Below, piece by piece: positions 1 to 64,000 of a stretch of 64,000 nucleotides of DNA. The DNA comes from Sorex araneus (lineage: Eukaryota; Chordata; Mammalia; Eulipotyphla; Soricidae), in the NCBI RefSeq assembly GCF_027595985.1, contig NC_073303.1, forward strand, positions 190,212,972 to 190,276,971. The letters run 5' to 3'. Numbering within the stretch: the stretch's first letter is position 1; each line of letters opens with the position of its first letter. Under the pieces are notes generated by a model, which was not told where the DNA came from, ran no database searches, and worked only from the letters and a program-made list of their open reading frames with translations. The position numbers and the translations under genes were made by a program.

Positions 1-313
1 CAAACTAATCCACCTGAAATTTCCTGGTCAGTGCTATTAAGGTGATCTGTAATTAAATTTCTGCCACTTGATTGAGTGGCTTTCCCTGAAATCTTATTTT
101 TCTTTTGAAGCAATATGTTCATCTGCCTATTAAGATTTATTTTGCATAACTCCTTGTGTGACCTTTCTGTTTGCTAGATAGGATGCTACCTGATTAACAA
201 AAATATTAAGTTATATGGATTTGTTTGGGTTACGTTTGTTTTTAACAAGGGTAATAAACATTTCATGGAATCTGATATTTTGAATGATTCAATAGGAGTT
301 CCTTACATTACAG
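1..313. other. AT-rich unique sequence
   Basis: No gene, splice-flanked exon or recognisable repeat is visible here. It is ordinary AT-rich mammalian non-coding DNA up to the first SINE target site. Confidence 0.5.
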
Positions 314-324
314 AAACTAATAGA

Positions 325-527
325 GAAGGCTGGAGAGATAATAACAGTGGGTAGAGTGCTTGCCTTGCATGTGGCCAACCCAGGTTCGATTCCTGATGTC
401 CTGATTCCATATGATCTCCAGAGCACCTCTGGGAGTGACTCCTGAGTGACTCCTGAGCCCAGATCCAGGAGTAAACCCTCACCATAGTTAGGTGTGCCCC
501 CCCAAACAAAACAAAACAAAAAAGCAA
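325..527 (+). repeat. SOR-type tRNA-derived SINE, diverged copy
   Basis: Sense copy. The tRNA head has an intact B box (GGTTCGATTCC) and the element ends in a short CAAAA-type A-rich tail. The body is diverged and carries a small tandem duplication (GAGTGACTCCT repeated). Target-site duplication AAACTAATAGA is visible at 314-324 and 528-538. Divergence marks it as older than the CpG-rich copies elsewhere in the window. Confidence 0.8.
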
Positions 528-706
528 AAACTAATAGAAATTTAATAATTACCTTGTGAAGGACAGGCTGCAATGAGATCTTGTTTCTCTAGAATTCAGC
601 TCAATATTCTACAATAGAATCTGAGATAATAGTCTCTTGTCAATTTGCATAATCAATATTTCACTTTGGATTACACGGGGTCATTGTTTAAATGATACAC
701 TTTCTG

Positions 707-891
707 CTTTTTTTTTTGCTTTTTTTTTTTGGGGGGTCACACCTGGCGATGCACAGGGGCTACTCCTGGCTCTGTACTCAGGAATTACTCCTGGCGGTGC
801 TCAGGGGACCATATGGGATGCTGGGAATCAAACCTGGATCGGCCATGTGCAAGGCAAACGCCCTACCTGCTGTGCTATCACTCCAGCCCCC
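707..891 (-). repeat. SOR-type SINE, full length, young
   Basis: Antisense copy beginning with poly(T) and ending in the reverse complement of the tRNA-like head (..CACTCCAGCCCC). Reading the minus strand, it has an A box in the first ~20 nt, a B box, a body with CATCCCATATGGTCCCCTG, and an A tail. An 18-bp perfect target-site duplication, TAAATGATACACTTTCTG, flanks it at 689-706 and 892-909. This copy works as a type specimen for the family: pol III-promoted, non-coding, and presumably moved by L1 since the tail is poly(A). The repeated 60-90 aa frames containing CTQELLLAVLRGPYGM are translations of this SINE's antisense strand, not proteins. Confidence 0.92.
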
Positions 892-909
892 TAAATGATA
901 CACTTTCTG

Positions 910-1544
910 ACCTTTAGACTTTTAAATCACTGAGCTTAGTGAAATTCCCCATGTACCTCTAAAGATTTGTGGAAAGGCATAGGAGTATAGGTACTTGGAA
1001 TGTTTTGAATACCAAAAGCCAAAACTGCACAAGTAAATGACAAGACTTTTGAAAGAATGCTTAACAGCTGGCTGAATAAATCAACCAACTTGAAACATTC
1101 ATTTAACACCTCTCTGGAATTTTCTTTCCTCAAAATAAGGGTTTTTCAAGGGAAAATAGATCACAGGTAGGTATTTCAGTACCTCTGGAAAAACAATTTC
1201 CTTCTTATACACAAAACCAAACCTTTTATTTCAAGGATAACTGTGGTGTGGGATTCAAACTGATAAGATTTTACTATATCTGCACAGTCCAGAGTAAATA
1301 CTGTAAAAAAACGTTTCCGTAACAAAATCATGTTGTGGCCTCAGAAGTTGGATTTCATAATTTTTGTTTGGACATTATTTGTTAGGAAAACATAATTTCT
1401 GTTGTTTCCTCTTGTTTGGCACCATTTCCAAGCCAGAATCTTTCTGTGAGACTAGAATCTTTCCTGTTCTATTTAAGCAGAAAGCACCTCACTTAGAAAG
1501 CACCTCACTTAGAAAATTATAAAAGAAAGAATTGGAAAGAGGAC
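910..1544. other. Unique non-coding sequence with a 16-bp tandem duplication
   Basis: No gene seen. A perfect two-copy tandem repeat, AAAGCACCTCACTTAG, lies at 1481-1496 and 1497-1512. Confidence 0.5.
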
Positions 1545-2154
1545 ATGTGGAAAATGAAACACATCTTTTTTTCATGGATTGGGAGTATTAATATCATCAA
1601 AATGACAATCTTGTCCAAAGAACTCTACAGATTCAATGCAGTCCCTATAAAAACACCCATGAAATCTTTAAAGACATAGGTCAAATATGGAGCAATAAAA
1701 CCCTCAATAATAAAACCCTCAGAAAAGCCAGAAAAATCCTAGAGAAAAAGAAAAATGGAGGCTTCTCTTTCCTCAATTTAAATTATACTATAAATCTGTA
1801 GTAATCAAAACATGTGGTATTGGAATAAGGACAGACTTGTAGACCAATGGGTTAGAAGAATTAAGAGTCCGCAGACAGATTCTCAGTTATATGGACAGTA
1901 AATCTTCAACAAAGAAGTACAAAGAATGGAGTGGAGCAAAGACGGCCTCTTCAACAAATAGTGCTGGAAAAATTTGATGGTCACATAAAAAGAAAAAGAA
2001 AAAAGAAAGAAAAAAAAAGAAAAGGAACTCAGACCCTTTTATAAGACCATGTAAAAAATGTCAATTCAAAATGCATCAAAATGCACTAAAGACCTGTATA
2101 TCAGATGAAATCCGTAAATCATATTGATGAAAACATGTTTGAGGACCTCACCAT
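1545..2154 (+). mobile_element. L1 LINE, ORF2 C-terminal third, left part
   Basis: Sense remnant of L1 ORF2 (reverse transcriptase/endonuclease polyprotein). DNA from about 1562 follows the familiar mammalian L1 order: a block around CATGGATTGGGAG, a block around CAGATTCAATGCAGTCCCTAT, an AATGGAGGCTTC block, and ATCAAAACATGTGGTA. The reading frame is broken many times, so this is a fossil. It is split by the RTE-derived insertion that follows and resumes at 2568 in the same orientation. The start is approximate, and the copy is 5'-truncated. Confidence 0.85.
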
Positions 2155-2567
2155 TTCACTGTATCACTGTTATCCAGTTAATCATTGATTTGCTTGAGTG
2201 GACGCCAGTAACGTCTCCATTTGTCCTAGTCCTGAGATTTTAGCAGCCTCTCTTTACTCGTTCTTCCTACCCAGGCTGCATTAGAGGCTGTTTCAGGGTA
2301 AGGAGAATGAAACCCATCATTGTGACTCTGTTTGGCATATTGAATGCCACAGAGAGTTTGCTACGCTCTGCCATGCGGGCTGGATGCTCTTGGTACCTTG
2401 CCAGATTCTTCGAGAGGGAGGGTTAGGTTATAAGAGATCATGTGGCCACAAATGTGGCCACGTGCTTCTGGGAGCTTTGTTTTATAATCTCTGGATCTTG
2501 GCCATTGATGGGATTACATGGCACCAGGGGCAGTTTGTGGGTGTGGCTGCCAAGCTACTGGAAAAAA
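2155..2567 (-). mobile_element. RTE-derived non-autonomous element inserted in L1
   Basis: Antisense. It opens with the RTE-type 3' end (CACTGTATCACTG tail, then the block around GATTTGCTTGAG), jumps directly to the RTE 5' region (AGGCTGTTTCAGGGTAAGG, TTTGGCATATTGAATGCC, GCTACGCTCTGCC), and ends in the GC-rich module also seen at 5640-5740 and 8400-8500. The coding interior is therefore missing. Imperfect target-site duplications GAGGACCTCACCAT (2141-2154) and GAGTACCTCATGAT (2568-2581) bracket it, so it inserted after the L1 copy. A small GTGGCCAC repeat at 2443-2462 looks like a local duplication. Confidence 0.75.
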
Positions 2568-3650
2568 GAGTACCTCATGATATTGAATCTATGGTAATTT
2601 TCAAAGATTCCGTGCCATTGGCCAGGCAAATGAAAGCAAAGATAAACAAATGGGACTACATAAACTAGAAACTTCTGCACTGCAAAAGAAATGTTGATAA
2701 GAACAAAAAAGACACCCTACAGATTGGGAGGAAATATTTGTCCACCATTCATTTGATCAAGGGCCCACATCCAAGATATATAAAACACTGGTAGATCTTC
2801 ATAAGAAAAAACATAAAATCAACCAACCCCTTCATAAATAGGAGGAAGAAGTGAATAGAAGCTTCTTCAAAAAAGGTACATAGATGACCAAAAGGTATGT
2901 GAAAAAAAATGGTTTGCATCACTTATTATCAGGGAAAAGCACATCAAAACAACAAGTTATCATCTCACACTAGTGAGACTGACACACATCACAAAGAGCA
3001 AAAATAACCAGTGTTATGCTGGGTGTAGGTAAAATGTAACACTCATCTACTGCTGGTGGGAAAGTTAGCTGGTTCAACCTTTTGGGAAAACTTCTTTGGA
3101 AAAAGCAGAAATTGATTTTCTATTTGATCCAGCAATTATATTATGGGTATCTACCCTAAATGCCCCAAATCTCTACTCAAAAGAGACACTTATATATCTA
3201 TGTTCACGGCAGCACTAGTCACAAAAATCCAGATATGGAGGCAACTCAAGTGTACAAAAACAAATGACTGGATAAAGAAATTGTGGTATATACACACATT
3301 GGAATACTGCTCTTTTCTAAGAAAAGACAAAATCATGCAATTTGCTGCTACCTCTGTGGATCTGTAAAGTATCTGGCTGAGTGAAGAAGGAGTGGGACAG
3401 ACAGATAGAAAATGATCTTCTTCATGTCTGGGATATAAAGAAACATAGTAAGAAAACAACAATTTCCCAAGACAACAGAAACAGAGAACTGGTCTTCAGG
3501 AGGAAGCAAATCACTGAGAAGAAGGAGGTGGTCCACTGTGGCAGAGTTGGAGGGAAGTTGACTCTCTAGGGAGGGTGGGGTGCTAGAATGTTTTATGTAG
3601 GAAAACCCTCCATTATCAGTATCTAATCAAGGAGCCTAAATTAGCATTTA
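2568..3650 (+). mobile_element. L1 LINE, ORF2 C-terminus and 3' end, right part
   Basis: Continuation of the L1 copy at 1545. Recognisable ORF2 C-terminal peptides appear in a degraded frame at 3143-3367: GIYP, then SMFTAALVTKIQIW, then DWIKKLWYIHTLEY. This order is diagnostic of mammalian L1 ORF2 C-termini. Stops and frameshifts interrupt it upstream (2640-3100). The post-ORF part (3370-3640) differs from the 3' UTR of the young copy at 12372, so it belongs to another L1 subfamily. Confidence 0.85.
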
Positions 3651-3665
3651 AAAAAAGTAGTTTAA

Positions 3666-5193
3666 TTCTGCCTAAAATTCTATCGCTACAATCTTTTACC
3701 CTTCAACAAAAAACTCAGTACTATTGTTTGGAGTTTCCCCCCAAGGTAAGCCCTGCTAAAAAGGAACATTTACACGTTGCTGACAATCAAGAGATATTAG
3801 GTCGCGCGGCTGCGGTTTTGGATTTCTATATGAAGTCCAGGGAAAATTCTTTTGGTAATTGCATCACTCGCTGGCGGCGCCTAGGCCAGTAGCTCCGAGC
3901 ACAGTTTGGAGGCATTTTGGGGCCACCGCTCGTGTCCAAAGTGGTTCAGTTGCCTCCAGGGTCGATCTCGCGTGGCGGCAGAAAGGAGCGTACCCACATG
4001 GCTCTGTGCTTAAATATTGGCACAGGGTGGATCCAGAAGTCCCGGCCCATCAGCTTTCCCAGGCTTCCTGCATAGTCTAAAAACCGGCCCTGGACTTTAT
4101 ATAGAAACCCAAAACTGGGCGGCCACTGCCGCGAGACCTAATGTCATCTAATCATCAGCAATATGAAATGGTTCCTTTGTAACGGGTTGGACTTTGGGGG
4201 GACCACAATAGGGTTAAAGTTTGTAGTGATGTGTAATTTCTGGCTGTACTTTCCCTGGACTTTATACAGAAATTCAAAGCCACAAGGCCACTGCCATGGC
4301 TGCACGACCTAATGTCATTTAATCATCACCAATATGAAATGGTTCTTTTTTAACAGGTCGGACTTTGGTGGGAAATCCTAACAAGAATAGTAAGTCTTTT
4401 GCTGAAATATTGAAGGCAATCAAAGTGGTAGCCATCTCTCTAGACTGAACTAAGCCATATCCCCACGCCGGCTGAGAAGAAATATCCTTCTTTCTCGGGA
4501 AGAAACGCGGCGTGGTGTTAACCATAGTATGATGTCCATTAAGCTGACACGGACCTGGTGGCATGGGAATGGGATACAAGGGAATAAATTATTATGTACT
4601 TTGAACAGCGGGACCTGGTGGAATCTCGAGCCGGGGCCGATACCAGCATATTACTTTTGGTTCCAGAAACTGCTTGCAGACATTCTACCAGACTATCAAC
4701 TAAGCCAGAGCCCCACGCCGGCTGATGACGGGAAATAACCATCTTTTTCGATTTTTTTTTCCCTTTGTCAGGCAGCGTGGTGATTATTAAACAGGCGTGA
4801 ACTCCGTGGCGTGGGACGAGGGGGGAAAAAAATAGAAAAGTTATGTAACAAACAGCGGGACTTAATATCTCTACATTCTCAGCAATGGAGAGCCATCAAA
4901 TGCTTCCTTGACAGTGGGACTGTCTTCTCTTTTTTGGGGGGAAACCCTAGCAACAATAGTGAGTCATGTGTTGAAACATGGACTGTAACCAAGATAAAGC
5001 GTAAACGAAGTGAAACTTATCACTTACAAGGGCGGGGACTGGGGGGGCGGGAGGGGGCGGGAGGTATAATGGGGTGGTTGGTGATGGAATATGGGCACGG
5101 GTGAAGGGAAGGGTGTTTGAGTATTGTATAACTGACATAATGCTGAGAACTATGTAACCCTCCACATGGTGATTCAATAAAATTTAAATTAAA
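3666..5193 (+). mobile_element. Composite L1-tailed retroposon with inverted and tandem internal modules
   Basis: A 1.5-kb insertion bounded by a perfect 15-bp target-site duplication, AAAAAAGTAGTTTAA (3651-3665 and 5194-5208), with a terminal AATAAA (5176-5181) and A-rich tail. Its last ~400 bp match the 3' UTR of the L1 copy at 12372: G-rich tract at 5033-5065, the block around GAAGGGAAGGGTGTTTGAG, then a tail around GTGATTCAATAAA. Upstream there is no ORF2. Roughly 3700-4070 is the same GC-rich and UTR module in inverted orientation. About 4084-4210 and 4251-4375 are two diverged direct copies of a CTGGACTTTATA..GGTCGGACTTTGG unit. A CCCCACGCCGGCTGA block also occurs twice (near 4460 and 4710). 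It is most simply a non-autonomous L1-driven composite (compare 31382 and 36394), rearranged at integration or in its source. Confidence 0.75.
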
Positions 5194-5271
5194 AAAAAAG
5201 TAGTTTAAGTCTACTTGAACTATGCTGCTTTAACACTAGTCAATGCCTTTCTATGACCCATACTCCCTCTT

Positions 5272-5960
5272 CTTTTCACTGTATCACTGTATCACTGTCA
5301 TCCCCTTGTTCATTGATTTACTTGAGCGGGCACCAGTAACGTCTCTATTCCTCTCAGCACTGAGATTTTAGTTGCCTCTCCTTACTTGTCTTTCCCAACC
5401 ATTGGAGGCTCTTTCAGGGTCAGGAGAATGAGACCTATTGTTACTGTATTTGGCATATTGAATACACCATGGGTAGCTTGCCAGGCTCTGCCCATGTGGG
5501 CGCCAGTAATGTCTCTATTTGTCCCTGTTGCATTCAGGGTCAGGGGAATGAGGCCCACTATTGTTACTGTTTCTGGCATATCGAATAATCCAGGGGTAGC
5601 TTGCCAGAGTCTGCCGTTCGAGATTTTGCACCACTCTCTTCTGGAAGCTTTGTTTTATAGTCTGTGAATCTTGGCCATTGATGAGATTACATGACGCCGG
5701 GGGTAGTTTGTGGGTGTGACTGCCAAGCTACTGGAAAACTGAGGATCTGGGAGGAGAAAGCCCAGTACCGATCCAAGCAGGCTTGGTGATCTCAGCCATG
5801 GGTCCTGCATACCTGGGTTCCTCTGTCGGTTCCTTCATGTGTGAGGCTCATCTGAGGGTGGAGAGTGGCCTTGAGCATGGCTGCAGCTGGGTTCTGGAGG
5901 TTCTGGAGCTAGGGTTCATGTGCAGATTTCCAGCACGGATATAACAAGATAAATTTGCAT
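5272..5960 (-). mobile_element. RTE-derived internally deleted element with GC-rich 5' module
   Basis: Antisense. From the left: the 3' terminus with tail repeats CACTGTATCACTGTATCACTG; the block with CACCAGTAACGTCTCTAT; the RTE 5' region (GGAGGCTCTTTCAGGGTCAGG, TTTGGCATATTGAATACACC, GTAGCTTGCCAGGCTCTGCC); then the GC-rich module (GATGAGATTACATGACGCCG, GTGACTGCCAAGCTACTGG, TTCATGTGTGAGGCTC). The 3'/5' junction unit is present twice (from about 5327 and about 5498), an internal tandem duplication of ~170 bp. There is no tRNA head in this copy. Confidence 0.75.
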
Positions 5961-6095
5961 ACAAGAAATCTTCTTCTTTTACTCCCTAAAAAATAACCAA
6001 AAAACCCCCCAAAACCCAAAAAACCCTGTTCCTCATTTGGAGCACAATTTGTTCCTCCTTTGGGAAGACATTGTTCCTCCTTTGGGATGTATCTT

Positions 6096-6338
6096 TTTTT
6101 AAAAATTTTTATTGAATCACCATGTGGAAAGTTACAAAGTTCTCAGGTTTATGTCTCCGTTATACAATATTCAAACACCCATCCCTTCACCAGTGCCCAA
6201 ATTCCACCACCAAAAACCCCAGTATACCTCCCCGCCCTCCCACCCCCAACTGTATAACTGATGAATTTTACTTCATTTTCTCTTTACCTTAATAACGTTC
6301 CATATTACAACACAAAACTCACTATTGTTGTTGGAGTT
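6096..6338 (-). mobile_element. L1 3' UTR fragment with long TSD
   Basis: Antisense, starting from poly(T)/TTTTTATTGAATCACC and running through the C-rich block (complement of the L1 G-rich tract, 6218-6248). It is severely 5'-truncated. Near-identical flanks TCCTCCTTTGGGATGTATC at 6075 and TCCTCCTTTGGGGTATATC at 6339 form a ~21-bp target-site duplication. Confidence 0.85.
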
Positions 6339-6443
6339 TCCTCCTTTGGGGTATATCTTAAGTTTTCTACTTGAGGAAGTATGCCCTGGATCCTTTAATC
6401 CCAAAGTAAAATGCTCTCTTTTAATTCCTTTCTGATATTTTAG

Positions 6444-6558
6444 GCTAACATTGTAGTTGGTGGTGCCCTTGGTGGAAATCTGTTAACTATATTCAAAGAT
6501 GCTACAAACAACGTGGAGAGTTCATTCTCTCTGCCACCTGACAGGGAAATATTAACAG
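6444..6558 (+). CDS. Candidate internal coding exon, gene unidentified
   Basis: A 115-bp segment preceded by a good polypyrimidine tract and acceptor (CCTTTCTGATATTTTAG) and followed by a donor (AACAG|GTAACA). Only one of the three plus-strand frames is open across it; the other two hit TAG or TAA within the first 13 bases. The open frame gives 38 residues beginning ANIVVGGALGGNLLTIFKD and ending in SLPPDREILT. That would make the upstream intron phase 0 and the downstream intron phase 1. The sequence is not part of any repeat family seen in the window, and its base composition is less AT-rich than its flanks. I do not recognise the protein, so no function is offered. A single short ORF with splice-like ends can occur by chance, so the call stays tentative. 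Confidence 0.4.
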
Positions 6559-7355
6559 GTAACAGTGTCTCTTTGTCTTTCTTCTTCTGACCACAGGTCT
6601 TATCTGGCCACAGGAACTTGAGGGAAATGAATAATGAGTCACCCTAGATAGAGAGACCACAAAGCAGTGAAGATTGATGTGGGCTGTTTCTTGGAAAGGT
6701 TAACAGAAGCTGCAGTGCATGATTTATTAAGACAATCAGAGTGAAAGTGCTTGGATTTGGCAATCTCCTGTTTTAATTTCAATTATTATTCTTTTTATAA
6801 ATAATGTTCATCTCCTTATAGACTGAAGATGATGCATACAGCTAGATTATTACTAACACATATGCTGAACAATAAAAATATTTTATAATGGAATGTTTCA
6901 AACATATCTAAGGGATAAAGATCTATGTAATGAACCTCATGTCCCTTTCATGTTGCTTCAAGAACTAAATAGTTATTAGTTCATGTCAGTTTTATTTGAT
7001 CTATTGTCATTTTCTTTTCTCCATCAAATTGTTCTGAAGCAAATCTCAGATATAATGCGTCATCTCTATAGGCTTGTTTTTAATCATTTTGAAAATCTTT
7101 TTTTTTCTAAAAAATACCCTAATTTTAATAAAATGACTACACCTATAATGTAATAATTCCTTAATTGTATTCTTAAAATTTAATCATTCCTCAAATTTTT
7201 CTTATTCCTTGGTAAAGTCCTTTAGAGTTCAGATCTCATTCAAAATTTACTAATTTTTCTGTAGTCAGTTTTATTTTTTTATAATGTAGGAGCACTGCTA
7301 TGTATTCAGCCATTGATTAAGCTGATTGAATTGGCCATGAACTCCACATTACTTT
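6559..7355. other. AT-rich sequence, intron-like
   Basis: Downstream of the candidate exon there is about 800 bp of AT-rich DNA with no further exon or clear repeat. Confidence 0.4.
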
Positions 7356-7690
7356 AAATTTTTATTTTAATTTTATAAGTTAGTTCACAATGTTTGATTA
7401 CATTCAATATTCAAAAACCAATCCCACCACCATTACACCTTTCCACCACCAAATTTGGGATGTTTCCATCCCAAACCCCAATTCCTGTCCCAAAACACAA
7501 CTGAAATAATATATTTTGTATTGTCTGTTATGAAGAACTGCTGAACATGCTTACAAAAAATTGTTCATATAGGAAACAGTGTGAAGATTGTTCTATTTTG
7601 GCAGGAGCCATTAAGACATTCTACAGGTTATTGCTAATATGTTGTTAAAGTTTGGGTGATGTGAGATTTGGTTATATATATCTGAAAATA
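7356..7690 (-). mobile_element. Old L1 3'-end remnant
   Basis: Antisense. The order ACATTCAATATTCAAAAACC, CCCACCACCATTACACC, CCACCACCAAATTTGGGA parallels the C-rich part of the L1 3' UTRs elsewhere in the window but is more diverged. Confidence 0.55.
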
Positions 7691-7722
7691 TGTATATATG
7701 CATATATATATATATGCATCCC
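7665..7722. repeat. TA-rich microsatellite
   Basis: Imperfect (TA)n with interspersed TGCATA and GTATAT words. Confidence 0.8.
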
Positions 7723-7779
7723 TCTATGATTTGTTGCCTACTATTTGAACCCTATGAAATGTGCTGTAGAGAATGGGTA

Positions 7780-8600
7780 GGGAGTGTTAAGTGACCTCAA
7801 GGTCCAGGAATGCTTTTACTCATGTGTGAGGTTCGGCCCGAGCGCATTGGGGAGCAGCCTTGAGTGTGGCGGTGGTTGGGTTGTGGAGGTTTCTGGATGC
7901 CAAAACTGGGTCCATTGGGGTGGGGAGGCCCCTCACCCGCGCCCCTCTGGGGTGCCCCATGTGAAACAGCAGAGTCTGGTGGCATGATTATGGGGGCCTC
8001 ATGTTATGCTCCCTTTCGGGAGAAGCAGCTGTGTGAACTGGACGGTGGCAGATGGCGAGATTATCTGGTGCCGGCCGGAGGTGGCTTATGGACATGACTC
8101 CTGGGTTGCTGGAGACTGGGTAAAGTGGGCAGAGGATCTCCATTCCTGGTCCCGTTGAGCTCAGAGTCCAAGGTCACATAGTTCTGCATTAACTGGGTTC
8201 CATAGGACTTCACTCATGTGTGAGGCTCCGCCAAAGCTCGTGGGAGCTGCTTTGAGTGTGGCAGCAGTTGGGTTGTGGAGGCTTCTGGCTGCTGGAGCTG
8301 GGTCCCTTGGGGCAGGGAGGGCTCTCATCTGCCCTCCTCTGGGGTGCCTCTGTGAAGACAGCCTGGTGTGGGGTCAGGACGTTCTACAGCACACTCTTTC
8401 GGGAGTTTTAGTTTATAGGCTCTGGGTCTTGGACTTTGATGAGATTACATGGTGCCGGGGACAGTTTGTGGGTGTGACTGCCAAGCTACTGGAAAACTGG
8501 GGACCTAGGGGGACCCGGTCCCGATCCATGTGGGCCTGGAGCTCTCAGTCATGGGTTCCTGCCTACCTCTGCACTACAGGCCTTAACTTCATCTTTTGAT
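7780..8600 (-). mobile_element. GC-rich 5' module of the RTE-derived family, two tandem units
   Basis: Two diverged units starting near 7815 and 8212, each opening with CTCATGTGTGAGG. Each unit runs through a GTGGCGGTGGTTGGGTTGTGG-type block, a CCCCTCTGGGGTGCC block, and (second unit) CTTTCGGGAG, GATGAGATTACATGGTGCCG and GTGACTGCCAAGCTACTGG. The latter part is shared with 5640-5960 and 2460-2567, where it is joined to RTE-like sequence in the same orientation. Local GC and CpG content are well above the surroundings, and the short frames here are by-products of that composition. The module may be the 5' UTR/promoter of the shrew RTE lineage; this is inferred from linkage only. Confidence 0.6.
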
Positions 8601-8875
8601 CTCCTTTGAGATTTATGGATCTCTGAAATAAGGCCAATAAACGAGTTTATATAGCTGAGCTGGAGGTAGTTTGTGGATGTGTCTCCCACATACCTAACTT
8701 TTGGCTGTTTAATTTCTTGGTAAACTTGGCCCCAAGTTGTTGGTCTGGCCAAAGGCACAGTAGCAATTTTGGGGTATCTGGAAGTCTGAAGGCACCATCA
8801 GGCTGCTGATGCACTCGTCCCACAGGTACAGGTTGACCTGCTGGCGGCACCAGACCCCACTAGTCAGGACTTTTT
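8601..8875. other. Unclassified sequence next to the GC-rich module
   Basis: Moderately GC-rich; contains a GCTGGAGGTAGTTTGTGGATG block faintly like the module to its left. It may be more of the same element, but I could not establish homology. Confidence 0.3.
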
Positions 8876-10090
8876 TTGAAGAAAGTATTGTAAGAGATTT
8901 ACATCACATAAGATGATATGGCTGATAAAAATCTTTCAAATTTTTAATCCATGAGGATTCTCAGTCTCTCTATCCTTTTGTGCCTTTTGGTGGTGGTTAA
9001 AGAAAAGTTAGGTTTTAAAGCAAAACAATATTTAAATTATATATCAATATGATGCTTGATTTATTTGAGACAAGATTGTGTATTGAAACTGTTAATAAAC
9101 TTTCCTATGTCATTCAGGGAGTAGAAGAATTATTTTGAAATGTGACCATGGAAACAGCATGTGCTCAAGTGAAACTTTTGCTCATTTCCTTAGCTAACTC
9201 TAAAAAATAAAAATTGGAAGGCTCACACAGAATTAAGATTTTTTTACTAGAAATAACCTATTAGAAAAATGTATCTATAGGGCAGAGCAAAGCAAACATC
9301 TCATTATAGAGTCTGTTCTTCCTTAAACGGATCACCCTGTCCTTCATCCTTGAATCCTGTGCAAACATCTCATTATAGTCTGATCTTCCTTAAATTTATC
9401 ACCTCGTCCTCATCCTTGAATCCTGTGCCTCCACCCAGGATGTTTATCTTCAATTTGCTTTAGTAGCTATAGCCCTGCGGAGATTCTCTAGCTGTAATTA
9501 AGCTTGACTTTTCTCCTATAAATAAATATAATGTTTGTTTGCTTAGGCCCAGAGAGCCAAGTGGAGTAAGGTGAATTTCTTCACCAATATACTGTCCTGC
9601 TGTTACTCCCCTAGACAATCTCCTGTGGATAAAGGGATGGGCCATAGGAGGGCTTAGTGTGGCAGTGTTTTCTGGGTTTATTGGTAGCATGGATTATGAA
9701 AATATTTTCCTCTAATTCCATATTATAATATTCTAACCATTTTGACTGATGACTGTTGATTAAACTTGATAGTAAGATACTCTCGTCTTGAGCATCAGCC
9801 AAAGCAATTGCCAGAAAAGTAAATTAAAACTGCTCTTGCCAGTGGGAGGTGGAGGGACACAAACTAAGGGCTGCCTGAACCTGACTTTGGAAGTTGGTGA
9901 TAAAGACTGGCTGTTTCCACCTGGGAAAAAGTTTAATTGTACTTGTTCCTGATCTCTTTCCCCCTCAAGTGTTGTTGTGAGGCGTGTTTGAAATTCCTTT
10001 CTTGGGCGATGCTCACACAGAGCATTCAGAGGCAGTGAATGTAAAGATTACTATTGTGTTCCACTCCCACAGTCCTTTGGGGGCCATGTG
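8876..10090. other. Unique non-coding sequence
   Basis: Apart from the tandem duplication at 9292-9426, no gene or repeat family is recognisable. Confidence 0.45.
9292..9426. repeat. Two-copy tandem duplication of ~68 bp
   Basis: Unit 1 at 9292-9360 and unit 2 at 9361-9426. Both start GCAAACATCTCATTATAG and end CATCCTTGAATCCTGT. Several substitutions and small indels separate them, so the duplication is not recent. Confidence 0.9.
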
Positions 10091-10600
10091 TTAATTTTTT
10101 TTTTTCAGGCTTTAAAAACATAGCCTTAGCTTTACAGTCATTGAACAGAGAGAACAGAGAGTTCTACGTACCCACCCCACTCCCACTGCCCCATGTACCC
10201 CATTATTAATCTCTTCCATGGTTCCTTTGTTAGAATTAATGAGCCCCAGATTGATATGTTTTTACCTGTAGTTCCTAGTTTATGGCAGAGGCTTTTTTTT
10301 GGTGCTGTTTGTTGAATTTTGTCAAATTTGTGCTATCACCTATTCACCATTATAATATCAGATAGGAAAAGTTTATCACCTTAGAAATCTTTTGCATTCT
10401 ATCCAGTTATCACTTTGTCCTTAGAGCCATCCCTGGCAACTACAGGAAATTTTAATATTTATAGAGTTCTGTCTTTTCCAAGATAGAGTCTTTGCAGATG
10501 GGCTTCTTTCGGTTAACAAAATGCTTCCATTTTGTTTTATTTTTGAATGCTAGTGATTTGTAGCTGATGGTAAGGATTACCAATTCATGTTCTAGGCGAA
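10091..10600 (-). mobile_element. Ancient L1 3' UTR remnant
   Basis: Antisense order TTTACAGTCATTGAACAGAGAGAACAGAGAGTTC, then CCATCCCTGGCAAC, then CAGATGGGCTTCTTTCGGTTAAC. This matches the layout I know for old mammalian L1 (L1M-type) 3' ends read on the opposite strand. Boundaries are approximate. Confidence 0.5.
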
Positions 10601-11460
10601 GATGTGGGAGTTGCTTTTGAGAATTATCTGCTGCCTTGACACATTATGTGGAATATTAAAGCATTTCCCTTCTAACATTGCTCAGAGGGTAGGAAGTAAG
10701 AACACCGGGATTCCTGGATTCGCTGTAAGCACAATTGCTTAGGACTATAGCTGATGCATCCAGGAGTATAAAGCAATGGGTCTGGAAATTAGTTGTAACC
10801 TGAAAAACATAGATTCTTTCAGTCCTCGGAATTTTGAGCCATGGAAATCTGTATTTTTACAGGGTCAATCAATTGTAATACTAAAAATCTCTTTCTTTGG
10901 CAAAAAAAGAACATTAGATAATATACCAGGGGGTTTATTTCAAATGATTTCCCTTCATTAAAACACCAAATGTTTGTTTAGCTCTTCTATGTTTCTGTAA
11001 ATGGTGAGTTCCACAGACTTTCTTTCCATCTTGAGAGCTAATATTCAAGAAAAAGCAGATAGTCCTTGAAGAATTATGCATATCAATATTGCTCATCAAC
11101 TATGCAAAGTCCTGAGAAAGAAAATAAAAAGTAATATGGAAGAATGAAATAGTAGGATTTGACTTAGTCTGGCATGAGGCCAGTGGCTGAATGAATTACC
11201 GTTATCCAAGAAAATGATCTTGAACCCAAGCTCTATTTGTGAAGGATAGCTGTCTGATCCCAGCGCAAAAAGGTCAATATGACTGGGACATTGGGTGAGA
11301 ACGACCCCATTTCACATTAAAAATATCAATTATGAAAATGGTTAAGGATATTATTTAGTTAATATTTACAATCCTTTTAGTTAAATGAAGAAATTTAATT
11401 GTATGATTATTACTAGTTCCAGTGGATGACTATAGGTCACAATGTAGGCAATATTCTGCA
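10601..11460. other. Unique non-coding sequence
   Basis: No repeat or gene recognised. The 61-codon frame at 10776-10961 has no coding support. Confidence 0.45.
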
Positions 11461-11600
11461 ACAGAGAGAGAGAGAGAAAGAGGGAGAGGGAGAGACGATG
11501 AAGAAAGAGAGACAGACAGAGAAGGAGAGAGAGAGGGACACAGAGAGAGAGGAAAAGAGAGGGAAGGAGAGAGAGACAGAAAGAAACAGAGAGAGAAGCA
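11461..11600. repeat. GA-rich polypurine tract
   Basis: Imperfect (GA)n/(GAGACA)n over ~140 bp immediately before a SINE. The Arg/Glu-rich frames through it are low-complexity artefacts. Confidence 0.9.
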
Positions 11601-11630
11601 ATTACTATTGATGCTTGTGGGTTATTTTTT

Positions 11631-11796
11631 TCACTTCTTGGGTCACACCTGGCAATGCAAAGGGGTTACTTCTGACTCTGCACTCAGGAATCACCCCTGG
11701 CAGTGCTCAGATCACCATATGGGATGCTGGGAATCGAACCCGGGTCGGCCGTGTGCACGGCAAATGCCCTACCCACTGTACTATTTCTCCAGCCCC
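11631..11796 (-). repeat. SOR-type SINE
   Basis: Antisense, nearly full length, with an intact B box (reverse complement GAATCGAACCC). Target-site duplication TGTGGGTTATTTTTT (11616-11630) and TGTGGGATTATTTTT (11797-11811). Confidence 0.9.
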
Positions 11797-11811
11797 TGTG
11801 GGATTATTTTT

Positions 11812-12357
11812 AATGTTCCTAGACCAAACACTAAAAAAAACCCCAAACAACCAAACACCACATCATAGCAAATAAAGACTAAAACCACATTCACATATAG
11901 TAAAGTCCAAAGGAACACAGTAAATGCCAACTTGTACAACAGTATCAGGGAAGAAATTAATTAAGCCATTCTTGCCACATAGGGTTGAGTGAGATCCACC
12001 TGAAGATGATTCATGCAAACCTGAACACTTTTCACCTTTTGTTGTAAAAGTGAAAATCCTCTCAATTATTTTTGGTTAGTGACATAGGTCACGTAGGTCT
12101 TTCTTCAAAGCAAAGTGATGGGATGCAAAGTCTCAGAAAGGGAGGAAGGTGCCTGCACACAGTGCAGAGGACTTTCCTTGCTTGGAAGTGAGGCACTAAA
12201 AGGATTCCTGTGTTACCTTCCTGCCTTGCAGAGCCATGCAAGATGTGTTCAGAAATCTACAGCCTAGTCCAATGGAGGGATTCTGTGGGTAAAGCAGAAA
12301 TGAATTGTCCGTAAAGTGCTGATGATATTAAAACTTCTTCCATTTAAGTCATTTAAT
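11812..12357. other. Unique non-coding sequence
   Basis: No gene or repeat recognised between the SINE and the L1 target site. Confidence 0.45.
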
Positions 12358-12371
12358 CTGTTGATACTTTT

Positions 12372-13201
12372 TTTAAATTCTTTTATTAAGTCACCATGTG
12401 GAAAGTTACAAAGCGTTCAGGTTAAAGTCTCAGTTATACAATGCTCAAACACCCATCCCTTCACTAGTGCACATATTCCACCACCAAGAATCACGATATA
12501 CCTCCCCCCTCCCCCCTACCTCCCCAGCCCCCCATCCCGCATGTGTAACTGGTAAATTTAACTTTACTTTCACTTTATTTTGATTACATTCAATATTTAA
12601 ACAAAAAAATTCACTATTATTGATTTGGAGTTTCTCCCCCTTAAAGTCGATCTGCTGAAAAGAAAGCATTTGGTAATTTGTTTTCCATTGCTGAGAATGA
12701 AGAGATATGAGGTCAGGAGGCCGCACTAGCAGCAGCATAGTTTTGGATTTCTGTATTTTAGTATTTTAGTAACTAAGTCCAGAGAAATGTCTGCCAGGAA
12801 TCTCAACATTGTAAGCTTGTACCTCTCAGCTACTTTATATTCCACATATGAGTGCGATCTTTCTATGTCTGTCTCTTTCTTTCTGACTCATTTCACTCAG
12901 CATGATACTTTCCATGTTGATCCACTTATATGCAAATTTCATGACTTCATGTTTTCTGACAGCTACGTAGTATTCCATTGTGTAAATATACCAGAGTTTC
13001 TTTAGCCAATCATCTGTTTTCGGGCACTCTGGTTTTTTCCATATTGTGGCAATTGTAAACAGAGCGGCAATGAACATGGAAATGCAGATGTCATCTCTAC
13101 TATAGCTTTTTGCCTCTCCGGGATATATTCCCAGGAGTGGTATTGCTGGGTCAAATGGGAGCTCAATTTCTAACTTTTTGAGAATCATCCAGATTGTTAA
13201 A
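12372..13201 (-). mobile_element. 5'-truncated young L1 insertion
   Basis: An 830-bp antisense L1 with a perfect 14-bp target-site duplication CTGTTGATACTTTT (12358-12371 and 13202-13215). Reading the minus strand, it contains the ORF2 C-terminus (13188-12835), then a ~460-bp 3' UTR with a G-rich tract (complement at 12500-12538), AATAAA and a short A-rich tail. It is the key reference copy: it physically links the 3' UTR type found on many fragments and composite elements in this window to an L1 ORF2. Confidence 0.93.
12835..13188 (-). pseudogene. L1 ORF2 C-terminal fragment
   Basis: An open 117-codon frame at the 5'-truncated end of the L1 copy. The family ORF2 protein (~1,270 aa) is an endonuclease/reverse transcriptase that performs target-primed reverse transcription. 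Only the last tenth is present, lacking both catalytic domains. Diagnostic words in order: ELPFDPAIPLLGIYP, MFIAALFTIATIW, DDWLKKLWYIYTMEYY, SEMSQKERDRHR. The annotated Met is merely the first internal ATG after truncation. The uninterrupted frame suggests fairly recent insertion; the fragment has no expected function. Confidence 0.9.
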
Positions 13202-13402
13202 CTGTTGATACTTTTAAAACAACTTTTAATGCTGAAATTTGATAGTTTTGGATGTGGTACAAAATGGGCACTTTACCACCGAGCCATATTCTCGAATCTA
13301 TAGATCTTTTTAAAATATGAACCACCTGCACTTTTAGTAGGAATCGCATTTTAGTATGAACTCTCTGCTCTTCACCTTAAAATTGATTCAGACAGTTGCT
13401 TT

Positions 13403-13575
13403 TGGGTCAGAAAGATCGTGCAGAGGTTAAAGCACTTGCCTTTCATGCTGTCAGCCCCAGTTCAATCCCTGCAACTGCGTATGGTACCCTGAAGCATTGC
13501 CAGGAGTGATCCCTGAGCACACTTAGTGCTCCACCAGATGTGGCCCCCAAACAAAACAAATGAACAAACAAATAG
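13403..13575 (+). repeat. SOR-like SINE, old
   Basis: Sense and strongly diverged: GCACTTGCCTTTCATGC, GTTCAATCCC B-box relic, CATTGCCAGGAGTGATCCCTG, then a CAAAACAAA tail. Confidence 0.7.
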
Positions 13576-13759
13576 ACCAAAGAAAATTGCTTCTAAAATA
13601 GAACCATTTAGTAAGATTTGCTTAAAGCAAGGGCTTATTTATTTTGGCAAAGAATAGAAACAATTTCAGAATTTACAAGATCAGCTGCCTTTCTTTCTGG
13701 TATATTTCCTTATTACCTTGTACATAAGAAGCCCTTATTAAAATAGTATTCTACCTAGA

Positions 13760-13850
13760 GACTGGAGAGATAAGTTCTGGATCACATATGATTTCCCTAG
13801 CATTGAGTCCGATGTGACCCCTGAGCATCACCAGACGTGGCCCCCAAACC
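13760..13850 (+). repeat. SOR-like SINE fragment
   Basis: GACTGGAGAGATAA start and CCTGAGCATCACCAGACGTG end flank an internal deletion covering most of the head. Confidence 0.5.
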
Positions 13851-14584
13851 AATCGACCAATTAAATCAAACACATCAATCAATTAAGTAATATGCTACCT
13901 AAAAAGGAACTCATTAACATCCAGAAAGGCTTAAGTGCTAATTACAATTCTGAAGTTTGAAAATTATGGCTATATGCTTCTATCTAGATATCTTTAAATC
14001 CAAATACAGAGCCAAAGTCTGAATAATTTGAAGTGATGCAAAAACATCAATAAGTAAGGCTACCTTCCCTTCTCCCCTTATTTCTATCTTCAATCTCTAC
14101 CCAAAAAGTTGCATTTAAGGGCTAATCATGTCAGATATTGTGAAATCATCAAAGATGGTCTAAAATATAGTAAAGGATAGCTTCCTTTTATAAAATGTTA
14201 TAAGAGAACTGGCTTTCTTTTTGCTTTCTCCTGAAAATTTTACTTGACTGTTAAGTATGTCCTAATGCTACAATAGTGGACCTCAGCTGGAAGTATAATT
14301 TTGTACACTGTCATTCAAGCACATGTTTAACCTAGAGATGTTTCAATACATCCTTATCTTTGGTTTTTATTATGCTTTGCATTCTAAAAAGTCAAAGCAT
14401 TTTCAAAGCTCAGGTTTTTCTACATGCTTAATTCTAAATCTTATTAATTGTCGAAGTATTCCTGTGATATTTTTTGAACTGTTAGCAAAAGGATTACAGA
14501 TAAATTAAGAATGTGTTTATTCTAACAGAAGAGTGGATTGAACTTTACAATCCCACCTCATCTTACATGATAATTCTAACTTTA
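13851..14584. other. AT-rich unique sequence
   Basis: Nothing beyond chance open frames is visible. Confidence 0.45.
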
Positions 14585-14785
14585 TTCATTAATTTTATTC
14601 TTTATTTTTTATATAATTTTTCGAGTCACTGTGAGATACAGAATTACACAGCTGATCATGGTTGGGTTTCAGTCATACAGTGTTCCAACACCCATCCCAC
14701 CACCAGTGTACATTTCCCACCACCAATGTCCCTAGTTTCCTTCACGCCACCCTTCCCCCAGCCTGACTCTAAAGCAGGCACTTTC
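14585..14785 (-). mobile_element. L1 3' UTR fragment, CT-microsatellite subtype
   Basis: Antisense. GAGTCACTGTGAGATACAG, GGGTTTCAGTCATACAG, CCCATCCCACCACCAGTG, CCACCACCAATGTCCC, then AAAGCAGGCACTTTCC leads into the CT repeat. The same order and junction recur at 41510-41717. Confidence 0.75.
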
Positions 14786-14787
14786 CT

Positions 14788-14832
<45 letters not shown>

Positions 14833-14930
14833 GTATATATATGTGTGTGTGTGTATCTCCTTCCTTCTCTCCCTATCTACATCTCTCTCTTTCTCTATCT
14901 TTCTTTCTCTCCCATTTGCAACATTCTGCA
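14786..14930. repeat. Compound (TC)n(TA)n(TG)n microsatellite
   Basis: A CT run, a TA run, a short TG run, then CT-rich sequence. It is continuous with the L1 3' UTR fragment to its left. Confidence 0.92.
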
Positions 14931-14962
14931 ATGTATAAGACTCAAGTGAAAATCTATCTTGA

Positions 14963-15138
14963 GGCAGGATTGACAGTACAGAGGGTAGGGCTTTTGCCAT
15001 TTGCCTTTTACCTGACCATCAGGTTCGATCCCCGGCATCCCATATGGTTTCCTGAGCACTGTCAGGAGTAATTCATGAGTGCAGATACAGGAGTAACCCC
15101 TGAGCATGACCAGGTGTGACTCAAAAAGAAAAAGAAAG
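14963..15138 (+). repeat. SOR-type SINE
   Basis: Sense, full length, moderately diverged. B box GGTTCGATCCC and a body with CATCCCATATGGTTTCCTG; the tail is AAAAAGAAAAAGAAAG. No clear TSD. Confidence 0.85.
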
Positions 15139-16366
15139 TCTTTCTTAATTAACTCTAGTTGACTTCTCAAAATGTCATTTCATTTTAATGTACCTGTCTT
15201 GTGTTGATGCTAGAATTCAGATCAGATTGGAAATGGATTCAGAACACTTAATAGATAAAATAAAGGGGCATTAATACCAGGAGAAGATGGGCCAGGGTGT
15301 TTCAGCTGGATGTTTCAGCAGGGAATTCTAAGTAGCTAAGAAGCGTTAGTTTTTTTCACCCGGGGTTTAGAATATTGAAGATAGAAATGATGGAGGTGTA
15401 CATAGAAAATAGGCTGTGAAGAATTACTCTTAGAGTTCACAACTTTATTTTGAGAGCAATTTAGATTAAAGGAAGTAAATACATATCTAAATGAAACTAA
15501 CAATCTTTCTCATAAAAACTTCATATGAGTATGTTCTCAGCATTGATAATATGAAGTTTTGATTTGGTTTAAGGACTCTTCCAGTAATTTGAGAATCTAT
15601 GAAACTCTCAAATATCTTAGACTTTTATAGAAAGTCTTGTGAGAGCAAAATAAGAACCCAAGGAATTCATTTGCAACTAGTGGGGAGAATTCTCTAGACA
15701 AGTGAGTTTTTAGTGTTAGGTGTTAGATCTTCAGTGTCAGATTCGAAGTTATTAAAACAGTGATCTCATGGTGTCCTACCTCGGGCCAACTAGAGCAAAA
15801 GTTCTGTAGGGCAAAATCAAAGAATTTACACACTCATTCACAAAAATACCATAAAGTTCTTATGCATGTCCAGGTAGATAGTTTTCCCTGGGGTCAACAT
15901 TGCTATTTGGGATTGAAGGTAGAACTATAGCTCCAGTGGGATATTTTGGGTAGCACATCCTATAACAGATAAAATAATAGTCACATCAGTGGAAAGAGCT
16001 TTACAAAACATTTCAAACTCTATGGTTGTCATCATTTCCCATTGTTTTTCTGTCATAATAAGTCCTAATGAAATTTTATGATTTCATCAAGTTGTCTCAG
16101 ACAAAGAAGCATGCCGAAGCTCTGAGTATACTTGTATTTCTTGCATTGGGACATACTCTGCAGAATGAAAATACATATAGCCCTATGGATAACAAAGTAG
16201 AACAAACAGGATTGTGTTTTGTCAGTGTATCTACTAAAAGATCAAAACTTTGTGATCATAAGTTTTGTATACGCTATATGTGGTATTATCTAATAGACCT
16301 GAGCTAGACCCTATCTTGGGCCTCTAATTATACTCTAATAGAATCTTATTTTATTCTATTACTTTT
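15139..16366. other. Unique non-coding sequence
   Basis: About 1.2 kb with no recognisable repeat, exon or conserved motif. Confidence 0.45.
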
Positions 16367-16497
16367 GTGCTTTTTATTTGTTTTGTTTTGGGACCACACT
16401 GATACTACTGGTGGTGCTTGGTGGACCATCTGCAGTGCCCGAGATTTAATCATAGTTGATCACCTGTAACTTTAACCCCTGTACTCTCTCCACCCCT
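16367..16497 (-). repeat. SOR-like SINE, old
   Basis: Antisense, with a shortened body and a degraded B box. Short TSD CTATTACTT at 16355 and 16498. Confidence 0.6.
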
Positions 16498-16558
16498 CTA
16501 TTACTTAATTTTGACAGAGGCATAAAATCCCAGGGTGAAAGGGTATCTGGGTACCAAT

Positions 16559-16816
16559 ATTACTGTAGCACTGTAGCACTGTTGTTCTGTTGTTCATCGA
16601 TTTGCTTGAGCGGGCACCAGTAATGTCTCCATTGTGAGACTTGGTGTTACTGTTTTTGGCATATCAAATACACCACGTGTAGCTTGCCAGGCTCTGCCGT
16701 ATGGGCAGGATACTCTCGGTAGCTTGCCGAGCTCTCTGAGAGGGATGCAGGAATTGAACCCTGGTCGGTCGCGTGCAAGGCAAACGGCCTACCTGCTGTT
16801 CTATTGCTCCAGTCCA
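16559..16816 (-). repeat. Chimeric SINE: SOR tRNA head on RTE-derived body
   Basis: On the minus strand: the SOR tRNA-like head (CTGGAGCAATAGAACAG.., B-box relic); then CTCTCAGAGAGCTCGGCAAG and the RTE 5'-region words GGCAAGCTAC, GGCAGAGCCTGGCAAG, ATATGCCAAAAACAGTAAC; then the RTE-type 3' terminus with GCCCGCTCAAGCAAATCGA-type sequence; and a tail of short ACAGTGCT repeats instead of poly(A). The standard SOR body is absent. Repeated-word tails rather than A tails are typical of RTE mobilisation. Confidence 0.85.
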
Positions 16817-16914
16817 CCAATAATACTAGATAACCTAACATCAAAGACTAAAACAGTTTACTCAAACTGCTTTGAGGGAAGGGCCAAAGTGGGATTTGGA
16901 TTCCCAAAGATATT

Positions 16915-17015
16915 ATTACCAACTTCTGTACTTGCCGATTGTACAACTTCAGATGCATTATTTAACTTCTCAGATTCAGAAATCTGTGATTCCTCAACTA
17001 TAAAGCGGACAAAAG
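16915..17015 (+). repeat. MIR SINE remnant
   Basis: Order TGTACAACTTCAGATGCATT, ATTTAACTTCTCAGATTCAG, TTCCTCAACTATAAAGCGG fits the MIR core region (a TTACTTAACCTCTCTGAGCC-like word followed by TTTCCTCATCTGTAAAATGG-like sequence). Confidence 0.5.
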
Positions 17016-18275
17016 CATATCGCTTCCATAATATAGAAAATTACCTTTACGTCCTGTCTGGGAGTCACAAAATCTTAAATAATTATGGTTTCCATCATTG
17101 TGCTAGAAGAAGTAGGGAGTTCATTTTCTCCTTCTTATCTTATGACTTTCCTCTATTCATAATACAGCAAGTCTGTTCTGGTCAAAACAATGAAACACGG
17201 TTCCCACTACGGTGTTATTAATTTTGCTCGGAGCTCACTGGTGTGACTTCGCTCTCCAGCCATAGCGTTCCCTTCTCTGCCTTAAAAATTCCTCACAAAG
17301 GTTCTCCACTAGGCGTGAGCATGATTCTTATTCCTCCCACTGCTTGAGGAAAGAGTCATCAGTCATATGTGCATCTGCAGTTGGGCTCACGTCTGCTTCT
17401 CTCTGCTTTGCTCAAAAGGCCCCCGTGACCTTTCTAATTAGCTGGATTGCAAAAGACTGAGATTGCACATATGAGAGCCAGGGAGAAAAAATAAATCTTC
17501 CCTGCTTCTGTCCAGCCAGTCAAGAAAAATTCCACTGAAAGTCCGTAAATCTTTTATCTCCCTTCCTGACGGGATGTGAGGAAACAGCTCTCCTGACTTC
17601 AGCCTCACGGCATTCCTGCCTGTGTGGGGGAAGGTTTGGGGTGTCAAGTGTTTGTGCCAAGATCGTGGGTGGCAAGAGTTAGCATCCTGCAGTGAGGAGT
17701 GAAATAGCGATCTGGACTGCTACAGACCCGCGCTGATGTGTCTGGGCTATGTAAATCACCTTAGCTCTGCAGACGGGGCTGTGGATAAGATTGTATTTCT
17801 CAGACTGAAACCCACAGCGAGGCAGAGGGAGCCAAAAAACGCCCTGGCATGAGCTCTGGAACACATTCAAAGCGTTAAGGAAGAGGGAGGAACCAAGATG
17901 GTAGAGTCCAACATTTTATTCCATAGAAAATGTGTAAGTCAGCACGTAGCGAGACAAGTTTTGAGAAAGAAGGGAAGCTTTCCCAGCAGTGGAGGCAGCT
18001 GTTAACAATTAGAGAAAACACTAATCTTAGGAAGCTGCAAGAGGCAGGAGGTAGAAACACAACCCCGGGGGCTCAGATCTCCAGATGAGTGAAAGGGAGA
18101 TGGGCAAAGATCAGAGAAGGTTTTTCGAATCTGAGAATCAGCATTCCGGGGCTCTCCTGAGGGCCAGAGCAGCTGCAGAGCTGAAAGCATCGCCCACAGC
18201 AAAGAGATTGTTGTCTGGGAACCACAGCTGGTGAAAAGACCGAACAACTTCAGCCTTAAAATTCTGCCAGACCTG
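17016..18275. other. Unique sequence, moderately GC-rich
   Basis: No repeat assigned. A GGAGGAACCAAGATGGTAGAG word (17886-17906) resembles the YY1-site start of mammalian L1 5' UTRs, so part of 17880-18360 might be an old LINE or LTR 5' region. This is a weak suggestion. No splice-supported exon was found. Confidence 0.35.
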
Positions 18276-18398
18276 TTAGAGCAGCAGACTAAGAAGAAAC
18301 GGCTTCGGATTTCACTGGTGAGGTGAGACCTGCGGATTCTATCATAGGTAAGTAGTTTAGAATAACTGAGAGAATTGGAAAGTAGTACATTGCTATGT
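18276..18398 (+). repeat. Left arm of a ~125-bp inverted duplication
   Basis: Reads TTAGAGCAGCAGACTAAGAA at its left end and GTACATTGCTATGT at its right end. Its reverse complement is found at 19201-19326 with about nine substitutions and one 3-base insertion (roughly 91% identity by eye). The arms are ~800 bp apart. Confidence 0.92.
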
Positions 18399-18420
18399 CC
18401 AAGTACAGAGACATTGGGCA

Positions 18421-18691
18421 CTTTCCTTCCTTCCTTCCTTCCTTCCTTCCTTCCTTCCTTCCTTCCTTCCTTCCTTCCTTCCTTCCTTCCTTCCTTCCTT
18501 CCTTCCTTCCTTCCTTCCTTCCTTCCTTCCTTCCTTCCTTCCTTCCTTCTTTCCTTCTTTCCTTTTCTTTCTTTCTCTTCCTTCCTTCCTTCCTTCCTTC
18601 CTTCCTTCCTTCCTTCCTTCCTTCCTTCCTTCCTTCCTTCCTTCCTTCCTTCCTTCCTTCCTTCCTTCCTTCCTTCCTTCCTTCCTTCCTT
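18421..18691. repeat. (TTCC)n microsatellite, 270 bp
   Basis: Two long pure TTCC runs separated by a short degenerate patch (about 18547-18586). Both strands give long open frames (Phe/Leu/Pro/Ser repeat one way, Lys/Glu/Gly/Arg repeat the other). These are artefacts of the 12-base frame period. Confidence 0.98.
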
Positions 18692-18710
18692 TCCTCTCAT
18701 ACCTGTCTGT

Positions 18711-18843
18711 TCAGCGCTAACTCCTGGCTCTGCACTTAGGGATCACTCCTGGCAAGGCATCAGGGACCCAATGTGATGCTGTTGAACCCAGATTGACCCT
18801 GTGCAAGGCAAGTGCCCTACCTGCTGTACTATTACTCCAGCCC
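18711..18843 (-). repeat. SOR-type SINE, 3'-truncated
   Basis: Antisense. The tail and last ~30 bp of the body are replaced by the microsatellite. The tRNA head (ATTACTCCAGCCC) is intact at the right edge. Confidence 0.8.
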
Positions 18844-19136
18844 AACTTACTCTTTAGGTATCATTTTAATTTCATTTCAAAATCCGAGTTGAAAGAAAGG
18901 TTGCCTTTCAACACAGATTGCCCCCCCTACCCCCATGCTCTCTGACCACTCCCATATCCATCTGACATTACCCATATTTCCTTGTGAAATATCTTAGATT
19001 TAGATTTCAGGCTCTTTTCCACCTCAGACAACCTCGTTGTCTCTCTTGTTTCAAGGTACTCATGTGTAGGGTTTTTCCCACACCCCTAAGAAATGGTCAG
19101 GCATTAGACGGGAGTTTGCCAATTCTTCTAAATTAT

Positions 19137-19200
19137 GTTTTTGGGGAGAGGGTCACACCTGGTGATGTTCAGGAGTTACTCCTGGTTCTGCACGTTCAGT
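19137..19200 (-). repeat. SOR SINE, tail-side part, interrupted
   Basis: GGGTCACACCTGGTGATGTTC..CTCCTGGTTCTGCAC, the tail-proximal third of an antisense SOR SINE. It stops abruptly at the inverted-duplication arm and resumes at 19327. Confidence 0.75.
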
Positions 19201-19326
19201 ACATAGCAATGAACTACTTTCCAATTCTCTCAATGGTTATTCTAAACTACTTACCTATGAGAGAATTCGCAGGTCTCACCTCACCAGTGAAAACTGCATC
19301 CGTTTCTTCTTAGACTGCTGCTCTAA
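19201..19326 (-). repeat. Right arm of inverted duplication, lodged inside a SINE
   Basis: Reverse-complement copy of 18276-18398. It sits between the two halves of a SOR SINE, so this arm is the derived, inserted copy and the arm at 18276 the likely donor. No A tail or obvious TSD accompanies it. Confidence 0.9.
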
Positions 19327-19436
19327 GAAGAAATGCATACCAAGGGATTATTCTTAGTGTGCTCGGGGGGCCATATGGGATGCCAGAAATCAAACCAGGT
19401 AAGGCAAGTGCCCTACCCACTGTACTACCTCTCTAG
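19327..19436 (-). repeat. SOR SINE, head-side part, interrupted
   Basis: Continues the SINE from 19137: GTGTGCTCGGGGGGCCATATGGGATGCC, a degraded B box, and the CTCTCTAGCCC head. About 20 bp of the expected body is altered at the break. Confidence 0.75.
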
Positions 19437-19453
19437 CCCTCTTCAAAAATTTT

Positions 19454-19647
19454 GCACCTTTTATTATTATTTTTTTTTGTTTTGTGGGTCACACTAAGCA
19501 ATGCTCATACGTTACTCTTGGCTCTACACTCAGGAATTACTCCTGGCAGTGCTTGGGGGACCATACGGGTTACTGGGGATCGAACCCAGATTGGCCACAT
19601 GCAAGGCAAATGTCCTGCCCGCTGTACTATCTATCACTCTGGCTCTG
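19454..19647 (-). repeat. SOR-type SINE
   Basis: Antisense, full length, with an intact B box (GATCGAACCC). Target-site duplication CCCTCTTCAAAAATTTT (19437-19453) and CCCTCTTCAAAATTTTT (19648-19664). Confidence 0.9.
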
Positions 19648-19664
19648 CCCTCTTCAAAATTTTT

Positions 19665-20090
19665 AATGTTATCTACCCAGAGATGGCACTGGATTCACAG
19701 AAGAAGGGCTGAATCCTACAAGAGTTCTTCCTTCTCTCACCTCAGACATCAGGTAGAAGTACTGGTTTGCATCTGGGTTGATCAATTCAATCTTTGGTAT
19801 CTCTTCCCTCCCCCAGAGCTCTGGGCATGGGACTGAAATTTTCAAAACTCTAATCACTTTTTTGGCTTCTCTGACAATTAGCCCTAATTTTCAGGTGCAC
19901 TCTTAAAGTCACCTGTCTTTGTCTTAATGTCGATTTTTTTTTAAAAAAAATTTCAAGTGTTTTAGGACTTCTGTGCAGTCAAAGTGAGGAAGAGCAGATG
20001 AACACCTTCCATATAAATCATGAGAGTCCAACATCTAGTTTAGGAATAATACTTCTTTTGGAATTTCCAGGACTATGACTCTTAGAGAAA
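19665..20090. other. Unique non-coding sequence
   Basis: Nothing recognised. Confidence 0.45.
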
Positions 20091-20315
20091 CTGCACTGTA
20101 GCACTGCACTGTCGATTTGCTTGGGCGGGCACCAGTAACATCTCCATTGTGAGACTAGTTGTTACTGTTTTTGGCATATTGAATACACCACGGGTAGCCT
20201 GCCGGGCTCTGCTCTGCGGGCGAGATACTCTTGGTAGCTTGCCGGGCTCTCCGAGAGGGATGGAGGAATCGAAACTGGGTTGACCACGTGCAAGGCAAAT
20301 GCCCTATCTGCTGTG
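20091..20315 (-). repeat. Chimeric SINE: SOR tRNA head on RTE-derived body
   Basis: Antisense. Tail repeats CACTGTAGCACTGCACTGT, a 3' block containing TCGATTTGCTTGGGCGGG, the body words GTTTTTGGCATATTGAATAC and CCGGGCTCTCCGAGAGGGA, then the tRNA head up to CTGCTGTG, where the last ~20 bp are missing and an AAAACAAAAC run follows. Confidence 0.85.
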
Positions 20316-20686
20316 AAAACAAAACAAAACAAAAAACTAAGGAAAGTATAATTTTGAGTTTTAAGATTTCTCAGTTGAAGAGATTTTCTCAGGGCTGGCC
20401 TGCCAGTCTATTCTTCAGCATGTTTTCTTAATTTATCCTCAACTACTAGAAAAATAAGTTCACATGACTATTGTAGAAAATGTGGCACAAGGATTTAACA
20501 GCCTGGTTGAAAAAACTTAGAAATGAATTGGTTGGCTTGACCCAAGAGCTAAGAGAGAGATGGTCTTTCATGGAGTTCTGTGTTTCTTGGCTAATCATAA
20601 GTCTATCAGATGTTTCAGTTATGGAGTAGATGCAGTAAATAAGTGTAAAAAATTAGTTAAAATTGTACAGTTTAAAAATATCGTCC

Positions 20687-20874
20687 ATGAGCTGGAGCAA
20701 TAGCACAGCGGGTAGGGTGTTTGCCTTGCACGCGGCGGACCCCAGTTCGATTCCCAGCATCCCATATGGTCCCCTGAGCACCGCCAGGGGTAATTCCTGA
20801 GTGCAGAGCCAGGAGTGACCCTGTGCATCACTGGGTGTGACCCAAAAAGCAAAAAAAAATAAATAAATAAAAAT
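20687..20874 (+). repeat. SOR-type SINE, young
   Basis: Sense, close to consensus. A-box region TAGCACAGCGGGTAGGG and B box GTTCGATTCCC; tail (AAAT)n. Target-site duplication AAAAATATCGTCC (20674-20686) and AAAAATATTGTCC (20875-20887). Confidence 0.92.
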
Positions 20875-20887
20875 AAAAATATTGTCC

Positions 20888-21824
20888 TACTTTTTTCAAA
20901 AGGCAAACACAAATGTCTTAGTCATTTAATGAAATATGGTTCACAAGTACCTTTTCCAACCAGCCTTTTAACTGTGGTTAATATTGCAGCACTATAGCCC
21001 AAATGGACTGATCTCTGCTCATTTACTAATTTCTTAGTGACATTGAACCTGGCCAGCTTTGAATCGCACAATTCTCATTGACCCAATTTTCCCCCTTTGC
21101 TTGATGATTTAAAGGCCAGGAAGTGGTGCTGAGGAGCTTGAGGAATCTGACCCATCTGCAGAGAGGTGGCCATGTGCACTGAGCCACTGATGAACTCACA
21201 CATCCAAGGGAATTTTTCTCCTAGAGATACGACTTCCCATCATATTCAAGCTTTTCTCTGCGCCGCTTGCCAAAATGCAGGCTACCCTCCTCTGAGGTAG
21301 AAGACAGTCATAGCACTGCCAAAGGCAGCTCTTCACACTCTTGCCTGCCTTCTGAGCATGTAAAATTAATTGGCGTGCCACTTGAGAAACTGGCATTTGG
21401 CAGAATTGACAGGTGTGAACATTCTTTCTTCACGTTGTGCCGAGTCATCTAGTGGAAAATGGTGGCAACACCTTGAGCTGTTTTCCATAGAACATCACGG
21501 GGCCACTGTTTTCCACCAAACAACACTTTCCCTCAACAGAGATAAGTACTGCTGTGAAAAGCACTGACAGATCTGATTTTGTTCGGGGAAGGAAGCTTTG
21601 TGACACTCCACTGGAGACGAACTCATTAGCTGTGATCTTGAAAAAAAAATCTTGGCATTTTGAGATAAAGTAGTTTGATCACCAATATGTCACATAAAGA
21701 GGCCTTGAAGGAACTTAACAGATACCTTTGATCAGTGTAGAAATGAAATGTTTCAGTTTAGAAAAAAATTTCCCCTTGAAGGAAAATAAGCCCAACCATG
21801 CATGCATATATATGTGTACATGTG

Positions 21825-21860
<36 letters not shown>

Positions 21861-23039
21861 ATGATATATGAAAAGAGAAACTCCACTTAGGATTTTGTAT
21901 AAAACCTAAAATTTGTTGAACCAAGGAGTATCCTTTGGGAAACACTGATGTAAAAAAAAAAATCCCAGGAAGCGAAAATTAGTGTGAGTGAAAAATGAGA
22001 GGCAGAAAACATCAATGAGAGTTATGATATCAAAAGACCAATGAATTTTCCAGTGATGCAAATTCACTTTATGAGCCTTGGCAGGTAATTATGTGAGTAG
22101 CTTTTCCTGGCATAGTAGTTTAAAATGGTGATGAACTATCTTCATTGAAATTTGATGGACTAAAAAAATAGTTAAAAAATAACTTTTACATCGAAGTGTT
22201 CCCCTCCACTATGTTTTTTAAAAAATTAAAAACTCACCATGAGCTGAAGTAAGTGTTTTTTATAACAAAGATGATGTAGCTCAAAGGGAGAAACTTTCTA
22301 TTTTTAGTGAATCCTGATTTTTTTTTTTTTTACAGTTTACATTGACGGTTTCTAGGTAAATGTTCTCCTGTTGTCTGGTTATCGTGCTGTAAATCACACT
22401 TTATTATGTCAGCAAACAATGACATGAACTTGAACAGTAAAATAAAATCAACTTGGAAAGAAGTGAACATAAAAACACTGAGGTCTAGAAGTAATCTAAT
22501 CCCTTAGAAAATTGAGGGACAATAAAAATGGACTTAAAAGGAAAAGACAAAACTACCAGATATTTCCAGTCTTTCCAAGTGCATATTGTTAATTTTATTT
22601 GCATATACATGATAGTGAAAGCAAATCAGATAATTAAATGGAAAAAAGAAATAAAGTGTCAGCTTTTTGTTTGATATATATGCACATATAAATTTTACAT
22701 GAATATGTGTTTTATATAGAATACATGTTTAATTCAGTACATAAACTATATATACGGATTGTGTTTGAGGTCTCAAATGGATCCATTTGCATTATATTCT
22801 CTAGTGCTTATTTAATATATATTAAATATGAATATACATTATTTAAGCTATATATTAAATATTTATTTTTAAGTTTAGCCAGTATGTTCTTTAGCCAGAA
22901 TAAATTCTATATTCTTACATAAATGTGCAGCCTACTTGGCTATTTTAAGTACTTTCTTTATATTTAAATTGCCTAAATAATAGCATAGGATTAGTTGATT
23001 CCAAATATACTCGTGGAATATTCTTTAAGAGGTTAAATC
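20888..23039. other. Unique AT-rich sequence
   Basis: More than 2 kb with no gene or clear repeat beyond the TG microsatellite. The stretch 22200-22450 is free of repeats and could be conserved non-coding DNA, but this cannot be judged from one genome. Confidence 0.4.
21824..21859. repeat. (TG)n microsatellite
   Basis: A (TG)~17 run, flanked by an ATGCATGCATATATATG-like patch on the left. Confidence 0.95.
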
Positions 23040-23130
23040 AGGGGTAGGGAGATAACTCAACTGACTGGAGCACATGTTTTGTATGCAGCTGCCCCAGGTT
23101 CTATCTCCAGAACCACCCGGTCTCCTGAAA
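23040..23130 (+). repeat. SOR-like SINE fragment
   Basis: Only a degraded head: GGGTAGGGAGATAACTCA, then CCCCAGGTTCTATCTCCAG. Confidence 0.45.
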
Positions 23131-24108
23131 ACTGACTTAAAACTCATCTTCTCTCACCCCTGAGAACAATATCAACAAAAAGAAGCTAAGTAAATATTTC
23201 TTATCTTGAGAGCAATTCTTCCTGTTGTCTTAGATAATACACAAGGATTAACTCTTAGAGTCCTTGAACTAGGTTTATCCCATGTAATATTTATCTACTT
23301 GAAAAATGAACTCCACAAATTTTCTGAGCATGTAATCTTATGTTTTATAGTCTTAGAATTAGATTATATTTAAACAATCAAATTCCACGTGAAAGAAAAC
23401 ATAGATGAAGTGGAAGATGATAAAAAGCAAGTGTTCTGAGTTTCTCTTCATCCTTCTTGTTGATGCAGTTATGATGTAATTACCTTAATAGTTTAAAAAT
23501 GAAATTGTATGTCTAACTTTTGAATATTAGAAAGTAGGATAAAAGAAAGCCTTCTCATTTCAAGCAGTTGGAAAATTGGAATCTTCATCATTCTATGTGG
23601 TAAGATTTATATTTTATCACTCGCAATTTCTCATATCAGCCTAAGATTTTGCCAATGGATGTAAATCAGCTTCTTTGCTTTCCATGTCAATCAAAAATAG
23701 CATCCTGGCATTTCATTTTGTGTTTCACAGACTAGAAATTTTTAGTAACCTGAGGACATGTGACTTGAGAACGTGAGCAGTGTTGAGAATTATATTCTCT
23801 TCCAGCCTTCATAGCTCACGGGAATTGGAGTCAAACTATTCCCAGGACAGCACAGAAAACTAGAAAATATTCAGTTCAGATCCTTTGGTGTTTATTGTAA
23901 TGAAAGTGACTTTGGAGGTTTCTCAGAGTGAAGAGGAGGGACAACATAATCTAGAAGTTTGGAGCTAGCAGAAATCTTGCTACCTTTCTTCACTGAGGGT
24001 TTTCTAAGTAAAATGCTAATAAATCAAAATCTCAGCCCTTCGTTTTTATTATTCCCTAAGACAGAAAATTGGAATAAATTCCAAGGTTTTTGTTAGACTA
24101 AAAATTTG
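23131..24108. other. Unique non-coding sequence
   Basis: No gene or repeat recognised. Confidence 0.45.
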
Positions 24109-24278
24109 GGGGACTGGAGCAATAGCACAGCAGGTAGGGAGTTTGCCTTGCATGCGGCCGACCCAGGTTTGATTTCCAGCATCCCATATAGTCCCCTGAG
24201 CACAGCCAGGAGTAATTCCTGAATGCAGAGCTAGGAGTAACCCTTGTGCATTGCCAGGTGTGACCCCCCTCCCCCAAA
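24109..24278 (+). repeat. SOR-type SINE
   Basis: Sense, full-length head and body (GGACTGGAGCAATAGCACAG start). The tail is replaced by a C-rich run rather than poly(A). Confidence 0.9.
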
Positions 24279-25240
24279 TTGGGTACTTGATTGACACTGT
24301 AATTATAGAGATGTATAATATAATCCTATTTATTCTACAAATTTATTTTCCGCATATGATACTCATTAGTTTGTTCATCATCTGCATCATGTTATTGACA
24401 TTTCCTAGTCTGTGTGACATCTGACCTATTGCTACTCCAGCTTGAACCAGAGCTTTGGTAGATCAGAGAAGTCCAAGTAAAGCTCATGATCCTGAGCGAC
24501 TCATAATCCCCCAGAGAGACACTTGTGGGGTGGGAATCTGGAAGACTTTTTTGTATGCATTGATAAATTTCTCTGCCTGACCTCCTTGGGGGCCATGAAA
24601 GGAATGTATGTTGTGATTCAGGTAGTATTGACTTAATAATTCCATTAATTCTTAGTATTATTCCATATACATTGATTATGGATTTCTAAAACTCAGAAAA
24701 TACAATGGGCATCATCATGGCTTCCTATTCCTCATCATGTCTATGTGATCCAGCTCTTCAGAGGGCACTTAAGAAGGAATAGCCTTTTGTACTAGTTCCA
24801 GTTGGTTGTGTAATGTTGGGAAACTTGACCTCACTCCTTTGTAAATGGGTGTGATAGATTCTATGAGATCTTATAAGGAAGAATCAGGGAATTGTCTCTT
24901 TGTGCTGCCCTTCCATGCTATTTTTGCTTGGTTACTAATGAAGTGAATTTAACCTGTTAGGCTTTCAGCATCTTCAGAACTGGCCTCATTTGGCTTGAGG
25001 CATGCCATCTACTTTACTCGGGTTTGACTTCAAACACATAATATACTTTTAAAGTTCTTGTCAATGCAGACTTCAAATAGATCTTTATGTTATTAAAATC
25101 AGAGAAAACAAAGAAATAGCTAAAGAACACCAGCAATTCTATTTATAACAGAAGAAACACAAATGTATAATAAATATGATAATGATAGCTTAGCTTATCC
25201 ATCATCCGAGGAGCCTATACTTTTTCAAAATAAGTATTTT
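24279..25240. other. Unique sequence with a possible MIR
   Basis: A MIR-like patch lies at 24790-24900; otherwise nothing recognised. Confidence 0.4.
24790..24900 (+). repeat. Possible MIR remnant
   Basis: GTTGTGTAATGTTGGGAAAC, TTGACCTCACTCCTTTGTAA, ATGGGTGTGATAGATTC resembles the MIR core (GTGTGACCTTGGGCAAGT, then a TTTCCTCATCTGTAAAATGG-like word). Confidence 0.4.
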
Positions 25241-25414
25241 GGAGCTGGAGAGATATATAGTAGGTAGGGTGCTTATTATGCACACGTCTGACCTTGGTTC
25301 AATCTCCAGCAATTAATAGGGTCCCTTGAGCTCTACCAAAAGTGATCCTGAACACATAGTCAGGAATAATTCCTGAGAACTACCAGGAGTGCCCCTCGCT
25401 CCAAAACCCCTTTA
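25241..25414 (+). repeat. SOR-like SINE, old
   Basis: Sense and diverged: GGAGCTGGAGAGATATATAG, GGTTCAATCTCCAG B-box relic, GGAATAATTCCTGAGAAC. Confidence 0.7.
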
Positions 25415-26479
25415 AAAACAGAATTTTAAGATATAATTCACATTCCATATGATTCACCTGTTTATAATGTATACTTGAATAAGTTTTTGATAATTCAGAC
25501 TCGTACAATTAACAGAAAATCAATTTTAGAACAGTTTCATTAATTCCACCTGCCTAATGAAAGCCTGGTACCTATTACTGACAGCTGTGCTGCTCTTCTA
25601 TCTTTTTGTTGTATTCTTGGTTCTGTGGGCCACCCCATAGTGTTCAAGTCTTAATCCTGGCTCTGCATTCAGAGCTCTCTCCTAGTAGGGCTCAGGGGAC
25701 CATGGAGGGTGACAGGGATTGAACACAGGGTTGACTGTGTACAATATGCTGTATGCTGTACTATCACTCTGGCCCGATGTGTTGCTTTTTGTATCACTCC
25801 TTCTTGCCTTGAGTCTCTAGTCATAAGTGATGAGTAATCTAAATTCTGTCTCTAATAATTTGTCAATTCTGGTCATTTCATACAGACTGAATTAGATAAT
25901 TTATTGTATTTTGACTGGCTTCTGTCACTTAGCAAAATGTTTGAAAGGTTTATCCATTTAATAGTGCATGTGAACTTTATTCCTTAGAAAATTGGGAATT
26001 TATTTCTTCATTTTTATTTAGGCACTGAGATTTACAAAGCACTGTGATTTACAGAGCTATCAATAACAACATTGCCCTCGTGGCCTAGGTTATCAAAGCC
26101 CAAGCAATACAATACACCACACACACCCTCAATTAGCCCATCTGGCCTTCTGAACACCACTTGGTAACCCCCCTTTCACAATCTCCATCAAAAATAAATA
26201 ATACATATGGAAAAATATTCTTATTTTGCACTAAGTGCTGAAAATTATGTAGATAATCCTGAATGACTTTAAGATTTCTTTATTTTTAGTTTCTTTGTAA
26301 ACTCTCTTAGTGGGGGTATTCTTAAACTCTGGTAAATTCTTGAGTAAAGTTGCATTAGAAGTACATTGTCTTGAAAACCTCCATGTTTAGGAATTTTTTA
26401 TTTTTACCCTTCTATTCTGACAGGAATGAGCCTTCATATAAAATTATCAGAAGTAATTTTCCTTTGGCGTTTTAAAGGC
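25415..26479 (-). mobile_element. Ancient L1 3' region, antisense
   Basis: TTAAGATATAATTCACATTC, CCTGGTACCTATTACTGAC, GACTGGCTTCTGTCACTTAG, GTTTATCCATTTAATAGTGC follow the known order of the 3' part of old L1 elements read antisense. A SINE is nested at 25600-25775. The right part (26020-26479) is assigned only by continuity. Confidence 0.5.
25600..25775 (-). repeat. SOR-like SINE, old, nested
   Basis: Antisense. TCCTGGCTCTGCATTCAGAG and a GATTGAACACAGG B-box relic; head CTATCACTCTGGCCC. Confidence 0.7.
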
Positions 26480-27045
26480 ATTGCTTCATTGGTGTCTTGT
26501 GGTTCTGTTAAAAAAATCATCTATCTTTAACAATTGATAGTTTTGTGTTCGAGAGTAGATACCTGAATGTGGAATTGCTAGGTCATATGGAAGTTCTGTT
26601 GTTACTTTAAAAAGGACATTTATATAATTTCCCCTAGAGACTGAACAAGAGAATATTATCACCTGCAGAGTATAAGAGTTCTTTTCTTCACCACAGCCTT
26701 GCCAGCACTGGTTGTTTTCAATATTTTTGACATATTCTATTTTTACTGGTGTCATTTTTATTTACATTTTCTTAATAGTAAGTAATAATGAATTGTTCAT
26801 ATAGCTAACATATACTATAAGTCCTCTTAATGGCTGTGTCTGTTCATCTTCTCTTCTATTTTTGATGTGGTTACTGGTTTTGTTTTTGTTGTAAACATTG
26901 TGAATACTTCATACATCTTGGATATTAGCCATTTGATGTATTGTGTACAAATATTTTCTCTCATTCAGTAGGGTATCTTTTTACTTTAACCTGAATCTCT
27001 TTTGCTATATAATTTTTTAAAATTTGGTGTAGTTTATTTGTACAT
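26480..27045 (-). mobile_element. L1 ORF2 segment, inverted half of a twin-primed copy
   Basis: The minus-strand frame around 26755-26486 contains NIENNQCWQGCGEEKNS and ELPYDLAIPHSGIYS, diagnostic of the region just upstream of the L1 ORF2 C-terminus. The L1 sequence then continues upstream toward 27045. It abuts the sense piece at 27046, whose content is the immediately downstream part of ORF2. Confidence 0.7.
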
Positions 27046-27290
27046 AATATTCAGGATATGGAAAGACTCAAATTTCCAATGACAGATGAGTGGATAAAGA
27101 AGTTGTTGTATACTTACAGAACAGAGTATTATGCAGTCATAAGAAAAAAATAGAATCTTCACTATAACTTAGTTGGAACTGATGGGAATTATGCTAAGCA
27201 GAACAAGTCCAAGAGAGGACAAATAAATACTGAAAGATATCACTTATCTGTGTATATATATATAGAGAGAGAGAGAGAGAGATAGACAAA
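27046..27290 (+). mobile_element. L1 ORF2 C-terminus/3' end, sense half
   Basis: CAGGATATGGAAAGACTCAA, GATGAGTGGATAAAGAAGTT, AGTATTATGCAGTCATAAG and GATATCACTTATCTGTG are the classic 3' segment of old L1 elements. It ends in a short (TA)n(GA)n tract. The antisense-then-sense order is the signature of twin priming. Confidence 0.75.
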
Positions 27291-28007
27291 ACAAGGGAAT
27301 GGACAATAACACATTATAGCAACCCCCTGGCTCCAGTATTAAGAAACTTGAAATATCAAGTAGGGAGGGATGGGCAAAGGGAATAATGCAGTGAACAGGA
27401 AGTGATCTGTGGACATTGGTGCAGTGTCCTGGAAACTTTGGTGGTGGTGACATGTGGTGACTGTGTATGTCAAAATTAAAAAGGCTAGCATCATTGTAAA
27501 TATTTGTTGTGGTATGTTCGGACTGGCTTTTGGCATCTTTGGGAACTGTATGCAAAATTAGCACACAGACCCCAGATATGTTTTGTGTTTTTTAACAGTC
27601 TATGCAGGCATGCTTCTGTTTTTAGTTGTAGCCACTGCAGTCAGGTCCCACGGTCTCCAACAATGTCGAGGCATCCTGCGATGTCTGGGTGTCCCGTGGT
27701 ATACAAGGGTCTAGTGTCCCATGATGCTCTGGGGACCAGATCTCACAATGTACACATCCGAGGAAGTCTGGTCTACATTGCCTGTTGTCTGTGGTCTTTC
27801 TTTGCCGATTCTCCCTACTTTTTACCCTACTGGATTCCTCACTGTGTGTGAGCTGCTCTTTAGTTCTGCCACCTCTCTGCCTGCAAAAATTGGGCTCGAA
27901 AGAGGATTAGAGTTGGATAGATACTAGGTTTACCTCTTTTCCTGCCTTTTGCCATTTTCACTGTTCAAATGCTTACTGACATGGTTAGAATTAGAAAAAA
28001 AAATTGG
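27291..28007. other. Unique sequence
   Basis: 27310-27500 may be a continuation of a LINE 3' UTR (GGGAGGGATGGGCAAAGGGA, GGTGGTGGTGACATGTGG), but the assignment is weak. The 115-codon frame at 27504-27851 has no coding support. Confidence 0.35.
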
Positions 28008-28016
28008 ATCAACTAG

Positions 28017-28198
28017 GGGGGCTGGAGCGACAGCACAGGGGGTAGGGCGTTTGCCTTGCACGCGGCCTACCCGGGTTTGATTCCCAGCATCCTATATGGT
28101 CCCCTGAGCACCGCCAGGAGTAATTCCTGAGTGCAGAGCCAGGAGTAACCCCTGTGCATCGCTGGGTGTGACCCAAAAAGCAAAAAAAAAAAAAATGA
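28017..28198 (+). repeat. SOR-type SINE, young
   Basis: Sense and near consensus, with pure A tail. Target-site duplication ATCAACTAG at 28008-28016 and 28199-28207. Confidence 0.92.
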
Positions 28199-28207
28199 AT
28201 CAACTAG

Positions 28208-28594
28208 ATTTTCTGGTGTTCCATCCCCACCCTTGCTTCCATTCTAGCAATGGGACCTAAATTTTTTTTTTACTCATTATAAATAGCATTTTAATGAACA
28301 TTTTTCTACACATGTATTTAAAGCTATAATAAAGACATTAAAATTAATAAATATTTTAAGGGATTTGGTATATTTTAGATACCGTCCTAAAAATTTATAG
28401 TAACTTTAATGTACAACAGCATTTTCTTGTACATTTGTAAACCCCAAATCAAGACAATCTTTTTAATTTTGACTTGTAACTCCTATATAATAAACGGACA
28501 ATTCTTGCTAACTTTCCCCCATAGATTATGCACACAAAATTATGTTCACATTCATTCTGATATTTAACTGAATATCTTTAATGATAAGAATAAC
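28208..28594. other. AT-rich unique sequence
   Basis: Nothing recognised. Confidence 0.45.
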
Positions 28595-28800
28595 TTTTTT
28601 TAAAAAAAAGTTTTATTAGTGAATCACCGTGAGACAAAGTTACAGACTTACAGATTTTCATGCTTATGTTTCAATCATACAATGATCGAGTACCCATCCC
28701 TCCACCAGTGCCCATTTTCCACCACCAATGGTCCCAGCATCCCTCCCATCATCCCCACCCTGTCTCCTTCACCCGACTCCGCCTCTGTGGCAGGGCATTA
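28595..28800 (-). mobile_element. L1 3' UTR fragment
   Basis: Antisense. GTGAATCACCGTGAGACAAA, TCATACAATGATCGAGTACC, CCATCCCTCCACCAGTGCCC, then a C-rich region ending CCTCTGTGGCAGGGCATT. The same terminal words recur at 62975-63190, marking a shared 3' UTR subtype. Confidence 0.8.
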
Positions 28801-28843
28801 ATGGGACCAAAATTGTAGAGACTCAATTTAATACAAATATTTG

Positions 28844-28975
28844 TATCACTTGTATCACTTGTCATCTTGTTACACATCAATTCGCTTGAGCGGGCGCCAG
28901 TAATGTCTCCATTCATCCCTGTCTCGTGCTGGTGTAGCCCAATGGCATCTGCTCGCTCCAGGAACATGAAGAATT
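28844..28975 (-). repeat. RTE-type 3' end, variant body
   Basis: Antisense tail repeats TGTATCACTTGTATCACTTG, then AATTCGCTTGAGCGGGCGCC and AGTAATGTCTCCATT. The inner part (28915-28975) does not match the chimeric SINE body, so it is a different RTE 3' derivative or a 5' truncation. Confidence 0.6.
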
Positions 28976-30629
28976 AAATTATATTTAGTTAAATATAAAA
29001 ATATTAAACTAAAATAATTTTTTAAAAAGAAGTCTGATGCCCTTCTCTGACTTCTGACCTGTAAATATAACCTATTTTCCTCCCTTTCTGTTATGACATT
29101 TCTATCTATGTTTTTGGCATCTAAACTTGCTTGCTATTGTTTTCTTTCCTCATCTCTTTGATTTTTTTTTTTTTGCCAGTGAACTTTTTTTCGTCATCAT
29201 TTTAAGAGTATTTGGAGAGAATAGAAATGTAAACACACATTTACCACCTGAGCTGCCATTTAAGGACCATGCCACTTTTCAAGTCTGCCCTTTCTCTTGG
29301 TATGCAGAACATGGTGGCTAATGGGGGGTGGAATTTGCATAAGAAGCCCCAATTTCTTCTGGGAAAGGCATTCGTCCTTTTCAAAATTCAAAGTTAAGGA
29401 AATCTTTGCAATGATCAAGAGCTACTGAGAAGAAAGAATCCCCAGAATCCCAGGGAGATCACCTTGAGAGGAGAGTAGATGGACAGGAAGGCGGGGTGAG
29501 GATGGTCTATCTGTGTACTTGGAAGTAGGATTGGTTACATGGAGCTGAGCTAAAGAACGAAGTCCTCGGAGCCCAGGGAGACATACTAAACCTGCTTTCT
29601 TATTGTTAAACATTAATTCACGAAAATTTTTGTCATTTTGAACAATGACATCAAAAGTGTTGAACACACCGTTTTTTGTACTTATTATTCATTTTCTTCC
29701 CATGCACTTTTTATGTTGTGCTTTTTCAGAATACTTCCACAAAAGTTCCTTGGACTTTGATTTTGCTTGGCAGAAAGGATTTCTTTCTAAAAAACCTAAC
29801 TTTCCCCCTCTCTGATATCATGAATAAGTCATTTCATCCTGTTTTTATTCAAGTGTGACCATTTGTTAAAGTTTAGTTTCCATCTTTAATAGAACTTACA
29901 GTATGAAATGGTACTAATTATTAATATTCTAGAAAAAGGATATTTTATGACCTCTGAGATTTCATCTTGGCCCAGACTATAGCCATTTATAAGCGTATAT
30001 ATTGACAAAAATTTCTCTAGGGATTTCTACCATGTGGAAGGAGTCTGGTAATAAATTATAGAAACCTTCATTTGCACTCATGCTTTTGTAATTCTTGGAA
30101 ATTTGAAGCACAAGTAAGCAGCAGAGCCCTTGGGAGAAGGAAACAATAGCACCATTTTTTCACCATTTAGATGGATGTAGGATATGGCATGCTCTTATTG
30201 TCCTTGACAGCAAGATCATTCTAGTGTGTTTAGACTGAGGGATAATTTCAGTGTCCAAATTGTCAAAAGATATTGACTTCAATGCCTGTAGGAAGATTGA
30301 CCCCTGAAGGCACTGTGATCCTTTCTACTATCCTACCTGACTTTGCAAGGCTTTACAGCCTCAAGGATGAACACTGGCAGTGACATGCACCTGGGCGGTA
30401 TCAGGGGTCTACCTGAAAAGACACACACACATCCGTGGGTTGCAAACTTTCCTGCAGGTGGCTATCAATTTCCTATCAAATTCCAAAACAGAATACTTAA
30501 TAAACAGCAGAATTTATCCCAATTTGTTATTATTAATAAAATTTAATTATGATTAATTTAAAAATATGTCACCTATACATGATACCCTTTCAGTAACAGT
30601 ATTGTAAACCACAGTGGCTAAAAGAAAAA
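28976..30629. other. Unique non-coding sequence
   Basis: About 1.6 kb without recognised repeats or exons. Confidence 0.45.
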
Positions 30630-30820
30630 AGAGGGAGAGAGGGAGAGAGAGAGAGAAAGAAGAGAGAGAGAGGGAGGGAGAGGGAGAGAGAGAAGAGGAG
30701 AGAGAGAAGGGGGAGAGATACAGAAGGGGGGAGAGAGAAAGGGAGAGAGAGAGAGCAAGAGAGAACAAAAGCGAGTGAGCGAGCAAGCAAAAGAGAGAAA
30801 GAGAAAGAGAGAGAGAAATG
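30630..30820. repeat. GA-rich polypurine tract
   Basis: ~190 bp of imperfect (GA)n and (GGGA)n on the plus strand. It directly precedes an L1 3' UTR tail and probably expanded from its polypurine tract. Confidence 0.92.
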
Positions 30821-31004
30821 TCTGCCAGAGAGGCAGATGACAGGGGCAGGTTAGGGGTGGGAGGGTTGGAGGAAAACTGTGGTCATTGGTGGTAAGAAAT
30901 GTACACTGTGAAGGGATGGGTTGGAATACTGTATGACTGAAATTCAATCAAGAGCAACTTTGAAACTGTACATGTCATGGTGATTCAATAAAATTAAAAA
31001 AAAT
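30821..31004 (+). mobile_element. L1 3' UTR tail
   Basis: Sense. TGTCTGCCAGAGAGGCAGA, GAAACTGTGGTCATTGGTGG-like block, GAAGGGATGGGTTGGAATAC, GTATGACTGAAATTCAATC, then GGTGATTCAATAAAATT and an A-rich tail. Together with the GA tract it mirrors the antisense copies at 14585 and 41510. Confidence 0.8.
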
Positions 31005-31029
31005 AATCGTAATATCTATTTTGAGAAGT

Positions 31030-31380
31030 GCCCATATTGTTTCCTCAGACACTGAACCAGCACCATCCCAAGAACAGCGAAGGAGGGTCCCCTTCCCTCA
31101 CATCCACGCCAACACTGCTTGTTTTTGATCTTCGTGATATGTGTCAATCTCACTCATGTGGGTTGATAGTTTACTGTTTTTTGATTTGCATTTCCCTGGG
31201 GATAAGTCACTCAGAGAATGTTCTTTGTACACCTTTTGGTCATCTGAAGGATTTCTTTGAGGAAGTTTCTGTTCATTTTGTCTTCATGGTTTTGGATTAT
31301 TTTTAAATGAAATTCTACCAGTGCTTCATATATCTTGGATATTAACCCTTTATCAGAGGCAAATATTTTTATCCATACAG
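31030..31380 (-). mobile_element. L1 ORF2 segment, inverted (left piece)
   Basis: TCACATCCACGCCAACACTG, GTTTTTTGATTTGCATTTCCC and ATATCTTGGATATTAACCC are standard antisense L1 ORF2 landmarks. It is interrupted at 31381 by the composite element and resumes at 32482. Confidence 0.85.
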
Positions 31381-31381
31381 T

Positions 31382-32460
31382 GCGGCGCCAGCCCAGTCTC
31401 CATCCTGCCCTGCTGCCGGAAGTCACACCCTCAACCCATCCTCGGCCCCATTTTGCAGCAACAGTCAGCAGCAAGAACCCGGGCTGGTGGCACTGCAAGC
31501 CGGAGAATGCTCCGGACCCCAAACCGGGCCAACAACACTGGGGCGCCAGATGGAGAAGGTGCAGAGTCCCCGCCTTCTCCAGATGGAGTCCCGGCGACAC
31601 TGAGCTTCTACTAACAGGGCTCCGGTTTGTGGGACTGGGATATCTCTCCAAACCTTTCCTGATATCCAAAGAAAATGCTCAGGAATGGCTCCACCACACC
31701 TGAGTGGCCATTATAGAGGCACAGAAACTCACCAGAGGCTGCTGGCAGCTATACTCGTGGACTTTGAACTAAACTACAGTCCCGTGCAGCCTCGGGAGGG
31801 AAAGGGTTTTTGTCCTCATCCTTTTCCCTTCTCGGCAGCATGGCGACCACCACCGTTTAGTGCCAATTGGACAGAGAGGTAGAAACTTGCAATGATGGGG
31901 CGCATGGGTAATCTTGTGATGGGGGTGCAGAACCGGCCCTGCTTCCTGCCCAAAGGAGATCCAGCGGCCTCCCAGGAACAGCTCCCCCGCTCCTGAACAG
32001 CCATGATCCCAGTGGCACACAAACCAATCTTGGAATGCAGCAGCTGCTGGCAGAAATGCCTCTGGACTTAATACCAGAATCCCAAAACTGGGCGGCCAAT
32101 TTCACGACTGTGCAACATCATATGCTCATTGTTACCAACAATAGAAAACATACGATCTAATGATGCCATTCTGACAGGTCTGACTGTTGTGGGGGAAACT
32201 CCAAATAATGATAGTGAGTTTTTGATCAAAAATTGAATGCTATCATAGCAATGAGAGAGTTCATTGAAAATCATCTGCCACACAGGCAGAGGGGGAGAGG
32301 GAGGGAGGGTCTCTGGGGTTCTTGGTGGTGGATCATGTGCACTGGTGAAGGGATGGGTGTTTGATCATTGTATGACTGAGACTTGATCCTGAAAGCCCTG
32401 TAACTGTTCTCACAGTGTCTCAATTAAAAAGCATAAAATAAAAAATAAATTACTTAAAAA
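31382..32460 (+). mobile_element. Composite L1-tailed retroposon with GC-rich 5' region
   Basis: About 1.08 kb inserted inside an antisense L1. Left flank AAATATTTTTATCCATACAG (31361-31380) and right flank AAATTTTTTTCTCCCAGTCT (32460-32479) look like a diverged target-site duplication. The first ~480 bp is CpG-rich (starts GCGGCGCCAGCCCAG) and not L1 ORF2. From about 31790 (GCCTCGGGAGGGAAAGGG, CGGCAGCATGGCGACCACCA, AGGTAGAAACTTGCAATG) it aligns with the element at 36394. From about 32160 it carries the L1-type 3' UTR, ending GTGAAGGGATGGGTGTTTG and an A-rich tail. It has no ORF of credible length; the 122-152 codon frames across it are on unrelated frames and strands. It is non-autonomous. 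Confidence 0.75.
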
Positions 32461-32481
32461 AATTTTTTTCTCCCAGTCTGT

Positions 32482-32967
32482 CTGTGGGGTGTCTTTTTAT
32501 TCTGGTCATCATTTCTTTTGTGGTACAAGCACTTCTTAATTTGCTGTAGTCCCATTTATTTATATTTGCTTCCAATTGCTTGGCCAATAGCATTAAATCA
32601 TTGAAAATACCTATAGAGACAATGTTGTGAAGTGTTATACCTTTGTTTCCTAAGTATAATTTATGGATTCACATCTGATATTGAGACCTCTAATCTATTT
32701 TGATTTTACTTTGTCCATGCAGTAAGATAGGGGTCTGAATTCACTTCATACATTTTACTCCTTAGTCAAAGATTACCTGTCCATGTACTGAACGATCTGT
32801 CCCTGAATTTCCAAGTCTATCCTATTGATCTAAGTGTCCTTACTCCAGTTTCACATCATATAGCTTTATAGTTTAGTTTGAAGTTGGGAGAAGAGAAGCT
32901 TCTATCTTCTTTTTTTCTAGGATTGCTTTGTCAGTTTTGGGAGTTTTACTGCTCTATATAAATTTTA
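32482..32967 (-). mobile_element. L1 ORF2 segment, inverted (right piece)
   Basis: Resumes the antisense L1: TCTGTGGGGTGTCTTTTTAT, TTGATTTTACTTTGTCCATG-like, TACTGAACGATCTGTCCCTG, CAGTTTCACATCATATAGCT, TAGGATTGCTTTGTCAGTTT. Confidence 0.85.
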
Positions 32968-33640
32968 CCCTTTCTGGAGACAATGTAGACACTTCTCAAA
33001 AAATCTAGGAATTGAGGTTCTATATAACCCAGCGATTTCACTTCTTGGCACCTATCAGAAGGGGCCCCAAAATACTATTACAGGAAAGACATTTGCATTC
33101 CTGTGTTCACCGAAGCACTATTTACGATGATTCAGAGCAGAAACTACTCAGGTGTCCAAGAACTCTTGACTGGGAAAAGAGACTGTAATACATATACACT
33201 CTGGGATCCTACTCAGCTATAGGAAAAGATAAAATTATGCCATTTGCTGCTAGTGGGTGGATATGGAGAGTATCATGCTGAGTGAAGCTAGAGGGACAGA
33301 TATAGAAAGATTTCTCTCATATGGACACGTAGAAAAACATAGTAAGGAAACAACAAATACGCAAAGGTAACAGAAACTGAGAATTTGTCTTCAGTAGGAA
33401 GCTTACCGTGGTGATACAGAGAACAAAGAATGAAAGGCCATTGGCTGGGAGGATGGTGAAGTGGATACTCTAGTGGAGGGTGTGGCATTGAGCTTTTTGA
33501 TGCACGAAATGCTATTTTACATCGTATTGTAGGTCATGGTGCCCAAAGTTGAATAGCATAAAAAATGTATATCATAAGTAGTACTGCATAGGTAATGAAT
33601 TAATCAATTAATTTTTAAAGGAATACTCCTTGTCCTAAAA
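32968..33640 (+). mobile_element. L1 ORF2 C-terminus and 3' end, sense half
   Basis: Starts CTTTCTGGAGACAATGTAGA (the WRFLKKLGI region of ORF2) and proceeds through GTTCACCGAAGCACTATTTA and GCTGAGTGAAGCTAGAGGGA to a 3' UTR like that of the L1 at 1545-3650 (GAACTGGTCTTCAG-like, TCTCTAG..AGGGTG). It joins the inverted segment precisely where ORF2 sequence becomes contiguous, as in twin priming. Confidence 0.85.
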
Positions 33641-33853
33641 GTCTGAAAGTTATCTTTGGGTTTGCTGATTCCTTGCCCTCTTCAATATCCAATTTGGTCC
33701 ATTTGCCCAACTTCTAAAAATGTCCTTGTTTGTTCCCTCCTTCCTATTCTAAGCTAGCATTGGCTTAATACATTTCTAGTTTATTACAAAACGCCTTAAA
33801 CTTAGACAATCATGACATTTTCTTGGGGGAGGTTTTAAATCTACCACACTCAT

Positions 33854-34066
33854 ATCCACTTTGTCTTTTGCAAATCATCTCTTTGTTAAATTTTTTAAGC
33901 ACAAAGAGAGACATAGGGTATTTATCATGGGGAGGCTTTAAAATATAAGATATTTAAAATAAGGTATTTAAAAGGTATGAGAACCTCCCCCCATTATAAA
34001 TACCTTATGTCCCTCTTGTGCTTAAAAAATTCAACAAAGAGATTATTTGCCAAAGATAAAGTGGAT
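33854..34066. repeat. Long imperfect palindrome (84-bp arms, 46-nt loop)
   Basis: Left arm 33854-33936 and right arm 33983-34066 are reverse complements with about nine differences. Arm landmarks: ATCCACTTTGTCTTTTGCAA, CTCTTTGTTAAATTTTTTAA, GCACAAAGAGAGACATAGGG, and the opposing CCCTCTTGTGCTTAAAAAAT. Transcription in either direction would give a stable hairpin. It could be a MITE-like DNA transposon relic or a local inverted duplication; no terminal TA duplication was obvious. Confidence 0.92.
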
Positions 34067-34361
34067 TTAAGAGTCGCTGACTCTTCCCTCTCCCTCCCCA
34101 CTCCCAGGCCCGACAAAGTGAGGAAGGGAATAATGATTTACAACGACCGATGCTAGGATCAAGGTGCAAGTATTTGGTAGATGGGGAAAGTCAATCCTAA
34201 CTGTAACTGGGCAAGGAGGAATTTGGGAAATAAACAATCCAAGCTGTCTCTGCATGCCCTTCAATCTGCTGAGATGGACCATTGTCAAATCTAACCAGAC
34301 ATTAGAGAACAAACAAGTGATGTCTACCATAGTGGCTAGTTCTGGGGGCAGTGAAATTCTG

Positions 34362-34531
34362 CTTTTTTTTGGGGGGGTCACACCTGGCAATGCACAGGGG
34401 TTACTCCTGGCTCTGCACTCAGGAATTACCCCTGGCGGTGCTCAGGGGACCATATGGAATGCTGGGAATCGAACCCAGGTTGGCCGCGTGCAAGGCAAAC
34501 TCCCTACCTGCTGTGCTATCATTCCAGCCCA
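34362..34531 (-). repeat. SOR-type SINE, young
   Basis: Antisense and near consensus. A perfect target-site duplication GGCAGTGAAATTCTG at 34347-34361 and 34532-34546. Confidence 0.93.
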
Positions 34532-34814
34532 GGCAGTGAAATTCTGAAGAGCCTGAAAAGATATCTTTATATCTGGAATATATATGGGGCAAAGGAATAA
34601 AGGAACACCCTTCAGCACAGTGCTTTTATTCTGATTCCCTCGCGCTTCCCACCCCCACCACGGGGAGAAAATGATATTCTTTAGCTCTCTACAGTTTACA
34701 TGGAGAAAGTTAAAACAGCTGTGAATGTTCTTGTTGTTCTGAATTTGTAATAATTAGGGCAAGCTAAACATTCATTATAATAAGACCATGGATGTGTCCC
34801 TAGACCTAGTTTTT

Positions 34815-34990
34815 TTTTTTTCATTTTTTTTTCACGTCACATGCAGCAATGCTCAAGGGTTACTCCTGGCTCTGCACTCAGGACTTACTCCTGGGAGTAC
34901 TCAGGGGACCATATGGGATGCTGGGGATTGAACCTGGGTTGGCTGCGTGCAGGGCAAATACCCTCCCCGCTGTATTATTACTCCTGCCCC
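34815..34990 (-). repeat. SOR-type SINE
   Basis: Antisense with long T-rich tail. Approximate TSD AGACCTAGTTTTTT (34802) and AGATCTAGTTCTTT (34991). Confidence 0.88.
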
Positions 34991-35109
34991 AGATCTAGTT
35001 CTTTACCTACCTAGGTCTGATCTTGGAAATGATGTTGGTAAATTAAAAAAAAAATTTAAAACAGAAAAACAAGGCTGTTTTTTCAGCAACACTAGTGACA
35101 GGATCAGGG

Positions 35110-35260
35110 TCACTGCAGACTGTCTTTTAACTCTGCCTCCTCTTGCAATATTTTGGTAAAGCACTTAACCTCTCTGCAGTGCAACTTTTCCAATCCATTA
35201 AGTGACTATTATAGTACATGCTCCCTGCGGATATGCAAGGATGTTTGGGTGATTCCTTTA
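35110..35260 (+). repeat. MIR SINE remnant
   Basis: AAAGCACTTAACCTCTCTGC, TTTCCAATCCATTAAGTG, ACTATTATAGTACATGCTCC follow the MIR core and 3' order. Confidence 0.6.
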
Positions 35261-35687
35261 GTAATTGCTGAAAAGCATTTTGAGTTCCAGCAAGAAGGCC
35301 AGGAACACAGGTTGAAGTGTGATTATTAGTTAGAAAGTCTTTCGGATTGGGTTGAATTCTCTGACTCTCATTTGTAGTTCCACTGTTTCCCTGGGGTGCT
35401 TCCAGTTCCAGTTTAGTCTTTTGTGTACAATTGGGAAGGCACTGTGCTATCCTAGGACACACTCCAAGGAAGAGGAATTTGAGCCAGCCATAAAATGAAT
35501 AAGGCAGTTTAAGAAGAGAAAGGTTATTAGTGATTGACGGGAATCAGTTTGGAATATGCCAAATGTTATGTCCACTGGCATTTGATGTATGACATCTAGG
35601 ACACAGTGGTTAGGGATGAAAAGGACAGCTAGCTCCAGGAAACTTTCTAGCTATAATTGCTTGATACATAACTCAGAAGATGCATTA
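35261..35687. other. Unique non-coding sequence
   Basis: Nothing recognised. Confidence 0.4.
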
Positions 35688-35748
35688 CTGGTGCCCACCC
35701 GAGCAAATCGATGAACAACGGGAGGACAGTGCTACAGTGCTACTATCT
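35688..35748 (+). repeat. RTE-type 3' terminus, severely 5'-truncated
   Basis: TACTGGTGCCCACCCGAGC, AAATCGATGAACAACGGGA, then GGACAGTGCTACAGTGCTAC tail repeats. Only the terminal ~60 bp of the RTE/chimeric SINE family is present. Confidence 0.8.
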
Positions 35749-36380
35749 CTTCAGCCAATTCACCACCCCCACCTCAGTGTCACAGTTTTCTGCCCAATAA
35801 TAGAACTTTATAAAGTCAATCATATTCTCTTCATGGATTAACTGAAAGGTTACTTCAGGGCTTCCTCCAAATGCTTTTGGAGAATGCAAAAAATGTGTAG
35901 TTCTTAGTACTTCTAGATCTCATTTCATTCTTTCAGACTGAGGAATAACATGAAATACGACTTCATTATGGCTTTTTGAAATTAAAAATATCTAGAGCAT
36001 ATAAATATTTATCTCATGGCTTAAGCAATTATGATGCTAAAGAGAAGTTTAAGATTGGATTATACCTCCCACCCTGTTTTCTCTCCCCTGAGAGGTGACC
36101 TTATGCCTTAAAGCAGTAGGTTTGCATATCAAAATGCCAACTTGACCCAGCTGTCTGAATGTCAGGCCAACAACAGAATTCATTAATTTCCTCGACAAGT
36201 TGGCAATTCCTGGTTATTTTCTGAAGCAATGCTAATTCCAGGTATACTCTTAGGACCCTAATCCTTTTGGCAAATATATTGGCATACATTATCATATATT
36301 CTCATTATGTTCTGGAAACATATACTGTCACAGTTGTTCCTCATAAAACTGGTAGCAAAATGAAGTGGGCCCAAATCATA
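35749..36380. other. Unique non-coding sequence
   Basis: No gene or repeat recognised. Confidence 0.45.
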
Positions 36381-36393
36381 CCAACTCAGTTTA

Positions 36394-37080
36394 TTTTATT
36401 TTTTTAGTTTTAAAATTTTTTAATTTTAATTTTTTTATTGAATCACTATGAGAAAAGTTGCAAAGCTTTCAGGTTTAAGTCTCAGTCATACAATGATCAA
36501 ACACCCATCCCTTCATCAATGCCCATGTTCCACCACCAAGAACCCCAGTATACCTTCCATCCCACCCACCCCCCCAACTCCCGCCTGTGTGGCTGATCAT
36601 TTTCACTTTACTCTCTCTTTACTTTGATTACACTCAATATTTCAACAGAAAACTCACAATTATTATTTGGAATTTTCCCCCAACAATCATACCTGCCGAA
36701 AAGGCATAATTTGGTAATTTGTTTTCCATTGCTGAGAATGAAAAGCCTATGAGGTCGCAGTTTTGGATTTTTGGTATTTTTAGTAATTAAGTCCAGAGAA
36801 ATTTCTGACAGAAGTCGCCTCACTGCAAGCTTCTACCTCTGTTTAGTGGGCCTTATAAGATGGTGGTCACCACGCCGCCGGTGAAAGGAAAGGCCGAGAG
36901 AGAAAAACCTTTCCCCTCCTGGGTTGCATGGGGCCGTAGCTTAGTTCACAGTCTGGAGGCATTTCTGCAAGAAGCTGCTGGGTGCCGAAAGTAGTTAGTG
37001 GGCCTCCGGGATCGTGGGCGTTCAGGAGCATAGGGGCTTTTCGTGTGCAACTTCTCGGGGTCACATCTGGGCAGAGAGCG
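36394..37080 (-). mobile_element. Composite L1-tailed retroposon, intact boundaries
   Basis: A 687-bp antisense insertion with a perfect 13-bp target-site duplication CCAACTCAGTTTA (36381-36393 and 37081-37093). Minus-strand order: CpG-rich 5' module starting CGCTCTCTGCCCAG, with GCAGAAATGCCTCCAGACTG and GGCGGCGTGGTGACCACCAT; AGAGGTAGAAGCTTGCAGTG; the L1-type 3' UTR starting near TTTCTCTGGACTTAATTAC; a G-rich tract; GTGATTCAATAAA; an A-rich tail. There is no ORF2 sequence between the module and the UTR. Because the TSD is perfect, this copy defines the composite's ends best, although 31382 extends ~400 bp further 5'. Confidence 0.85.
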
Positions 37081-37273
37081 CCAACTCAGTTTAGAGTTAT
37101 TGAAACAAATATTTAATTTCTTTTCCAAAGGAGAGAGTGCAGCTAGAAGATAAACAGTACCATCTTCAATTTATCATGATTTTAAATTCTTCTTTGGGAC
37201 TATAAAGCAAGTACTAAAACAGAGACAAATGACAGGACATGACAGAAATACAGACCTACTGTTACCTTTTTCA

Positions 37274-37517
37274 TTGATGAGGCATAGCACAGCGGGTAGG
37301 GTGTTTGCCTTGCATGCGTCCAACCCGGGTTGGATTCCTCTGTCCCTCTAGGAAAGCCTGGCAAGCTACCGAGAGTATCCCACCCTCACGGCAGGGCCGG
37401 GCAAGCTACCCGTGGCATATTTGATATGCCAAAAAACAGTAACAACAAGTCTCACAATGGAGACGTTTCTGGTGCCCACTCAAGCAAATCGATGATAGTG
37501 ACAGTAACAGTAAACCT
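37274..37517 (+). repeat. Chimeric SINE: SOR tRNA head on RTE-derived body
   Basis: Sense. Head GCATAGCACAGCGGGTAGGG with TTGCCTTGCATGCGTCC and a B-box relic (GGGTTGGATTCC); body GGCAAGCTACCGAGAGTATC and CATATTTGATATGCC; 3' terminus TGGTGCCCACTCAAGC, AAATCGATGATAGTGACAG. The easiest sense-strand copy in which to see the head/body junction. Confidence 0.88.
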
Positions 37518-37552
37518 ATCTATTGACTGAATTTTTTTTTAATTGTTCATTT

Positions 37553-37717
37553 GTTTTGGGTTCACACCTGGTGTTGCTTACGGCTTACTCCTGTCTCTGA
37601 GCTCAGAGGTTACTTCTGGTGGGACTCAAAAGATCCAATGAAGTGCTCGGGAATCGAACCAAGGTTGGCCACCATGTAAGGCAAGAGCTCTATTCACTGT
37701 ATGACCTCTGCAGCCCC
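37553..37717 (-). repeat. SOR-like SINE, old
   Basis: Antisense. The body is diverged (TTACTTCTGGTGGGACTC) but the B box is still recognisable (GAATCGAACCAAGG). Confidence 0.75.
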
Positions 37718-38212
37718 ATTGCCTGTCTTATATTTATCTTTTACACGAAATGTTGTTTTGCATATTTTAATTATACACTGATTAAGAACTAGGTAAAAAA
37801 CTAGAGGCCGAGGCAAACCATCTATAATTAATCTGTAATGAATGTTTAACACCACGGCATTAGAGATGTTAATTTGGTTGCTTTTGCTTTGCTTTATAAA
37901 AGGAGAAGTCTTACAAAATAAGTGAAACAGGGGATATATGCTTTTCAGAAAATAATTGAAACAGAAAATTTTAAAGTGTCTTTCAATGTCATATTTGCAT
38001 TTCTTTCTTTGTGGCACCTGGCCGTCTATTAGCAACCTTTCAGGAGACTGTTTGCCTGTGTACACACAGTCTTTGCATAGAAATCAAAAAGTACATCATG
38101 CGCACATGCTATTTTGAAAATTATGTCTTGCAATGTAATTTTATATTGTCAACCTATTTTCATTTCAACAGGACACATCTACTACATTCATCCTAGTTGT
38201 AAAATTGAATGG
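37718..38212. other. Unique non-coding sequence
   Basis: Nothing recognised; the 123-codon minus frame at 37694-38065 lacks support. Confidence 0.4.
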
Positions 38213-38222
38213 GAATGTCTAT

Positions 38223-38402
38223 CTTTTATTTTTTCTGCTTTTTGGGTCACACCCAGCATTGCAAAGGGGTTACTCCTGGCTCAGTACTCAGGGATTACTC
38301 CTGGCAGTGCTCAGGGGGCCATATGAGATGCTGGGAATCGAACTTGGGTTGACTGCATGCAAGGCAAATGCCTGACCCATTGTGCTATTGCTCCAGCCCC
38401 AC
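38223..38402 (-). repeat. SOR-type SINE
   Basis: Antisense, full length. Target-site duplication GAATGTCTAT at 38213-38222 and 38403-38412. Confidence 0.9.
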
Positions 38403-38436
38403 GAATGTCTATTTTTTGACTTGCACCATAAAAAAG

Positions 38437-38603
38437 TATTTTTTTGTTTGTGGGCCACACCCAGTGGTGCTCAGGGCTTACTCCTGGCTTTGCACTCAGA
38501 AATTACTCCTGGAGGTGCTCAAGTGACCATAGGGGATGCTGCAAACCAAACCATTGGTTGCATGCAAGACAAACTCCCACCCGCTGTACTATCACTCAGG
38601 TCC
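38437..38603 (-). repeat. SOR-type SINE, diverged
   Basis: Antisense with degraded B box (CAAACCAAACCATTGG); lies only ~35 bp from the previous SINE. Confidence 0.82.
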
Positions 38604-38990
38604 CCAAAATGAATGTTTTCATCCAGGTCTTTACTGATTTGCAAACCCAGACCTACAGAATGGGAGCACGGGTGGTGGTGGTGGAGAGGGTTGTCTGTGG
38701 AAGACAGGTCAAAGAAAACGGGATTCTGATCAATGTTACTGTGACTTCTGTTCACCCCTGAAATAGTAGACATGAAGAGCAGAGAGGATTCACTAGGTGG
38801 TAAGTTCTCTAAGTGCTTTCCTTAATTCAGAAACATCATCCCTGCAGCAAGCCACTTAGTGGAGTCATTACTTCCATAAAAGACAACTCCTACCTCAGAG
38901 TTATCAAGCTCTGCATGCTAATTCTCCCAGTGGTTTGCAGTAGATGTGGCCAGCTATTAACACAGAGTGGTTTTCTTGTCTAACAAAAAT
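38604..38990. other. Unique non-coding sequence
   Basis: Contains a short GGTGGTGGTGG run; nothing else. Confidence 0.4.
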
Positions 38991-39990
38991 TGGGAAATTA
39001 TAGGAATTCAGGAATTTATCCATTTCTCCTAGGTTCTCTTGTTTTGTGGCATACAATTTTTTTTTTAAATCGGGCCTTACTACTTTTAAATATTAATTTC
39101 TTCTATTTTAAATGAAGATCAGCATATTTGCATTATATAATTCACTGTGCTCTTACCTTTTATGTTTTTTTTTAATTCTTTCTATATTTTGTATTGGTTC
39201 CTTGTCTTTTACTTATTAATATGGATGAATATTTTGAATTGTGTGTTTGTGGTGTCTGGGATTAAATTCAAGCCCTCAGATGTGAAAGAAAAATGCTCTA
39301 AAGCTAAAATTTAGTTCCAGCCCCGAGTAATTTTAATTTGAAAAAAATCAGCCCACTGTGTTTTGCACTACAAATTTGTTTTTACCCAGTTTGACACTTG
39401 GCTGAATTAAGTTTCGTCATTTATGTGAATTTAGTTACAGTATTTTGTGTGTGTGTACTATGCATAGTTAAGTTTTATGTTGTCAAATTTATTAATTTAA
39501 CTTTCTGAAGTTTAAACTTTATGTAAGCATAAATCTTCCCAACTCTAGAATAATTAAAAAAAAATTTCTACCCAATTTTGTGTTCTATTTTTAGTACATA
39601 AATCTTTGTTACAAATAGAATTGAGTGTTACATAAGGAGCAAAGTATCACATAGAATTGTATTTTCTGAGCGCTTAATAGTTGCCATTTATTAATTTATC
39701 TTTTCTCCAATGACTTGAAACAGTATGTTAATCATATCCAAAATTGGGTTGCATATTTCTGATTATTTTTAGAATCTATTCTATTGATTAAAATCTCAAT
39801 TAATTTATAGCACAATTGAGAGAAATGAAAAGATTTTCAGTACAAACTTTTGGCCAATAGTTTCTCAGGAATGACTTAACACTTCCTCTTTATAGTGGCA
39901 TATGTAAGTTTTCCATATGTGTGTAAATTTTAAAGTGCTGTATCTCTTGTTACAGTTTTTATTGTTAATAATTTGTCCATAGGAAAGTTT
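38991..39990 (-). mobile_element. Old L1 ORF2 region, antisense, fragmented
   Basis: AATTTATCCATTTCTCCTAGG with GTTTTGTGGCATACAATTTT, and later AGAATCTATTCTATTGATTA and CACATAGAATTGTATTTTCT, are typical of antisense L1 reverse-transcriptase coding DNA. T-rich throughout. Boundaries are uncertain. Confidence 0.5.
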
Positions 39991-41509
39991 AAATCTTTCA
40001 TATTGATATCAGAAATAATAATTTTTCTAAATTCTTGTTATTCACATCTCTCTTCACAGCTGCCTCTCTTTGTGGATTCCCTCTCGGAGGAAACACATCC
40101 CTATCAACCCGTTGCAGGACTAAGAAAAATGCTACCTAGTTAGACCTCGTGATGGTTATGTCGCTACTGAACGAGTGCAGACTCTTCGCCCCATCATTAT
40201 TTCTTAAAATAAAGCTTCACACATAACAGTTACACTATTAGTAGTACAAGAAGCATAGAGATGATTTAAAGCATGTGGGAGGATGATTGTTAGCTATATG
40301 CAAATACTAGACCATTTTATTATGAGACACTTGCAAATCCATAAATTGTGTGCCCAGAGGAGTCCTGGAACTGATACATGGGATGAGAGCCCCAAGGAGG
40401 CAGACCTACATTATTGATCAGCAAATGGCACAAATCAGAAATAGACACCTGTCTATAACCAATGGTAGAGTAACAGCCACCACTCACTTCCTTTGATATC
40501 TGACAGCAATTTTCCCAATTTCCCCTTTGATCTAAGCCCTCAGGCTTATAACTTTTTCCTTACCTATTTGTGTTCTTTGACTTTGTCTGACACTAGTTTG
40601 ACCCTTGTTTTTTCTTTGACTTTTACCATTTGTTTTTGGATTTTTACAAGCTTTTCTACCTGCCCTGTTTTCAATTATACAAAGCAATATCTGTTATACA
40701 GCTTTTGTCTTTCTAGATCTTTTTTATTTGTAAATGTTTGTGTTCTTTGGCAAATTCTGCTGAGTCAAGTTCACCATCAATCGTTATTATTTTCTCTTTA
40801 ATTGCTTATCCGTTCTCATCAAATGTTCCAATTTCAAATAGTTCTCTCCCCTTGATAATGTTCTCGATATCAGAAAATTGTTTGTGTAAATCTCTTTTGT
40901 TTTCTGCTTTCGGGGTTTTTTCTTTGATGTATATTCTCATTTGCTCAAAGCTATTACACTAGTGGTAAGCTATACAGGTTCTTGGAAACTATTATCACTT
41001 CCACTCTCATAAATAGATTGCTAGTATTGTTGTTATTATTATTTTGCTGTTATTCTGGGGGTGGTGTTGGAGTGTTTCCATGGCTCACCCTGCAGTGCTG
41101 GTGATGTGTATGTGGCATGGGGGGCCAGAACATGAAAAGAATATGCTTTATCACGATTCACATGGCCAGCCCCGAAAAGTTTTTGTGCAGTATTAAGTAA
41201 TCTGACATCAGCGTAAGGAAGGTAGGATGCAAATAATGGGAGAGAGACAGGCAGTGGATCATTATATAAGGCAGGACTTGGCTATTGCACATGCTGTCTT
41301 AGACTGGCAGGGAAAAGGACATGTTTACAAATGGAGAAATGATTGATCTAAGAAGTAAGTCCTTCACCTAACCCTTCTTGAATAAGCTCACACAGGTAGG
41401 CAAAACTCTAGAGAGCCACGTCCATACAACCATCAAATTTAGCTTTGCTTTAAGTGACCAAATTATTTTTCTTGACTAGGCAGCCACTAGTAATCAGTAT
41501 AAAGCCCTT
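39991..41509. other. Unclassified sequence
   Basis: No firm repeat call. 40310-40420 has a GAGTCCTGGAACTGATACAT patch reminiscent of an old interspersed repeat, and 41040-41175 may be a very degraded antisense SOR SINE (ends GGCCAGCCCC). See 40550-40962 for a low-stop segment. Confidence 0.3.
40550..40962 (-). other. Stop-poor A-rich segment on the minus strand
   Basis: Reading the minus strand from about 40940, one frame gives words such as IKEKTPKAENKRDLHK, DIENIIKGRELFEIGTFDEN and ITIDGELDSAEFAKEH with few stops. It degrades further toward 40550. Composition (Lys/Glu-rich) could reflect a decayed ORF, for example a processed pseudogene or a LINE ORF1-like protein, or simple A-richness. 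No family recognised. Confidence 0.25.
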
Positions 41510-41672
41510 TTTCCCTTTTTACATTTGAATTGCTGTGAGATACACAGTTACAAATTATGAGGGTTTCAGTCATACAATATTCCAATATCCATCCCTCCAC
41601 CAGTGTTCATTTCCCACCACCATTATCCCTAGTTCCCCTCCCACCATCCCCACCCCTCCCGAAGGCAGGCAC

Positions 41673-41676
<4 letters not shown>
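41510..41676 (-). mobile_element. L1 3' UTR fragment, CT-microsatellite subtype
   Basis: Antisense. TTGCTGTGAGATACACAG, GGGTTTCAGTCATACAATA, CCCTCCACCAGTGTTCATT, then GAAGGCAGGCACTTTTCC at the CT junction, as at 14776. Confidence 0.8.

Positions 41677-41717
<41 letters not shown>
41677..41717. repeat. (TC)n microsatellite
   Basis: Nearly pure TC run continuous with the L1 3' UTR fragment to its left. Confidence 0.95.
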
Positions 41718-41718
<1 letters not shown>

Positions 41719-42117
41719 CTTTTAGGCATTATGGAGAAAACCTTTTATGAAATGTACAATTGAGGTTAGTCTCCATATATGTGTATTGAAATCAAGTAGG
41801 AAAAGAAATAGGAAAAGTGAAAATTAATCTTTATTTTCTACCAAACCATCTAATAAATAATTAATATTTTGAGACTTTTTAAAGAAAGATGTTCAAGAAG
41901 AGGAAGAGGGAAAATTAAGAGACAAAGACTTCTCCAGACTGAAAATAAGCAAGCAAAGAAACAAGCAGGCAAGCTACGAGTTCAATGCGAAACACAGGCT
42001 TGAAGAGCAAGCCCAATTAATTAATGCTTAAAGCCTTGACAGTTTACTTCTTGACCTTTTTTTTGTCTATTCATAGACATAAGAATTTTCCGCATTTGCT
42101 AATTTACCTCAGTAATT
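41718..42117. other. Unique non-coding sequence
   Basis: Nothing recognised. Confidence 0.4.
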
Positions 42118-42366
42118 TTCATGCCAGTAGGGTTTCCTGCCCACATGGGAGAGCCTGACAAACTCCCCATGGCATATTCATATGCCAACACCAGTAACAA
42201 TGATGGGTCTCATTCCCCTGACCCTGAAAGAGCCTCCAATGCGGCACCATTGGGAAGGACAAGTAAAGAGAGGCTTCTAAAATCTCAGGGCTAAGATGAA
42301 TGGAGACATTACTGAAACTGCTTGAGAAAATAGACCATCAATGGGATGATGATGATGATGATGATC
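42118..42366 (+). mobile_element. RTE-derived internally deleted element with (GAT)n tail
   Basis: Sense. RTE 5' region (CCCACATGGGAGAGCCTGAC, GTAACAATGATGGGTCTCAT, CCTGACCCTGAAAGAGCCTC, AAGTAAAGAGAGGCTTCTAA), parallel to 58340-58490 of the coding copy, then ATGAATGGAGACATTACTG joins to a diverged 3' end and a (GATGAT)n tail at 42348-42366. This copy shows most directly that the body words of the chimeric SINE come from the RTE 5' region. Confidence 0.8.
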
Positions 42367-42384
42367 TATTTTTCTACAATGAAA

Positions 42385-42570
42385 ATGATCTGTCTAGCAT
42401 CATACACTGTATTGTGCCATTGATTGTCTGTTCAACCATGTTTTGAGATTGGCTGCACATTTACACTTTCATGCTGCGATAAATAGTTCTGTTTATACAT
42501 GTGGTGAGTTTCCCTAGTCCATATAATTCTAGAGTTGAACTTTGTGGATGTGAGATAGGCAAGTACGCCA
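42385..42570 (-). mobile_element. Possible old L1 remnant
   Basis: GTTCTGTTTATACATGTGGT, CCATATAATTCTAGAGTTGAAC weakly match the antisense of the old L1 ORF2 C-terminus region. Confidence 0.35.
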
Positions 42571-42604
42571 AAGACTGAAAACTATACATTCAAAAATCTC
42601 TTCC

Positions 42605-42740
42605 AGGACTAGAGGGTGATGTGGTTGAGGTGGTAGATCAATGACTTGTATGTCTGAGGTCCAGGTTTGGTCCTGGCACTGACTGCCCCAACACACACCC
42701 CCTGAAATGTGGTTCTGGTGGCTCCTGAGCATTGCTATCA
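42605..42740 (+). repeat. Possible degraded SOR-like SINE
   Basis: GGTCCAGGTTTGGTCCTGGC may be a B-box relic, followed by GGTGGCTCCTGAGCA. Confidence 0.35.
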
Positions 42741-42866
42741 GTGACTTCCACAACAATATAGAAAGAAAACAGGAAACATCTGTTTCAATTTACTCTTTTG
42801 TTATTATGAGTCTGTTTTCCTACTCACACTTTCAAAAAAGATGTGTTCCTGCTTTTTCATTTTTTA

Positions 42867-42986
42867 AAACAGATTTACAGTTTCCACGATTATGTTTCAG
42901 TTATACAATGATCGAGTACCCGTCCCTCCACCAGTGACCATTTTCCACCACCAATGTTCCCAGGATCCCTCCCGCCACGCCCCCCC
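42867..42986 (-). mobile_element. L1 3' UTR fragment with TSD
   Basis: A 120-bp antisense insertion (GTTATACAATGATCGAGTACC, CCGTCCCTCCACCAGTGACC) between direct repeats CTTTTTCATTTTTTA (42852-42866) and CTTTTTCATTTTTTT (42987-43001). Confidence 0.8.
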
Positions 42987-43149
42987 TTTTTCATTTTTTT
43001 GTCTACGAATAAATTTAATTCTTAAGGAATTTTTACATATCTTCTATTCTAAAGAACAACAAAATTTCATTATATTTAAAACTTTTCATTAGAAGCATGT
43101 TTTTTTTTTGTAGTTTGCTTTTTTTACAGTTCTTGGATTTCTTTTTTTA

Positions 43150-43312
43150 CTTTTTTTGGGTCACACCTGGCGATGCACAGGGGCTACTCCTGGCTCTGCA
43201 CTCAGGAATTACTCCTGGCGGTGCGCAGGGGACCATATGGGATGCTGGGAATCGAACCCGGGTCCTCCACGTGCAAGGCAAACGCCCTACCCGCTGTGCT
43301 ATTCCTCCAGCA
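43150..43312 (-). repeat. SOR-type SINE, young
   Basis: Antisense and near consensus. CTTGGATTTCTTTT / CTAGGATTTTTTA flanks suggest the TSD. Confidence 0.9.
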
Positions 43313-43371
43313 CCGCTATCTAGGATTTTTTAATATCCAATTCTTTTAACTATATGGCTTTCTGCTTATTT

Positions 43372-43534
43372 GTTCTTGGAGGGTGCCACACCTAGTAATT
43401 CTCAGACCTTACTCCTGACTCTGCTCAGTGGTAACTTCTGGTTGTGTTGGGGGTGGGATGGGTACTCTAAGCAGTGCTAGGGATCAAACTGGAGTTAGAC
43501 AAGCACCTTAATCCCTGTATTATCTCTGTCTCTA
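43372..43534 (-). repeat. SOR-like SINE, old
   Basis: Antisense and diverged, with a GGGTGGGATGGG expansion in the body. B-box relic GGGATCAAACTGG. Confidence 0.65.
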
Positions 43535-44006
43535 ACTTAGTGACTTTTATTTATGAGAGTATTCTCAACTTTAAGATGAAGACAGATTTCCTACATTTAA
43601 TGTTTTATTAAGCATTTGGTTTTACATTTGTCTATAAATAACTAACCTGTTATGCCACCATCATTCATTGATTTGTTGGTCTTTTCCCCCTGATCTGAAA
43701 TTTCATCGGCTTTATCATTTTATATGAGCATTTTTACCTATTCTGGACTGAGACAACACTATCATACATACTTAGAGTAATAAGAAAGTGCTCCCTCATT
43801 ATCCTTTCCAAAATTGTTCCAATCATCTCACTAAAGATGTCCTTTCAGAATTTTGATTGGGAATTGTATCCTATTCTAAACTGAAGAGATCTGATATTTC
43901 TAAAGTTGAGTCAACTCAAATATAACTTACCCTTCTGTTAATTTAGAACTTTACATTTTAAAGACAATTTTTTAGAGTATTCTTTATGAATTAATTGTAC
44001 TTTTTT

Positions 44007-44179
44007 TTTTTTTTTGCTTTTTGGGTCACACCCAGCGATGCTCAGGGGTTACTCCTGGCTTTGCACTCAGGAATTGCTCCTGGCAGTGCTTGGGGGACCA
44101 TATGGGATGCCGGGGATCGAACCCGGGTTGGCCGCGCGCAAGGCAAATGCCCTCCCCGCTGTGCTATCGCTCCAGCCCC
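44007..44179 (-). repeat. SOR-type SINE, young
   Basis: Antisense, near consensus, CpG-rich head. Perfect target-site duplication TAATTGTACTTTTTT at 43992-44006 and 44180-44194. Confidence 0.93.
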
Positions 44180-44237
44180 TAATTGTACTTTTTTATTATA
44201 TTCTTTACTGTTATGAGAGGACCTTTAAATACACATT

Positions 44238-44395
44238 GGGAGATGGAGAGCTAGTTCAGTGCGTAGGACACAGCTGACCGGGTTTGATCTGCAGCACCCA
44301 TATGGTCTCCAGAGGCTGCCAGGAGTGATTGCTAAGCACAGAGCCAGGAGTCATTCCTGAGAACAGTCAGGTGTGGCCACCAGACAAAAATACAC
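44238..44395 (+). repeat. SOR-like SINE, old
   Basis: Sense. GGGTTTGATCTGCAGCACC B-box relic, GAGCCAGGAGTCATTCCTG body. Confidence 0.7.
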
Positions 44396-44548
44396 ACACA
44401 CAAATACATTCTGGTTGATTATTTTGTTTAGTAAAACTTATTGCGAATTTTCTAGGTTGGTCTCGCATTTCACTTCAATATTCTGTTCAGTTTATTAATT
44501 TTTGTATGTTGTAAGTGAACACTCAAATGGTTTCATAACGATAGTTCT

Positions 44549-44622
44549 GTCTTTTCCTTCCTTGTCTATATATACATATATATATATGTCTTTTCCTTGT
44601 CTATATATACATATATATATAT
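44549..44622. repeat. Tandem duplication containing (TA)n
   Basis: Unit 1 (44549-44587) and unit 2 (44588-44622) both run GTCTTTTCC..TTGTCTATATATACATATA and end in a TA run. Unit 2 lacks one CCTT. Confidence 0.92.
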
Positions 44623-45395
44623 TTTTTTCCTAATATTCAAAATAACTTCTCAGCCAACCCTTTTCCCCATTATAGGTATTTATTGTGTGGAGTGCTTGGT
44701 TTGTATGTTAAATCCCATAGTGCAGTGTATTTATTGCTCCTATTTGGGGAAGATTGACTAGCTCATCACTTTGCACATGAGATTTTTTTTTTTTAGCACA
44801 GATGAGAATTTCTGATTTTTGGTCATAGATTTGAGCTCTCATAACCTCTGGCCATGAAGAGGCACCAAACAGAAAATAAAGGCTCAGAAGCACTCTAAGG
44901 ACAAGCAGACCAGGCAGTGTGGGTGTGATGGGGGGATGGAAGAGGGTTTGCTGTCTCAACTGAATCACTCTCCGGTTAATTACCAGAAACACTTCATGCT
45001 CTTTGTCTCCGTCTCTCCTCCTCCTGAGTGCGGTGCTATTCTGGAGTTCTGCTGGGAAAGGATACTATTTTGGGATGTTTTACATGTCTGTTGAAAGGTG
45101 TGCCTCAGCTCTTTGGGGATGCATTGTCACTCTAATTACTATTGCTCTTTTATTTCTAGCAAACCCTCATTTTTCTGGTCTGCTGGTAAAGTTCTTTCCG
45201 TTACCTGTTCTGCCTTTTCTTCCCTACTGGCTGGCTTATTGAAGGGGGATGTTGGAGTGTATTCACACAGGTTTCAGGTCAGATCCCTTTTTGATTATTC
45301 TTCTCCTTGATTAGGGGTGATAATTTTCTCAAGAACAGAGTAGAGAAAAACTGGGGATTGTCTGGGAGAGCACCCCACTCAGAAGTGAAGAGAAA
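44623..45395. other. Unique non-coding sequence
   Basis: No splice-supported exon. The hydrophobic frame at 45003-45242 is judged chance. Confidence 0.4.
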
Positions 45396-45645
45396 GATCT
45401 TCAGAAAGTTATTGGAATGGCGGTTAGGCTTTTGCCTTTCACATGGCCGACCCATGTTCGATTCCTCCACCCCTCTCGGAGAGCCCGGCAAGCTACTGAG
45501 AGTGTGGAGCCCACATGGCAGAGCCTGGCAAGCTACCCGTGTTATTGGATATGCCAAAAACAGTAACAATAAGTCTCTCAATGAGAGACGTTACTGGTGC
45601 CTGCTTGAACAAATCGATGACCAACGGGATGATAGTGACATAAGA
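45396..45645 (+). repeat. Chimeric SINE: SOR tRNA head on RTE-derived body
   Basis: Sense, with head damaged at its 5' end. B box ATGTTCGATTCC; body CTCTCGGAGAGCCCGGCAAG, GGCAGAGCCTGGCAAGCTAC, CCAAAAACAGTAACAATAAG; 3' terminus GTTACTGGTGCCTGCTTG and AAATCGATGACCAACGGGA; short tail GATGATAGTGAC. Confidence 0.88.
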
Positions 45646-45947
45646 GCTAGAAAATAGGAAACGTTTAAGGAAAGATATCATTTATAATTATGTGAAGGCA
45701 ATGTTCATACGTATGTCTATTAACGTTCATTCTTTTCCTTATACATATTTTCACTTGTGATTATGCCCCATCTTGCATTTTCTATTTGCTTTTCCAATTA
45801 GCGTCTTAACACAATTTCTATATGATTAGAAATATTCATGATTAAACCTTTATCATAAGAATAACATTTCCCCATGGAGCTATTTGGATTCATTTAATAG
45901 TTAGCATTTTCAATTTTAACAAAACATTATTTATATATGTTATTATT

Positions 45948-45992
45948 TACTGGTGCCCGCTAGAACAAATCGATGAGCAACAGGATGACAGT
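45948..45992 (+). repeat. RTE-type 3' terminus, extreme 5' truncation
   Basis: ACTGGTGCCCGCTAGAAC, AAATCGATGAGCAACAGGA, then GATGACAG. Only ~45 bp retained. Confidence 0.75.
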
Positions 45993-46003
45993 TATTATTT
46001 AGG

Positions 46004-46028
46004 TTTTTTTTTTTTTTTTTTTTTTTTT
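46004..46028. repeat. Poly(T) run
   Basis: About 25 T residues, with no adjacent SINE body. Confidence 0.95.
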
Positions 46029-46156
46029 ACAAAAACCATACATGGAAATGTACTGGTCCCAAATGAGCAATTTGCTAATTTTAAAAAAATATTTTCTATT
46101 TAAGGAAATACACATGACCCCAACATGATAATTTTACTTAAATTATTTTAATTATT

Positions 46157-46336
46157 GGGCTGGAGCAATAGCGCAGCGGGTAGGGTGTTTGTTTGCCTTG
46201 CACGCGGCCGACCCGGGTTCAATTCCCAGCATCCCATATGGTCCCCTGAGCACCGCCAGGAGTAATTCCTGAGTGCAGAGCTAGGAGTAACCCCTGTGCA
46301 TTGCCAGGTGTGACCCCAAAAAAAGCAAAAACAAAG
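46157..46336 (+). repeat. SOR-type SINE, young
   Basis: Sense and near consensus except for an extra GTTT in the head (GTGTTTGTTTGCC). Perfect target-site duplication TTATTTTAATTATT at 46143-46156 and 46337-46350. Confidence 0.93.
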
Positions 46337-46350
46337 TTATTTTAATTATT

Positions 46351-47099
46351 TTAACTAGATTATTTTAATAACTCAAGTGATAAACGCCTGTGCAAAGCTT
46401 GCTATGCTTTAATTATTTACTTACAATGGGTTCTTAGAAGTGAAGTAGCATGTTCTCATTTTATGACATTTTTAACAGATTTTAACTTTTTTTTTCCAAA
46501 ATGCTTTCCAAAGCGTTAGATCAATATGCTTCCCAGCAGTTAGTGGAGAGCATCAGTCCACTCTCTGAGCCTCTCAGCACTTTTGGACTAGCCCCTTGCA
46601 CAAAGGCTGCTTTGCTTCTTTCTGAAAGCAAACTCTGAATCTGTCGTGCCGATACTTCTGCCCATCAATGAGAGCTCTGAGTGTGCCCCCGCACGCTTAT
46701 TTTAGGTTATCAAAAGAGCCCAAGCCACCCATTGCTGCTTTCAGTCACCTTCTGACACTTCCCACAACCGGTCGTGCCAGTGGCAGTGGTCGTCCCTGGC
46801 CCAGTTATTCAAGGCAGCATCGGTGGAGGAAATCACATCTCTGTAGCCGTCCTGTCTTCTTTCAAGAGCCTGTAGAATCGCATCTCACCTGGGCTCAGAA
46901 ACTCCGCAGCTCCCATGACCTTCTTCCTTGCTCTAGTGGATGGAACCAGGTCCTGTTCACGTTGTTTTTCTTTCACTCTCCTTTCCCCATTCCCGTTCTT
47001 GCTGCCTTACTCTGTCCCTTTAGAGCCACTCATTTATACAACCTTATTTCAGTCCTTTCTCCCCACACAGTCTGTCTGCCACAGGCCACCTGATCATTC
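46351..47099. other. Unique sequence
   Basis: The 141-codon plus frame at 46668-47093 is the longest non-repeat frame here. It has no recognisable domain or splice/start support and is Ser/Pro/Leu-rich as expected from CT-rich DNA. Confidence 0.4.
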
Positions 47100-47460
47100 A
47101 TCCTAATGCCTAAGTTTTCATCAATGTTTCTTAAGATATATTAGATTTCACTCAAAATCTTTTCTTCTTTCCCTAGAGCTTTCATGAGGTCTGTATTCCA
47201 GTCAGACTAAACGGCTTGTTATATTTAATTTGAATATAATCCTCACTTGTTCCCTGCCATACTCACGTGCTAGACATTTCTAAAATGCCCTTTCCTCCTT
47301 TCCGATTTAAATTTCCAAATTTTATTTTTCTTCCAATACCTAACTTATAAATGCTACTTTTAAATGTATTTTACAGTATCCCTGACAAAATAATTTCTCT
47401 TCCCTCTGAATCACTATAACTCATTGCATTTTTGCATTGTTTATTACTTTCTACAAACAA
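47100..47460 (+). mobile_element. Possible L2 LINE 3' remnant
   Basis: CCCTTTCCTCCTTTCCGATT, CCAATACCTAACTTATAAATGC, TATCCCTGACAAAATAATTT, CTCATTGCATTTTTGCATTG vaguely follow the L2 3' order (AATGCTACCTC, TTCCCTGACC, then a cytosine-rich start of the tail region). Confidence 0.35.
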
Positions 47461-47496
47461 TGACAGTAATTCATTAAGTATCTTAGTTTTTTTTCT

Positions 47497-47668
47497 TTTT
47501 GGGTCATATCCAGTAATGCACAGGGGTTACTTCTGACTTGCTGGCTCATGCACTCAGGAATTACTCCTGGTGGTGCTCAGGGGACCATATGGGATGCTGG
47601 GAATTGAACCTGGGTCAGCCGCATGCAAGGCAAATTCCCTACCTGTTGTGCTATTGCTCCAACCCAAT
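47497..47668 (-). repeat. SOR-type SINE with small internal insertion
   Basis: Antisense. An extra ~13 bp (TTGCTGGCTCATG) sits between GACT and the GCACTCAGG word. B box is GAATTGAACC. Confidence 0.88.
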
Positions 47669-47756
47669 TTTTAATTTTTTTAATTGAATCACCGTGAGAT
47701 CTAAGTTTCAAAGTTGTTTGTGATGATCAAATCTCAGTCATACAATGTTGAGTATC
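47669..47756 (-). mobile_element. L1 3' UTR fragment, very short
   Basis: Antisense. TTTAATTGAATCACCGTGAG and ATCTCAGTCATACAATG; stops before the C-rich tract. Confidence 0.7.
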
Positions 47757-48084
47757 ATAATTTTTTAGTAGAAATGTTTTCAAGGACCAATTTAAGGTTT
47801 TCAAAATTTTATTTTTCAATGTCTTGCATAGAGCAGAAGCTTAGATTTCTTTTCAGTTTTTTGAAATTTAATTCAAAGATAAAATAATAATATATTTAAA
47901 AATTTCAACATGATGAGTTAATATACACTTATGTTATGAAGGCATGTCTACCATAGTTCAGTGAACATACCCCTCATCCACTTACATCTTTATCTTTCCT
48001 TTGGAGGGGTAATACAGTGATAACACATGTTTTAGTTTTAAACCTAATTAGAATGCTACAATATGGTATCAGCTATAGTAATCA
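47757..48084. other. AT-rich unique sequence
   Basis: Nothing recognised. Confidence 0.4.
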
Positions 48085-48340
48085 ATGTATCACTGTTATC
48101 CCATTGCTCATAGATTTGCTCAAACAGGCACCAGTAACATCTCCAGCGTGAGACTTGTTGTTACTGTTTTTGGCATATCGAATATGCCACAAGTAGCTTG
48201 CCAAGCTCTGCCAGGTGGGCGAGATACTCTCAGTATACTCTCAGAGCTTGCTGGGCTCTCCAAGAGGGATGGAGGAGTCAAACCCAGGTTGGCTGCATGC
48301 AAGGCAAATGCCCTACCCCACTGTGCTATCACTCCAACAT
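48085..48340 (-). repeat. Chimeric SINE: SOR tRNA head on RTE-derived body
   Basis: Antisense. Tail TGTATCACTGTTATCCC, GATTTGCTCAAACAGGC, GTTTTTGGCATATCGAATATG, CTGGGCTCTCCAAGAGGGA, then the head to CACTCCAAC. A local CTCTCAGTATACTCTCAG duplication lies in the body. Confidence 0.87.
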
Positions 48341-48439
48341 TACATAATCAGACTTTATCACATAACTGAAAATTTACTCATTTCTACTAGATTTTCTATT
48401 TCTTCTTACTTCCTACCGATTCCAGTGGAAAACGGCATC

Positions 48440-49037
48440 ATTTAGTGTATGTATTTCTTTGTCTGGCTTATTTCTCTTAGCAACTGCTCTGTAGGTTTAT
48501 CCATGTTGTCACAAATGGAAAGATTTCCTCTTTTTGAAAAAGTAAGAGTTTTATTTGGAAAACTATGAGGAGAGGGAGAGAGAGAGGGAGATAGAGATAG
48601 AGATTGGGAGAGAGATTGGAAGAGAAAGAAGGAGAGAGAGAGACAGAGAGAGACACACACAAGAAAGAGAGAGACAGAGAGAGACAGACAGGAAAGACAG
48701 AGCATTGCAGGAGAGCTATGAGTCAGTCTCCAAGAGGGAAACAAAGTCTTCTTCAAGTAAAGGAATTATACATGTCAGGATTAGATGTGCATGATCCTCA
48801 TAATGGAGAATGTGCCTTCTCCTTTGTAAGTATAATTCTTCACTGTGCTTATATATATCTATTAAATATATGACATCACATATCTTTATCCATCAGAGGT
48901 TGAATTTCTTTCTTAGCCAGTATGAATAATGTTAGAGTAAATAGAAAGTATAATTCTCTCTTTGAGATTATGATCTTGTTTCCTTTGGACATAAACCCAG
49001 AAGTCATATTGCTGATTCAGAGAGTATTCTTTTATTT
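48440..49037 (-). mobile_element. Old L1 ORF2 C-terminal region, antisense, interrupted
   Basis: GTCTGGCTTATTTCTCTTAG, GTTTATCCATGTTGTCACAA, then after a GA-rich insertion (48541-48830) TATCTTTATCCATCAGAGGT, AGTATGAATAATGTTAGAG, TTTCCTTTGGACATAAACCC. The order is unmistakably antisense old L1. The intervening insertion is unclassified. Confidence 0.7.
48566..48690. repeat. GA-rich polypurine tract
   Basis: Imperfect (GAGA)n with GACACA words, within the insertion that splits the L1. Confidence 0.9.
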
Positions 49038-49230
49038 TATTGTTTTCTATAGTGAGGGTGAGCCTCATGCTTGGGGAAGCCGGCAGAGGACCCCAGGTGT
49101 GCGGGACCCAGGGCCAAGGTCTCCAAGAACTGCTCTGATCGGGACTGGGCCTCTTCCACCCAGTGGAAAAAACTCCTTCTTGCAGGCCCTGTTGCAGTCA
49201 CACAGGGTGAATCATTCCGAGGGATATGTT
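49038..49230. other. GC-richer segment inside the L1 neighbourhood
   Basis: CAGGTGTGCGGGACCCAGGG, TGATCGGGACTGGGCCTCTT; CpG content above the flanks. Could be part of a composite or LTR element; unassigned. Confidence 0.3.
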
Positions 49231-49562
49231 TTTTGTTTTTGTTTTGACAGAAATGTTACGTGGCATTTGACTGTATGTAGCATTCCCCATTTTTCAAGAT
49301 TCTACAAATCTATTAAGCGCTTCTAAGATGTGATTGATGTTTTTGAAATATTCAACATTCCAGGATAGCTATATTCTTCTAGGACTCAGTGATTAATGAC
49401 CATGAAAGCACACTTCCAAAGAATCTGTGTTTAGAGTTCTACAAATCTCTATACTCAATCTTCAAAGACTGTGGTAGAATATCTTGAGATATTAATCAGA
49501 GGATTCACCCTACACTTTGCATATCCTTTGACCAATTTTCTAATCCAATGAGGTTTGTGTTT

Positions 49563-49640
49563 TGAGGGGGGGTCCTATGGGATCAGGATGAACCCTAAGT
49601 CAAGGCAAGCACCTTCCCTGCTGTACTATCTCCCCAACCT
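49563..49640 (-). repeat. SOR-like SINE fragment
   Basis: Antisense head only: GGTCCTATGGGATCAGGATG, then CTGCTGTACTATCTCCCCAA. Confidence 0.5.
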
Positions 49641-50530
49641 CTCACTCTTGAGGTTATTACCCCAGGAAAAGTTGGAGCATTGGGTCTGTGGGCAATCTGG
49701 GCTGTCACTGGAGAGTCGGATTCATTGTGGCAGTGAGCCAGAGCAGGAAGGCAGAGCAAGCGCTCACCAGCTCTCTCAGGCTCTGCGAGCATCCATCGAA
49801 GCCCAGAGGCACATACCTAGATGTGTGGTAATTAGAATCTGGACTCTCAGGCAGGAAGGAGCTTGTCAAGTTGCCACCCAGAACCTTCTAGAGCAAATCT
49901 GGAAGATGAGTTCTTCTTTCTGCTCCCTCTTGGCTGATCCCTGAAGAAACAACTTGGGTGTTTGTACCCCATACATAATAGCTGCTTCTTTGTTTGCTAT
50001 CGGCCCTTGATACTTGTGAGTGAAAAAAAAAAATCCCTATAAGTGATTAGAGGACCAGCCCTTCCCCCTGGGAGTCTTAAAAATTGGACAGTCAAACTTT
50101 CTCCTCAAAAAAGAAAGTGGAAGTTGGGGGCTTTCATCCAAGTGCTAAAGAGTTGTCTTGCGTCAGGGTTGATGGTGAAAATGATAGTTGATGGCCAGAC
50201 TTTCCCAATGTTTCCATGCTCTCAAACACCTGAGGTGTAGAAGTCACCTAGCTTCTAAAGCTCTGTCAGACACATTAACTGTATAGTTGAGTGTGCACGG
50301 GAAGAGGGAAATTCTAGTGACTCTGAAGTCATCATCCTGGTCTGCTATAGTAATAATTTATCACAGTCAACATTTTATCTGTGAGGAAGTCTATGAGGAA
50401 GCCTTTAAATTTGAAGTGGAACTATCACTGATTTGAACTGATGGGGAAAATACACCCGCGGAATATTTGTCCTTGTAAGAAAGCACTTGCCATGAGAGAT
50501 AAATTGTGAGCATGTTTAAGAAGTTCAAGG
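49641..50530. other. Unique non-coding sequence
   Basis: No exon or repeat recognised; the 129-codon frame at 49555-49944 starts in the SINE fragment and has no support. Confidence 0.4.
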
Positions 50531-50584
50531 ACTGATATATATATATATATATATACACACACATATATATACATATATATATAT
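50531..50584. repeat. (TA)n/(CA)n microsatellite
   Basis: A pure TA run, a short ACACACAC interruption, and a second TA-rich run. Confidence 0.93.
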
Positions 50585-52110
50585 GTACTTTCCCCTGTGG
50601 AATATTCTAGTTCAATTTCCAAATCACCTCTGGGTCAAGATAGTGGAAATGGTTTGGAGCTTAAAATAGAAACTCATAGGTCAGGGGAGGAATATCTCTT
50701 TTATTGCTGCTGCAACCATACAGGAAATGAAATTAGCATCTGCCTGGAGTGGGCCAGTCATGCCTCAGGCAGATTCTGTGTTGCCTTAACCTCTTTGACC
50801 ACACCACAGAGAGTCCGATAAAGTAAATATTTAATCCCAAATATTCCAGAGCTCTGTTTCTTTCTCTGCTAAAAAGGATAGATTTTAAGGATAGGTGCCT
50901 TTTCTGTGGTGGTCTCATATTTGCTAAACTTGTTTATGTGTGTGTTCAAGCAAGTCATATCTTATACAGTTTGTCCACGCATTCAAGGAAGTTTTTGTTT
51001 CATTTGAACCTTCCTCTTATTCCCTTCCACTGCCACAATTAACACACAACACTCTCACTGTGCAGGATGTGGCTGAGATGTTGCTCACTCTTCTCTGATG
51101 TTTATGAAATCTGCCAACACCCTAGAGTGAATTGGCATTGTTTCACTGTCCTACTTACAAACAAAGAAATCAAAACAAATGCCCTCCAGAACATAGTCTA
51201 ACTTTTTATCTTTCAATCTCAGAGGTGGAAAAATAGTAAGTGATGCTTAACTGAGTCTCGAAGATTTGCTGCTTTACTTCAAGGCCTGTGAACTCATCTG
51301 GGGACAGTAGACTCTCCTTTCACTGCACACCACCCCCTCCTTTTCCAAATTGTGGGGGTGTGGCAGCAGAGTGCTCCTGCATTCGAGTGTGACTGCTGCA
51401 GGTAGTGAGGGCTTGCCAGGGAAGCAGTTTTGAAAAGAGAAATAAAACCTGGGCGGAGAATTGTCAAGGTTCGACTCCTTGTGAAATTTGCCTGTCAGAA
51501 CAGATGATGCATCTGGGCATAACATGCTCTCCATTTCTTCTTCCGGCACTTGGCTCCTTCATTTTCAAGGTTCTCTGAATGTTTTCAGCAACCTGCCCTT
51601 TTAAGGGATTTTCCCTTTCCCACATTTCTTTGTTGAACCCTATTTAAAAAAAATCTGCTCAGGCTAGATTCGCTTGCAATCAGGCTACTTTCTGGACAGC
51701 CGTGCCGTCAGCCTCTGTCTAACGCTTATCGTGTTATATTGGCCCCTTCGGGCCCCGGTCCAGCAGGGATGGGAGGCGGAGAAGGATACAAACAAACACA
51801 TCAGGAGACAGACAGACTCACAGGGACTGCGGAAGCTTTAGGTCACCTGAGCAGCCATCAGTCAGTCTCACAAGCAGGACATGGATTCCATGCAACTCTG
51901 CCCCTCCACCTGACCCCTGCACTCCCAACAGGTGAACCATTGCTGGCAGAGACATTCTGGACAGGTAGTAAACACAGCAGCATGCAAGAGGTTTGTGAAG
52001 ATCAGAAACTGGGGTATTTCACATAGTGATAGAAGGCACCCTTGACATTTAAAGTCGTGACAATTTCCTATTCTATTTTTGCCCATGCTGCCCCACCTAA
52101 AAGACCCTGA
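50585..52110. other. Unique non-coding sequence
   Basis: About 1.5 kb repeat-free. 51690-51790 has several CpGs (GGCCCCTTCGGGCCCCGG, an 18-bp near-palindrome) but no other promoter feature. Confidence 0.4.
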
Positions 52111-52124
52111 AGAGGTTTGTTTTT

Positions 52125-52303
52125 TGTTTTTTTTTTTTGCTTTTTGGGTCACACCCAGCGATGCTCAGGGGTCACTCCTGGCTCTGCACTCAGGAATTAC
52201 CCCTGGCCATGCCCAGGGGACTATATGGGATGCTGGGAATCGAACCCGAGTCAGCAGCGTGCAAGGCAAATGCCCTACCCGCTGTGCTATTGCTCCAGCC
52301 CCC
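52125..52303 (-). repeat. SOR-type SINE, young
   Basis: Antisense and near consensus. Flanks AGAGGTTTGTTTTT (52111) and AGAGGTGGTTTTTT (52304) form an approximate TSD. Confidence 0.91.
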
Positions 52304-54304
52304 AGAGGTGGTTTTTTTTTTTTTTGCAGCTGGCAGATATTTATCATCGAATCAATTCTTTCCTGCTCTCTTATTGTTTCCTGGGCGCATATTTGTAAAT
52401 TCTCTGTGTTCTAAGACATTATTTTCCGTAGGGGAATAGCCTACCCTTGGAGCTTTTGGTTAGGGGGATGAATTCTCATAAGCATCCGATCCTTTTTCTC
52501 CGTAGAGGGCACCCTCCCACCTGGGGTTCAGTTTTGTGACATTTGTTCTTGTTCCCTGAGTCTGGGACAGATGATCTCAGAGGCCAGTGTCTTGTTTCCT
52601 GGGAATAAGGAGAACAATGGGGTGTGTGTCCAAGGTGAGGAGAAGGCAAAGAATGATGGTGTGGAGGAAACTGGGAAGGATCGTCCATGGAACTCTTGCT
52701 CTCCTTGAATCTTGGGGACTTTTTAAATTGTTTTGAATTGCTGAGGTGCATTTAAGGCTTATGGAGCATCCAGAAGAGTTCCTTGGCAAGAATCATCAGA
52801 CTGACTTATACTGTAAAGAGTTTCTGCCATGTGATCCCGAGAAAGTAAAGGTGGTTAACCTCCAGTGGCGGGTTTCTCCCAAAGTTTCTCTGAAGTTCAG
52901 AGAAATCACAACAGTGATAAGTGATCTAATATGAATGGAAACTGGAGCTCTTGCTTAGGGCTGTCGATTTCTGTAGGATCTGATTTCCCAAGCATAAAAT
53001 AAGCTATATCCTTAAAGCATATAACTTTGCTTTTTCTGAAATAATAGTAGTAGTACTAACTGTAGTAGAAGGCAGGGTGGGAAATGAGGAGGTATTTACA
53101 TGCACTGGGGGGAGGGAATGACTTTAGATTTGGAGTCTTGGGTGTAAATTAGAGCAGCTTCCTTGGGATTTTATTTCATAGCTCATTGATACTTGGGAGT
53201 GGAATTAAGGCTCTAATCCAAAATCTGACCTCTAATTCCCTCCTGTAAATTCTAAAACGAAAGAGAGCCTATCTTTTGCCTTAATAGACTGTTCTGTATC
53301 TGTACACAGAGACAGCAAAATTCCTATTAAAAGAGTATTGATTGCTCATAAATGAATGCTATCCATTCAAAAATCAATGGTGACTGAACTTATTTCAATG
53401 ATTTTTATTGTGAACCTTCTTGGTTCCTATGCTTTGCTTATTAAAGTTCCACTGTAATTGTATGCCCAATTAACATAGACAATTCTTTCCCTATTAACAT
53501 ATAGTTTTCGATTCTAAGCCACTTAGCCCTATTACTCATTGCAAATGAAAATCAGTGGGCTCATACAAACGCAAATACTTTCCTTCACCTGCTCCCAGAT
53601 GTAATTTATATGCTTTCATTCTTTTGAGCACAAAGCAGTAAGTATCTCCAGTTATGTGGAACAGGAAAACATGGGGATTACCAGGAATAACAGATGCAAA
53701 ACACCAGGAATATAGAGCAGAGAGCACAAACTATGTCATAGGAAAGTTATGACTATCAACAGGGGATATTATTTCATTGGCGCTGAGGCTAAGTCACCAT
53801 CAGATGTCTTCAGGGTTGCAAGCTATGAACCTCTGTGTGGGGCTTCCCTAAGGCATTAGGCAAATGAAATCTGAAAGGGTGACATCTTGGAAAACTGTCA
53901 GTGTCAGACTCAAGGGTGACAGCAAAGGAAGAGGAGTTGAGGAAGTTCAAAGAACACACAGTTCAGAAGACAGATGCGATCACTATGTGGGGCTTAGTGA
54001 AATTGATCTTCCAGCTCACTGGCTAATCAGGGAGTGTGAAGTAACCTGTGTCCATCAAGTACATTTGTGACTCCTCTTAGTCCTTTAATAGCTGGGGATT
54101 TCATCCCACTTCTTCTATGGGTTTTACAGCTAAGGAACATTAAGGGTAAGCAATGGAACAGATTCTGCCTACTTTTGCACTTCTATTTTGAAGAAGTGTT
54201 CATTTACGAAACTAATATCTGCTTTTTGCATTAATAGGCTTCCTGATGGCCCAGCGGGGGTGGGAGAAAGGGCAGAATTCTAGGAGAGAGGTTTGTTAAT
54301 TAAA
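52304..54304. other. Unique non-coding sequence
   Basis: About 2 kb without recognised repeats. Chance frames at 52746-52934 and 53864-54070 were inspected and carry no splice or domain support. Confidence 0.4.
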
Positions 54305-54440
54305 AATATTCCTTAGGGACCAGGAAACTCGGGTTCTGATCTGAACCTTGCTTCCTCACGCACGGGTTGCAGGTTATTTAATTTCTCTATAAAGAAAGTA
54401 GTGCCAAATAACTACATCCTTTCCACATGTAAATAAAATG
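54305..54440 (+). repeat. Possible MIR remnant
   Basis: ACTCGGGTTCTGATCTGAAC, GGTTATTTAATTTCTCTATAA loosely follow the MIR core. Confidence 0.35.
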
Positions 54441-55071
54441 TGTTCTACTATAGGATCTGGAATAACATCCTCTAATAGAATTTCAAAATGGTATGTGCCT
54501 CCACATTTTGAAGTCCACATGTCAGAGTCATAATTAGTTACAAAGGATATACTTTCCAACACATTGTATTTCCAACATATTGCATAAGGAGTTTGAAATA
54601 TATTTTTATCCAAATTGTGAAGCTGTGGGTTGAGCTTATTATGCTTGTGGAACATATTGCAATAACCCCTAAGTACAAAGCCAGTTAATATCATCAAATC
54701 GTTAATCCAAATTAGATTTATTTTCCATCAGAAAAGAGTATGATTTAATTTATTTTCGTTTAAATAAATTTGTTAACTTGCATCCCAGCGCAAGCCATCT
54801 CATTTTGGAATGCTAATTCTAGGATGATTACCTAATTAGAAAACTAGTTAGCTAGTGAGCTACAGCAGGGGCTTTATCATGAGAATTCCTTAATTTATAC
54901 GTAAAAGAATGGCCCTCAAAAGCAATGCATTTTTCTCTTCTTTGTTTAGTGTTAGACGCTGGAACATTATGGGACAAGGTATCATAGTAGATCTCAGGGG
55001 GAGTGAGAGATATACCTTTCTTTTGTAAAATGGGAAAACTGTGGGTATGAGGTGAAAATTAGCAGAGTGCT
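54441..55071. other. Unique AT-rich sequence, possible conserved non-coding element
   Basis: 54700-54960 is repeat-free and dense in TAAT/ATTA words (GATTACCTAATTAG, CTAATTCTAGG), as in some developmental enhancers. This is compositional only. Confidence 0.3.
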
Positions 55072-55083
55072 GGCATTTTATTT

Positions 55084-55270
55084 TATTTATTTACTTATTT
55101 ATTGGCTTTTTTGGTCACATCCAGTGATGTTCGGGGGTTACTTCTGACTCTGCACTCAGGAATTACTTCTGGCAAGTGTTCGGGGGTCCATATGGAATGC
55201 CGGGGATCAAACCCAGGTTGGTTGCACGCAAGACAAATGCTTTACCCACTGTTCTATCACTCTGGCCCTC
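55084..55270 (-). repeat. SOR-type SINE, diverged
   Basis: Antisense with (TTTA)n tail. Approximate TSD GGCATTTTATT (55072-55082) and GGTATTTTATT (55273-55283). Confidence 0.85.
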
Positions 55271-55433
55271 GATGGTATTTTATTAAGCAAATTTATTTCA
55301 GAAATGATACAGATGGGAGCTGGGAATCAAAAAATGGATTGATTTAAAACTACTGTGAAACATATGGACCGGGAGGTGTTCTTGTACATAGTCAACTAAG
55401 GAGGGACAAGGAACATGAACTCTTGGTTTTTCA

Positions 55434-55602
55434 GTTTTGGCTTGTTTTGAGCCACATCTTGTGATACTCAGGGGCTACTCCTGCTTCTTCTCTCAGGAAT
55501 CACCCTGGTGATCCTCAAGGAACTATGTTGGATTCTGTGAATCAAACTCAGTTTGTTCACAGTCAAGGCAAGTGCCATGCCCACTGTACTATCTCTCTAG
55601 TA
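55434..55602 (-). repeat. SOR-like SINE, old
   Basis: Antisense; CTCAGGGGCTACTCCTGC, GTGAATCAAACTCAG, CTATCTCTCTAG head. Confidence 0.72.
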
Positions 55603-57384
55603 ATGTCAGTATGGCAAAAAGTGTCCTTTGTTGGAGTCAGTTATCTACAACATGGTGTATAAAGTCCTTTGAAATGAACTGGCCATTTGATAATTGTCTA
55701 TTATCATATTCCTGCATGCCCCACAGACTGGAGCTGGCCTTGACTTCTCACAAAGTCACTATTCTTCCTTGCAATACCTCTCTATGTCAAAACAGTCTTT
55801 CCAAATGGGGAAAATGTCCTACTTGTAGGCATTAAAAAGGTTTTTAAAGCAGCATTCTTTTATTTTAGAAGGTTCAGTGTTACTAATTTCTTCTTCAGAT
55901 AGAGGAGATGGTCCTGGTGTATCCTAAAATTCCTGGAAACATCAACTAATGTGGTCACTTTCCAAGACAGAGCATTTATTTTCCGTGCTCTTACATAATG
56001 TTACCGATGCCTCCATATCATTTGCCACATCCTGTTCATAGCAGCTCTTAAATATATCACCTGCAACAGAGTGAACCAAAGTGATGTTCTGCATGTCCCA
56101 TCCAATCATATAATGCAAGATTGAAAGTTATTGCCACCCTGAGGCAAGACCATAAATGTCGATGCTTTCTGTTCTATTTGAATATGATATGCTGCCCATC
56201 TTCATTATGTAGGGAGAGAAGGGAATACTGAATTTCCAGATAAATGTTGAATAGTCTGTGTTTTAGGCCAAAGTGAGCTATGTTTGGGGCTATTTCCAGC
56301 TCTGGACTTGGATTGTTTCTGATTGTGCTTAAGGGATCATAATATTCTGGGTACTTTCTAAACTGCTTTAGTTTAGAAACAAAGTACCATGTTTTCATAG
56401 TAGTGAAAGTTGCACTAATATTTCATTCATTTGAGCATTTTGTTTTCTCAAAATCTCTATATATTTTTTAGGAACCTGATTGCATATTCAGTTGGGCAAA
56501 CCTGGAGGCCAAATTCTCTACTTGCACAAAATTTATGAAAAATGACACTGTCATCCCTCCTTCACTGATATACTTTTGTTTTGGTCAAATCAAAATCTTA
56601 GTTAAAAAAAAAGGAGGCAGTTTCAAAGTATAAGTGTTGCATTTTTCATTCATGGCTCTTACACTCCTCTCAAAGGACCAACATGAAGATTTTGCCAATC
56701 GCCAGGTGTGTTAATGCCAGTCATATATTTGCAATCTGTTAGAAATCTCCTGGGGGTGGGTCCATGGACTTAGTGGGTGAACTGTGAAATGGGCTCAGGC
56801 TTGAACTCCATTTACTCTAATTATCATTAGTCTTTCTATTTCCCAAATGGGTATCTTATGATACTCTGGGTTCCTGGGGATAATGCCAAAGCAAAACATT
56901 ACAATTTTTAAAAGTCTGATCATTTCCTTGTTTTTAAACATACCTTAGCAAATGGTCATCTGTCTCCTTTGTAGACAGATGTGGGAACTTGCTATCAGTT
57001 ATAGATATGGGAGTTTTTTGAATCTTTCTTTAAAGGAAATTGGTGGCTCCTGTAGTCAATGTGTTTTGGCTCTGAGAATGGGATCATATTTGGAAATAGG
57101 AGAATAGAAAATTTTATTGCAGAGACTCTTCTCGATTTCCTGATCATCATGATTATTCAGGTTACAGACTCCTCTCATTTCAGGCTTCCATTATTCCCAT
57201 TGTAATAAGGGAAACTAGTTCTATAACCAGAAGTTTTGCCATCAGCTCTTCTCATGATGGCTTCATGGGTAGGAGCCCTGTCAGTTCATGGAGACCTTCA
57301 CTTAGCAGGGCCTTATATTTTGCTTGACGCACTGCTGTTAAAATCTAAGAATTCTTTATTTTATAATCATTATTAATTTTAATT
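55603..57384. other. Unique non-coding sequence
   Basis: About 1.8 kb with no recognised repeat, exon or RNA gene. Confidence 0.4.
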
Positions 57385-57536
57385 TATTTTTAACACATTT
57401 TAAATTTAGACATTGTGATTTATGAAGTTACTCATAGTTGAGTTTCAGGCATACAATTTTCCACCATCTAGCCCACCACTGGTGTCAACATTCTTCCAAC
57501 TAATGCCCCTCCTTTTCCCTCCATTTCCCCATCCTG
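57385..57536 (-). mobile_element. L1 3' UTR fragment, diverged
   Basis: Antisense. GACATTGTGATTTATGAAGT, GAGTTTCAGGCATACAAT, CCCACCACTGGTGTCAACAT, then a C-rich region. Confidence 0.6.
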
Positions 57537-57537
57537 C

Positions 57538-57705
57538 TTTTTTTCTTTTTGGGTCACACCTGGCGATGCACAGGGGTTACTCCTGGCTCTTCACTCAGGA
57601 ATTACTCCTGGCAGTGCTCAGGGGACCATATGGGATGCTGGGGATCGAACTGGGGTCAGCCGCATGCAAGGCAAATGCCCTACCCGCTGTGCTATCACTC
57701 TAGCC
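57538..57705 (-). repeat. SOR-type SINE, young
   Basis: Antisense and near consensus. Flanks CCATCCTGCTTTTTTT (57528) and CCATTCTGCTTTCTTG (57707) suggest the TSD. Confidence 0.91.
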
Positions 57706-58000
57706 CCCATTCTGCTTTCTTGAAAGGCACATTTTTAAGTTTAGTTATTCCAGTTTGGATTTCCTGCTTCTAGTTTGGTTGGTTCTATGGTTCGGGTATA
57801 TAGTGACCTATCACCTCTTTAGTGTGTCTGGGCCCCTATTCCCTCCTGCCCTTTCACCTGCCTCTTCTTGCTTCCCATGCTTCAGTCTCTTCCTCATGCT
57901 TAGTTCTATAGTCCAGGTTTCAGGATAATTCATATATCCCCCAGTTTGATGCCTTGTTTTCCCTTGTCTTATTTTTCTGTATATCACAGATAAGTGAGTA

Positions 58001-58429
58001 CATCCAGAAAGTGGCCTGGAGCTTGGCAGTGGCTGGGTAGTGGAGGTAGTGGAGGTCGGCCCATGACATATTTACCTGGTGTCAGTAGGGTGGGTTGTCT
58101 GGGTTTGATCCCTGGGGCGCCAGAGATTGGAGGAGGCTGACAGAAGATCTTGTTTCCGGTTTCGAGGCCGCGCAACATAACATAAGATACTTAATACCCA
58201 TTTTCCATAATTTCCCCATCATATTTGATGATGTTCAAATATGGTGTGAACCATGGGAACACCTGTAAGGGAGATTAGAGGCCGCCCTAAAAGTCCATTC
58301 CTTTCAGAGAGTTTGGCAAGCTACTGAGAGTACTCTGCCCACATGGCAGAGTCTGGCAAGCTAGCCGTGATATATTCGATCTGCCAAAAACAGTAACAAC
58401 AATGGGCCTCATTGGCCTGACACTGAAAG
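58001..58429 (+). mobile_element. RTE LINE 5' region
   Basis: Upstream of the endonuclease ORF. 58303-58429 (GAGTTTGGCAAGCTACTGAG, GGCAGAGTCTGGCAAGCTAG, CCAAAAACAGTAACAACAAT, CCTGACACTGAAAGAGCCCC) is the source sequence for the body of the chimeric SINEs. 58001-58150 is GC-richer (GGCAGTGGCTGGGTAGTGG) and may relate to the 7780-8600 module. The 5' boundary is uncertain. Confidence 0.65.
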
Positions 58430-59285
58430 AGCCCCAGATATGGCAGCATTAAGAAGGATGAGCAAGGAGAGGCTGATAAAATCTCAGGGACGAACTAGAC
58501 TGCCAAAACGAAGAGGGACTAAAATAACTCTGTACTTTCAATGCACATTCGCTGGCATTGGAAGCATCCATAGAGGACCTGATGGTGCAAGCACAGAATA
58601 TCAAGTACAACATTATTGGCCTGATCGAAACGAGAAGACATTGGTCACATCACGCCATTTTCAACACTGAAGAAGAATTGTTCCTCGGAACATGCGACAA
58701 CAGAGGCCTTGATGGCATCGGTGTTTGTCAACACAAAATTGGCTATGAGCATTGATTCATTCAAACGCCTAACAACCCAAATTGGATGATTAAGTTTGAA
58801 TAGATGTGGCTCACTGCTGGCAGTTTCTATCAGCGTTGTCTACACACCAACATCCAACTATGATGAAGAAGAAATTGAGAGGTTCTACATGGAGCTGGAA
58901 AAATTCTAGAAAGAAGACCACACCTTCTACAAGATCATTGTCATTGATTTTAATGCCAAGATAGATCTGAATAGGTCACCCGAAGAACTCCACATTGGGT
59001 CCCATGGACTAGAATGGAACGAACAGGGTGAGAGACTGTCTGAGCTCATCATGTTGACCAAGACCATCCATGGTAACTCACAGTTCCAGAAGGCCGAGTC
59101 TAAATGTTGAACATGGGAGTCTCCCAGTGGACAGTTCCACAATGAAATTGACCACATCATATTCAATCGAAGATTTTGCCTGACCAATGTCACTGTTGTC
59201 CCAAAATTCCAAACAGGATTGGGCCATATCCTTCATGCAAAATTCTACTTCACAGAGTGGGGAGAAAGAACTGCAAACTCTCAAT
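58430..59285 (+). pseudogene. RTE-clade LINE ORF, endonuclease domain, broken
   Basis: The 5' part of an RTE-clade retrotransposon polyprotein: an endonuclease/exonuclease/phosphatase (EEP, APE-type) domain that in intact elements nicks target DNA for reverse transcription. Ordered words seen across frames: LCTFNAHSLALEASIEDL; IGLIETRRH (the catalytic-Glu motif); EEELFLGTCDNRGLDGIGV; FYMELEKF; IVIDFNAKI (family form GDFNA; the Gly is changed); EELHIGSHGLEWNEQGERL; NEIDHIIFNRRFCL (the IDH motif); GLGHI where the family has a terminal SDH. A frameshift lies between 58440 and 58558. In-frame stops occur near 58755, 58800, 58907 and 59107. The reverse transcriptase domain and 3' end are absent, unusual since LINEs normally lose their 5' end. 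Wording is strikingly close to parasitic-nematode RTE proteins. Confidence 0.85.
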
Positions 59286-59910
59286 GTTTTGATTTCTTAC
59301 TCACCTCACTATTATATTGGTTCTTGCATTTCTGCTTCATTTAGTCTGAATTTTTGCTCTGTCATTTCTTCCAAGAGCCATCTTAGCAGCACATAAACAC
59401 CATTTTCTAGCGTCCTTGCCAGGTTGTTAACTCTATAATAGAAAAGAAAGATCCAACATTAATAAACTCTCCTTAATACAACACCACATCTCGTTCCCTT
59501 CCCCTGAGTCAACATTCTCTAGAATTCATGTTGCTCTGCATATTTAAATTTGTGGGCACATAAGTTAGCCAAATACTATCGAACATTAGGTGCTTTCATT
59601 TTTGCTTTGAATTGGCGCTTAATCATTTTTAGTCAGTAATTAACTTCTTTTCATGAATCAGTCACCCAATTCCATCAGTAAATTTTTTCTCCTCTTATGT
59701 CTCATACGTATTGCATTAGCTAGTTCCCTCTTCCACTGGTATTCCACCCAGTGTACCACCAATTTAAGTTTTTAACAATTGTACGTCATAATTTGTCAGA
59801 TACCATCTATATTCAGCCTCTTGATTTACAAGCTTATGGAAGAGAATCCAGTCCCCCCCCTCACCTCAACATCCCAATTTATTAAAAGTTTTATTTTAAA
59901 TTTATTTTAA
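59286..59910. other. Unique non-coding sequence
   Basis: No RTE sequence continues here; nothing else recognised. Confidence 0.4.
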
Positions 59911-60068
59911 AGTTTTGATTTTGGATCACACCCCCAACTGTGTTCACTAACTATTTCTGGCGCTATACTCAGCAGTCAGTCATGCAGGTTGCTCAGGGAG
60001 CAATACGTGATGTTGGAGATTTGCCATATGCAAGGCAAGTACATTGTCTCTTCTGCAATCCCTCTGCC
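59911..60068 (-). repeat. SOR-like SINE, old
   Basis: Antisense. TTTTGGATCACACCCCCAAC and GCAATACGTGATGTTGGAG; B box lost; head relic TGCAATCCCTCTGCC. Confidence 0.6.
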
Positions 60069-62686
60069 TGCTTCTCCATCTCATCCTAATTTTATCTTTA
60101 AGTGTTACTGGTATTTATTCTCTTAGAACAGGGTCCTTGGAAAATATTCAAATATAAAGAGTTGCAGATAGAACTAGTTTTGTTGACAAGCATTCTTGGG
60201 AGATAGACTGATTAAAAAGTTCGGGCAGCTGTATAAGGAAGATGAGGAACTTGACTTCCAATACCATTAAAACTGAGGTTTCAAGTTGATATAGTCCAAT
60301 CTCTTAAATATAAGGTAAGGGTATGACCTTTATATCCATCATTCAGACATTAACTGTAGGATTACCCTGAGGTGATGGAACCTTACCAGGAAATGAGATC
60401 ATGCGCAAAACAGTTCTTGGGCAGAGACAATTTCCAGTGTTTTATATAGCTGTGAACCCTCAGCAATTGGAAGTTGAGTGCACCCATGCTTAAAAAAATG
60501 TTCTGAGTAGAGGGTTCTGGTCAAATAAGAGTTCAGCTAACAGTGGTCTACAAAAAATTTATAAGTTGAACTCATATGGACATTTGAGAACACTAGAATT
60601 TGAACACCTTTTCTTCCCTTGCACATCAATTTTCAGTTCACAGAGGAGATAATTCTAAAGAGTAACAAAGTCATCCCAACAGCAGCTGTAGCTGGGATGG
60701 AATTGGACATTTAAATAAATATCGAATGTTTTAGCAGTTTCAACTACCATTTCATTTAGCATTTGTTTGTCCTTACTATTTGGCATAACTCTCATAGTCT
60801 GTGAATACTTCAGAATATGCTGATTTAATTTCCCTTCTCTGCCATTTTCATGTCATTTGTTCTGTCACATTTACTTTTCTGAAATTAGCTGATAATGTAA
60901 AATAGAAGTCAAAGAACTCAGAAATCTACCCCAAAAGAACTCAGAAATCCATTCCAATTATGGGCTAGTGGTTTCATATACCACGCCTTCTACATTGCAT
61001 TTTCTTTCCCTTATATTTATAAAAAGGCAGCTCTGCTTTGATTTTCGGAGCATCTTGGTAGAAAATATGGACATTCCATGCCCTAGAGAGTCTCGAAGCA
61101 AAAACTAATATACATTATCTACTGCCTAAAACATCTAAAAGGACAGTGAAGCTGTTAAGTTGTTTTGTCCCCACTGAAAGCTGTAGTTGAACTCACTTGG
61201 AATCTGCTATCATTTAAATTTTATGATTTTTTTCTTCCATTCATAAAAAGATCATGGTATGTTAGAAAGTTGTACTTTCTATATCCCATTTTTCCATTAA
61301 ATAATCAAAGAACTCTATTGTCTCAAATAATTTTCCCACTGGAAAGAGCTTTTAATTGATTGATAGAAATAATACTTAGTATGAAAGAACCTCTTTCCAC
61401 TCCACAGCTCTGATGATGAGCCTGTTATTGTTTTTGATGCAGACACTTGTTAAACAGGTATGATAAATAGCGACTGTCCATTCATCTGACTCTTTGGGGA
61501 AGGAACCGTATATTCTTCTGGCTTAAGTCTGCTCTGATAACTGAGGCACATGCTCTGTATCCCAAATGCTCAACTGTCTGGTTCTCTGCACTATGGATCA
61601 GATAGGTCGGAGTCACTGACATCTATGTGAAAGATGATTTATTTTTCACCACAAAAAATCCGAATATTTATAGCTATGAGTACTTGAGATTTTGGAACCA
61701 TCCCATTCCCGGAGGCTATAAAAGCAGACATATTTTGATATTGTGGAAAATAATTCACTCTCAAAGCTCACTCTCAAAATTCTGATACCCTGTCCTCAAA
61801 TGACTCCAACATTAGATAGCTCTCCACAAATAAAGAGTACCTTGAATTCCTAAACAATATAAAATAATTAATTTTTTCCTGTGTAGAAACTAAAATAAAA
61901 TATAGGGATTCAAACCAGTCTTAAGACACGCTCTTAAATTTGATGCCGTTGTGTTGGGTCCTGTTGAGAGAGAAGCAAATTCTCCTAAGTTTGACTTTTC
62001 AACCCTGGGAGAGAATATTTGCAATGGAAGCTTTAAAACCACCAAAAGAGACCAGTCATCAATTTCTGGGGGGTGTCTCTACCCTCTGTATGGGAATCCC
62101 CACTTTGTAGAGGGAGCTCTGTGGAGTGAGGTTACAGTGGCACCATGCCAATTAAACTGGAACTCTTACAGTCAGAAAATATCTAGACAGACATGAAACA
62201 CAAGCAACATTTCTGAGTCTGTTCTCAAAAACACATCATTGTTTGGCTTTACTGTTTCAGTAATTTATAAGCAGGCCACCTCTGCTATAAATAGAGCAGC
62301 AGGAAAAGGAAAAACCGTGTGAGTTATATCATCTCTACTGCTTGGAACTTGGGAGACAGCATTAATTTTAATGCACTGTTATGTGGAGGGACTCATTTGG
62401 AATATGTCCATTGGAAAACTTGGCTAATTTAAAAAAGTGTGGGGAGATGCTCATTCCATCCACTTATTTCCTGGAATCCCCATGAGCCAACATCATTGTT
62501 ATAAAATGAATGTGTGCTAATGGTTTTTAGCTAATGTCTTCCAGCAAGATTTGGGAGTATAATTGTGAACAGAAGCTCAATATAGTTATTGCAACTAACT
62601 GATATGCTGTCCTGCTACGAGCATTTCTTACTTTATTTGGGGTTCCTCCCCAGAGATGCCAGGAGGTGGGAGGACCTCTCTGGTCC
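60069..62686. other. Unique non-coding sequence
   Basis: The longest stretch with no recognised repeat (~2.6 kb). No splice-supported exon found. 62200-62560 has features worth testing as a cis-regulatory element (see 62285). Confidence 0.4.
62285..62294. promoter_or_regulatory. MEF2 / TATA-like motif
   Basis: CTATAAATAG fits the MEF2 consensus YTA(W)4TAR exactly and also reads as a TATA box. Single 10-mers are common by chance; there is no other promoter evidence. Confidence 0.25.
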
Positions 62687-62750
62687 ATAGATTATGCCTA
62701 ATCTATGACCCGGTTGGACCTCTGCCAACCGGGTCATAGATTAGGCATAA
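62687..62750. repeat. Perfect 26-bp hairpin with nested palindrome
   Basis: Arms 62692-62717 and 62725-62750 are exact reverse complements around a 7-nt loop (ACCTCTG). The left side also forms a smaller palindrome, CATAGATTA..TAATCTATG (62687-62708), so one 9-mer occurs three times. Such perfection in neutral DNA implies a recent event, probably template switching. Confidence 0.95.
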
Positions 62751-62807
62751 GATAAGGATACAACATGCTCAGACCCAGCAGTGTGGGAGATGAGGGTCAT
62801 TCAGGCT

Positions 62808-62955
62808 GTGCTGGAGAACTCCCGGGCCACACTTGGCAGTACTCATCTAGGGCTGCACCCCAAGATGCTTTCTGAGGACCATGTGGTGCCTAGAATTGAA
62901 CCCAGGTCAAACATAGTGCCTAGCATGCGCTAACTGCTACACTACATCCTGCCCC
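62808..62955 (-). repeat. SOR-like SINE, old
   Basis: Antisense. GGGCCACACTTGGCAGTACTC, GAATTGAACCCAGG B box, head CTACATCCTGCCCC. Confidence 0.68.
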
Positions 62956-62974
62956 CAGGAGCATTCATTCTTTC

Positions 62975-63239
62975 TTTTTTTTTAATTTTTTAATTTTTTG
63001 TAGTGAGTGACAGTGAGGGTACAGTTACAGATTCACACCTTTTTGTGCTTGTTTTTCCCTCATGCAATGTTCGAGAGCCCATCCCTCCACCAGTGTCCAT
63101 TCTCCACCACCAATGAAGCCAGTATCCCTCCCACCCCCAGATCCCCCCGCCCCTGCCCCACCCCGCCTCTGTGGTGGGGCATTCCAATTTGTTCTCTCTC
63201 TCTCCTTTTGGGTGTTGTGGTTTGCAGTACGGGCACTGA
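62975..63239 (-). mobile_element. L1 3' UTR fragment with CT tract
   Basis: Antisense. GTGAGTGACAGTGAGGGTAC, CATGCAATGTTCGAGAGCC, CCCTCCACCAGTGTCCATTC, a long C-rich block, CCTCTGTGGTGGGGCATTCC, then a short CT run. Confidence 0.8.
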
Positions 63240-63315
63240 GTGGCCATCGTGTTCAGTCTCTAGTCTACTTTCAACACGCTTCTCCCTGCCCTCGCAGGAT
63301 CTCCAATCACATTTT

Positions 63316-63488
63316 CTTTTTTTTTGGTTTTTGGGTCACACCCGGCGATGCACAGGGCTTACTCCTGGCTCTTCACTCAGGAATTACCCCTGGCGGTGCT
63401 CAGGGGACCATATGGGATGCTGGGATTAGAACCCGGGTCGGCCGCGTGCAAGGCAAACGCCCTACCCGCTGTGCTATCGCTCCAGCCC
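63316..63488 (-). repeat. SOR-type SINE, young
   Basis: Antisense, near consensus. Target-site duplication CTCCAATCACATTTTC (63300-63315) and CTCCAATTACATTTTA (63489-63504). Confidence 0.93.
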
Positions 63489-63504
63489 CTCCAATTACAT
63501 TTTA

Positions 63505-63813
63505 CTTGGTGTTCCCTTCTCTATCTGGAATGACTTTCCCCCAGAGTGTGAGGCCAGCCAGTTTCCAAGCTATGGAGCCAACCTCCTGGTATTATATACT
63601 ACTAGCATTCATTATTTCTTACATAATTATAAAAAAGATTTCAGGTTGAGTCTCAGCCACGCTCATCTTGAATTCTTAGATGTTAGTGCAGGTCTCAAGT
63701 CCTAAAGGAAACCATTGCTAATGTCTATCATTTATCATTTGTAATCTGCTTGGGATACTTGATCTCATTCTATGTAAAATAAATGTGTAAAGAATTGTTT
63801 GTAGGGGGAGGGG
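63505..63813. other. Unique non-coding sequence
   Basis: Nothing recognised. Confidence 0.4.
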
Positions 63814-63970
63814 TGGGCTGGAGCAATAGCACAGCTGGTAGGGCACTTGCCTTGCACACAGCCAATCCAGGTTTGATCCTTGGCATCCAACATGGTCCCC
63901 TGAGCCTGCCAGGAGTGATCATTGAGTTCAGACCCAGGAGTAAGGCTCGAATACCATTGGGTGTAAACAT
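63814..63970 (+). repeat. SOR-type SINE, diverged
   Basis: Sense. Head GGGCTGGAGCAATAGCACAG and B box GGTTTGATCC; body partly deleted; the tail is C-rich, not poly(A). Confidence 0.85.
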
Positions 63971-64000
63971 CCTCTTGCCCTCACCCCCAAGAGAGATTTT

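Follow-up and report, generated by a model that had tools for sequence, protein, structure and literature searches.

A repeat on the minus strand at positions 16565-16816 of a 64,000-nucleotide stretch of the Sorex araneus genome (the window) raises the question of how the promoter end of one mobile element came to be joined to both ends of another. Its tRNA-like head resembles the resident SINE of the shrew, which we take to be the one named SOR, and the remainder resembles an RTE LINE. At issue are whether the joined pieces form one family, where the head came from, which machinery inserted the copies, and what the partner LINE is. Our reading is that the chimera is very probably a non-autonomous SINE family with an RTE partner, born via a deleted RTE copy and a SOR head; it is based on the anatomy, the single junction, the insertion marks, and an RTE copy having both most of the body and the 3' end.

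The near-full unit consists, from 5' to 3', of a SOR-type tRNA-like head reaching slightly beyond the B box, a body of about 115 nt derived from the 5' region of an RTE LINE, and about 65 nt from the RTE 3' end, finishing in repeats of ACAGTGAT or ACAGTGCT. The chimera consensus carries A-box-like and B-box promoter words, as judged from its sequence. In the flagged copy the head is 66 nt, the body about 115 nt and the 3' part about 65 nt, and the body aligns at 84% over 107 bp (E = 1.7e-28) with 58296-58402, the RTE 5' region from which the original prediction had derived it. There the body-like part, about 58294-58402, is followed by an RTE-like reading frame. In the 3' part the match is to the ends of RTE copies, with the last ORF codons and a short repeat tail. 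It is an RTE terminus with repeats as had been proposed, except that the flagged tail is ACAGTGCT rather than ACAGTGAT, and that it takes in the end of the RTE reading frame as well, beyond the 3' UTR. Folding of the terminal RNA gives nothing unusual (z = -0.54). All five copies that had been listed, at 16559, 20091, 37274, 45396 and 48085, are present (Table 1), although 16559 lies within the downstream target-site duplication of the flagged copy and the element itself starts at 16565.

Table 1. Positions in the window of the chimeric SINE copies and the RTE sequences related to them
Feature	Positions	Strand	Remarks
SOR-type tRNA-like head, flagged copy	16751..16816	-	A-box-like and B-box promoter words (GTTCGATTC in family consensus)
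RTE 5'-region body, flagged copy	16634..16750	-	84% identity to 58296-58402, with alignment
RTE 3' terminus with ACAGTGCT repeats, flagged copy	16565..16633	-	
Target-site duplication, 5' side of flagged copy	16817..16827	.	AGTATTATTGG / AGTAATATTGG, 10/11 match
Target-site duplication, 3' side of flagged copy	16554..16564	.	10/11 match to 5'-side copy
Second chimera copy	20093..20315	-	head from position 17
Third chimera copy (end approximate)	37274..37515	+	excluded from 30-copy set by length filter
Fourth chimera copy	45422..45637	+	head from position 24
Fifth chimera copy	48083..48336	-	GAT tail
RTE LINE fragment	58294..59275	+	5' region used as SINE body, then ORF start
RTE LINE 3' end with ACAAGTGAT repeats (limits approximate)	28832..28972	-	
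Internally deleted headless RTE copy (limits approximate)	2158..2540	-	
Internally deleted headless RTE copy (limits approximate)	5286..5901	-	body piece twice, 3'-terminus fragment between
Internally deleted headless RTE copy (end approximate)	42129..42370	+	

Elsewhere in the window, 34719-34844 on the plus strand matches a SNORA72-like snoRNA at 68 bits; with poor alignment over a T-rich final portion, it has the look of a decayed copy.

The head is that of SOR. The head of the GAT subfamily and our SOR consensus are identical at 64 of 66 positions, both differences being at CpG sites, and the GCT-subfamily head has three differences from SOR, at other positions than those of GAT. One might instead suppose that the head came directly from a tRNA-Ala gene and is like SOR only via that common source, since SOR is itself tRNA-Ala-like and ARAGORN calls three window SOR copies tRNA-Ala. 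A SOR copy, however, reaches no more than 31 bits with the tRNA model, several of its pairs being broken, and this score and the near-identity to the SOR consensus led us to set a direct tRNA origin aside as extremely unlikely. SOR and the chimera have the head in common and differ in body, tail and duplication type, the chimera having neither the SOR body nor the A tail.

Whether the pieces were joined once can be asked of 30 near-full copies: 4 in the window and 26 beyond it, with 17 in sampled stretches and 9 at best-hit loci (L002-L008). These 9 are included in the junction, tail and duplication counts, and divergence figures use the other 21. Similarity to SOR ends at SOR position 63-67 in 29 of the 30, exactly at 67 in 22, the divergence beginning after GGTTCGATTCC; the single outlier is the flagged copy, in which it runs to position 76. 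The switch from SOR head to RTE words just past the B box, as first described, is accordingly one junction. The exact 32-nt word across it occurs 1,078 times in the genome (537 forward, 541 reverse; 2.406 Gb in 65 contigs), and its reversed control 0 times. The word holds several CpGs, so that few copies match it exactly, and there is none in the window and sampled stretches. The chimera is one family with one junction. The same counts bear on whether these are composites of independent insertions, in which SOR pieces happened to land within or next to RTE fragments. The two repeats are densely scattered and frequently fragmented, with 35 of 115 repeat groupings in the sampled stretches being SOR bodies without a head (others are 5 RTE bodies alone, 6 RTE tails alone, and 3 headless bodies with a tail). 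The uniform junction decisively disfavors such composites, as do the number of exact junction words and the duplications, described below, that flank the whole unit; we set them aside as having virtually no probability.

Sampling of 19 stretches of 10 kb at round coordinates, which are non-random, covers 189,082 bases; a twentieth, L014 (C2:30000001-30010000), was dropped as being all N. The 17 near-full copies found there scale to about 216,000 genome-wide (bootstrap 115,000-318,000), which suggests a copy number of about 2x10^5. On the same stretches SOR scales to about 776,000 (573,000-980,000), and RTE 3'-half copies number 2 against the 17 of the SINE. One stretch has two opposite-orientation chimera copies about 40 bp apart with flanking words common to both (L024:6968-7458).

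The most direct record of the machinery is in the tails and target-site duplications. L1 insertion leaves A-led duplications and A tails. The prediction had given SOR the same head with another body and an A tail, and indeed an A-run of at least 8 follows the end in 48 of 98 SOR copies versus 0 of 30 chimeras. Chimera tails in these 30 are 14 GCT, 10 GAT and 6 undecided. By class, the tail repeat is ACAAGTGAT in the LINE, mostly ACAGTGAT in deleted copies, and ACAGTGAT or ACAGTGCT in the SINE, the SINE unit being that of the full LINE minus one A. Duplications scoring at least 8 surround the whole unit in 12 of 27 usable copies (three starting late in the head were left out), versus 4 of 262 mismatched pairings. 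The other 15 have no clear duplication, and by source the counts are 6 of 9 best-hit copies and 6 of 18 others, with 12 of those 18 lacking one. For SOR the count is 45 of 89 (nine left out) versus 29 of 882 in the control. With near-homopolymers excluded (two, both SOR), the median duplication is 10 bp in the chimera and 14 bp in SOR, and those starting with AA are 1 of 12 versus 25 of 43. Neither L1-type mark, A tail (0/30) nor A-led duplications (1/12), characterizes the chimera. It could be held that the chimera still depends on L1 and that the RTE tail is a passenger, the head being from a SINE with L1-type marks, but the absent A-runs, the shorter duplications that are not A-led, and the RTE-like repeat tail make continued L1 dependence very unlikely, and it was set aside. 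Of the switch from L1 to RTE machinery that had been proposed, the change of marks in tail, duplication length and A-content is seen; mobilization by the RTE protein is what we infer. Transcription by pol III would start from the SOR-type head with its A-box-like and B-box words, and the RTE reverse transcriptase would then recognize the shared 3' terminus and insert the SINE RNA by target-primed reverse transcription.

The partner LINE is known here mostly from pieces. An RTE 3'-half query has at least 41 matches with 40 of 17,671 candidates scored, and ACAAGTG is present in the tails of 11 of 11 best-hit RTE 3' ends read, the query having carried its own ACAAGTG tail, which favors matches with that tail. 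That the body words belong to longer RTE copies was borne out in one copy (L043, adjoining L039), where body positions 39-109 stand directly before the ORF and the copy continues to the RTE 3' end, but not in the four other RTE copies extended upstream, where the body was not seen before the ORF on the same strand. Within the L043 copy, about 125 bp (rteA 871-998) matches many places in the sampled stretches, and another dense repeat seems to have inserted there. Duplications of at least 8 around RTE copies were found by a loose search in 2 of 7, one of them in low-complexity sequence.

Two reverse transcriptase (RT) pieces of another RTE copy match Pfam RVT_1 with E = 9.6e-7 and 8.1e-4, just under or under the curated cut-off, and the endonuclease piece matched no Pfam family. 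Among the matches listed, the RT piece is closest to strongylid nematodes, at 66% to Nippostrongylus and 65% to Heligmosomoides, in a search limited to proteins 0.55-1.75x the length of the 214-aa piece. Among the 120 of 249 matches listed, several of them unnamed, the only named mammal is Sorex araneus, at 74% over 67% of the query. Because of the length limit, full-length mammalian RTE proteins could not appear, and this would allow the RTE to be an old, vertically inherited mammalian element, leaving the SINE unrelated to horizontal transfer. We regard that as unlikely, given that the best matches listed are strongylid and that no other mammal is among the named ones. The RT similarity is consistent with horizontal arrival of the RTE, and a nematode origin would follow by inference. 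RTE1_Sar of Sorex araneus is placed nearest to Heligmosomoides and Nippostrongylus RTEs in PMC6542046, the same two genera that give the best named RT matches here within the protein-length limit. RTE1_Sar is a LINE and the chimera a SINE; from these likenesses RTE1_Sar is probably the partner LINE. A 38-nt word across body and tail had 0 exact matches in viral contigs, in a scan that may omit records of this genome.

How the two RTE ends came together may be indicated by headless, internally deleted RTE copies, which are found in the window and the sampled stretches. They have the start of the 3' part in common with the SINE, and in 6 of 9 the terminal AGTGAT repeats lack, as in the SINE, the extra A found in the LINE; the other 3 of 9 have other ends. 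The 5' deletion point of the SINE differs from that of every deleted copy aligned. Since ends and 5' deletion points differ, none of these copies is the direct parent of the SINE. A deleted copy nevertheless appears the likelier parent than the full LINE, because of those 6 of 9 ends lacking the extra A versus the ACAAGTG of all 11 LINE ends. The simplest route would run from LINE to deleted LINE to capture of the SOR head. The RTE LINE would give rise to internally deleted copies keeping the 5' and 3' ends, and the RTE enzyme, while copying the RNA of such a copy, could change over to a SOR transcript as template immediately beyond the B box, by which the deleted copy would gain a promoter. 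Both elements of the route have parallels: PMC7245038 discusses the birth of hagfish SINEs as RTE internal deletion and fusion with a SINE, and PMC4476161 describes Anolis U6 chimeras with an RTE-like LINE that arose by template switching.

Without CpG sites, chimera copies (21) lie at a median distance of 0.067 from consensus and SOR copies (85) at 0.102, the SOR distances ranging from 0.008 to 0.419. SOR activity seems to begin before that of the chimera and to run beyond it. By halved median pairwise distance, the chimera (21 copies) stands at 0.064 and RTE (12 copies) at 0.044, the RTE set being biased young because it is composed of best hits. Subfamily ages are similar in the sample, at 0.067 for GAT (9 copies) and 0.062 for GCT (8 copies).

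Bipartite RTE SINEs occur in ruminants and other mammals. Gogolevsky et al. 2008 are said to have described the Bov-B-mobilized SINEs Bov-tA, AfroSINE, Mar-1, Ped-1 and Ped-2, which reportedly consist, like the chimera, of a promoter head and 5' and 3' pieces of an RTE-clade LINE; the head of Ped-2 is reported by the same authors to come from the SINE ID. Their RTE lineage and heads are other than those of the chimera. The chimera has a head with pol III promoter words, a piece of the 5' region of its partner RTE, an RTE 3' terminus with non-A repeats whose unit differs by one A, a junction uniform over many copies (29/30, and the 1,078 exact words), and duplications around the unit (12/27 vs 4/262), and it joins the known class of bipartite RTE SINEs that includes Bov-tA, the AviRTE SINEs, and the hagfish SINEs. 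As described in PMC4844689, the AviRTE SINEs of birds (ManaSINE1, GymnSINE, and others) have a bipartite tail of RTE 5' and 3' UTR, and AviRTE is common to birds and parasitic nematodes, so that both the tail and the nematode affinity of the RTE are as for the chimera. Their heads, by the same source, come from genes for tRNA-Glu or for 5S or 28S rRNA, or are GC-rich, whereas that of the chimera is from a resident SINE. The hagfish SINE1-1_EBu and SINE2 families (PMC7245038) are like the chimera in bipartite RTE tail and proposed birth route, and differ in that the SINE1-1_EBu head is from 7SL RNA and that hosts and RTEs are other than those of the shrew. The design as such is already known, bipartite RTE SINEs, including ones on a bird- and nematode-shared RTE, having been published (PMC4844689, PMC7245038). 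A whole-word search of the main text of PMC6542046 finds no mention of SINEs, non-autonomous or chimeric elements, tail, or SOR, and titles and abstract starts of the open-licence papers listed hold no description of a shrew SOR/RTE chimeric SINE. The family may already be catalogued in a repeat database.

In the wider reading, toward which we lean with some reserve, a LINE of parasitic nematodes entered a shrew ancestor, and a resident L1-dependent SINE took its ends, changed partner, and reached about 2x10^5 copies, far above the LINE, later evolving its own ACAGTGCT tail. If that is true, no mammalian SINE before the chimera had, to our knowledge, been connected with a LINE derived from nematodes. 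A single horizontal transfer, published for the LINE, would then have had substantial later consequences for a mammalian genome. The distribution of the SINE among shrews would be a mappable marker bounding the time of RTE arrival, and the chimera and SOR, having one head with different tails and target sites, would allow insertion of the L1 type and of the RTE type to be compared cleanly in nature.
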